A stretch of DNA of 42,321 bases, taken from assembly GCA_029573015.1 (NCBI GenBank), contig JAKQHK010000132.1, forward strand, positions 1 through 42,321. The letters run 5' to 3'. Source of the stretch: a bacterium. GTDB lineage: Bacteria > Patescibacteriota > CG2-30-54-11. Positions 1 to 42,321 of this stretch are shown piece after piece. Positions within the stretch are counted from its first letter, which is position 1; each line of letters starts with the position of its first letter. A program made the translations under genes and the position numbers. The notes below the pieces were generated by a model. The model saw only the letters and a list, made by a program, of their open reading frames with translations. It was not told the DNA's origin and did not search any database.

Positions 1-807
1 TCCCAGAACGGTTCCTCATCCATGGCCTCGGTGTGCGGCAGCAGCCTCAGCCTCATGGATGCGGGCGTAAAGATCACCAAGCCGGTAGCGGGTATTGCCA
101 TGGGACTGGTCTGGCAGGACGAACAGTCCTACGCCATCCTCTCCGACATCCAGGGCATGGAGGATTTCTGCGGGGACATGGATTTCAAGGTCGCCGGCAC
201 GCGAGACGGCATTACGGCCCTGCAGATGGATATCAAGATCAAAGGACTTACCCCGGAAATCATGGCGCAGGCGCTCGAACAGGCTCGTGCCGGCCGGATG
301 CATATCCTGGCTGAAATGTCCAAGGCGCTTTCCGAACCGCGTCCCAATCTTTCGCCCTACGCGCCCAAGATTGTTTCTATCCGCATCGATCCGGAAAAGA
401 TCCGGGATGTCATCGGCTCCGGTGGCAAGGTGATCAACAAGATCATCCAGGAAACCGGCGTGGAAATTGACATCGAGGACGATGGCCTCGTTATGATCGC
501 CTCGGTTGATGACGCAGGCATTCAGAAAGCCATCACCATCATCCAGAACTTGACGGCCGAGGCGGAAGTTGGGAAAATCTACTCCGGCAAAGTCACGCGC
601 ATTATGAACTTCGGCGCATTCGTCGAAATCCTTCCCGGCAAAGAAGGCCTCGTGCACATATCCAATCTCGCACCCTTCCGCGTCAATAAAGTAGAAGATA
701 TCGTCAAAATCGGGGAAACCATTTCCGTCAAAGTCGTAGAAATCGATTCCCAGGGACGCGTCAACCTATCCAAAAAAGCAGCTGACGCCGAACAAGCACA
801 AAAATAG
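1..807 (+). CDS. pnp: Polyribonucleotide nucleotidyltransferase (PNPase), C-terminal part; 5' end lies outside the window
   Basis: Frame is open from base 1 ([23 protein letters not shown], typical PNPase), followed by a KH domain ([15 protein letters not shown]) and an S1 domain ([31 protein letters not shown]); TAG stop. Confidence 0.97.
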
Positions 808-857
808 ATGATTGGCGCTATCACGCCCCGTTATGCCTCATCACTGCGGCATGCAAA

Positions 858-890
858 GCAGCACCGTGTACGGTCTCTGCCTGTTTTTTT
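858..890 (+). terminator. Rho-independent terminator after pnp
   Basis: GCAG-c-ACCG-TGTA-CGGT-ct-CTGC stem-loop followed by ctgTTTTTTT. Confidence 0.65.
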
Positions 891-932
891 CCATAATTCC
901 CACGTATAACCAAAACAAACGAGGAGTATCAC

Positions 933-2981
933 ATGAATTGCCCCAAATGCGGAGCGGTACTCGAACCGAGCAAGGCATTCTGTACTAAGTGTGGTCAGCG
1001 GATTTTTATGAGCGATGGCATCAGGCCTCCGCAGGCAAATCCGCGTCCGGAAGCAGCGCTGCAGACGAGCAGTATCGGCACAACGCCCGCTCCGGCCGCC
1101 AAGCCGACCCGCGTCCCGGTTCGTGAACCCCGCACCGGTAAATCACCACTGGGACTAGTGCTTATTGTGATGGGACTGCTTCTCTTCGGACTGGTCGGCG
1201 CCTGGGGACTGCTTGGACGGCTCCCCCTGCTGGGTGATTTCCCGTTTCCCAATCTGATCAGCGGCCTGTCTATCAAACGCATTGATGAAGTTATCGACCT
1301 TGTTCCGGCAGATGCGGACATGGTTATGATCGCGGCGGCAGATCCGGAGGCAACCCAGCTGACGCAACTGCAGAATCTCTGGAGCCTCTTTCCTGCCTCC
1401 TCTCGATTCACTCTCAGCCTGAGTGCCTGGCTCGATGCTGACTGCGATGCAGCTGATACAGCCTCAGTCTGCTGGCAAAACGACATCCAGCCCTGGATCG
1501 GGGCAGAATTCGGCCTGATGTATACGCTTCCGGAAGGAGAAACTCCAGCCAATCTCGGGATCATTATTCAATCCAAAAACATGGATCAGACCAAAACTTT
1601 TATCGACAAACTTGTCACGCTGGAACAGGCAAAAGCAACGACTGACCGCTACAGGGATATCGAGATCCTCGTTGTGGAAGCCAGGGTGGGCGGACAGCCG
1701 CTGCCGGCAGATCCCAACAGTCTGGCCGCTGCTCCAGCTGAGGGTGATGCATCTCCGATCCATACCGGGTATATCGCCTATGCCGGCAAATTTTTTATCG
1801 TTGCCAATGACCGTAATTTCCTCCAGGCTTGTCTCGACATCTATGCAGATCCCAAATCATCCCCCGCTTTCACAGCCACGACCGGATACAAGGAAATCAA
1901 GCAGGAACTCCCGGCTGACCGTCTCGCGAGGCTCTTTATCAGTCCTGCGGCAGCAGAAGCGATAACCCAAAGTACCGGCATTCTGCCCGTACTCAGTTTC
2001 GACCCGGTCTCCCTGCTCACCGGTACACAGAGCGAATCTGCTTCTCGACTTTACAGCCTGATCGGCTTTGCCCTGACCAGCGCTACAGACGGCCTCTCCC
2101 TGCGCGGCTATAGCTCGTACCAGCCAAATCTCGGTGCCGGATTCCGCAACGGAGCAAGCAGTTTCAATCCCGAAATGGTCAGCCGCGCGCCTGCTACAGC
2201 CGCAGCCTATTTTGAAGGCGGTAATCTCAAAACAACTATCAGTTATGCCCTGGAAAACCAGATGTATCTCGATCCGGAAATAACCGCGCAGCTTGACGCC
2301 CTGAAAGCAGGACTGAGCGCTGCTCCCTACCTGCTCTCCTGGGACGACACCCTCATGAGCTGGCTCAATGCGCCCTATGCCATCGTCCTCCTGCCGGGCA
2401 GTGAATATCCGTCGCTCAATCTCCTGCTTAAAGTTGAGAATATGGAACAGGCACAAAACTCCCTCAACCAGATCATGCAGGCAGGCGAAACCGCGCTCCT
2501 GGCACGTCTGGCACTCAACCCTGCATATGACCTGACGCAGACTGGTTCGCTTCTGAGCAAACAAAACCTGAATGGCGTGGAGGCAACGGTTCTCTCTGCT
2601 CCTAATTTCCCTGCCTATCTGCAGCTGGCATACGCTCAGGTCGGCGATCTGATCATCATCACCACAGATGCAGATGCGATCAATTCTTTTCTGGCAGTCG
2701 AGCAGGGCACGGAAAAAAGCCTGCTCGCCCAACCTGATTTTTCAGCCCTGTACCGCAGCATTCCCGAAGACATCACCGGTCTGGTCTACCTGAACCGGGA
2801 AGAAACCATGGACATACTGTCATCCGGATATACAATCCTTCCCCTGGCGACCGATACCACGGCAGCCTTCGACCTGCCGGCTCTTGAAACAGAGCTTGCT
2901 CCGTGCAAAGCCCTGCTCGGCACGACTTCCCGGGAGGCTGGAGTGGAAATCAGCCAGCTGCACGCCCTTATCCGTGAATAA
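933..2981 (+). CDS. DUF3352-like membrane-anchored protein with N-terminal zinc ribbon
   Basis: 682 aa; N-terminal CPKCG..FCTKCG zinc ribbon, one TM segment (GLVLIVMGLLLFGLVGAWGLL), long extracytoplasmic region resembling DUF3352; GAGGAG SD before ATG. Confidence 0.75.
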   Translation: MNCPKCGAVLEPSKAFCTKCGQRIFMSDGIRPPQANPRPEAALQTSSIGTTPAPAAKPTRVPVREPRTGKSPLGLVLIVMGLLLFGLVGAWGLLGRLPLLGDFPFPNLISGLSIKRIDEVIDLVPADADMVMIAAADPEATQLTQLQNLWSLFPASSRFTLSLSAWLDADCDAADTASVCWQNDIQPWIGAEFGLMYTLPEGETPANLGIIIQSKNMDQTKTFIDKLVTLEQAKATTDRYRDIEILVVEARVGGQPLPADPNSLAAAPAEGDASPIHTGYIAYAGKFFIVANDRNFLQACLDIYADPKSSPAFTATTGYKEIKQELPADRLARLFISPAAAEAITQSTGILPVLSFDPVSLLTGTQSESASRLYSLIGFALTSATDGLSLRGYSSYQPNLGAGFRNGASSFNPEMVSRAPATAAAYFEGGNLKTTISYALENQMYLDPEITAQLDALKAGLSAAPYLLSWDDTLMSWLNAPYAIVLLPGSEYPSLNLLLKVENMEQAQNSLNQIMQAGETALLARLALNPAYDLTQTGSLLSKQNLNGVEATVLSAPNFPAYLQLAYAQVGDLIIITTDADAINSFLAVEQGTEKSLLAQPDFSALYRSIPEDITGLVYLNREETMDILSSGYTILPLATDTTAAFDLPALETELAPCKALLGTTSREAGVEISQLHALIRE

Positions 2982-2997
2982 GCATTTCCCCGATTCA

Positions 2998-3026
2998 TTG
3001 CTATACCGGCACAAACAGTGTATAAT
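2998..3026 (+). promoter_or_regulatory. Sigma-70-like promoter upstream of the Lon-like ATPase
   Basis: TTGCTA (2998-3003), 17-bp spacer, TATAAT (3021-3026). Confidence 0.65.
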
Positions 3027-3037
3027 AGTATGATTAC

Positions 3038-4108
3038 TTGGAACACATTGTCAGACAGCGCATGAGCGAAACAGCTACCATCCAATCCACCGCAGAAAAA
3101 CTGGCACAGCAGTTTCAGGGTAAACGCCTCCCCGCTGACGTGGCCGATGAGGTCAAACGCAGCCTCCGGCGCATGGCTCTCCTGGAGCATGCCCATGAAC
3201 TTGATAAAATGGACACCCTCGGCCGCTGGCTTGACTGGATCTATCACCTGCCCTGGTATGAGGAATCAAAGGATAATCTCTCCCTGGAGGATGCCCGCAA
3301 GATCCTCGACGAAGGCCACTATGGGATGGAAAAAATCAAGGAACGTGTTCTGGACTTCATCGCTGCCCAGAAGCTGACTGCCGGCAAGGCCAAAGGTATG
3401 GTGCTTTGCTTTGTCGGGCCGCCCGGCACCGGCAAGACGACCATTTCAAAAATCATTGCCGAAGCGCTTGGACGGAAATTCGTGCGTATCTCCATGGCTT
3501 CGCTCGGCGATGTCTCCCAGATCAGGGGCAAGTCCCGCTTTCAGCCGGATGCCGAGCCGAGTCTGATCATCAAAGGCATGCGCCGGGCCGGAGTGCGCAA
3601 TCCGGTCATCTGTCTGGATGAAATTGACAAGGTCGGAGGAGGCGGTTTGCTCGGCGGTGAAACTATGGCGGCTTTCCTGGAAATCCTTGATCCCGAACAG
3701 AACTCGACTTTTTCAGACCATTTTGTTGATTATCCCTATGATCTTTCCCACGTACTCTTTATCGGCACCGCCAACAAACTCCTCGGGGCAGAAAGCCCTA
3801 TTCTCGACCGTATCGAATTGATCAGCCTGCCGGATTATAATCGCGAGGATAAAAAATACATCACCCAGACCTTTGTCATTCCTCAGAAAATGAAAGAGGC
3901 AGGCCTGACCCAAAATGGTGTCAGCGTCACCTTTGCCGATGATATCTGGTCCAAAATCCTCGACCCCTACAAATGGGATTCCGGCATGCGCACCACCCAG
4001 CATACCATCGGCGAGATCCTCTTCCGGGTTGCCCGTCAGGTGATCAGCACCGGGCAAAAAGAATACACGATTTCTGCCGCCAACCTCAAAGATTACATTT
4101 TACTTTAA
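3038..4108 (+). CDS. Lon-type AAA+ ATPase without N-terminal Lon domain and without S16 protease domain (start TTG 3038 or ATG 3062)
   Basis: Walker A GPPGTGKT, Walker B VICLDEIDK, Lon signatures LDPEQNSTFSDHFVDYPYDLSHVLFIGTAN and LDWIYHLPWYEESKDNLSLEDARKILDEGHYGMEKIKERVLDFIA; TAA stop directly after the AAA+ lid region. Confidence 0.9.
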   Translation: MEHIVRQRMSETATIQSTAEKLAQQFQGKRLPADVADEVKRSLRRMALLEHAHELDKMDTLGRWLDWIYHLPWYEESKDNLSLEDARKILDEGHYGMEKIKERVLDFIAAQKLTAGKAKGMVLCFVGPPGTGKTTISKIIAEALGRKFVRISMASLGDVSQIRGKSRFQPDAEPSLIIKGMRRAGVRNPVICLDEIDKVGGGGLLGGETMAAFLEILDPEQNSTFSDHFVDYPYDLSHVLFIGTANKLLGAESPILDRIELISLPDYNREDKKYITQTFVIPQKMKEAGLTQNGVSVTFADDIWSKILDPYKWDSGMRTTQHTIGEILFRVARQVISTGQKEYTISAANLKDYILL

Positions 4109-4129
4109 TTCCCTTCCTCTTTATCCTCC

Positions 4130-4249
4130 CTGTTCAGCTCTGACTGATCCCTCCGGAAACAGAATTAACTGAAGCGTTTCCCCAGTTCAGAAGACGTGCA
4201 ACCCAGCACAACCGATTACCGGACTTCTGCGCACATTCGGGCTGAACAG
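4130..4249 (+). ncRNA. Candidate structured RNA / 5' leader upstream of RNase J
   Basis: 11-bp closing stem 4130-4140/4239-4249 (CTGTTCAGCTC/GGGCTGAACAG, one G-T) enclosing GGAAAC/GTTTCC (4155-4160/4176-4181), CAGAAG/CTTCTG (4188-4193/4224-4229) and GTGC/GCAC (4196-4199/4205-4208). Confidence 0.35.
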
Positions 4250-4322
4250 TACCTCAGATACCTTTTAAAAAAAATCATTTACCAAAACTTACTTATTCAT
4301 TAATTGCAAGTACGTATTCTCC

Positions 4323-6026
4323 ATGAACAAACGATTAGCACATACCGGAAAAAAAGCCGATAAGATTCTCCGCATCACCCCGCTGGGGGGTCTCGGAGAA
4401 ATCGGTAAAAACATGACGGTCTATGAAACACGCCGCGATATCATCATCGTGGATGTCGGACTCAAATTTCCTGACTCCACCATGCTCGGGGTTGACTTCG
4501 TCATCCCGGATATCAGTTATCTCAGAAATAAAAAAAGGCAGATCCGCGGCATTTTCATCACCCACGGTCATGAAGACCACAAAGGGGGCATACCCTACGT
4601 GCTCTCCGAACTGGGCAATCCGCCCATCTACGCCACCCGGCTTACCCAGGGGTTGATCTCGGTCAACCTCAAGGAACATCAGCTGCTCGATAAGGCAGTT
4701 TTAAAAATTATCAAGCCAAAGCAGGAAATCCCGCTCGGGGATTTCACCATTGAACCCTTTGCCGTGAACCACAGTATCCCTGATTCAGTCGGCCTCGCTA
4801 TCCGTACACCGCTCGGCACAGTCATACACACCGGAGACTTCAAATTCGATTTCACCCCTCCGGACATGAAGCTGGCTGACACCGGCCAGCTCGCCAAGTA
4901 CGGGGACGATGGTACGCTCCTCCTCATGTCGGACAGCACCAACGCCGAACTGCCCGGCTATACCCTCTCGGAATCCAAAATCGCGGACAGTATTGACCGT
5001 ATCTTCTCCAAGACGAAAAGCCGGGTCATCGTCGCTTCTTTTGCCACAAACCTCAACCGCATTCAGCAGATCATCCAGGCCTCCCATGACCATGGTCGCA
5101 AGGTATGCATCAACGGTCGGAGCATGGTGAACAATGTCAATATTGCCATCGAGCTCGGCTACCTCAAGCTGCCGTCGAAGGATATCCTTGTCGCTCCTAC
5201 CCAGATCAGCGGCATTCCGGATCACAAGCTCACCATTATCAGCACCGGCAGCCAGGGGGAAGCGTATTCCGTTCTTGTCCGCATGTCCCAGGGAGCACAC
5301 CGCCAGATCAAGATCAAAAAAGGCGATACCATCATCATCTCCGCAGATGCCATCCCCGGCAATGAGGAACATGTCTACCGCACGATCAACGAACTCTACA
5401 AGCTCGGCGCTTCGGTGATCCATGGCAATGACATGGATGTCCATGTGTCCGGTCATGCCCGCCAGGAAGAACACAAGCTCATGCTCAGCCTCGTCCGGCC
5501 CAAGTATTTCATGCCTGGCCACGGCGAACGCCGCCACTTGGTTGCACACGCTGACATGGCTCAGGGTCTGGGAATCAAGGAGGACAACATCTTTATCCTG
5601 GAAAACGGCAATACCCTTGAAATCACTGAGAGAGACGTCACCATTCATAATGGCAAGGAAGCCGGCTATGTGCTCGTGGACGGCTCCGGTGTCGGCGATA
5701 TCGGCAATGTCGTGCTCAAGGATCGACAGGTGATGAGCGAAGCGGGCATCTTTCTCATCGTCGTTACGATTAAAAAAGGAACTGCCACGGTGATCGGCAC
5801 CCCGGAAGTCGTGTCACGCGGATTTGTTTATGTCAAAGAATCCAAAGAACTGATCAAGGAAGCAAAACAGCTCGTTATCGACACGGTACGCAAATTCAAC
5901 CGCCAGCTCACAACTCCCGACCCGGTGCTCATCAGAGGTGAAATCCGCACCAAGCTCAAGGATTTCCTCTACGAAAAAACCGAACGCAATCCCATGATCC
6001 TGCCCGTGGTCATCGAGATCGAATAG
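4323..6026 (+). CDS. rnj: Ribonuclease J (metallo-beta-lactamase / beta-CASP)
   Basis: LGGLGEIGKNM, metallo-beta-lactamase HGHEDHKGG, MPGHGERRHLVAHADMAQGLGI and typical RNase J C-terminal region. Confidence 0.96.
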   Translation: MNKRLAHTGKKADKILRITPLGGLGEIGKNMTVYETRRDIIIVDVGLKFPDSTMLGVDFVIPDISYLRNKKRQIRGIFITHGHEDHKGGIPYVLSELGNPPIYATRLTQGLISVNLKEHQLLDKAVLKIIKPKQEIPLGDFTIEPFAVNHSIPDSVGLAIRTPLGTVIHTGDFKFDFTPPDMKLADTGQLAKYGDDGTLLLMSDSTNAELPGYTLSESKIADSIDRIFSKTKSRVIVASFATNLNRIQQIIQASHDHGRKVCINGRSMVNNVNIAIELGYLKLPSKDILVAPTQISGIPDHKLTIISTGSQGEAYSVLVRMSQGAHRQIKIKKGDTIIISADAIPGNEEHVYRTINELYKLGASVIHGNDMDVHVSGHARQEEHKLMLSLVRPKYFMPGHGERRHLVAHADMAQGLGIKEDNIFILENGNTLEITERDVTIHNGKEAGYVLVDGSGVGDIGNVVLKDRQVMSEAGIFLIVVTIKKGTATVIGTPEVVSRGFVYVKESKELIKEAKQLVIDTVRKFNRQLTTPDPVLIRGEIRTKLKDFLYEKTERNPMILPVVIEIE

Positions 6027-6095
6027 CGTCTTGTCTTGGGAAAAGGGCCTCTGTTATAGTATCCACGTTAGTCTATCAACGCAGGCAGGCAGACT

Positions 6096-8387
6096 TTGGC
6101 GCGCACCAAAAAAAACAAACGGAAAACGAAACGAACGGCAAAGAGTACCCGTACTACTGTACGCCGGCGCCGGACCAAAAAAGAACAGCAGCAACTCGTC
6201 CGGGAAATCTTCTCGGTCTTTTTCTTCACCTTCGGGCTTGCCAGTCTGGTAGTCATGTACAAAACCGAAGGGGAAACCGGCTTCGCGCTCCGCAGCTTTC
6301 TGGTCGGCATGTTCGGCAAGGGCGGTTGGTTTGTAAGCATAGCTTCCTTTTTCATCGGGGTGCAACTGCTGTTCCCGGCGCGCATCTGGGAACGCTACAG
6401 CCGCATCGCCTGGGCTGGAGGTATTGCCTGGGCGCTCCTCGGTCTGCTCGAACTGCCACTCATCGCAGCCAAAACCCCCTTTGCACTCGAGACGACCCAT
6501 GGCGGACGGCTTGGTTATGCTTTATCTAAAACTGTCAGCTTTTTCCTTGGCTCCTTCCTCACCGGTGTTCTGGAAATAGCGCTCATCCTCACTGGCATCA
6601 TGATCCTCACCAATCTCTCGCTCGAATCCCTCGCTGAACGCCTGTCTGCTTTTCTGACTGCGGCAAGCGAACGGCTGCAGGAAGCATTTGCCTCCCTGCG
6701 GAACGCCGCCATTGAACGCCAGCAGCAGCAAACGCCACCCAAGTCACGATCGAGAACGTATGAAGAACCGGAACCTGACGATACACCGCCTCCAGAACCG
6801 TTCCCCCTCAGGGAAGACTACCGGGAGGTGGCCTTTTCCCAAAAAAGAATCGAAAGAGCCGAACCGCATCTGGAACCAGAAGTCCGGACACCTTCCCCTG
6901 CAACCCCGACAAAATCTTCTGTCTGGTTTCTCCCCCCTCTTGATCTCCTTGACCCGCTGCCCCGCGAGCAGGCTGCCCAGGGAGATCCGGAAAAACGGGC
7001 CCGCATCATTGAAAATACCCTGCTTAGCTTCGGGGTGGAAACCAAGGTCGTGGAAATCAACACCGGCCCCACAATCACGCAGTATGCCCTAGAACCGGCT
7101 GTGGGGGTAAAGGTATCAAAAATCACCTCCCTGCAGAACGATCTGGCGCTGGCACTCGCCACTCCCCAGATCCGCCTAGAGGCCCCGATCCCCGGTAAGC
7201 CCTATGTCGGTATCGAGGTACCGAACTACAACGCGGCCACGGTTACCCTGCGCGGACTGCTCCAGACAAGCGAATTTCAGAAAAGCAAACACATCATGCC
7301 GCTGGCGCTTGGCAAGAATGTTTCCGGCGATGTCTTTTTCGCCGATCTCGTCAAAATGCCCCATCTGCTCATCGCCGGTGCGACCGGGTCGGGAAAAAGC
7401 GTCTGCATCAATAGTGTCATCGGCAGCGTTTTGTATAAATATAATCCGGGCCAGGTCAAATTTATCATGGTAGACCCCAAGGTGGTGGAGCTCTCCCGCT
7501 ACAATGGCATCCCCCACCTCCTCTCCAAGGTTATCACCAAGCCCCAAAAAATGATCAGCAGCCTGAAATGGACCATCAACGAAATGGAACGCCGGTATAA
7601 AGTTTTCGGCGCGTCCGGGGCGCGCAATATTGAAATTTATAACGCCAAACAGGTCGATGAGCTTACCAAACTTCCTTACATCATCGTCCTCGTTGACGAG
7701 CTCGCTGATCTCATTCTCGCCTCGCCGGTGGAAGTGGAGGAGCTCATCTGCCGGCTTGCCCAGAAAGCCCGCGCCACAGGCATTCATCTCGTTCTCGCCA
7801 CGCAGCGACCTTCGGTCGATGTCGTTACCGGCCTGATCAAGGCCAATATCCCGGCGCGCATCTGCTTTGCCGTGGCCAGCCAGATAGATTCCCGGGTCGT
7901 GCTCGATGCCATGGGCGCGGAAAAACTGCTCGGCAAGGGCGATATGCTCTATCACGCCCCGGATGTAAGTAAAATGATCCGTCTGCAGGGCGTATTTGTC
8001 TCGGATGCAGAAGTGGAACGGCTCGTACAGTTTTGGAGCGGTCAAGGCACCCCCGAGTACCTCGAAGAAATCATTAACCAGCCGGTCGGCATCCCTACCA
8101 GACAGGATAACGAAGAATACGAAGACGACCTGCTGCCTGCCGCACTCGAAGAGGTTGTCAGGGAAGGGCGCGGCTCTGCCTCACTGCTGCAGCGCCGCCT
8201 GCGTATCGGCTATGCCCGGGCTGCCCGGCTCATCGATATTCTGGAAATGCAGGGAGTTCTCAGTCCCGCCGATGGGAGCAAACCGCGGGAAATCCTGCGT
8301 ACCTCGCTGCCCAGATCCGCCCCGGCTGCCTTTCCGGACGAAGAACCAGCTCCTACGGACCAGTCACTTTTTGACGAGTACCGATAA
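6096..8387 (+). CDS. ftsK: DNA translocase FtsK/SpoIIIE
   Basis: N-terminal TM segments, Walker A AGATGSGKSVCIN, IIVLVDELADL, LATQRPSVDVVTGLIKANIP, C-terminal gamma winged helix (SLLQRRLRIGYARAARLIDILEMQGVL). TTG start. Confidence 0.95.
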   Translation: MARTKKNKRKTKRTAKSTRTTVRRRRTKKEQQQLVREIFSVFFFTFGLASLVVMYKTEGETGFALRSFLVGMFGKGGWFVSIASFFIGVQLLFPARIWERYSRIAWAGGIAWALLGLLELPLIAAKTPFALETTHGGRLGYALSKTVSFFLGSFLTGVLEIALILTGIMILTNLSLESLAERLSAFLTAASERLQEAFASLRNAAIERQQQQTPPKSRSRTYEEPEPDDTPPPEPFPLREDYREVAFSQKRIERAEPHLEPEVRTPSPATPTKSSVWFLPPLDLLDPLPREQAAQGDPEKRARIIENTLLSFGVETKVVEINTGPTITQYALEPAVGVKVSKITSLQNDLALALATPQIRLEAPIPGKPYVGIEVPNYNAATVTLRGLLQTSEFQKSKHIMPLALGKNVSGDVFFADLVKMPHLLIAGATGSGKSVCINSVIGSVLYKYNPGQVKFIMVDPKVVELSRYNGIPHLLSKVITKPQKMISSLKWTINEMERRYKVFGASGARNIEIYNAKQVDELTKLPYIIVLVDELADLILASPVEVEELICRLAQKARATGIHLVLATQRPSVDVVTGLIKANIPARICFAVASQIDSRVVLDAMGAEKLLGKGDMLYHAPDVSKMIRLQGVFVSDAEVERLVQFWSGQGTPEYLEEIINQPVGIPTRQDNEEYEDDLLPAALEEVVREGRGSASLLQRRLRIGYARAARLIDILEMQGVLSPADGSKPREILRTSLPRSAPAAFPDEEPAPTDQSLFDEYR

Positions 8388-9513
8388 CTGTAATCTTGCT
8401 GCTTCTTGTCGCTGCCACGAGCAATAAGAGAAAAACCACTAGAGTATATCCGTACAGCTCGAAGCGATAGCGCGAGTATTGCGTACCAAGCTTGCTGATC
8501 AACCCCAATCCATCGGGATGCATGACGAGAAAAAAAGTCACAAAACCAGAATAGAGTAACGGCCAGAATCCGCAGTAAACAGTCAAAGCCAGAATCGGAA
8601 TCGCCAGATACTGGTTGGCAATCGCCGGAGCGAACAAAACCACGCTCAGTAGATACCAGCAAAAACTATCGGCGATTTTTTTATGGCGTACTGAATAACC
8701 GACTGCGAGGATCAAACAGCTGCTTACCAGAAGGGCATAGGGTGACAGATCGGGCAGCTGTAAACCGAGTATTTCGCGACCCAGCACACGGAGTAAACGC
8801 CAGAAGGGAAAGTTTGCCTTGGATTCATAAAGGAAAACATTTTCAATGATACCGGCTTTCCCCGTGCTCCAATACGGAATGAAACTCGCGAGAAAAATGC
8901 CGATCGGTACGCAGAGGTACACAATTTTTTTTCGCAGGGATTTCTGGGAAAAAAACAGCCAGACGGGGTAGAGAAAGAGGACATGCTTGATAATCAGCGA
9001 GATCCCGAGAAGTACCAAACCAACACTATCCTGCCAGCGGAAGTTGGCGTTATCACGATTGGACTCCAATAGGATTACTGCTGCCAGTCCGAAAGCCAGC
9101 GCCAGATTATCAAACTGGTTGTGATAGCCGCCGATCAGGAGCAGCACCGGATTGAGGAGATAGAGCAGCGCTTTGCCTAGCGAATAGCGTTTCCAGATCA
9201 CTCCGGCGATGAATACATCAGCCAGGGTAAGCGTGGTAATTATCAGCATGCGGAAAACCACCAGCGGCAATATAGTACCGGACGCCAACTGCGCAAACCA
9301 GCCAAGCAGCTGGGCAAACCAGGGTCCGTAATTGTAGCGGGTTGTCTCGCTATAGACCGTACCGCCCGCGCGAACAATATCCCCGACAATGGTATATGAT
9401 TCGAAATCATAATTCGAACCGAATGTTGCCAGCCAGAACCGCAGCCAGTAACTCAGGCAGCATCCGAGCACGAACAGAAAAAGTCCTGTGGTACGGGTAC
9501 GCGAAAACTTCAT
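8353..9513 (-). CDS. Polytopic membrane protein, probable GT-C type (GT87/mannosyltransferase-like) glycosyltransferase
   Basis: About 10 hydrophobic segments, DFESY near the N-terminus, YNYGPWFAQLLGW; ATGA-coupled to the upstream GT2 gene. Confidence 0.6.
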   Translation of the reverse strand: MKFSRTRTTGLFLFVLGCCLSYWLRFWLATFGSNYDFESYTIVGDIVRAGGTVYSETTRYNYGPWFAQLLGWFAQLASGTILPLVVFRMLIITTLTLADVFIAGVIWKRYSLGKALLYLLNPVLLLIGGYHNQFDNLALAFGLAAVILLESNRDNANFRWQDSVGLVLLGISLIIKHVLFLYPVWLFFSQKSLRKKIVYLCVPIGIFLASFIPYWSTGKAGIIENVFLYESKANFPFWRLLRVLGREILGLQLPDLSPYALLVSSCLILAVGYSVRHKKIADSFCWYLLSVVLFAPAIANQYLAIPILALTVYCGFWPLLYSGFVTFFLVMHPDGLGLISKLGTQYSRYRFELYGYTLVVFLLLLVAATRSSKITVIGTRQKVTGP

Positions 9514-10226
9514 ACATTCGCTCGAAATTTGAAAAAATCACGCAATGCCTGTCTGCCGATACGGACGATGGAACCAATATGGACAGAATTAACGCCTGTT
9601 CTACGCGGGAGAAAGGTAATCGGATGATATGCCTGCGATACATGATATTTGGTGAAAATGATGGCCAGAAGAATATTGCTCAGAAAATAATCTTCCGGCA
9701 CTTTAGGCAGATATGCTGCCAAGGTCGTCGCACGCATGAGGCGGAATGGGCAGTTGGCATCGGGGATGCGCAGACGGAACATCCCGAGAATCACGAGCTT
9801 GAGGACGAAAGCAACGAACCGGCGGGACCATCCGTCCTGCCTTTTAACCCGCCTGCCGATCTGCACATCATATCGATTCCGCAGCTCCCAGAACATCCAG
9901 AAGTCATCCGGGCAGGTCTGGCCGTCACTATCTGTCTGAAATACATAGTCAGGTTTCTGCTCCAGTGCAAACCGGTAACCCGCAAGACAGGCGGCTCCAT
10001 GTCCTCCGTTTTTTTTTGTATACACGACAAGCTGCGTTAGTTCTTTTTCCAGCAACCCAAGCAGCGCCGGGGTCGTATCAGTGCTCCCGTCATCAACAAC
10101 CACGAGCCGGCTGTCCGAACCGATTTTCCGGACGACCTCATACCAATCGTGTACTGCAGCTTCGATATTCTCAGCTTCATTATACGCGGGCATGACTATA
10201 TACAACGTTTCCTGCATGGTAGACAA
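9510..10226 (-). CDS. Family 2 glycosyltransferase (dolichyl-phosphate mannose synthase-like)
   Basis: IVMPAYNEAENIEAAVHDWYEVV, VVDDGSTDTTPALL, QTDSDGQTCPDDF motifs. Confidence 0.88.
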   Translation of the reverse strand: MSTMQETLYIVMPAYNEAENIEAAVHDWYEVVRKIGSDSRLVVVDDGSTDTTPALLGLLEKELTQLVVYTKKNGGHGAACLAGYRFALEQKPDYVFQTDSDGQTCPDDFWMFWELRNRYDVQIGRRVKRQDGWSRRFVAFVLKLVILGMFRLRIPDANCPFRLMRATTLAAYLPKVPEDYFLSNILLAIIFTKYHVSQAYHPITFLPRRTGVNSVHIGSIVRIGRQALRDFFKFRANV

Positions 10227-10352
10227 TTTTCCTCTAATCCAATACTATTTAACAGCCAGGTCATATACCAGTGTATCTCATCGCAAATTACCTCATTTGT
10301 CAACCAGAGAAGATATGATACACTCCAAACAACTGTTACGGAATGCTGCACC

Positions 10353-11339
10353 ATGAAAAAACCTCTCAAACAAACAGTGGATGGACGCCACGAAGCACGC
10401 AAATTAGCCTTGCAGGTTCTCTTCGAAGCGAGCTTTCACCCGGTTGACCTGAATACAGCTGCCGAACGGATAAAACAGGAAATGTTGCCGCCGGTCTGCG
10501 ATGCCAAACTGGTTGCCCAGCTTCTGCACGGGGTGGAAACAGAGCGGGCACAGATTGACCAGATCATCGCCCGCTGCGCCCCCGAGTGGCCGCTCAGGCA
10601 ACTACCCAAGCTTGACCTGAACATCCTCCGGATCGCTATTTATGAATTATACATCGCCAAGTCAGTGCCACCGAAAGTAGCAGTGGACGAAGCGGTTGAA
10701 CTGGCCAAGGAATTCAGCGAAGAAAGTACGAGCAGCTTTGTCAACGGCGCGCTCGGAACCGTAATCAAGCTACGGGAAAAGGAAACCAATACGGAAACTG
10801 CCTTGTTCATCGGGCAGTTCCAGCCTTTGCACCGCGGCCACATGAAAGCCCTCAAACAAATCGCCGCCCGTTTCCCCAAAATCATCATCGGCATAGCCGG
10901 CGCTGATCAGAAACAGACGGCCGAACAGCCGCTCAGCTACGATGAACGCCGCTCCCTCCTCCTCGATGTATTCGCTACCGCCGACTGGCCGCCGATCGAA
11001 GGCAATGAAGCAGTCATCGCCCAACCGCACATCGAAATCATCCCCCTCGCTGACCAGGTGGATGACGGCGACTGGGTGCGCCAGGCCATCAGTCTCAGCC
11101 CGAATTTCTCGGTTGTTTATACCAACCATCCGCAGGTAACCAGACTGTTCAGCGAGGCAGGATATCCGGTTTTTGCCGCCCAGCTGCACAAACCCGACGA
11201 GTACAGCTGCCATGAAGTCAAACGCCGTATTGCCCTTGGCCATACCTGGGACCGACTAGTTCCGACCAAGGTCGTCAAGTTCGTCGAGGATCAGAACATC
11301 ATCGAACGTATCCGTTCAGGCGGGAAGGGCGGAAAGTAA
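10353..11339 (+). CDS. Fusion protein: transcription antitermination factor NusB (aa about 1-143) + archaeal-type nicotinamide-nucleotide adenylyltransferase NadM (aa about 149-328)
   Basis: N-terminal NusB (ARKLALQVLFEA, PLRQLPKLDLNILRIAIYEL, VPPKVAVDEAVELAKEFSEESTSSFVNGALG). C-terminal NadM (ALFIGQFQPLHRGHMKAL, PLSYDERRSLL, EVKRRIALGHTWDRLVPTKVVKFVEDQNIIERIR). Single uninterrupted frame. Confidence 0.88.
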   Translation: MKKPLKQTVDGRHEARKLALQVLFEASFHPVDLNTAAERIKQEMLPPVCDAKLVAQLLHGVETERAQIDQIIARCAPEWPLRQLPKLDLNILRIAIYELYIAKSVPPKVAVDEAVELAKEFSEESTSSFVNGALGTVIKLREKETNTETALFIGQFQPLHRGHMKALKQIAARFPKIIIGIAGADQKQTAEQPLSYDERRSLLLDVFATADWPPIEGNEAVIAQPHIEIIPLADQVDDGDWVRQAISLSPNFSVVYTNHPQVTRLFSEAGYPVFAAQLHKPDEYSCHEVKRRIALGHTWDRLVPTKVVKFVEDQNIIERIRSGGKGGK

Positions 11340-11347
11340 ACTGGGGA

Positions 11348-11376
11348 TTGTTTTACGAATATCTTTTTTGTATAAT
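11348..11376 (+). promoter_or_regulatory. Sigma-70-like promoter of rplS
   Basis: TTGTTT (11348-11353), 17-bp spacer, TATAAT (11371-11376). Confidence 0.7.
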
Positions 11377-11405
11377 GGGGAACGTGCCAAATAAAAGGTA
11401 GACCT

Positions 11406-11837
11406 ATGTCAATCGAAACACTTGTTGCGGACCAGCTTAAAAAGGACCTGCCTCGTTTCTCTGCCGGAGATACCGTGCGGGTGCACAATAAGATTATCGA
11501 AGGAGATAAGGAGCGCATTCAGGTATTTGAAGGTGTGGTGCTCAAGCGTGTCAAGGGAGAAGGCATACGCGGCAGCTTCACCGTCCGCCGCATTGCCAGC
11601 GGTGTCGGCGTCGAACGTACTTTCCTCCTGCACTCACCCAATGTCGCCAAGATCGAACTGGTGCGCGAGGGTAAAGTTCGACGGGCACGCCTCTATTATC
11701 TCCGCGATCTCAAGACGAAAAGCATCAGGATTAAAGAAGACAAACGCGCCATCTATGCCAAGTCAGAAAGCAAAAAAGCTACCCAGGAACAAAGGGCAAA
11801 GGACAGGAAATCAGCCAAGAAAACAAGTGAAGCGTAA
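11406..11837 (+). CDS. rplS: 50S ribosomal protein L19
   Basis: [83 protein letters not shown]. Confidence 0.98.
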
Positions 11838-11862
11838 TACCCGCTTGCAGATGCAATTCCCG

Positions 11863-11892
11863 AGTCTGGTCGGTACGACCAGACTTTTTTTA
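11863..11892 (+). terminator. Rho-independent terminator of rplS
   Basis: Perfect 10-bp stem AGTCTGGTCG-GTA-CGACCAGACT followed by TTTTTT(T). Confidence 0.92.
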
Positions 11893-11958
11893 TTCTACAA
11901 GCTGCTGACTTTTCTGGTATAGTAACGCCACATAATAAAATCGGTCTGAGCATATACC

Positions 11959-12630
11959 ATGCCATCATGCAAACAGGAACAGCTTCTCTGGGCTAAAGGA
12001 TTTCTGCATATAGCCGGTGTTGATGAAGCCGGACGCGGTCCGTGGGCAGGACCGGTGGTTGCCGGCGCGGTCATCCTGCCGACCCGCTGTGACGAAACAG
12101 TGCTGCAGGGGCTGACTGATTCCAAACTGCTCAGCGAAAAACAACGCGACCGCTGGTTTGAGGTTATCAAACGGCTTGCCCTTGCCGTAGGCACCGGGCT
12201 TGCGTCAGCCCGCGAAATCGATCAGCTCGGCATCGTCCCTGCTACCAAAAAAGCCATGCTTACCGCCATCGCCCGTCTGGAAACCCCGGCGCAATATTTG
12301 CTCATCGACGCGCTTAAATTCCAGGAAACCGATCTGGATCTGCTGGCTCAGGAAACACGGGAGCAGCTCAAACCCCTCATGCGCGCCCAGGTGTATTTCA
12401 TCAAGGGCGAACTGATGAGCTATTCGATCGCCGCCGCCTCCATCATCGCTAAAGTCAGCCGCGACCGAATTATGGCGGAACTGGACCGCCGCTATCCCCG
12501 TTATGGCTTTGCCCGGCACAAAGGCTACGGCACCAAAGAACACCAGAAAGCCCTGCTGACCTATGGTCCCTGCCCGGAACACCGGGCAAGCTTCAGACCG
12601 ATCAAACAATTGCTTGATATAGGTTTGTAA
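11959..12630 (+). CDS. rnhB: Ribonuclease HII
   Basis: IAGVDEAGRGPWAGPVVAGAVIL, DSKLLSEKQR, ASIIAKVSRDRIM, YGFARHKGYGTKEH. Confidence 0.97.
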   Translation: MPSCKQEQLLWAKGFLHIAGVDEAGRGPWAGPVVAGAVILPTRCDETVLQGLTDSKLLSEKQRDRWFEVIKRLALAVGTGLASAREIDQLGIVPATKKAMLTAIARLETPAQYLLIDALKFQETDLDLLAQETREQLKPLMRAQVYFIKGELMSYSIAAASIIAKVSRDRIMAELDRRYPRYGFARHKGYGTKEHQKALLTYGPCPEHRASFRPIKQLLDIGL

Positions 12631-12692
12631 CTGCATCAATGATACCCACCTCGACAACTCGATAACCCGCCAACTCGTTAACCATTGAATAC

Positions 12693-13052
12693 ATGAACAA
12701 ACAAACCGGTACCATCGGTGAACAGCATGCAGTAGAGCTGCTCCGCCAAAAAGGATATGCCATCCTCTGCACCAATTACCATGCCGGCAGATGGGGAGAA
12801 ATCGACATCATCGCCCGCCAGGGAAAAACTTTCGTATTCGTGGAAGTGAAAACACGGAGAGGGGATAGGACAAGCCTGCCGGAGGAAGCCGTGACGCCCG
12901 CAAAGCTCCGCAAACTTGAGAAAGCCATTCTGTACTATCAGATGAGCAACCGCTTGACCGGGGAAGCATGCCGGCTGGATGTGATTGGTCTAGTGTTTGA
13001 TTCCCAAGGCAAAATCATCTACAAAAACCATCTGGAGAACGTCATTCTGTAA
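12693..13052 (+). CDS. yraN: YraN family (UPF0102) endonuclease-like protein
   Basis: GEQHAVELLRQKGYAILCTNYHAGRWGEIDIIARQGKTFVFVEVKTRRG; directly downstream of rnhB, a common gene order. Confidence 0.93.
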   Translation: MNKQTGTIGEQHAVELLRQKGYAILCTNYHAGRWGEIDIIARQGKTFVFVEVKTRRGDRTSLPEEAVTPAKLRKLEKAILYYQMSNRLTGEACRLDVIGLVFDSQGKIIYKNHLENVIL

Positions 13053-13066
13053 TCCAGACTCGCCTG

Positions 13067-13095
13067 TTGACACTTATGTTTATTTTTCATACTGT
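13067..13095 (+). promoter_or_regulatory. Sigma-70-like promoter of the flavodoxin gene
   Basis: TTGACA (13067-13072), 17-bp spacer, TACTGT (13090-13095). Confidence 0.6.
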
Positions 13096-13134
13096 ATTCG
13101 TCGTTAGTTTGTTCATCAACCGCAATCGCATCAC

Positions 13135-13683
13135 ATGTCAAAAAAAATCCTTATCGCCTACGGCACGCGCTACGGCGCTACCCGGGAAGCCGCAGAAGCC
13201 ATGCGGGAAGCGCTCGGCGCCCGGGGCAGTGAAGTCAATGTCGTTGATCTCAAACAAACAATGCCTGCCAATCTGTCCGGGTACGACGGCATCATCATTG
13301 GATCAAGCATCCAGGCCGGACAGTGGATGGGCGAGGTGAAAACATTTCTTATTCAGAACCAACAACTCTGGACCGCCAAGAAGCTTGCCGTCTATGTCAG
13401 CTCCTCCACAGCAATCACAGATGCGGCAAGCGCAACAGACACCTATATCACCAAAGAGCTGGATAAACTGGGAATCACGCCAGCAGCTGCCCGGGCATTC
13501 CCGGGCGTCATCGACCTGTCTCCCAAGTCCCGCCATGGCTGGCTGAAGAAAACCATTCTCAGCCTCATCGCCAAACAGCAGGCGAAAAGCAGCGACGGCC
13601 GGCTCAAATTAGGGGAAATCAATGATTTCAGGGACTGGAATGCCATCAAGCAATTTGCAATCGACTTCCTCTCCACTCTCTAG
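13135..13683 (+). CDS. Flavodoxin-domain protein (HemG-like)
   Basis: KILIAYGTRYGATREAAEAM FMN-phosphate loop; YDGIIIGSSIQAGQWMGEVKTFL. Confidence 0.85.
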   Translation: MSKKILIAYGTRYGATREAAEAMREALGARGSEVNVVDLKQTMPANLSGYDGIIIGSSIQAGQWMGEVKTFLIQNQQLWTAKKLAVYVSSSTAITDAASATDTYITKELDKLGITPAAARAFPGVIDLSPKSRHGWLKKTILSLIAKQQAKSSDGRLKLGEINDFRDWNAIKQFAIDFLSTL

Positions 13684-13740
13684 CTCTTTGGCTCTGTATA
13701 TTTGTGTATCTCTATATCTTATCTCTTAATACCACCACCC

Positions 13741-14661
13741 ATGCCCGTCATTGAAGTAAAAAATGTCGTGAAAACGTATAGCGGCATCAACGCCGTTGAT
13801 GGTATCAGCTTCACCGTGAACGAGGGGGAAATCTTCGGTCTGCTCGGCCCGAATGGAGCCGGTAAAACCACCACGGTTGAAATGATCGAAGGGCTGCGAC
13901 CTATCGACAGCGGTCAAGCCACCCTGCTCGGTTTTGATGTATCCAAGCAGGCAGGAGATGTCGCAGAATCCATCGGCGTCCAGCTCCAGTCCACTGCCGT
14001 GAATGACCGCCTTACTGTACAGGAAACGCTCGAGCTGTTCGCTTCCTTTTACGAACACAAGACTGACGTACACAAACTCATTACCTCGCTCAATCTTGAT
14101 GAAAAGCAGCACACGCTTGCCATGAATCTCTCGGGCGGTCAGAAGCAACGTCTGGCCATAGCCCTTGCCCTGGTCAACGACCCGCTCGTGGTCTTCCTTG
14201 ACGAACCAACCACGGGCCTTGATCCGCAGGCACGCCGGTCGCTTTGGGAAGTCATCAAACAGATCAAAGCGAACAATAAAACCGTCATGATGACCACGCA
14301 TTACATGGAAGAAGCCGAAGAGCTCTGCGACCGGGTCGCCATTATGGATCATGGAAAAATTCTTGATCTTGCCCATCCGCAGGAACTGATCACGAAATAC
14401 TTCAAGGAAAAAACTATCGAACTGGAACTCGCGAACGGCAGCCAAAAACATGTGCAGTTCTGCACAGCCATCCCGGGCGTGGAGAGCTGTCATCAGGAAG
14501 AAAACAGTCTGACCCTCTATACGACCGATTCGCAGGGCGTGCTGACCGCCTTGCTCGCCACCGCCAAAGAAAAACAGATTGTCTTCAAAGACCTACGTAT
14601 CCGCTCCGCCACCCTTGAGGATGTATTCATCAAACTTACCGGATCAAAAATCAGAGAATAA
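13741..14661 (+). CDS. ABC transporter ATP-binding protein
   Basis: Walker A GLLGPNGAGKTTT, signature LSGGQKQRLAIALAL, Walker B VVFLDEPTTGLDP, H-loop MTTHYMEEAE. Start taken at ATG 13741 within ORF 13702. Confidence 0.95.
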   Translation: MPVIEVKNVVKTYSGINAVDGISFTVNEGEIFGLLGPNGAGKTTTVEMIEGLRPIDSGQATLLGFDVSKQAGDVAESIGVQLQSTAVNDRLTVQETLELFASFYEHKTDVHKLITSLNLDEKQHTLAMNLSGGQKQRLAIALALVNDPLVVFLDEPTTGLDPQARRSLWEVIKQIKANNKTVMMTTHYMEEAEELCDRVAIMDHGKILDLAHPQELITKYFKEKTIELELANGSQKHVQFCTAIPGVESCHQEENSLTLYTTDSQGVLTALLATAKEKQIVFKDLRIRSATLEDVFIKLTGSKIRE

Positions 14662-14671
14662 GGATTGTACC

Positions 14672-15751
14672 ATGGATAAAATCATTCGCCTGCTCACTGC
14701 CAATATCAAAGAAACACTCCGGGACAAAGCGACTCTTTTCTGGACGATTTTATTCCCGATCATCTTTATCGCCATTTTCGGCATAGTCTACGGCAACGAA
14801 GAATACCCCCCCATGGATGTCGGTCTCGCGGTCGAGGAAACCAATGATGCGGTCCAGCCGCTCATCGACGGTCTGAAAGAAGTCGAGATGTTTGCCATCG
14901 AGGAAGGCAGCCGGGATGACCTTGAGCAAAAACTGCACGACGGAAAACTCGTGGCAGTCATTATTGTAGAAAAAGGATTTGCGCGTGATTTCCTCAGACA
15001 GGAAGCACAGGTTATCGTCAAGTATGACCCTGCCAACCGCACCAGTTCTGAAGTTGTTCTCTCTGCCCTTTCCGCGGTTATCGACGGGATGAACCAGTTC
15101 ATCACCCAGACCAAGGATCCTATTAGCCTGAAACCTGAATCCGTCCAGACCGAGGGAACCCGCATGATCGAATGGCTCGTTCCTGGCATCCTCGGCATGT
15201 CCATCATGCAGCTCGGGCTGTTTGCTTCGGCAACCTTTGTCACCCAGCGCGAGAAAAAACTGTTCCGGCGGCTGGCTGTGACTCCGATCAAACGACATCA
15301 TGTCGTGATCAGCCAGGTATTGTTCCGGCTTATTTTCGGTGTTATTCAAAGCACTATCCTCCTCCTCTTTGGCTGGCTGCTCTACCGCGTACCGGTGCAT
15401 GGCAACCTGATCATCCTCCTGAGTGTCATCTGCGTTTCAGTCGTCATGTTCCTCTCCATGGGATACATCATAGCCTCCCTGGCCAAAAACGAAGAAAGCG
15501 TGGAACCAATCGTCCAGGTTTTTGCCATGCCCATGATGTTCTTAAGCGGCGTCTTTTTCCCGATTGAGCTCATGCCGGAATTCATCCGTCCGTTTGTTCG
15601 CGCCCTCCCGCTCACCTATCTCAACGATGCCCTCAGAGCCGTCATCAACCAGGCAGAGGGTTTTGCCGCCATTGGTACTGATCTGCTTGTTATGGGCATC
15701 TGGCTGGTTGGGTCTCTGGCAGTGGCAGTCAAAATCTTCAAATGGGAATAA
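14672..15751 (+). CDS. ABC-2 type transporter permease
   Basis: N-terminal TM, large extracytoplasmic loop, C-terminal 5-TM ABC2 domain (FASATFVTQREKKLFRRLAVTPIKRHHVVISQVLFRL...MFLSGVFFPIELMPEFIRPFVRALPLTYLNDALRAV). Confidence 0.93.
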   Translation: MDKIIRLLTANIKETLRDKATLFWTILFPIIFIAIFGIVYGNEEYPPMDVGLAVEETNDAVQPLIDGLKEVEMFAIEEGSRDDLEQKLHDGKLVAVIIVEKGFARDFLRQEAQVIVKYDPANRTSSEVVLSALSAVIDGMNQFITQTKDPISLKPESVQTEGTRMIEWLVPGILGMSIMQLGLFASATFVTQREKKLFRRLAVTPIKRHHVVISQVLFRLIFGVIQSTILLLFGWLLYRVPVHGNLIILLSVICVSVVMFLSMGYIIASLAKNEESVEPIVQVFAMPMMFLSGVFFPIELMPEFIRPFVRALPLTYLNDALRAVINQAEGFAAIGTDLLVMGIWLVGSLAVAVKIFKWE

Positions 15752-15819
15752 GCGGATTAGTCTCTAGTCCAAAGTCACAAATCTTAAGCAAACTCAATCT
15801 GGAAAGAGATGAAAGCGAA

Positions 15820-15922
15820 TCAACGCGTTAACACGCTAACTCGTTAACTCGCAACCCGTAACGATATAACAATACATACCCAGCTATAACGAATCATAAC
15901 CCGTCTCAACCAGCCATAACGT
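15820..15922 (+). repeat. Degenerate short-period intergenic repeat (units ending in (T)AAC)
   Basis: CAACGCGTTAACACGCTAACTCGTTAACTCGCAACCCGTAACGATATAAC...CATAACCCGTCTCAACCAGCCATAACG; AAC recurs about every 7-11 nt. Shares AACTCGTTAAC with 12671-12682. Confidence 0.6.
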
Positions 15923-15931
15923 TGATAGCGC

Positions 15932-16117
15932 ATGTCCAAACGAACCATTGCCTACCTCTGCTTTATTGTCAGCTTGGTCGCCCTCGGCTTTCTGACATAT
16001 GCGCTGATAAGTCTGGAACGCCTGCAGATGTCTCTCGCGCATCCAAGCATTCTCATAGAAACCGGTCTGGTAATTTTCACTTTCCTCACGGGATGCGCGC
16101 TGCTTTTCAAGGAATAA
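15932..16117 (+). CDS. Small two-TM membrane protein
   Basis: 61 aa with two hydrophobic helices; lies between ABC permease and HEAT-like gene. No family recognised. Confidence 0.5.
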   Translation: MSKRTIAYLCFIVSLVALGFLTYALISLERLQMSLAHPSILIETGLVIFTFLTGCALLFKE

Positions 16118-16131
16118 CCAGAGAGGTACCT

Positions 16132-16788
16132 ATGGCGCAATTTGATCTGTATGACCGTCTGCAACGCCAAACAAGTACAACCACAGCACTCACCCGCTAC
16201 CTGATCAGACATCCAGAGTATCTCCGTGAAGTCCTGGCAGGACTACAGGCTGGCAAAGGGCAGGCAGCCATCAAGTTCGGCTGCTCCAAATTGCTTATCA
16301 GCATCAGCGCCAGGCAACCGGAAGTGCTCTATCCGTACTTCAACGACATCGTTGCCCTGCTCGAACATAACAACTCCATACTGCGCTGGAGCGCGATCAT
16401 CACCCTCGCCCATCTCACCCCTGCGGATACGGGAAACAAGTTTGAAAAAATATTTGCGCGCTATTATGCGCCCATAACCGGACCGGTGATGATCACCGCG
16501 GCGAATATTGTAAAAAGTTCTGCAGTCATTGCCCGTGCCAAACCACAATTGACACCGGCAATCGTCAACGAACTGCTCAAGGTTGATAAAGCCAGATACG
16601 CAACAGCGGAATGCAAAAAAATCGTTCAGGGAAAAGCCATCGAAACATTCAGTGCCATGTTCGATCTGATCGATGACAAACAGGCAGTCATCAAATTTGT
16701 TACCCAACAGGTACGCAATACGCGTGCTGCTACAGCCAAAAAAGCAGCAAGCTTCCTGAAAAAACACCGTGCTTACTTACAGGGATGA
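16132..16788 (+). CDS. HEAT-repeat-like alpha-helical protein
   Basis: 218 aa; helical repeat pattern (VLYPYFNDIVALLEHNNSILRWSAIITLAHL...FVTQQVRNTRAATAKKAASFLKKH); GAGAGG SD before ATG. Confidence 0.6.
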   Translation: MAQFDLYDRLQRQTSTTTALTRYLIRHPEYLREVLAGLQAGKGQAAIKFGCSKLLISISARQPEVLYPYFNDIVALLEHNNSILRWSAIITLAHLTPADTGNKFEKIFARYYAPITGPVMITAANIVKSSAVIARAKPQLTPAIVNELLKVDKARYATAECKKIVQGKAIETFSAMFDLIDDKQAVIKFVTQQVRNTRAATAKKAASFLKKHRAYLQG

Positions 16789-16791
16789 ATC

Positions 16792-17565
16792 ATGAATCAA
16801 ACCGCTCTCATTACCGGCGCCTCGGGCGGCATCGGTGCTGATCTTGCCAGCCTCGCAGCGCAGGACGGCTGCAACCTTGTACTCGTCGCCCGCAGCCAGG
16901 ATAAGCTCGAACAGCTTGCTGGTGAGCTGCAGCAGAAGCATGGTATCCGTGCCCTGCCGTTCGCCTGCGACCTTGCGAATCCAGAAAGTCCGAGACAAGT
17001 TTTTGACTTTTGTCAAAAAGAGCATCTATCAATCGATATGCTGATAAATAATGCCGGCTTTGGTGCCTATGGTGCTTTCACGGAACTGCCGTGGGAAACC
17101 CAGCGCGATGAGATGCAGGTGAACATGTGCACCCTGGTTGCACTTACCTGGCTGTTCCTGCCGGGCATGCTCGAGCGTGCCGCAGGTAAAATCCTCAACG
17201 TTGCCTCAGTAGCGGCTTTTTTACCCGGACCGTTTTTCAATATTTATTACGCCACCAAGGCATTTGTCCTCTCGTTCTCGGAAGCGTTGTCTGAAGAAAC
17301 CCGCGGTTCAGGAGTAACCGTAACCTGCCTTTGCCCGGGGCCGACTAAAACCGACTTCTTTCATCGAGCGAAAACCACTGAATTCAACAGCATATTCATG
17401 CCCATGCACTCAAGCGACCAGGTCGCCCGGACTGGATATGCCGCCATGCTGCGTGGCAGACCGCTGGTAGTGCCGGGGAGTGCCAACAAGCTTTCCACCG
17501 GCTTGATGCGCTTTGTCCCCCGCTCACTCCTGCGTCGCATTTCTGCCCGTATCAACCGGATATAA
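16792..17565 (+). CDS. Short-chain dehydrogenase/reductase
   Basis: TALITGASGGIGADLA, DMLINNAGFG, YYATKAFVLSFSEAL. Confidence 0.95.
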   Translation: MNQTALITGASGGIGADLASLAAQDGCNLVLVARSQDKLEQLAGELQQKHGIRALPFACDLANPESPRQVFDFCQKEHLSIDMLINNAGFGAYGAFTELPWETQRDEMQVNMCTLVALTWLFLPGMLERAAGKILNVASVAAFLPGPFFNIYYATKAFVLSFSEALSEETRGSGVTVTCLCPGPTKTDFFHRAKTTEFNSIFMPMHSSDQVARTGYAAMLRGRPLVVPGSANKLSTGLMRFVPRSLLRRISARINRI

Positions 17566-17594
17566 GTAAATATAGATATACGGTTGCTCATCAC

Positions 17595-18020
17595 ATGTCC
17601 CATGTTTCCTGCGGCGGCATAATAACCAAAATCAACCAGCAGGGGCAACGAGAAATCCTGCTCCTGCACCGGAAGCCCAAAGACGACTGGCCATACGACA
17701 GCTGGCACCTGCCCAAAGGTACTCAGGAACAAAACGAGACAGACGAGGAGACTGTCCACCGTGAAGTACAGGAAGAAACCGGCTGGCAGGTAACTGTCGG
17801 CAAGAAAATCGGCAGCCTGCGTTCACACTATGAACGGGACGGCAAACGGATTAAGAAGACAACGCGTTACTATGCCTGTCTGCCGCTCGGCCGGATCGGA
17901 ACACCGGATCATGAGCATGATGCCGTATGCTGGCTACCGATCGCTGACGCGTGTAGAAAACTTCAGGAATCAGCACCGTTTGAAGATGAATACCAAATAG
18001 TACAGCGGTTTCTGAAATAG
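17595..18020 (+). CDS. Nudix hydrolase
   Basis: Nudix box GTQEQNETDEETVHREVQEETGW. Confidence 0.92.
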   Translation: MSHVSCGGIITKINQQGQREILLLHRKPKDDWPYDSWHLPKGTQEQNETDEETVHREVQEETGWQVTVGKKIGSLRSHYERDGKRIKKTTRYYACLPLGRIGTPDHEHDAVCWLPIADACRKLQESAPFEDEYQIVQRFLK

Positions 18021-18021
18021 C

Positions 18022-19044
18022 TCAGGTGAAAATTCCTGCTATCGCAGAACCACAGGAGGGACAGATACCGTCCGTGGTTTTCACGTCCACTGTGTATCCC
18101 TGCCGTGCTACTACTATCTCCTGGCAGGAAGCACAGATGGTGTCATGAAAACGATCGCCTCCCACATTGCCTGCATACAGGTAGTGCAAGCCGGCTGCTT
18201 TACCAATCTCCAGGGCCCGATGGATTGAGCTGATTGGCGTCGGCGGCAGATCGATCATTTTAAATGCCGGATGAAAAGCGCTCACATGCCAGGGAATTGA
18301 CCGGTCAATTTTGGCGATCCATTTTGCCAAACGTGTCAGTTCCGCATCGCTGTCGTTTTCCGTCGGAATGACGAGTGTAGTGATTTCCAGCCAGACGCCT
18401 GCATCATACAGACGTTTGATCGTTTCTTTAACCGGACCAAGCTTGGCGTGACATCGGCGCTGATAAAATTCAGTTGTAAAGGCTTTTAAATCAATATTGG
18501 CGGCATCAAGATAGGGCATGAGCTTGGCGAGCGGCTCTGCGTCGATATAGCCATTGCTGACCAGAACATTGCGGATGCCTGCCTGACGGGCAAGCCGGGC
18601 AATATCGATCATGTATTCATAAAAAACCGTTGGCTCGGTATAAGTATAGGCAATCGATTCGCAGCGATTTTTTTTAGCTAAAGATACGATTTCCGCTGGC
18701 TGGACCTCCTGGCTGAGAGTCCGTAAGAGCGAATTCGACTCGTGTTCATCCTCTACCTGGGATATGTCCGCATTCTGGCAGAACTGGCAGGAAAAATTGC
18801 AGCCAGCCGTACAGATGGAATAAGCAGCCGACCCCGGCAAAAAGTGATACAGCGGTTTTTTCTCAATCGGATCAACCGCAGAGGAAAGTAATCGTCCGTA
18901 GCTTAACGAATTCAGTATTCCGCCGTTATTCTCCCGCACCCGGCACAGCCCCCGCCCATGCGGATGGATGAGACAATGATGCGGACAGAGCTGACATTTC
19001 ACGTCACCATGCGCTTTTTTTTCATAAAACAGGGCTTCTTTCAT
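18022..19044 (-). CDS. amrS: AmmeMemoRadiSam-type radical SAM enzyme (AmrS-like)
   Basis: CQLCPHHCLIHPHGRGLCRVREN, radical SAM CTAGCNFSCQFCQN, AFHPAFKMIDLPPTP, C-terminal CPSCG. Confidence 0.9.
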   Translation of the reverse strand: MKEALFYEKKAHGDVKCQLCPHHCLIHPHGRGLCRVRENNGGILNSLSYGRLLSSAVDPIEKKPLYHFLPGSAAYSICTAGCNFSCQFCQNADISQVEDEHESNSLLRTLSQEVQPAEIVSLAKKNRCESIAYTYTEPTVFYEYMIDIARLARQAGIRNVLVSNGYIDAEPLAKLMPYLDAANIDLKAFTTEFYQRRCHAKLGPVKETIKRLYDAGVWLEITTLVIPTENDSDAELTRLAKWIAKIDRSIPWHVSAFHPAFKMIDLPPTPISSIHRALEIGKAAGLHYLYAGNVGGDRFHDTICASCQEIVVARQGYTVDVKTTDGICPSCGSAIAGIFT

Positions 19045-19071
19045 TCCGGCTACCTGTACTAAGGAAACAGG

Positions 19072-19548
19072 TTATATCCATCTGAGCTTTTTGACCGGCG
19101 CAGTCTGCCGGAAAATCTCTTCCAGGGTGCGCCTGATATTCTGGTTTTGAATTGCCGCCAGGTCAGCAGGACCAAACCAGCGGTAGGTTGCGTGTTCGGA
19201 ACTCACGGTAACCTGCGCACTTGGGTCAATGATACGACAAAGAAAATTCAGTTGAGTGCAGTCCCGAAGCATGCCCCGCGCATCACTGCCGTATTCATAA
19301 TAGTTAAACAGCCGTTCCACTACCACCTCACAGCCGGTCTCTTCCGCGGCCTCGCGCTTCACCGCCTCCTCCAGCTGTTCCCCCAGTTCTTTCTTTCCTG
19401 AGGGTAGTACCCACTGACCGGGCAATACTGCCTCCGTAGCGTGACGCTGAAGCAATAATACCTTTCCTCTCTGTACGATCAGAGCGCCTCCCAGCACCTG
19501 CTGGCAGCGGGGCAAACTATTCGCGGTAACCGATATCGCCGTTCTCAT
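19072..19548 (-). CDS. Nudix hydrolase
   Basis: Nudix box GKKELGEQLEEAVKREAAEETGC. Confidence 0.9.
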   Translation of the reverse strand: MRTAISVTANSLPRCQQVLGGALIVQRGKVLLLQRHATEAVLPGQWVLPSGKKELGEQLEEAVKREAAEETGCEVVVERLFNYYEYGSDARGMLRDCTQLNFLCRIIDPSAQVTVSSEHATYRWFGPADLAAIQNQNIRRTLEEIFRQTAPVKKLRWI

Positions 19549-19553
19549 GCTCG

Positions 19554-19829
19554 CTACGTTGGTAAAATGATAAAATCAGAATATTCTCCTGTCGCTGCCT
19601 CTGTCTGCTCCCTGATTGCTTCAACCCGTGCCTCGCCGGGATGGGAGCGCATCCAGTCGAGTAATTGCAGTATCTGTATTTCTTCCCCTTCTGCAACGCA
19701 GGCAACCTCTCCATTGGCGCAGTTGCGCACCCAACCCTTGAGTCCGAGCTGTTGCGCTTTCTGCCGGGTATTACTCCGGAAGCATACTCCCTGCACATGT
19801 CCCTGAATCGTGAGCTGCTTTCGAATCAC
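19554..19829 (-). CDS. acyP: Acylphosphatase
   Basis: GHVQGVCFRSNTRQKAQQLGLKGWVRNCANGEVACVAEG. Confidence 0.93.
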   Translation of the reverse strand: MIRKQLTIQGHVQGVCFRSNTRQKAQQLGLKGWVRNCANGEVACVAEGEEIQILQLLDWMRSHPGEARVEAIREQTEAATGEYSDFIILPT

Positions 19830-19942
19830 GACTAATCGAGTTTAAAAAATGAATCACCCCCCTGTATTGTACTCAATCTATGGAAAATAATGCAATTGTG
19901 ATACACTTTTTCCGTACTCGTTCATTAGCAAAGTAAACCGCA

Positions 19943-20527
19943 ATGCTGGAAAAACTCGTTACCTCCGTGATTGTCGATGATATCCTGGGCAATTTCCTTG
20001 TTTCCGTCCCGCCGGGGCACATCGCCTGCCTCTACGACCGGGGCAGGGGAGTCCTGCGCAAAGTCCTCAAACCGGGCTTGCACCTCAAGATCCCTTTCTG
20101 GCAGAAAGCCAAGCTGTTCAATACCCAGATTCAGGAATATCCGGTCAAAAAAGGCTTCAATGCCAAAAACGAACAGGCAATCGGCGACAAGGACATCATC
20201 GCCCTGACCGTTGACGACCGGCCTGTTTCCCTGGAAGGTACGATTCTTTTCCGGATCAATGCCGAGGACGCCTCCAGCCTCTGGGAAAATATTGGCGATG
20301 ATTTTGTAAAAAAAATTATCCGCCCCATCACCCGCAGCCGCATCCGCATGGTGATCTCCAACTATACCAACATGGAAATTTACACCAAACAGGATGAAAT
20401 CGAACTTTCGATCGAACGCGAGCTCAAGCCGGTATTTGAAACCAAAAGTCTGGTACTGGAAGACGTGCTTCTCAGTAACATCTCTCCTGCCAATGAAGAA
20501 GAATTAAAAGCTTCATCTCTATCATAA
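19943..20527 (+). CDS. SPFH/band-7 (prohibitin-like) domain protein, short form
   Basis: VPPGHIACLYDRGRGVLRKVLKPGLHLKIPFWQKAKLFNTQIQEYPV...ELSIERELKPVFETKSLVLEDVLLSNI; 194 aa, ends soon after the SPFH domain. Confidence 0.8.
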   Translation: MLEKLVTSVIVDDILGNFLVSVPPGHIACLYDRGRGVLRKVLKPGLHLKIPFWQKAKLFNTQIQEYPVKKGFNAKNEQAIGDKDIIALTVDDRPVSLEGTILFRINAEDASSLWENIGDDFVKKIIRPITRSRIRMVISNYTNMEIYTKQDEIELSIERELKPVFETKSLVLEDVLLSNISPANEEELKASSLS

Positions 20528-20540
20528 CCAAAGGGACACC

Positions 20541-21170
20541 ATGTCAGAATACACCTTCAAAGGCCAGAAAGAGGGAGAGCATGTGGTACTGCTCCTCAGA
20601 CGCCACTGGCTCACGCACCTCAAACCTCTCCTCTTCACCTTTGTGGTATTCATCGTCCCGCTCATTGCTTGGTTCATCATCGTCACCAAGCTCTTTACCG
20701 GCATTCCCGGGGAAGTGATCTGGATTGCAGCACTGGTCTGGTTTCTGCTCGGCGCATTTTTCTTTGTCTATAACTGGCTGGACTGGTATCTGGACATCTA
20801 TCTTGTGACCAACCAGCGGGTTATTGATATAACCCAGAACGGCCTGTTTCACCGGACGGTCGGTGCTACCAGCCTTGATAATGTCCAGGATGTTATCTAC
20901 GAAATCGACGGCATAATTCCGACAATATTAAACTATGGCAATGTAATCATCCATACCGCCGGACCGACCGGAGATATAATATTTGAAGAAGTAGCCCATC
21001 CCCAGGATGTGCAGGAAAAAATCATGGTCGAAGTCGAATGTTTCAAGGATGCCAATTGCGATACCCCCGCCACTCCGGAAGACCTGCTCGTCATGATGAT
21101 GGATCATGAACGGAAGAAGATCGAGGCATCCGAAACCCCAAAGCTTCCCCCGCAAACAACAGCTAAATAA
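20541..21170 (+). CDS. bPH (bacterial PH) domain membrane protein
   Basis: Two TM segments followed by YLDIYLVTNQRVIDITQNGLFHRTVGATSLDNVQDVIYEIDGI. Confidence 0.82.
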   Translation: MSEYTFKGQKEGEHVVLLLRRHWLTHLKPLLFTFVVFIVPLIAWFIIVTKLFTGIPGEVIWIAALVWFLLGAFFFVYNWLDWYLDIYLVTNQRVIDITQNGLFHRTVGATSLDNVQDVIYEIDGIIPTILNYGNVIIHTAGPTGDIIFEEVAHPQDVQEKIMVEVECFKDANCDTPATPEDLLVMMMDHERKKIEASETPKLPPQTTAK

Positions 21171-21194
21171 CCAGACGTCTACCTCCTATTAGTC

Positions 21195-21764
21195 GTGGAT
21201 TCTACTCAAAGCATGTATTGCATATCCTGCGGAACCAAACTGCCATCCAAAATCGCCAATTGTCCTCACTGCCATGCGGACATCCCGCCGGCGTACCCCG
21301 AGCAAAAAAACCGTCCGTTACTCTCCTGGTTAGTGCGGCCTGCTCCCTTCAGCGTTATTCTCTCTGTCTTTGTCCTTTTGTGCGGCTTGCTCGGCTGGAA
21401 GATCTGGAGCGCAACTCACCTGCCGGACCCGGCCCGTACGCTCGAAAATTTCTACTCAGCCCTCGCGGATCACGATAAAGATACCGCGCTCTCCTATATT
21501 CATCCTGACAAGCAGTCGCTTGGTCTGGGGTTCAACATCGAACTGCTCCTCCAGCCGAATGTGACCATCGAATATACTGATCTGAAATTTGCCGTTCTGG
21601 AACAGTATGATACATCCGCCCTTGTCCGGGTAACCGGCAAAGCCAAAGTGGTGTATGAAGGCCGGACCCGGGAAATCCTCTTCAATGATACTGCCAACCT
21701 CACCGCTCTCGACCGAATCTGGTATATCGAATATTCAAGTCTGGGCGATCTGTTTTCCCTCTAA
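21195..21764 (+). CDS. Zinc-ribbon protein with one TM and an extracytoplasmic domain
   Basis: MYCISCGTKLPSKIANCPHCHADIP; TM FSVILSVFVLLCGLLGWKIW. The initiator may be the internal ATG. Confidence 0.65.
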   Translation: MDSTQSMYCISCGTKLPSKIANCPHCHADIPPAYPEQKNRPLLSWLVRPAPFSVILSVFVLLCGLLGWKIWSATHLPDPARTLENFYSALADHDKDTALSYIHPDKQSLGLGFNIELLLQPNVTIEYTDLKFAVLEQYDTSALVRVTGKAKVVYEGRTREILFNDTANLTALDRIWYIEYSSLGDLFSL

Positions 21765-21776
21765 CACAACCAATCC

Positions 21777-22175
21777 ATGATAATTTTTCGTTTTTTCCGG
21801 GCCGGCATCCGTAATCTCCTGCTTTTCCTGCGACTCCTCGTCCGCCGCCGGCAGCTGCGCCACAAGCGAACCAAACTGCAAAACCAGCAACAGGCGGAGT
21901 ATGCACACCTCGGTACCAATATCTACAAAAGCAACGGTCAGATTGAATCCCAGGATACCGAGCCAAGCAAAATCCGCATCAGTGAACTGGAAAACCAGAT
22001 CAACAGCATCGATGCGTCCCTGCAATCGTTGATTGCTTCCCATCCATATCAATCCCTCACCTCGACCACATGGAAATATTGCGCCCCGGGGCAGGAATCA
22101 CGCACCTGCAAAAAATGCAAAACCGTCCTGCCGGTCAGCGCCCGCTTCTGCGTCCGCTGCGGCACTCAACACTAA
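21777..22175 (+). CDS. Small protein with C-terminal zinc ribbon
   Basis: C-terminal CKKCKTVLPVSARFCVRCGTQH; same operon as flanking genes. Confidence 0.6.
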   Translation: MIIFRFFRAGIRNLLLFLRLLVRRRQLRHKRTKLQNQQQAEYAHLGTNIYKSNGQIESQDTEPSKIRISELENQINSIDASLQSLIASHPYQSLTSTTWKYCAPGQESRTCKKCKTVLPVSARFCVRCGTQH

Positions 22176-22191
22176 CCAAGGAGATTTGCAC

Positions 22192-23271
22192 ATGGAAATC
22201 GCCGAATTGCTCGCTTTGACCAAAAAAGAACATGCTTCTGATCTGCATCTCACCGTGGGGGTACCTCCAGTGCTGCGGGTTAACGGAGAACTTCAGAAGA
22301 CCAACCTCGACCCGCTTGATAAAAAAAAGCTCCACGACATGCTCTATGAAATTCTCACCGAAGACCAGAAATCCCGCTTCGAGGCAGACCATGAACTCGA
22401 TTTTTCGGTGGAACTGGAAAATGTCGCCCGCTTCCGCGTCAATGCCTATCTGACCCGCAGCGGCGTCGGTGCTGCATTCCGTATGATCGACGACCATATC
22501 CCCTCCATCGAGGAACTCAATCTCCCCAAGGTCATCGAACGCTTCAGCAAACTAGAACGCGGACTCGTGCTTGTCACCGGACCAACTGGTTCCGGAAAAT
22601 CAACGACGTTGGCAGCGCTCATCAACCTTATCAACCAAGAACGCCGTTGCCATATTATCACCCTGGAAGATCCGATCGAGTATGTGCACAAGCACCAGAA
22701 CAGCATCATCAACCAGCGCGAAGTCGGGAGCCATACGCATTCCTTTGCCAATGCCCTGCGCAGCGCCTTGCGTGAGGATCCCGATGTTATCCTCGTGGGA
22801 GAAATGCGCGATCTGGAAACCATCCAGCTGGCCATCCGGGCGGCAGAAACCGGCCACCTTGTATTCAGCACGCTACATACTGCCAGCTCGGGAAAAACCA
22901 TCGACCGTATCATTGATGTCTTTCCTGCCGACCGCCAGGAACAGATCCGGGTCCAACTTTCCGATATCATCGAGGGAATCCTCGCCCAGACGCTCATTCC
23001 AACCGTTACGGGTACAGGACGCGTGGCTGCGGTTGAAGTCATGTTCGCCAATTCGGCTATCAGGAATCTGATCAGGGAAAACAAAGCGTTCCAGATACCG
23101 ACCACAATCCAGCTCTCTACCCAGGAGGGCATGCAGAGCATGGATCAGGCGTTGGTCATGCTCACCCGCCAGGGACTCATCGCCCAGGAAGCCGCTGAGC
23201 AAAAAGCCTATGACCGCGAAAACTACCGTCATCTCATGCTGGGCAAAATGCCGCAGATGGCCAGTAAATAA
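22192..23271 (+). CDS. pilT: PilT-like twitching motility ATPase
   Basis: SDLHLTVGVPPVLRVNGEL, Walker A VTGPTGSGKSTTLAALI, LEDPIEYVHKHQNSIINQREVG, LREDPDVILVGEMRDLETIQLAIRAAETGHLVFSTLHTASS. Confidence 0.95.
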   Translation: MEIAELLALTKKEHASDLHLTVGVPPVLRVNGELQKTNLDPLDKKKLHDMLYEILTEDQKSRFEADHELDFSVELENVARFRVNAYLTRSGVGAAFRMIDDHIPSIEELNLPKVIERFSKLERGLVLVTGPTGSGKSTTLAALINLINQERRCHIITLEDPIEYVHKHQNSIINQREVGSHTHSFANALRSALREDPDVILVGEMRDLETIQLAIRAAETGHLVFSTLHTASSGKTIDRIIDVFPADRQEQIRVQLSDIIEGILAQTLIPTVTGTGRVAAVEVMFANSAIRNLIRENKAFQIPTTIQLSTQEGMQSMDQALVMLTRQGLIAQEAAEQKAYDRENYRHLMLGKMPQMASK

Positions 23272-23306
23272 CATGTCTCGCCTATTTTTTTCTCTAAGGA
23301 TATGCC

Positions 23307-24383
23307 ATGGACCTCGGACCGATGCTCGCCGGCATGGTAAAAAATGATGCCTCGGACCTGTACCTCAAATCAGCTGCTCCAGCTACTATCCGGGTTCACG
23401 GCAAACTGCAGATGCTCGACAGTCAGCCGCTTTCTGCGGAAGAAATCCACAGGATAGCGGAAACCCTGCTCGGATCAGAATGGTCATCCTTCAGCTCAGC
23501 CAAGGAAGCGAACCTCGCCTATATCGATACAGCCGGCGAACGCTACCGGGTCAACCTCTACTATCAGAAAGGCGCTCCCGGCATTGTCTTCCGGCGGGTG
23601 AAAGCCAACATCCCCGGTATCGATACCCTGCATCTCCCGGAAAAACTCAAGGAACTCTCCCTGCTCCAGCGGGGGCTTATCATCATCAGCGGCCCGACCG
23701 GGTCGGGTAAATCAACCACGCTGGCAGCTATCCTTGAACACCGCAATCAGACCCAGCCCGGGCATGTGGTCACGATCGAAGATCCGATCGAATATATTTT
23801 TGACGACAAAAAGTGCCTGTTCAGCCAACGGGAAGTCGGCATTGACACCCTGTCTTTTAACAAGGCCTTGAAAAATGCTCTGCGGCAGGCACCGGATATC
23901 ATTTCCATTGGAGAAATCCGCGATCTGGAAACCGCTGAAACCGCCTTGACTATGGCTGAAACCGGTCATCTCGTCTTTGCTACCCTGCATGCCTCCAATA
24001 CCTATCAGACACTCGAACGGTTGACCACCTTGTTCCCCGGCGAACAGGAAAAATCCCTGCTGCTCACCCTGTCCCTGAACCTGCGGGCTATCCTCTCCCA
24101 GCGCCTGATCCCAACCAAAGACCATGCGGGTCGCATGGTCGCCACCGAGCTTTTGCTCAATACCCCGCGGGTCAAGGAGTTGATCCGGGAAAATGCTATT
24201 CCGGAAATCAAAGAATATATTCGCAATAGCACCGACGAAGGCATGCACACCTTTGACCAATCCATCTATCGCCTATTTGAGCAAGGAATCATCAGCGACG
24301 CTGATGCGCTCCTTTTTGCTGAAAGCGATGCAGAGCTTAAAATGCGTATGAAAGGTTTTAAAGGCGTGCTTAAGCAATTATGA
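23307..24383 (+). CDS. Second PilT/PilU-like ATPase
   Basis: SDLYLKSAAPATIRVHGKL, ISGPTGSGKSTTLAAIL, IEDPIEYIFDDKKCLFSQREVG, ISIGEIRDLETAETALTMAETGHLVFATLHASN. Confidence 0.93.
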   Translation: MDLGPMLAGMVKNDASDLYLKSAAPATIRVHGKLQMLDSQPLSAEEIHRIAETLLGSEWSSFSSAKEANLAYIDTAGERYRVNLYYQKGAPGIVFRRVKANIPGIDTLHLPEKLKELSLLQRGLIIISGPTGSGKSTTLAAILEHRNQTQPGHVVTIEDPIEYIFDDKKCLFSQREVGIDTLSFNKALKNALRQAPDIISIGEIRDLETAETALTMAETGHLVFATLHASNTYQTLERLTTLFPGEQEKSLLLTLSLNLRAILSQRLIPTKDHAGRMVATELLLNTPRVKELIRENAIPEIKEYIRNSTDEGMHTFDQSIYRLFEQGIISDADALLFAESDAELKMRMKGFKGVLKQL

Positions 24384-25210
24384 CCCGTCCTTTCTCCATA
24401 CTAGCACTCGGAATTATTTCCGTCTTCATATCTTTCAACACCACGGGGTGTGCAAACCAGACTGATATTGCCACAATGCCCGTTGAACCAAGCACGCCTG
24501 CGGCTCCGGCATTTAGTATTCCAGAAAGCCTTCTCGCTTTTGACGCAACTATTCCGGTGCTGCTGTTCCACTACATAGAGCCAGCGGAAAATACTGCCCC
24601 AGGCAATGCTCTGGCGATCACACCGGAACAGCTGGAATCCTACCTCTCTTATTTCCACAACAAACAGATAGAAACCATCACCTTCCGAGATCTCAAGCAG
24701 ATCATCGAAGGAAACCGCTCCCTTCCGGAGCGGGCTGTCATCCTGACGTTCGATGACGGCTATGCCAATCAGTATCAGTATGCGTTTCCCCTCCTGGAAC
24801 GCTATGCCATGCGCGGCGTATTCTTCATCATCACTGAAAAACCCGATGCTGATCCGGCGTATATGACCTGGGAGCAGATCAAAACACTGTCTGACGCAGG
24901 CCATGAGATAGGCTCTCATTCGGTAGCTCATCCCGACTTGACTGCTTTGCAACCTGACAGGCTAGAAGAAGAACTGGCTACCTCCCGTTCGAGCATTGAA
25001 CGCATAATTGGCCTACCGGTTCTAACCTTCTGCTACCCCTCCGGACAGTACAATGACCAGGTGTTGGCTGCCGTCCGAGACCAGTATCTCTTTGCCCGCT
25101 CCACCCAGCCGGGCAGTAACATAGCTTTAGACAGGCGTTACGAGATGCCTGCTCTACGTGTCACTGCAACCGTACCTGCTTTCTCGCTCGGCGAACTGTT
25201 CACAAAATGA
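24380..25210 (+). CDS. Polysaccharide deacetylase (NodB homology) lipoprotein-like
   Basis: Lipobox-like NTTGCAN; PVLLFHYIEP, VILTFDDGYANQY, HEIGSHSVAHPDLTAL. ATGA overlap with preceding gene. Confidence 0.9.
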   Translation: MTRPFSILALGIISVFISFNTTGCANQTDIATMPVEPSTPAAPAFSIPESLLAFDATIPVLLFHYIEPAENTAPGNALAITPEQLESYLSYFHNKQIETITFRDLKQIIEGNRSLPERAVILTFDDGYANQYQYAFPLLERYAMRGVFFIITEKPDADPAYMTWEQIKTLSDAGHEIGSHSVAHPDLTALQPDRLEEELATSRSSIERIIGLPVLTFCYPSGQYNDQVLAAVRDQYLFARSTQPGSNIALDRRYEMPALRVTATVPAFSLGELFTK

Positions 25211-25314
25211 CATCTTTTTCACCCTCTTATCGCAATATCCCGACCGCCAACTCAACCCTGCCAGAGAACAGGTTGACGGCGAGAGCCTTTTTGCTCAATA
25301 CTAGTACCCGCGCC

Positions 25315-25370
25315 TCCTGATCTGACCGGGCTCTCAGGAAGACGCATTTAGTATGTGCCCGGATAAGGAT
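25315..25370 (+). promoter_or_regulatory. Candidate alternative-hairpin leader before the OFA-type MFS gene
   Basis: TCCTGA/TCAGGA (25315-25320/25334-25339) versus CCGGGC/GCCCGG (25326-25331/25357-25362) just before the SD AAGGAT. Confidence 0.25.
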
Positions 25371-25375
25371 ATCGT

Positions 25376-26629
25376 ATGAAAAAAACCAGAAACCGCTGGT
25401 TCATCGCCCTCTCGGCTGTTGGCATCCATATCTCCATTGGCTCGGTATATTCCTGGAGCGTGTTTTCCAAACCGATCATGGCCAAGTATGGCTGGTCTTT
25501 AAGCGATGTCTCCCTGACCTTCAGTATTGCCATTGTCTTCCTCGGACTTTCAGCCGCCTTCCTCGGCAGATTTGTCGAACGCCGCGGCCCACATGTGTCA
25601 GGTCTGGTCTCCACTTGTTTTTATGCCTGTGGCCTGATCGGCGCGGGCATTGCCCTGTCGATCGGCTCCCTGCCCCTGCTCTACCTCACCTACGGTGTCT
25701 GCGGAGGCATCGGGCTCGGCACCGGTTATATCACACCTGTCTCGACTTTGGTTAAATGGTTTCCAGATAATCGCGGCATGGCTACCGGACTGGCGATCAT
25801 GGGTTTCGGATTTGCCGCCCTCATCGCCAGCCCCATCATCGCTCAACTGATCACCGCAGTTGGTCTGACCAATACCTTTTTCATCCTCGGCGCGGTCTAT
25901 GCAAGCGTCATGTTCCTCTCCGCCAGCTATATCGCCCCTCCGCCCGAGGGCTGGAAGCCGGCTGGCTATGCGGGCGATAACGCAAATGGTGAAAAGAAAA
26001 AAAGAAAAGCCGACCTCGCCCAACTCACCGCCCGGGAAGCAATTAAGACCAAACGTTTCTATTACCTCTGGCTCATGCTCTTCATCAACATCACCTGTGG
26101 TATTGGCATCATCGCAGTTGCCAGTCCCATGGGACAGGAGATCGCCGGATTGACTGCCGCTTCTGCTGCCACCATGGTCGGCATCATGGGACTGTTTAAC
26201 GGAGGAGGCCGTATTGGATGGGCTTCACTTTCCGACTATATCGGCCGGCCGCTCACCTACATGCTTTTCTTTCTCATCCAAATGGTAGCGTTCTATCTCC
26301 TCCCGCGGGTAAGCGATGCTCTGTTATTCCAGGCTATTTTATTCCTCATCCTCACCTGTTACGGAGGGGGATTTGCCTCGGTTCCCGCGTTCATCGGTGA
26401 CATCTTCGGTACCAAACAGCTCGCCGCTATTCATGGTCTCATCCTGACAGCCTGGTCCGCGGCCGGAGTAGCCGGCCCCCAGCTCGTGGCCTGGCTCAGG
26501 GAATCAACGCAAAGTTATACCGGCACCCTGACCATCTTTGTCGGTTTCTTCGCAGTAGCTTTTATCATTTCCCTGCTCATGCTGCTCGATATCCGCCGCC
26601 TGCGTGCTCAACCGAAACCAAGCGCCTGA
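25376..26629 (+). CDS. MFS transporter, OFA (oxalate/formate antiporter-like) family
   Basis: 12-TM protein; SVYSWSVFSKPIMAKYGWSLSDVSLTFSIAI, GLGTGYITPVSTLVKWFPDNRGMATGLAIMGFGF. Confidence 0.9.
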   Translation: MKKTRNRWFIALSAVGIHISIGSVYSWSVFSKPIMAKYGWSLSDVSLTFSIAIVFLGLSAAFLGRFVERRGPHVSGLVSTCFYACGLIGAGIALSIGSLPLLYLTYGVCGGIGLGTGYITPVSTLVKWFPDNRGMATGLAIMGFGFAALIASPIIAQLITAVGLTNTFFILGAVYASVMFLSASYIAPPPEGWKPAGYAGDNANGEKKKRKADLAQLTAREAIKTKRFYYLWLMLFINITCGIGIIAVASPMGQEIAGLTAASAATMVGIMGLFNGGGRIGWASLSDYIGRPLTYMLFFLIQMVAFYLLPRVSDALLFQAILFLILTCYGGGFASVPAFIGDIFGTKQLAAIHGLILTAWSAAGVAGPQLVAWLRESTQSYTGTLTIFVGFFAVAFIISLLMLLDIRRLRAQPKPSA

Positions 26630-26635
26630 ATCATC

Positions 26636-26962
26636 ATGGACATAGACCTTTTGACTTCCAAAGTAAACCAAGCCCAGTTCCGCATGGACGACTGGCTCAG
26701 GGAACGCGGTTACACGTGCTCCACCTTCTGGTTCGGGGCCATTGATATCCACCCCAAACATATCGGATTCTGGATCAGGGTCAAAACTGATGCCGAAAAA
26801 CAGACGATCGAACAGGATGCGCAAATCCTTCCTGCCCTGCGTGACTGCTTCCGCACAGTTGGTTATCCTGCTGAAGCGATAGCGGAACTCGGTTTTGCAG
26901 TGCAGTCCGATGAAACTGTAGATCGGGTTTTTAACGGTAACTGGTATCATGCGATAAAATAG
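26636..26962 (+). CDS. Hypothetical protein, 108 aa
   Basis: ORF closely following the MFS gene, same strand, composition like its neighbours; no family recognised. Confidence 0.5.
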   Translation: MDIDLLTSKVNQAQFRMDDWLRERGYTCSTFWFGAIDIHPKHIGFWIRVKTDAEKQTIEQDAQILPALRDCFRTVGYPAEAIAELGFAVQSDETVDRVFNGNWYHAIK

Positions 26963-27116
26963 CTATCAGCAATGAGCGGTGAGCAATAAGCCATACATCT
27001 GCACAACTCAACGCTTACAGCCCACAGCTCCGCGCTCACAGCTCAACAGATGACAGCTCGCCGCTTTCATTGTATGATCACCTCTGCCCAACTCACATTA
27101 GCCTCAGGTTAGCATC

Positions 27117-28181
27117 ATGTTTTCCCTGCTCATCACCATCGGTTCCTTCCTGTTTGTCTTTGGTGTTCTGGTCATTCTGCATGAACTTGGTCATTTTCTG
27201 ACCGCCCGACTGTTCAAGGTCAAAGTTGAAGAATTTGCCTTTGGCATGCCGCCGCGCATATTTGCAGTAAAAAAAGGCGAAACAGCGTATGCCCTGAATG
27301 CCATTCCCATCGGCGGGTATGTACGGCTGGAGGGCGAGGACGGCTCGGACAGTCCGGCACCAACCAGTTTCCAGAACAAACCAGCCTGGCAACGGATTAT
27401 CATCCTGCTCGCCGGAAGCGTTGTGCATCTGATTTTAGCTATCGTAATTTTTTCACTCTTCATCTTCCGCCAAGGAGAAGCGATTCCGAACCATACCGTT
27501 CAGATCGCCGGCATTACCGATAATAGCCCCGCCGCTGAAGCTAACCTGCTGCCCGGAGATACGATTCTCACCATCAACGGATTAGCTATCACAGAAGTCG
27601 AACAATTTCAGGCTGCCACCGCCGATAAAGCAGGACAGCTCATCAGCATCGAAGTGCAGACGGAGTCAGGCGATGAACGCACCGTCACACTGACACCCCG
27701 ACCGGATCCGCCGGAGGGCGAGGGGGCAGTCGGGGTTTTTATCAGCAGCGGCTACGATCTCCAGTCAGTTAATTTTTTCCGATCCTTCTGGCTGGGCACA
27801 AGGTTCACCTACGTTATTGTCGATGAATCCTTCCAGGCGATCGGTGGTCTGTTCTCATCCATCCTTCTGAAAGCATCAGTTCCAGAGGGAGTATCCGGAC
27901 CCATCGGTATCGCGCGAGTCTCCGGAGAAACCGCCCAGGCGAGCGGGTTCTCCGGTTTGTTCTTCCTGATCGGCATCCTCGGAGCCAACCTCGCAGTGCT
28001 CAACCTGTTTCCCATACCGGGACTGGATGGCGGCAGGATCATCATCATCCTCATCGAACTCGTCCGCAGAAAAAAGCTGTCCCCCCAGCGCGAAGCTCTG
28101 GTACAGGGACTCGGTCTCGCTTTTGTCCTGCTCATCCTGGCCGTGGTGACCTTCAAGGACGTCGCCAGCCTCATCAGCTAA
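27117..28181 (+). CDS. rseP: RseP-like site-2 protease (M50) with PDZ domain
   Basis: VILHELGHFLTARLFKVKVEEFAFGMPPRIF, PDZ (GDTILTINGLAITEVEQF), NLFPIPGLDGGRI. Confidence 0.94.
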   Translation: MFSLLITIGSFLFVFGVLVILHELGHFLTARLFKVKVEEFAFGMPPRIFAVKKGETAYALNAIPIGGYVRLEGEDGSDSPAPTSFQNKPAWQRIIILLAGSVVHLILAIVIFSLFIFRQGEAIPNHTVQIAGITDNSPAAEANLLPGDTILTINGLAITEVEQFQAATADKAGQLISIEVQTESGDERTVTLTPRPDPPEGEGAVGVFISSGYDLQSVNFFRSFWLGTRFTYVIVDESFQAIGGLFSSILLKASVPEGVSGPIGIARVSGETAQASGFSGLFFLIGILGANLAVLNLFPIPGLDGGRIIIILIELVRRKKLSPQREALVQGLGLAFVLLILAVVTFKDVASLIS

Positions 28182-28201
28182 ACCTGCTCGTCATCCGCTT
28201 G

Positions 28202-28245
28202 CGTCATTGCGAGGAACGCAGTGACGAAGCAATCCGAAGTTGACG
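28202..28245 (+). repeat. REP-like repeat copy 1
   Basis: CGTCATTGCGAGGAACGCAGTGACGAAGCAATCCGAAGTTGACG, identical to 28573-28616. Confidence 0.95.
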
Positions 28246-28252
28246 CGCTATT

Positions 28253-28552
28253 TTAATTAACCAACAATGTATACAGATCAAACCAATCAGGATTCATACC
28301 ATTAATCAATAAAATCTTCCTTGCCCTTGATCCAGCTTTTATTTGCTTTTCCCTGTTTATAGCTTCTTCTATGCTATCGTACTGTTCATAATAAACCAAC
28401 TGATCAGCATTGTATCGACAAGAAAAACTTTTCGGATTAACCTTTTCTTTATGTTCATACACTCTTCGTACCAAATCGTTTGTCACGCCTGTATAAAGCA
28501 CTGAATGGCCTTTATTAGTCAGAATGTAAACATAATAGTGTTTATCGAACAT
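28253..28552 (-). CDS. Small GIY-YIG nuclease-domain protein
   Basis: YYVYILTNKGHSVLYTGVTNDLVRRVYEHKEK...NREKQIK. Confidence 0.92.
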   Translation of the reverse strand: MFDKHYYVYILTNKGHSVLYTGVTNDLVRRVYEHKEKVNPKSFSCRYNADQLVYYEQYDSIEEAINREKQIKAGSRARKILLINGMNPDWFDLYTLLVN

Positions 28553-28572
28553 AGGCGTACATTCTTAGTTAA

Positions 28573-28616
28573 CGTCATTGCGAGGAACGCAGTGACGAAG
28601 CAATCCGAAGTTGACG
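28573..28616 (+). repeat. REP-like repeat copy 2
   Basis: Identical 44-mer to 28202-28245. Confidence 0.95.
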
Positions 28617-28669
28617 TACTGTCTCTTTCCTGAGTTTGCTTCGCTACGCTCGCAAAGACATCCTTCTTG

Positions 28670-28712
28670 CGTCATTGCGAGGAACGCAGTGACGAAGCAA
28701 TCTGAGTTGACG
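28670..28712 (+). repeat. REP-like repeat copy 3 (diverged tail); a degenerate inverted half lies at about 28632-28660
   Basis: CGTCATTGCGAGGAACGCAGTGACGAAGCAATCTGAGTTGACG; inverted relative GAGTTTGCTTCGCTACGCTCGCAAAGACA just upstream. Confidence 0.9.
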
Positions 28713-28721
28713 TCTTGTGGG

Positions 28722-30989
28722 CTACAGCTGCAGATACGCCCGCGCAGTCTGATTATCCGGATCAAGTTGTAAAACCTCCCGTGCCACAGATGCTGCCTCC
28801 TGCTGTTTGCCCAGTGCATCCTGGATATAGAGCAGCAGCAACCGCGCGGAGATATCTTCTGGCTTCTGGACAATCGCCTGTTCAGCCTGCGGCAGCGCCT
28901 CGGTAAATCTTCCCAGCGCAGCGTACGTCTGGGCAAGAGTTACCCGCGCTTCATACGAATCAAAGGCATATCTGCCCGGCTTGAAAATATTTTTCATGAT
29001 TTCCAGAGTTGTCTCATATTCGCCCAGATAGTAGTACGCCGCTCCGAGATGTGTCCGGTACTGGTGGTATTGCAGCCAGTTATAATTACCGAACAGCTCT
29101 AGCGCTTTTTCAAATTTACTGATCGCCTCCTCCACACGATTGGCCTGCATGAGCAGGGTGCCCCATTCATCATAGAGATTTGCTTTCCCGGGGCTGAGGG
29201 CTGCTGCCTGCGCATAGGCGGCATCAGCCTCATCAAACCAGGAAGCGTCCTGGGATAGACGCGCCTGCACGCTGTGCAGCCGGGCTAATGCCATGTAATA
29301 ATTCGGTTCCGGCGGCTCGATATCCATCAAGCGTTCCAGCGCATCATACCCCTTATCAAGCAGTTCCTGCTTTTTGTCAACCTCAGCTGTTGCCTCAGCC
29401 GCCTTTTTGTAGGAATTTGCCAGATAGAGATAATACACGCTTTGTTCGGGATAGGTCGCCACCGCTTTTTCATACAGAGCCGCCGCTGCCTGCTGCTGAC
29501 CGCTGTTTTCCAGGTCAGCTGCTTGCTTGAAATACCTGTCTGCCCGTACCGGCAGCATGCTGACATACACGAGCAGTAAACCACCAAGCACGGCGCTTCC
29601 GGTATATATCCAGCCTTTATGCCGTACCCAAACGCTTTTAGCTAAATCAAAAACAGGTGGTTCTTTGTTTTGTCCAAACCGCAAAACTGCTCTGAAACAG
29701 GCAAGGCACAACCAGAAATAGACATAATACACCGTTATCGCAAAACTGAACTGGTTCTGTACCATAAAACCAGAGAAACCTGCCAGACCCGCCATTGCTC
29801 CGAGAGACAGACTCCTCTCTTCCGACCGGGCCGCCTTCAGACCGATGAGGACGGTACTGACGAGTAAAACCGCATAACCCGCCAGACCAACCAGACCGGT
29901 CATATAGGCCACATCAAGCACGGCATTATGGGTACGATCCGGAATAATGTTGGTACCCTCGGTATTTGCCGCCCGGGCGTCGTAGTATTGCGAAAAAGTG
30001 GCATAGAGAGACTCGGGTCCATGCCCGAAAACCGGCCGATCCTTTATCCCCTCCAGTGCTCCCTCCCAGAAATAGAGTCGCGTCTTGTAGGTGGCACTGT
30101 CCAGTCTGATAGCCCGCTGCGCCGTTTGCCGGACAGAAGTCGGGATGATAAGCAATGCCCCGAATACCACCAGCAGCAAAAAAAAAGTGCCCAGTACATA
30201 TCTGCCGATCCGGCTCCGGAAACGCCAAGTATACAGGAGGAAAAACGTACCGGCCGCGGCGATGCAGCCGAGCAGTGCTCCGCGGCTGGCAGTAGCGTAC
30301 GCGCAAAATAACTGACCGAGCAGCAATAGCATCATGAGCAATTTTCCCCACCACTGCCGGATGAGCAGTAAACCGATCAGGGTACAGGGAAAAATTATCG
30401 CGATATATCCGCCCAGAAAGTTCGGCTGGCCGAAAGTGCTGAAGATGCGGTTGCCAAAGGCCATGCCCCGCCAGTTTAACCAGTCGAGGCCAGCCCGCTG
30501 GATGAGACCATAAAGTACTACCGGGACACTGCCTGCTATAATCGCGAACCAGATACGTTTGAGCTGGGATGCACGTCGCAGCTCGCTCGCCAGAATAAGA
30601 AAAAAGACGAGGTAATGTGCCTCCGTCAGCCACCCCTGCATCCGGAAGTATGATCCCCAGAAACTTGTATGCGGTACCCGGGAAAAAAAAGTGGCCAGTG
30701 TAAAAGTGATGAAATATATCAGCACCGCTCTGGAAAAAAGAGTCGGCATACGTTGCAGCTTACGTCGCTCCAGTAACGCAATAATCCAAAAAAATGCCAT
30801 CACCTCAACTGCCCCGCGAAACAGCGCGACTTTATCAAGCTCGAATATTTGTTTGGTATGCGTATTGATGTACATCGGCAATAGAACGATTACCCCGAGC
30901 CAAATTGCCTCGAGCACATACTCTGCCCAGATGCGTTGTAAACGGGGAGCTTGTGCTTCCTGGTGTTTCTTGTGCTTTTTTTTCCCCAT
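28722..30989 (-). CDS. O-antigen ligase-like (Wzy/WaaL) polytopic membrane protein with C-terminal TPR repeats
   Basis: About 12 TM segments, FGHGPESLYATFSQYYDAR..IPDRTHNAVLDVAYMTGLVGL (ligase motif), then several TPRs to the C-terminus. Confidence 0.88.
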   Translation of the reverse strand: MGKKKHKKHQEAQAPRLQRIWAEYVLEAIWLGVIVLLPMYINTHTKQIFELDKVALFRGAVEVMAFFWIIALLERRKLQRMPTLFSRAVLIYFITFTLATFFSRVPHTSFWGSYFRMQGWLTEAHYLVFFLILASELRRASQLKRIWFAIIAGSVPVVLYGLIQRAGLDWLNWRGMAFGNRIFSTFGQPNFLGGYIAIIFPCTLIGLLLIRQWWGKLLMMLLLLGQLFCAYATASRGALLGCIAAAGTFFLLYTWRFRSRIGRYVLGTFFLLLVVFGALLIIPTSVRQTAQRAIRLDSATYKTRLYFWEGALEGIKDRPVFGHGPESLYATFSQYYDARAANTEGTNIIPDRTHNAVLDVAYMTGLVGLAGYAVLLVSTVLIGLKAARSEERSLSLGAMAGLAGFSGFMVQNQFSFAITVYYVYFWLCLACFRAVLRFGQNKEPPVFDLAKSVWVRHKGWIYTGSAVLGGLLLVYVSMLPVRADRYFKQAADLENSGQQQAAAALYEKAVATYPEQSVYYLYLANSYKKAAEATAEVDKKQELLDKGYDALERLMDIEPPEPNYYMALARLHSVQARLSQDASWFDEADAAYAQAAALSPGKANLYDEWGTLLMQANRVEEAISKFEKALELFGNYNWLQYHQYRTHLGAAYYYLGEYETTLEIMKNIFKPGRYAFDSYEARVTLAQTYAALGRFTEALPQAEQAIVQKPEDISARLLLLYIQDALGKQQEAASVAREVLQLDPDNQTARAYLQL

Positions 30990-31052
30990 ACTTCCTCCTG
31001 ATTACCAGTTGCATTATACACAGTTTCCGTAAAACACCTCAAAACATTTCCT

Positions 31053-31081
31053 TTGACAAGCACGAGCATCCCCGCTACACT
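31053..31081 (+). promoter_or_regulatory. Sigma-70-like promoter upstream of the tRNA-Gly locus
   Basis: TTGACA (31053-31058), 17-bp spacer, TACACT (31076-31081). Confidence 0.6.
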
Positions 31082-31173
31082 ACCTTTCGTGGTCAGAATC
31101 AATTCATACCGATTCAGTGCGAACTTTTCCAGTTTTTTAACGCTTATGCCTACGAAGTGAATCAGCGTAATAT

Positions 31174-31277
31174 TTGGCTGAAGAAGCGGACCTGCGCGCC
31201 GCAGTAAATCGAAGCGTACTGCTTGGCTGCAGTGGCGGGCCTGCCCGCCGAAGTGAGCCGAAGGCGAACGTAGGCGG
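31174..31277 (+). repeat. Tandem diverged hairpin repeat (period 49 nt) immediately 5' of tRNA-Gly
   Basis: Unit A starts TTGGCTG at 31174 and unit B starts TTGGCTG at 31223; both carry CCTGCxCGCCGxAGTxxxxCGAAG; unit B has hairpin GGCGGGC-CT-GCCCGCC (31234-31249). Confidence 0.6.
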
Positions 31278-31348
31278 GTGTCGTATAATGGCTATTATGC
31301 CAGCCTTCCAAGCTGGACATACGGGTTCGATTCCCGTCACCCGCTCCA
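31273..31348 (+). tRNA. tRNA-Gly(TCC), CCA encoded
   Basis: Acceptor GCGGGTG/CACCCGC, anticodon arm CCAGC-CTTCCAA-GCTGG, T-arm ACGGG-TTCGATT-CCCGT, discriminator T + CCA. Confidence 0.96.
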
Positions 31349-31435
31349 AAGATTACTTCTTCAGTATCAATCATGGCTAGCTGCACCTTTAATGCAGGAG
31401 CCTGCCCTGAATGCGAATGAAATGAGTCGTTCAGG

Positions 31436-31448
31436 GTCACCCGCTCCA
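31436..31448 (+). repeat. Duplicate of the tRNA-Gly 3' end (GTCACCCGCTCCA)
   Basis: Identical to 31336-31348, offset exactly 100 nt, with no tRNA body attached. Confidence 0.8.
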
Positions 31449-31548
31449 CTGCTATCTGAGCGATTCGGCCACAAGGGCGAAAAGCTTAGAGATCAGAGTC
31501 CCGTACATGTACCGACAATTTACTATCAGTTAGTAACTGCAAATCCGC

Positions 31549-31782
31549 ATGACCTACGAAGACAAACGCAAAGATTTGATTAAAACCATTGCCTTTATTA
31601 CCATCCTGATTCTTTCAGGCATGGGCATTATATTCGGAATATTCACCTGCGTATTCAAAGGATCCTGCCGCAGGACATCTCTGACTGAAAAAACCGGTGG
31701 TCTTGCCACCCGCCTCAAAAAAGCCTTCCACCGCTTTTCCGAGGGAGGCAGGTTAACTGATGCGGAAGCTAAAAAAGAATAG
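31549..31782 (+). CDS. Small single-TM membrane protein
   Basis: 77 aa; TM TIAFITILILSGMGIIFGIFTCVF; first gene of the Rrf2/NikR operon. Confidence 0.55.
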   Translation: MTYEDKRKDLIKTIAFITILILSGMGIIFGIFTCVFKGSCRRTSLTEKTGGLATRLKKAFHRFSEGGRLTDAEAKKE

Positions 31783-31805
31783 TTTACCATACGAGATTCG
31801 AGCGC

Positions 31806-32234
31806 ATGTTCATCACCAAACAGACTGACTATGCGGTACTACTCATGACCCGGCTGGCTGAACTGACTGACTCTTCAGAACCGCTTTCACTCATGAAATT
31901 TGCGGACGAAGAACAGATATCCTTCTATTTCCTCCAGCGCATCGCCCGCAAGCTGAAACATGCCAAACTGATCAAAGGGGTGGAAGGACGCAAGGGTGGC
32001 TATTTTCTGAGCAAATCAGCTGCCGAGACAACCCTCGGATCGATCATCCGGGCGCTGGAAGGAAGCTTCCGTATCTCTGATTGCGCCCAGGAATCCCTCA
32101 AGCATAAACCCTGCAAGCGCGAAGCAACCTGCCGGACCAAAAAAGTCTGGCTGCAGTTTAAAAACCAAACTGTTGCCTATTTCGACAAAATTTCCCTGCA
32201 GCATGTCCTCGACAATGCGCTGCCTGACTGGTAA
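31806..32234 (+). CDS. Rrf2 family transcriptional regulator with three conserved-type cysteines
   Basis: MFITKQTDYAVLLMTRLAEL..YFLQRIARKLKHAKLIKGVEGRKGGYFLSKSAAETTLGSIIRALEG; C-x9-C-x5-C. Confidence 0.92.
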   Translation: MFITKQTDYAVLLMTRLAELTDSSEPLSLMKFADEEQISFYFLQRIARKLKHAKLIKGVEGRKGGYFLSKSAAETTLGSIIRALEGSFRISDCAQESLKHKPCKREATCRTKKVWLQFKNQTVAYFDKISLQHVLDNALPDW

Positions 32235-32247
32235 CCCGAGAGCATCC

Positions 32248-32658
32248 ATGTCCAAAACCAAACGTGTCAGCCTGTCCCTGCCAGCTGCACTTGTCGATCT
32301 GTTTGACGGGTATTTTCGCGAACGGGGGATTACCAATCGTTCCCAGGCTATCGAGCTCATCCTTCAGGATTACCTAGCCCATGCTACCCTGCCCGCTACC
32401 AGACAGGTCGGCGGCGTCATCATGGTGATCTACGATCATCAGCAGGCCACCATCATTGAAAAGCTCACCCAGGTGCAGCATGCGCACCATCAGGTGATAA
32501 CCACTGTCCAGCACCTCCATCTCGATGGGGCGACCTGTCTGGAAGCAATATTTGTCCGCGGCGCAGGGAACAAAATAGAAAAACTCTATGATGCCCTGCG
32601 CGCGGTCAAAGGCATAACCCTGAACCGTTCCCTGCTCACCCCCCTGAATGCCCACTAA
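32248..32658 (+). CDS. nikR: NikR-like nickel-responsive (RHH + ACT-like) regulator
   Basis: RVSLSLPAALVDLFDGYFRERGITNRSQAIELILQDYL; metal-site pattern H..(VQ)HLHLDGATCLE. Start ATG 32248 inside ORF 32173. Confidence 0.85.
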   Translation: MSKTKRVSLSLPAALVDLFDGYFRERGITNRSQAIELILQDYLAHATLPATRQVGGVIMVIYDHQQATIIEKLTQVQHAHHQVITTVQHLHLDGATCLEAIFVRGAGNKIEKLYDALRAVKGITLNRSLLTPLNAH

Positions 32659-32659
32659 A

Positions 32660-32688
32660 AAAAGCCCCGGATACCCGGGGCTTTTTCA
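32660..32688 (+). terminator. Bidirectional terminator between nikR and ferritin
   Basis: AAAAAGCCCCGG-ATAC-CCGGGGCTTTTT between convergent genes. Confidence 0.93.
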
Positions 32689-32707
32689 TATACAACAGTA
32701 CGATTAC

Positions 32708-33211
32708 TTATTCTGCGGTAAACTCCCGATTACCCAGCTCGGCATCAAGCATCATCAGACCAGGCCCGCTCTCACCGATCAGCGCCAGTTTGTCGAGAAT
32801 ATCCTGCATGCTGCTTTCCTCCTCTACTTGCTCGGTCACGAACCACTGAAGCATGATTTCAGAAGCATGATCCTTGGTTTCCTTGGCGAGATTCATGAGC
32901 AGTTCGATCCGACCGGAAATGAACTGTTCATGCTTGAGGGCTGCCTCAAATACTTCCTTGATGGAAGTATAGCGTGCCGATGGTTCCTGCAATGCTTTGT
33001 AGCGAACCGGTTCTCCCCGTTCAGCCAAGAAATCGACAAACTTCCGGGAGTGTAATTGCTCTTCTAAGCCCTGCACTTTGAAAAAATTGGCAAAGCCCTT
33101 GAGATTGCGTTCGAGAAAATAGGCTTCCATGCCCATGTATATATAGGCAGATTCGAACTCATGAGTTACCTGATTGTTTAATTCCTGGGAGAGATTGGCT
33201 GGCAGTTTCAT
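32708..33211 (-). CDS. ftn: Ferritin
   Basis: LNNQVTHEFESAYIYMGMEAYF...GLEEQLHSRKFVDFLAERGEPV...EEESSMQDIL. Confidence 0.95.
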   Translation of the reverse strand: MKLPANLSQELNNQVTHEFESAYIYMGMEAYFLERNLKGFANFFKVQGLEEQLHSRKFVDFLAERGEPVRYKALQEPSARYTSIKEVFEAALKHEQFISGRIELLMNLAKETKDHASEIMLQWFVTEQVEEESSMQDILDKLALIGESGPGLMMLDAELGNREFTAE

Positions 33212-33233
33212 GATGAACTCCTTATGTTATTAA

Positions 33234-33277
33234 TTGTAACTATTACAAATTATAAATGAGTATAATCAATTTGTAAA
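33234..33277 (-). promoter_or_regulatory. Ferritin promoter with overlapping inverted-repeat operator
   Basis: Minus strand: TTTACA (33277-33272), 17-bp spacer, TATAAT (33254-33249), immediately followed by TTGTAA-TAG-TTACAA (33248-33234); AAGGAG SD before ATG. Confidence 0.75.
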
Positions 33278-33284
33278 GAGTTAT

Positions 33285-34244
33285 TTACTCGCTATGCGAG
33301 ATCTTCTTTCGGCGCAGCAAACGAACATAATACCGCCAGTGCCAGAAGAAATGATACATGCCGATATACGCCATGAAGATTGAAGCCTCCGCATGCAGCC
33401 AGAGCAGTTGACGCGGCAAGCGTGGAAACCAGAGAAGATCGCGCTGCATGCTGAGTAGTAAACCAGTTACTGCCGATATGATAAAACTAACCGCAAGAAC
33501 ACTATTCCAGAATTTCCGCTCAGAAGCCAGTGTGACCTTGCCTGCCAAAACGAAGAGTTTCCCGATCAGAAACAGCACGGCTGCCAACAGGGACAGTGCA
33601 ATAAAGTGATAACTATCAGTTATGGATGCTTTCACGGTCACCGCAGCAGTAGATGCTGTTGTCGCATTGGCGCTTGAGGTACTGATTTCTGCCTGAGTAC
33701 GATCGATGCCGATATCTGTTTCTATCTCCGCACCATCTACATGTTTTTCATCATAGACAGCTTGGGCAATATCTTTGATGGCTGTAGGAGTCATGCCATA
33801 GGTGTCATGCAAAAAAGCAATCGTCGTGTCGCTGTTCAAACTGCTCGCTCCACTTTCCAACTTCAAATGATTAAGCAAACATTCAACCGGGATATCTCCC
33901 CAGTACTCGGCGAGTTCAGCAATAGTCAACGCTTTCAAAGCACTGCCGGAAATATGAAATGCATACTCATCCTGAACAGCATCCACAGGATCGGCTATCT
34001 CTCCGTCTGACATAACCGGGACAGAATCGTCAACAACCTGCGGAGAAGCAACTATTACTCTCTCCTCCGGAGCTGGTTCAGAAAGATCACAAATGCCGTT
34101 CCCGTCTGTGTCGATATACCGGGCGCAGTCCCCGGGATAGGGATCATTTTCCAAACCAAACGGACAATCATCCCAGGCATATGCCGGTGCAGCTATCAAT
34201 AAGGATACTGTAATTCCAAATAGTAAAAAGTATTTTTTCAGCAT
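33285..34244 (-). CDS. Secreted/membrane protein: signal peptide, Ca-binding-like DTDGNGICD motif, C-terminal multi-TM domain (DUF4405/cytochrome b-like)
   Basis: MLKKYFLLFGITVSLLIAAPAYA; YIDTDGNGICDLSEP; SGSALKALTIAELAEYWGDIPVECLLNHLKLE; TM region with LWLHAEASIFMAYIGMYHFFWHWRYY. Confidence 0.65.
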   Translation of the reverse strand: MLKKYFLLFGITVSLLIAAPAYAWDDCPFGLENDPYPGDCARYIDTDGNGICDLSEPAPEERVIVASPQVVDDSVPVMSDGEIADPVDAVQDEYAFHISGSALKALTIAELAEYWGDIPVECLLNHLKLESGASSLNSDTTIAFLHDTYGMTPTAIKDIAQAVYDEKHVDGAEIETDIGIDRTQAEISTSSANATTASTAAVTVKASITDSYHFIALSLLAAVLFLIGKLFVLAGKVTLASERKFWNSVLAVSFIISAVTGLLLSMQRDLLWFPRLPRQLLWLHAEASIFMAYIGMYHFFWHWRYYVRLLRRKKISHSE

Positions 34245-34347
34245 GTCTTTCTCCTGACTATGACTTCATCATCTCATAGGAGTATGAAGATTTCATGAAG
34301 ACATACTGTATTTAACCACACCTCTCCCCAGACGCAAGAAGAATCTG

Positions 34348-34980
34348 TTACAGAATAAATTTCTGCTTTTTACTGGAGCGGTTACTGAGTATAAGCAGAA
34401 TAATACCAATACCCAACGCGCACCCGATCCAGCCGACCGCCATCCCAAGCCAGCGGACTTTTTGTGCGATGAGCACGTTGTATTCAAGCAACGATGCTTT
34501 ATTCAGTAAATACTCCCAGTCATGGATTGTTGGTCCAGGGGCAAAAGAAACCAGAGGTAAGAGCTGCGCGCGCGCATCGTCGATATAGCGGGCAATACCA
34601 ATCAGATTCGTTGCCAGCCAGACAAAAGTGAAACTGACTGCCAGATAATCGCGCTGACGCCAAAACATCCAGCCTATGAGTATAGGCGCTGCTAATTGGG
34701 CAATTGTTCCTCCTGCCACATAGAGCCAGGCGCCTGCCCAGAAAAAAAGCAGATGACCTGTCTCATGGATTCCCATATTTATTCCGGAAAGAAAGCTCGC
34801 ATAGCCGGCATCACGTAGATGATGGAGCATGATCCAAAACATCCAGCCGAGCACCGGCAGCCGGAGGAGTGCGGACTGCCCGCGCATCTGTTCCTGCACG
34901 CGTTTCAACCAGCCAAAACCACCTGACGGCGTATCTGCTTCCGGGTAACGCACCTGCACCAGACTGCGTTCTGATTCCAT
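34348..34980 (-). CDS. Polytopic membrane protein with HExGH motif (uncharacterised, M50-like)
   Basis: SGINMGIHETGHLLFFWAGAWLYVAGGTIAQLAAPILIGWMFW...NLIGIARYIDDARAQ...HDWEYLL; start placed at ATG 34980 because a terminator (35047-35074) separates it from the longer ORF start. Confidence 0.65.
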   Translation of the reverse strand: MESERSLVQVRYPEADTPSGGFGWLKRVQEQMRGQSALLRLPVLGWMFWIMLHHLRDAGYASFLSGINMGIHETGHLLFFWAGAWLYVAGGTIAQLAAPILIGWMFWRQRDYLAVSFTFVWLATNLIGIARYIDDARAQLLPLVSFAPGPTIHDWEYLLNKASLLEYNVLIAQKVRWLGMAVGWIGCALGIGIILLILSNRSSKKQKFIL

Positions 34981-35046
34981 GATGCCTTCTGCGATAAAAT
35001 GCACTGTATCACTATAGTATACCTGAGCAACAGGGAAAAAAGCTAT

Positions 35047-35074
35047 CAAAAAAGGCTGCCCCGAAGAGCAGCCT
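35047..35074 (-). terminator. Rho-independent terminator after the small PspC gene
   Basis: Minus strand AGGCTGC-TCTTCGGG-GCAGCCTTTTTT. Confidence 0.85.
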
Positions 35075-35101
35075 CGTGCATTCAGTTTCCGTATCCTCTC
35101 A

Positions 35102-35317
35102 CTATGCTTCTGCCGGGGCTTCCGGGATGATAATCCAGGCAATGATATAGGCGATGATACCTGACCCGCCCGCCAGGGTGAAAAATAACCAAAGGATACG
35201 AATAAGCGAAGGATCGCTGTTAAAATACTCGGCGATACCAGCACATACCCCGGCAATCATCTGGTCTGATCGGGAACGGTATAATCGTTTTACTGGCTGT
35301 GACATATAATTCTCCAT
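35102..35317 (-). CDS. Small PspC-domain protein
   Basis: KRLYRSRSDQMIAGVCAGIAEYFNSDPSLIRILWLFFTLAGGSGIIAYIIAWIIIPEAP. Confidence 0.92.
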   Translation of the reverse strand: MENYMSQPVKRLYRSRSDQMIAGVCAGIAEYFNSDPSLIRILWLFFTLAGGSGIIAYIIAWIIIPEAPAEA

Positions 35318-37281
35318 TATTCTATATCTATGGAACCAGTTTCAGTACTGAGAATAAACTCCGGACGTTCCCCGCCTTTATCCACATCGTATCCGTTGTC
35401 TGCCCCTCCGACATCCGTGCTTATGGAAAAAATGGGATTCAACCCGCGCGGCAGCTCAAGATCGATGCTTCCGACATCGGTGGAAAATCGATATTGTTCT
35501 CCATCTTTTACCGTAAACAGGGAAATATCCAGAGAACCGACATTCGCGATTATCTCCAGCTCGCCTGCATGACCGATCACTTCGATAGCTCCGACGTTAT
35601 TGCGGATCACACCCCGAAACTGACAATCCCGTACTGATACTGAGCCTGTTTCAGTACTGACCTCAGCCCAGTCAACCGCCACGTCTTCCAGTACTATACT
35701 TCCGACATTACCGGTAATCTTAAGCGTGGATGTTGAGGTGCTTTTCTCCTCCTGTACTGCTGCGGGCAATACACCCTTTGCATCTGCTCCGGTAACCGTC
35801 TCTTCAGCTGTATCCACAGTTTCTGGTGCAGCTTGACCCGCATCCCCGCTACCCGCTTCTACACGCCCAACCGGAGGCTCAAAATCCTCCACTATGATCC
35901 CGCCGACTTCTGCGTACAAAACCGTTTCTTCTGCCCAGCTGTCATTCAACTGCACAGATCCGACCGTATTCGTGATTTCCAGATATGCACTTTGCACATC
36001 AGTAACTTCACTTGTACCCAATGGATTACTGATGATCAAGTCGGTATGCTCCGGAACAGCTATCTCATAGGTCAGTGTTTCAAAATGGCTGGTCCAGCGC
36101 CGGTTCCACTCCGAACCAACCGTAATCTTTCCGGTCGCAATGTCCACGTCTGTTTGTATGTTCTGGGCATGATTGCGTGCCTGCTCCCGCGTCCAGCCGC
36201 GTGCCTGCCTGATCTCACGTATTTCGATTTCTTCTCTATCGGGTTCGCCGATAACCCGAATAATTGTTGCCAGACTGCTATCTGCAACGGTAATTTCCAA
36301 AGACTCGGCAGCCGGCATGAACCGGGTATTCACGACTTCTCCACCTGCCATATTACTTAATCCTACATAACTTCCACCGAGACAAAGCAGACCGAACGAT
36401 GCCACCGCCGCAATCCCCAGCCATCTCCAGGTACGACCACGCAGGATAAACCTGCGGAAATGAACACGCATGAGAAAACTGATGAAGGCAAGGAAAAAAA
36501 ACAGGCAGATCAAACCGAGCGCTCCGCTCAGTACCGGAGTCCAAAATCCGAGAATATTGATATAGCTGAACCGGAAGATGGATGCCGGAGCCGCCAGCCA
36601 GACAAACGGCAATGCAAAAAAGACAATTGTTAAAACAAGCAGGGTAATAAAAATCGGCAGATACACTGCAACGACTAGAAGGATATACAAGAATACCAAA
36701 CAGATACGTCCGATAACCCGCCATACCGGATGAGCCCTACGGATAGTTTCAGCCCCTGTTACGCTGGGATGATCTTCTTTTTCCAGGGTGTCTCCCTCAG
36801 GAACAATTGCCCAGAGAGCGATGTAGAGCAAGACAGGAAAGCCCATGCCTGCCAGCGTCAGAACTACGAACAGGATACGCACGATCACCACATCAATATG
36901 AAAGTAGTTGGCAATACCGAGGGCAACCCCGGCGAAAACTTTTCCTTCGCGTGCCCGCCTGAGTTTCCTGACCGGGCTCAACCCCCGCACGCCTTCCTCG
37001 GTCGTAATCTCGGAAAAATATTCTTCCGGTTCGCCGAGGTCGCCGAGGACTTCCAGGGTGGTCTGGGCATCAAGCGTATCAAGCTTGGTTTTATCCTTCT
37101 TGAGCTTTGCTTCCAGGGCATTATAGAGATGCTCCTTGATGTCGCGCACCAGTTCGGTGCTGTCTTCTCCTGACAGCGTCCCGGCTTTGGCTTCCAGCCT
37201 GCTCACATACGCATCAAGCACCTGACGCGCTTCTTTGGTCATAGACAGATCGCTGAATATCTGGTTCTTGATTTCCGTCAT
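35317..37281 (-). CDS. HAAS-like + PspC + multi-TM + DUF4097/LiaF-like beta-rich C-terminus
   Basis: N-terminal LVRDIKEHLYNALEAK..LGEPEEYFSEI; PspC RRAREGKVFAGVALGIANYFHIDVVIVRILFVVLTLAGMG..LYIALWAIVPE; repeated beta-rich segments (IEVIGHAGELEIIANVGSLDISLF..FSTDVGSIDLELPRGL). Stop/start overlap with 35102-35317. Confidence 0.85.
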   Translation of the reverse strand: MTEIKNQIFSDLSMTKEARQVLDAYVSRLEAKAGTLSGEDSTELVRDIKEHLYNALEAKLKKDKTKLDTLDAQTTLEVLGDLGEPEEYFSEITTEEGVRGLSPVRKLRRAREGKVFAGVALGIANYFHIDVVIVRILFVVLTLAGMGFPVLLYIALWAIVPEGDTLEKEDHPSVTGAETIRRAHPVWRVIGRICLVFLYILLVVAVYLPIFITLLVLTIVFFALPFVWLAAPASIFRFSYINILGFWTPVLSGALGLICLFFFLAFISFLMRVHFRRFILRGRTWRWLGIAAVASFGLLCLGGSYVGLSNMAGGEVVNTRFMPAAESLEITVADSSLATIIRVIGEPDREEIEIREIRQARGWTREQARNHAQNIQTDVDIATGKITVGSEWNRRWTSHFETLTYEIAVPEHTDLIISNPLGTSEVTDVQSAYLEITNTVGSVQLNDSWAEETVLYAEVGGIIVEDFEPPVGRVEAGSGDAGQAAPETVDTAEETVTGADAKGVLPAAVQEEKSTSTSTLKITGNVGSIVLEDVAVDWAEVSTETGSVSVRDCQFRGVIRNNVGAIEVIGHAGELEIIANVGSLDISLFTVKDGEQYRFSTDVGSIDLELPRGLNPIFSISTDVGGADNGYDVDKGGERPEFILSTETGSIDIE

Positions 37282-37321
37282 GCGTTATTATCCGTATATT
37301 AAATAAATAGAAATAACTGCG

Positions 37322-37657
37322 TTATGCTTTCCAGGCAGCGAGAAGTTTTTTCATGCTGTCCATCATCTGTTTCCAGTCATGCACCATAGCATGTAATTTT
37401 TCGCTTCCTTTCTCAGTCAGCTGATAATATTTGCGGGGTGGTCCCTGCTGCGATTCCTCCCAGGAATAATCCACCAGACCTTCTTTGTGCAAGCGAGTCA
37501 GCAGGGGATAGAGTGTTCCCTGTACAACTTCCAGGCCGTACCGTTCGAGCTGAGTAATTATCTCATAACCATAGAGCGCTTTTTCTGTGATGAGCAATAA
37601 TACAGCTATCTCCAAAACTCCTTTGCGAAGTTGAACCGTATACTCCTGATCTGCCAT
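37322..37657 (-). CDS. PadR family transcriptional regulator
   Basis: LRKGVLEIAVLLLITEKALYGYEIITQLERYGLEVVQGTLYPLLTRLHKEGLVDYSWEESQQGPPRKYYQLTEKG. Confidence 0.95.
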   Translation of the reverse strand: MADQEYTVQLRKGVLEIAVLLLITEKALYGYEIITQLERYGLEVVQGTLYPLLTRLHKEGLVDYSWEESQQGPPRKYYQLTEKGSEKLHAMVHDWKQMMDSMKKLLAAWKA

Positions 37658-37682
37658 GTTGTGCCTTGTAGTATGTTATGAC

Positions 37683-37718
37683 ATGTATTATGTTATACAT
37701 AGTAGAAGGATTTGTCAA
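37683..37718 (-). promoter_or_regulatory. padR promoter with overlapping ATGTAT-N6-ATACAT operator
   Basis: Minus strand TTGACA (37718-37713), about 17 bp to a weak -10 (TAACAT) lying inside the perfect inverted repeat ATGTAT-N6-ATACAT (37683-37700). Confidence 0.65.
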
Positions 37719-37749
37719 GTATGCTTTCGTTCTCTATTTTTACTATATA

Positions 37750-39207
37750 TTAGAACTCATAAATATCCATCGGTACTTTTGCGAGTGCCTTATTTCTGGC
37801 GAATTTCTTGAGTTCTTCTTGAACAGAAGCGGATTGCCAATCAATGCCATACAAGCTTACAGGAAATAACTGTTCAAGAAATATGAGTAGCTGCCCAAGC
37901 TTGTACTCCTCATGCGTTGCTGATCCAATCATACGTTCCACCGCAGGACCGGGATTCGGCGAACCAACTCTTTCCCGTATCCAGTCAATCTGAACTTCAA
38001 ATCGATTCCCGCTTGGACTCACCGCCCATAATTTCAGAATCTGTGTCCTGCTCGATGGATTGGGAGCGTCCTTTGTCCATGACAATTTGCTCGCTTGATC
38101 CGGACGCAACGGCTTATTCTCAAGAGTTTTTTCTACTTTGCGCTTTAGCTCTGGACTGCTAGCTTCCAATTGGAATGTATAATCAGGATTAGCTTGAGAC
38201 AATTTTGTTATTATAATAGGTATATCTGTTAATAATTCGACCAGTATCCTCGCACCGAAAATATTGTCCAGCTTCCTATGGCGTAAACGTTTAAATATAG
38301 CTGCACCAGTATCCTTTCTCCCTGCTCTACTCTCAAGAACCGCCCAGACAGAATCCATCGATCGTGCTCGTACTGATATATCAACAAGCTCTTCCCCTTC
38401 GAAAGGCCTATCGTCAACATTTAATACTCTTACTGCCCGACGCCTTAATCGTAAGACATCACCCTTACGATAAATGGGGATATGTATCTCCGTCTCGGCA
38501 GATAAAGACGAGCTGAACGATTTCCAAAAAGCCTGGAATTCCTTCCATTGTTCGTGAGTTATGGCCAGATCTATCCCGGGTATGACATACATAGTCCCGA
38601 ACAATCTGAGCAACTCATGCCATTGACGGCTAGAAGCTATGTCCATAGATCCACTCTGCTGCTGATTGCGCAGATCGTTGTAAAGCGCGAGCATCTTGAG
38701 CAATGACAAATTCTTTACCTCCTCCCGCATATCAAGTACTCGTCGGCGGTCTGGAGGAAGTTGCCTAACGATCCAAGCATGAAATTGATATGCCTCAGGT
38801 ACAAGCACATGATCCACATACTGCTCTGCAGTCAGACTGCTATCGCGTTCTCCCTGAAAAAACCTAGTATTGCTCGACCCTTTTCCCATCACTGTTGCCA
38901 ATCCCGGAAATAATTTACGCAACAATTCTCTGGTCTTATTTCGAGAAATACGATCGGATTCTTGTGGTGATTTGGCTAACTGATTCATAAGCTCTGCGCT
39001 CACCTTGTCGAGAACCGAAACGATATGAGCAAGAAGCCGCGTCTGATACTCTGCACCTTCTTCGCCTGCATCATTTTCTTGCCAGGCGACCCCCTTTTCC
39101 CCAGTATCAGTAATTGCCACCGGTCTGCCTGAATCATCAAAACCCAGGCAGGTATACTGCCCAGCTTCAACAAAGACTTTTAATATGCCCAAATCTGCAT
39201 CACTCAT
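37750..39207 (-). CDS. Uncharacterised 485-aa protein; C-terminal half possibly a divergent RelA/SpoT-like nucleotidyltransferase fold
   Basis: VDISVRARSMDSVWAVLESR...KRLRHRKLDNIFGARILVELLTDIPIIITKL...SGNRFEVQIDWIRERV...SATHEEYKLGQLL resembles RelA/SpoT synthetase patterns (R.K...S...K..., D-[IL]-x-G-x-R, E-[VI]-Q-[IV], H..YK). ATGA overlap with histidine kinase. Confidence 0.45.
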   Translation of the reverse strand: MSDADLGILKVFVEAGQYTCLGFDDSGRPVAITDTGEKGVAWQENDAGEEGAEYQTRLLAHIVSVLDKVSAELMNQLAKSPQESDRISRNKTRELLRKLFPGLATVMGKGSSNTRFFQGERDSSLTAEQYVDHVLVPEAYQFHAWIVRQLPPDRRRVLDMREEVKNLSLLKMLALYNDLRNQQQSGSMDIASSRQWHELLRLFGTMYVIPGIDLAITHEQWKEFQAFWKSFSSSLSAETEIHIPIYRKGDVLRLRRRAVRVLNVDDRPFEGEELVDISVRARSMDSVWAVLESRAGRKDTGAAIFKRLRHRKLDNIFGARILVELLTDIPIIITKLSQANPDYTFQLEASSPELKRKVEKTLENKPLRPDQASKLSWTKDAPNPSSRTQILKLWAVSPSGNRFEVQIDWIRERVGSPNPGPAVERMIGSATHEEYKLGQLLIFLEQLFPVSLYGIDWQSASVQEELKKFARNKALAKVPMDIYEF

Positions 39208-42113
39208 GCTAGGTATCCATTATCGTTCCTAATGCTATCATCTGTTTGCTCATTGACAATCGGCAGACTGCAGAAAAAACTGGTTCCTCTACCGATGGTG
39301 CTCATGCACCAGACATCGCCATGCATCTGCTTGACGAGCAGGGAAACAAGATAGAGACCAAGGCCAAGCCCCCCCTTGCGCTCATCCCGCCCCAGCGCTC
39401 CGCCGACCTGGGTAAACGGTTCAAACATATGTTCGAGAAATGCCGGCTCAATCCCTTTGCCGGTGTCAGCGATTTCCACGAGCAGGTGCGTTGCTTCCTG
39501 GGGCAGGACAACCTGCTTCCCCTGTTTTCCTCCGGCACGGTACTGCAGACGAACCATAACTTGACCCTCGCTTGTAGCATCAAACGCATTGTCCAGAAGT
39601 ACTGTACAGACTGTCATTACTGCTTTCTCGTTGGCAGTGATAAATACCGAGGCTAATTCTGTCTGGTTGTCAATCATGAACCGTACCCCTTCGGGAGCAC
39701 GCTGTCGATAGTGGACATCAAGCTGAGCCATGATCGCCATGATGTCAATGGCGCTCAAGGTAAGTCCATCCTCCTTGTGCTGCAGCTCGCTGATCTTGAT
39801 GATCTGCTGGATGCGGTCTGCCAACCGGTGGGCTGTTTTTTCCAGAATCCCGATCGTATCCGCAACCTCTTCAGGATTTTTCACCTCCCGCAGCTCGGCG
39901 ATATAGTTATTAAGCAGCAGCATCGGCGTCCGCAGTTCATGCCCGACTGTGGCAATGAAGGAATCCTTAGTATCGAGAAGCTGTAATTCTTCGGTGCGGT
40001 CATGGATGGTCAATACTGATCCGATAATAATCCCGTCAGCATTGAGCAAGGGGGAACAGGTAAGACTCGCGGGCAACGGCTTTTCAGCAAATTTACGGCG
40101 GCAGATCCAGTGATTTCCCTGATACCGTTTCCCTTTAGCTGTTGCTTCATAAAATGCTTCTGACTTCTCCGTACTTGCTTCAGTGTCAGTAACCAGAAAA
40201 GCCCCAAGGAAATTCTTGCCGACAAGCATGCTTTTCTTACCTTCGAACATGCGGTCTGCGACCTGATTACGCAGAGATATTTCACCCCGCTTGTCAAACA
40301 CGATCACTCCTTCTGATATGCTCTGGATCACGCCTGCCATGCTCTGTCTGTCCTTGAGTATCTGCTGGTAGGTAGCGGCATTATGCAGCGCGAATGCCAG
40401 CTGATACCTGATTTCGTCCAGCAGGCGCAGCTCGGCAGGAGTATAGTTTTTTTGTCCCAGTTTTCCGGATAGAAGGTAGAGACCGACCATCTCCTTTTCA
40501 AAATAAACCGGAATGATGATCTCCACCCCATGCTGTGCCAACACGGTTTCCTCGGGAGACATGTCAGACGGGTTTATGTGATACAACTGTTTCAACGCTT
40601 CACCGGCAAAAAGAAAATGATGCAACGCCGCGGTCATGGCAGTCGCATTGCGACTGTCCCCATCTTGGTTCAACAGCTGCAATTCATCAGCAGATACGCT
40701 GTAGGTATAGAGCCAGGCTTGACGTATGGCCAGCTTCTCCGGGACTTCTCCAAGCATAAGCTCGCGGATACGCGTATGCGTCGCGCCGACTGCCAGCTGC
40801 TCGCTCAGATAGGTCAACAGCGATTCAGCATCAACCGGATACAGGTGAAAGCGTTGAGAAAACTGTTCCCGAAGAATTCTGCGTGCCAGCCCGGTAACGC
40901 TCACAGCTACCAAAATACTGATCAGCGCTGCCGGTTCAAGGCTGGAGAGATGTGAAAGATCTCTAAACAGCAATTGTAAAAATACATAACTGCCACTATA
41001 GACTCCCAGAACCAAAAAACTGCTGAATGCAAATGCCACTGCTTTTTGTGTCAATGTATCAATAAGAAAAAGCTTGTATCGTATTAGCGCGATCGCTCCA
41101 GCCGAAAAGAAAAAGGTGCCGCTAATGAAAAAAACAGCACCTTCCAGCCTGACCGCATGAGAAGGCTGCAGCACAACAGCAACCCCGGCAGACACCATTG
41201 CCAAAAATAATCCCCAGAACAACCAGCGTAGCTGGGCACGTTTCACTGCCTGCTTCTCATGATAGTACGCCCAGCCCATACTGCATATGCCCAATAGCAC
41301 TAAAGTGGCCGGGACATAACAAGCTATACTGCAGGCAAAGAAAGAACCGGCCAGCGGATGCGTCAGGCTGGTCATCGTTATGGCTACAAGAAGAAAAAAA
41401 CTAATACTTCCCCATAAACGATATAGTACTGTTTCTCGCCTGCGATTATAGACAGGAGAGGGAAACTCGAGGGAGAACAGGAAAAAAAGCAGACCAGCTC
41501 CACCAAAAGAAATTCTCGACAGCATCGTCATAAGCGAACGCATGAACGCCGCTCCCTCAAAAGACAGATACGCTGAGCGGCTGGTTAACGGAACGCTTGC
41601 GACGAGCATCAGCAGATAGTAGATCCAGCTAGCTCTGTGCAGCGGTTTACGAATAACCACCAACAGGGCTATGACCATATAAACAATGAATGTCATGAAG
41701 TTCAACCAATGATGCTGCATATATGCCGGTATCCCGATTGTTTCCAGCTGCACTGGGACATCAGATGTCTGTCCCTCCCGCACGAGGGTGTAGACATGCG
41801 CCTCCCCGCTCTGCGGTCGGTCAGCATAAATCTCTGCCTCCAGCCAGTAGCTTGAACTATTTGATATCTCATAACCATCAATACTGGTCACGAGATCTCC
41901 TGCCCGGATCGTATCAGCGAGACTAGGAAGTATTGATTCCCGGACGTAAAAACCATCAGCCGTTAGCATACCTTCCAACCCGTCTGTCGGGGTGAAGGAT
42001 ATGATACCGACAACCGCAAGGTGCAGACAGAAAAACCCCAAGGCAATGCCAAATGCAAGCCCTTTTCTCTGCTTGATAGCTGTAGCTTTTTTGCTCTCTG
42101 ATCTTTGTGGCAT
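39204..42113 (-). CDS. Sensor histidine kinase: PDZ-like domain + multi-TM + GAF-like + PAS + HisKA/HATPase
   Basis: PDZ-like (SLADTIRAGDLVTSIDGYEISN), about 8 TM, PAS (MAGVIQSISEGVIVFDKRGEISLRNQVADRMFEG), H-box SFIATVGHELRTPM, N-box LLDNAFDAT, IADTGKGIEPAFLEHMFEPFTQ, GGLGLGLYLVSLLVKQMHG. Confidence 0.92.
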   Translation of the reverse strand: MPQRSESKKATAIKQRKGLAFGIALGFFCLHLAVVGIISFTPTDGLEGMLTADGFYVRESILPSLADTIRAGDLVTSIDGYEISNSSSYWLEAEIYADRPQSGEAHVYTLVREGQTSDVPVQLETIGIPAYMQHHWLNFMTFIVYMVIALLVVIRKPLHRASWIYYLLMLVASVPLTSRSAYLSFEGAAFMRSLMTMLSRISFGGAGLLFFLFSLEFPSPVYNRRRETVLYRLWGSISFFLLVAITMTSLTHPLAGSFFACSIACYVPATLVLLGICSMGWAYYHEKQAVKRAQLRWLFWGLFLAMVSAGVAVVLQPSHAVRLEGAVFFISGTFFFSAGAIALIRYKLFLIDTLTQKAVAFAFSSFLVLGVYSGSYVFLQLLFRDLSHLSSLEPAALISILVAVSVTGLARRILREQFSQRFHLYPVDAESLLTYLSEQLAVGATHTRIRELMLGEVPEKLAIRQAWLYTYSVSADELQLLNQDGDSRNATAMTAALHHFLFAGEALKQLYHINPSDMSPEETVLAQHGVEIIIPVYFEKEMVGLYLLSGKLGQKNYTPAELRLLDEIRYQLAFALHNAATYQQILKDRQSMAGVIQSISEGVIVFDKRGEISLRNQVADRMFEGKKSMLVGKNFLGAFLVTDTEASTEKSEAFYEATAKGKRYQGNHWICRRKFAEKPLPASLTCSPLLNADGIIIGSVLTIHDRTEELQLLDTKDSFIATVGHELRTPMLLLNNYIAELREVKNPEEVADTIGILEKTAHRLADRIQQIIKISELQHKEDGLTLSAIDIMAIMAQLDVHYRQRAPEGVRFMIDNQTELASVFITANEKAVMTVCTVLLDNAFDATSEGQVMVRLQYRAGGKQGKQVVLPQEATHLLVEIADTGKGIEPAFLEHMFEPFTQVGGALGRDERKGGLGLGLYLVSLLVKQMHGDVWCMSTIGRGTSFFCSLPIVNEQTDDSIRNDNGYLA

Positions 42114-42243
42114 TATTTTGTTTTTTAGAGCAAAACTTCATATAATTATACCAGTTTTTATATAAGAAAACCACAACAGGCGGTTATTATAATTGACACG
42201 TTGGATAAAATAGGGATGAGAACAATTAGCACAAGGAGAAACG

Positions 42244-42321
42244 ATGGGAGCGGAATTGTATCGAATAATCAGCACACCAAAACGTGCAATCAGGTGGTAT
42301 CAAAAGATACGTTGGCGAAAG
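42244..42321 (+). CDS. 5' end of an ORF running off the window (unknown product)
   Basis: AAGGAGAAACG SD followed by ATG (MGAELYRIISTPKRAIRWYQKIRWRK...), open to window end; TTGACA at 42193-42198. Confidence 0.55.
   Translation, partial: MGAELYRIISTPKRAIRWYQKIRWRK

Follow-up and report, generated by a model that had tools for sequence, protein, structure and literature searches.

Can the only NusB of a cell be joined to an enzyme domain of NAD metabolism, and what would such a domain do there? The question is raised by a gene in the window, the whole stretch of 42,321 nucleotides of DNA analyzed here, which comes from a member of Candidatus Wirthbacteria. From ATG 10353 to TAA 11339 the gene is a single unbroken frame of 328 codons, as a preliminary description of this DNA had stated. 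Its product joins the antitermination factor NusB to a domain of the NadM family of nucleotidyltransferases. The preliminary description knew of no described NusB–NadM bifunctional protein, and the 5.39 million open papers searched likewise held no relevant one on a NusB-NadM or NusB-Nudix fusion. The architecture is conserved within its lineage and absent from the literature searched. The features of the locus are as follows.

6096..8387, plus strand: ftsK-type DNA translocase, the conserved upstream neighbor
10297..10324, plus strand: promoter-like TTGTCA-16-TACACT, 5′ of the fusion gene; weak evidence, with two found against 1.1 expected
10353..11339, plus strand: nusB-nadM fusion gene, 328 aa
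10389..10769, plus strand: NusB domain, aa 13-139 (PF01029 and TIGR01951)
10770..10796, plus strand: short polar linker, aa 140-148 (LREKETNTE region), the gap between the domain borders
10797..11318, plus strand: NadM-family nucleotidyltransferase domain, aa 149-322 (PF01467, NF002243/TIGR01527, PDB 1f9a and Foldseek)
10812..10841, plus strand: motif 1, GQFQPLHRGH, aa 154-163, with Gln155 (codon 10815-10817) in place of the family Arg11 and HxGH intact
10896..10901, plus strand: Ala182-Gly183 at the family-invariant Gly38-Ser39 position, by alignment with relatives
11205..11222, plus strand: SCHEVK, the C-terminal phosphate-binding motif SGTxxR, with His287 for Thr133 and Lys290 for Arg136
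11406..11837, plus strand: rplS (ribosomal protein L19), the conserved downstream neighbor
11959..12630, plus strand: rnhB (RNase HII), the conserved next gene

Both domains are complete, as had been claimed. The full Pfam NusB profile (PF01029) is covered at aa 13-139 (E 5.6e-31, 108 bits against a cut-off of 23.1), and the NCBIfam nusB model TIGR01951 is matched at 115 bits, above its cut-off of 88.35. The NusB half can be aligned along its length to the NusB proteins of M. tuberculosis, T. maritima and E. coli. The full CTP_transf_like profile (PF01467) is covered at aa 151-292 (E 2.4e-11). The NadM models extend to aa 322 and match strongly, each under its cut-off: 120.9 bits against 127 for NF002243, and 114.6 bits against 181.2 for TIGR01527, a cut-off passed by none of 380 Patescibacteria genomes.

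The closest solved relatives of the NadM half are the archaeal NMN adenylyltransferases (NMNATs) MJ0541 (1F9A, E 3e-25) and MTH150 (1EJ2). An AlphaFold2 model of the fusion, built on a three-row alignment, is of moderate confidence (mean pLDDT 68, with values below 50 at aa 125-147 in the linker region), and the relative placement of its domains is not interpretable. Foldseek searches with this model returned the MTH150 and MJ0541 NMNATs as the best matches (target TM about 0.8, 33-34% identity), and NusBs were also matched. By Foldseek, the modeled fold of the fused domain is that of the archaeal NMNATs. The description of the domain as “archaeal-type” holds for its fold and closest structures, but standalone NadM-like genes occur across Patescibacteria and the NadM tree gives no archaeal placement. 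The branching of this tree does not separate an origin from archaea from one in other Patescibacteria. The label “archaeal” is therefore misleading for the fused domain.

The fusion is not confined to the window. In a search of 59 related genomes, the full-length protein was present in three only, with the others matching NusB alone or NadM alone. These are the window genome (G000), Ca. Wirthbacteria CG2_30_54_11 (G001, MNZT01000030) and Ca. Wirthbacteria AlinenLipids_bin-4622 (G002, CAISZI010000001). They are all three genomes of the class in the collection, represent three genera and were assembled independently; the known fusion sequences thus number three, from genomes that are 69-97% complete. 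Relatives with the same architecture had been proposed as a check, and homologs with always separate domains as the contrary case; the domains are fused in all three Wirthbacteria genomes of the collection. Identity to the window protein is 58% in G001 and 55% in G002, within a full-length range of 54-58%. The fusion supplies the sole PF01029 match of each genome, and in the NusB tree the three fusions form one clade (support 100/99).

These findings bear on whether the fusion could be an artefact of assembly or sequencing, or a pair of proteins produced via an internal start. The preliminary description had pointed to a possible error at about 10780-10805 and to a TTG at 10803; that codon is present, and G000 is a fragmented assembly of 140 contigs with 69% completeness. 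The identical architecture in the separately assembled G001 and G002 excludes a local frameshift or an error of assembly. No start codon is conserved at the position of the TTG, and the frame is continuous in all three genomes. An artefact or internal start of any kind retains a negligible probability, and the NusB-NadM fusion is real beyond reasonable doubt. The N-termini of the three homologs (MKKPLK, MSKPIK and MKPLKQ) all correspond to ATG 10353. An upstream GTG at 10149 was considered as the start and rejected, as the homologs begin at the ATG.

The gene order ftsK-[nusB-nadM]-rplS-rnhB is conserved in the three genomes. In the window genome only, a minus-strand segment (8353-10226) lies between ftsK and the fusion and encodes a family-2 glycosyltransferase and a 386-aa hydrophobic protein with no Pfam match; ftsK directly adjoins the fusion in G001 and G002.

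The active site of the NadM half is altered in all three proteins. The three fusions were aligned with 20 relatives (18 Patescibacteria NadM-type domains and two archaeal enzymes), and residues are numbered as in Methanothermobacter MTH150, with entry 4YP7 as the reference sequence; this differs from 1EJ2 at residue 47, a position left unused. Arg11 of the G-R-[FMY]-Q-P motif is arginine in 20 of 20 relatives, including the standalone NadM of other Patescibacteria, and is Gln, Glu and His in G000, G001 and G002, respectively. Gly38-Ser39 is likewise GS in all 20 relatives and reads AG, CG and ID in the fusions, a loss in each case. Two further positions are invariant in the relatives: Thr133 (H, L and T in the fusions) is lost in two of the three, and Arg136 (K, R and R) in one. 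The SGTxxR motif accordingly reads SCHEVK, KCLEIR and SSTNIR, and is intact in G002 only, which has the least altered active site of the three. The catalytic HxGH motif is kept (HRGH, HRGH and HKGH), as are Gln13, Pro14, Arg55 and Trp87 in all three. The GQFQPLHRGH motif noted earlier is thus present with its HxGH intact, but its first glutamine is not typical, as the family reads GRFQP.

Solved structures exist for the MTH150 mutants R11A, R11K, R136A and H19A, with Arg11 mutated in 1m8f and 1m8g. The Arg11, Arg136 and His19 positions are taken as part of the active site on this basis; for Arg11 and Arg136 the evidence used consists of PDB titles and sequences. Enzymes of the NadD and CoaD types presumably have another residue at the equivalent of Arg11, and catalysis could therefore survive its replacement.

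The metabolic context adds to the doubt about an enzymatic role. NadC is found in all three Wirthbacteria genomes, as is NadD above its curated cut-off, and NAD synthase (NadE) is matched in G000 and G002. NaMN is the product of NadC and the substrate of NadD. As Arg11 is replaced in all three fusions, and NadC and NadD already supply NaAD, NAD synthesis by the fused domain is unproven and may have been lost. The suggested link between antitermination and NAD synthesis therefore holds as a union of NusB with a NadM domain, while its enzymatic part is in question for these same reasons. No NadD above the cut-off was found in the other Patescibacteria with a standalone NadM. The standalone gene is usually a neighbor of nadE: in eleven of these genomes the NadM match lies no more than 100 bases from a nadE match, an arrangement that fits a functional NAD enzyme. 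A different NadM fusion occurs in one Patescibacterium (G272, L063:1486-2850), where the domain is joined to quinolinate synthase NadA; Pfam places CTP_transf_like at aa 7-130 and NadA at aa 158-449, and GRFQP is intact.

The main rival to a non-catalytic role is a true bifunctional protein, in which NusB would be joined to an active NMN or NaMN adenylyltransferase and co-expressed with ribosome synthesis. Its role might be, for example, to recycle NMN from the reaction of NAD-dependent DNA ligase, a task that either PncC or a NadM can perform (PMC3680494). PncC, the alternative NMN recycler, is found in G000 and G001, with no match in G002. Together with its most intact active site, this hints that the G002 domain may keep activity, a hint drawn from three genomes. 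A complete domain that keeps HxGH and Trp87, and whose sequence is under purifying selection (see below), would also suit an enzyme. This reading is nonetheless rather unlikely, given the replacement of Arg11 and Gly-Ser in all three fusions, NadD in all three genomes and PncC in two of them. NAPRT was not found in the three genomes, nor was the NMN-making NAMPT/NadV, whose absence from the matches also counts against a bifunctional enzyme.

Purifying selection acts on the fused domain, which evolves about as fast as NadD. Between the Wirthbacteria genomes, identity is 67-72% for the NusB halves, 39-46% for the NadM halves and 38-54% for NadD. The first and second codon positions of the NadM half differ less than the third (e.g., 0.39, 0.32 and 0.63), which indicates constraint. 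In the NadM tree the fused domains sit on a long stem of 1.26 changes per site. Such a stem is as expected for a change or relaxation of function that preceded the split of the three genera.

How such a fusion could arise is suggested by the neighbors of nusB elsewhere. In a survey of 27 loci (five were missed by a simple motif search and left out of the counts), the 3′ end of nusB is overlapped or directly adjoined by a separate Nudix gene in four genomes (L013, L020, L021 and L028), and by rnc in many other Patescibacteria loci. This arrangement suggests that the fusions come from stop-loss joining operon neighbors. It would also make an accidental readthrough fusion easy, in which NusB works and the NadM tail is tolerated, either slowly decaying or purely structural, for instance as an oligomerization handle. 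The eroding NadM active site fits this explanation. However, the frame and about 40% identity have been kept across three genera at the rate of NadD, with codon positions 1 and 2 constrained, and this points to selection on the tail. An accident of readthrough is accordingly improbable, and ranks after the bifunctional enzyme.

NusB has also acquired another partner in Patescibacteria. Among the best-scoring NusB matches listed for the 380 genomes, at least 15 proteins carry a C-terminal Nudix domain (L102, L103, L104, L105 and L109-L119, in genomes G014, G051, G026, G034, G229, G248, G239, G290, G264, G162, G222, G339, G184, G142 and G213). Both domains were confirmed by Pfam in all seven of those tested. 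The Nudix box is canonical in six of the 15 and degenerate in nine. The Nudix label requires at least three state changes under well-supported branches of the NusB tree, and these fusions therefore have several origins. The separate Nudix gene at the nusB 3′ end is the likely precursor. Parallel fusions with degenerate boxes suggest a recurrent regulatory use.

The reading tentatively preferred here, at somewhat under even confidence, is that the Wirthbacteria protein is an antitermination factor with a NadM-derived ligand-binding or scaffold module of weak or no NMNAT activity. NusB works with S10 (NusE) on boxA RNA in rRNA transcription. The fusion would supply the only NusB of the cell and would act in this complex. 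Its C-terminal domain would have retained the fold of a nucleotidyltransferase and some of the nucleotide pocket, with weak or no NMN adenylyltransferase activity. It may bind a nucleotide (ATP, NAD or NMN) or act as a scaffold, and so could modulate antitermination or rRNA assembly. The loss of catalysis, the retained ligand binding and any antitermination effect are what we infer, and the role is considered the most likely by analogy with NadR, NrtR and SuhB. Consistent with it are the presence of the fusion in all three genomes as the sole NusB, the altered active site, the parallel NadD pathway, the purifying selection and the long stem. Against it are the conserved HxGH, Gln13, Trp87 and Arg55, and in G002 the intact Ser-Ser-Thr...Arg and unmatched PncC.

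A wider and more speculative proposal, to which only a low probability is given, is that Patescibacteria have repeatedly made NusB responsive to metabolites through fused nucleotide-binding domains, NadM in Wirthbacteria and Nudix elsewhere, with catalysis then decaying. If true, NAD, ADP-ribose or adenylate status would directly adjust rRNA synthesis through the NusB/S10/boxA step. The NAD-state regulators NadR, NrtR and NiaR act at promoters; in these bacteria with very small genomes, a sensor on NusB would shift NAD sensing to the antitermination of rRNA transcription and to the assembly of ribosomes. Because NusB-Nudix fusions have arisen in parallel, the proposal can be examined over a large number of genomes. 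Were the domain an active NMNAT instead, the fusion would tether NAD synthesis to the transcription machinery in a new bifunctional enzyme.

The protein can be compared with several known systems. As a NusB (TIGR01951, PF01029), it matches at full length above the cut-off and is the sole NusB of its genome, whereas the usual NusB is free-standing, of about 140 aa, and lacks the 185-aa C-terminal enzyme-like domain. With NadM (TIGR01527; MJ0541 1F9A, MTH150 1EJ2) it shares the fold, HxGH, Trp87, Arg55 and the C-terminal WxxLVP region, but Arg11, Gly38-Ser39 and partly Thr133/Arg136 are replaced, it is joined to NusB and it co-occurs with NadD. RsmB, the 16S rRNA m5C967 methyltransferase, also carries a NusB-type RNA-binding domain on the N-terminal side of its enzyme domain; it differs in that this enzyme domain methylates rRNA and in not being the NusB of the cell.

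The inositol monophosphatase SuhB serves as a Nus factor and brings NusB/E into the rRNA complex (PMC6614801). Here the fold of a metabolic enzyme is put to use in antitermination with NusB/E, a functional analogy that may extend to the fusion, although SuhB is a separate protein of an unrelated fold. The NadM-Nudix enzymes of Synechocystis and Francisella (2QJO, 2R5W) and NrtR show NMNAT and Nudix modules swapped onto partners; the Wirthbacteria partner is NusB, with no Nudix domain. For the mycobacterial MsNrtR no hydrolase activity could be detected, but the protein responds to ADP-ribose (PMC6800001). Dead Nudix domains thus serve as sensors, a parallel to the reading of a catalytically impaired NadM.

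The NadR of enterobacteria combines an HTH repressor, an NMNAT and an NR kinase, and is a weak adenylyltransferase and NAD-liganded regulator. It differs in being a DNA-binding HTH repressor with a kinase; Pfam finds only NusB and CTP_transf_like in the fusion, with neither an HTH nor a ribosylnicotinamide kinase domain, and NusB is an RNA-binding antitermination factor. In both, a transcription regulator that acts on nucleic acid is joined to an NMNAT domain, and the weak enzyme with NAD sensing known from NadR is what the Wirthbacteria fusion may resemble.
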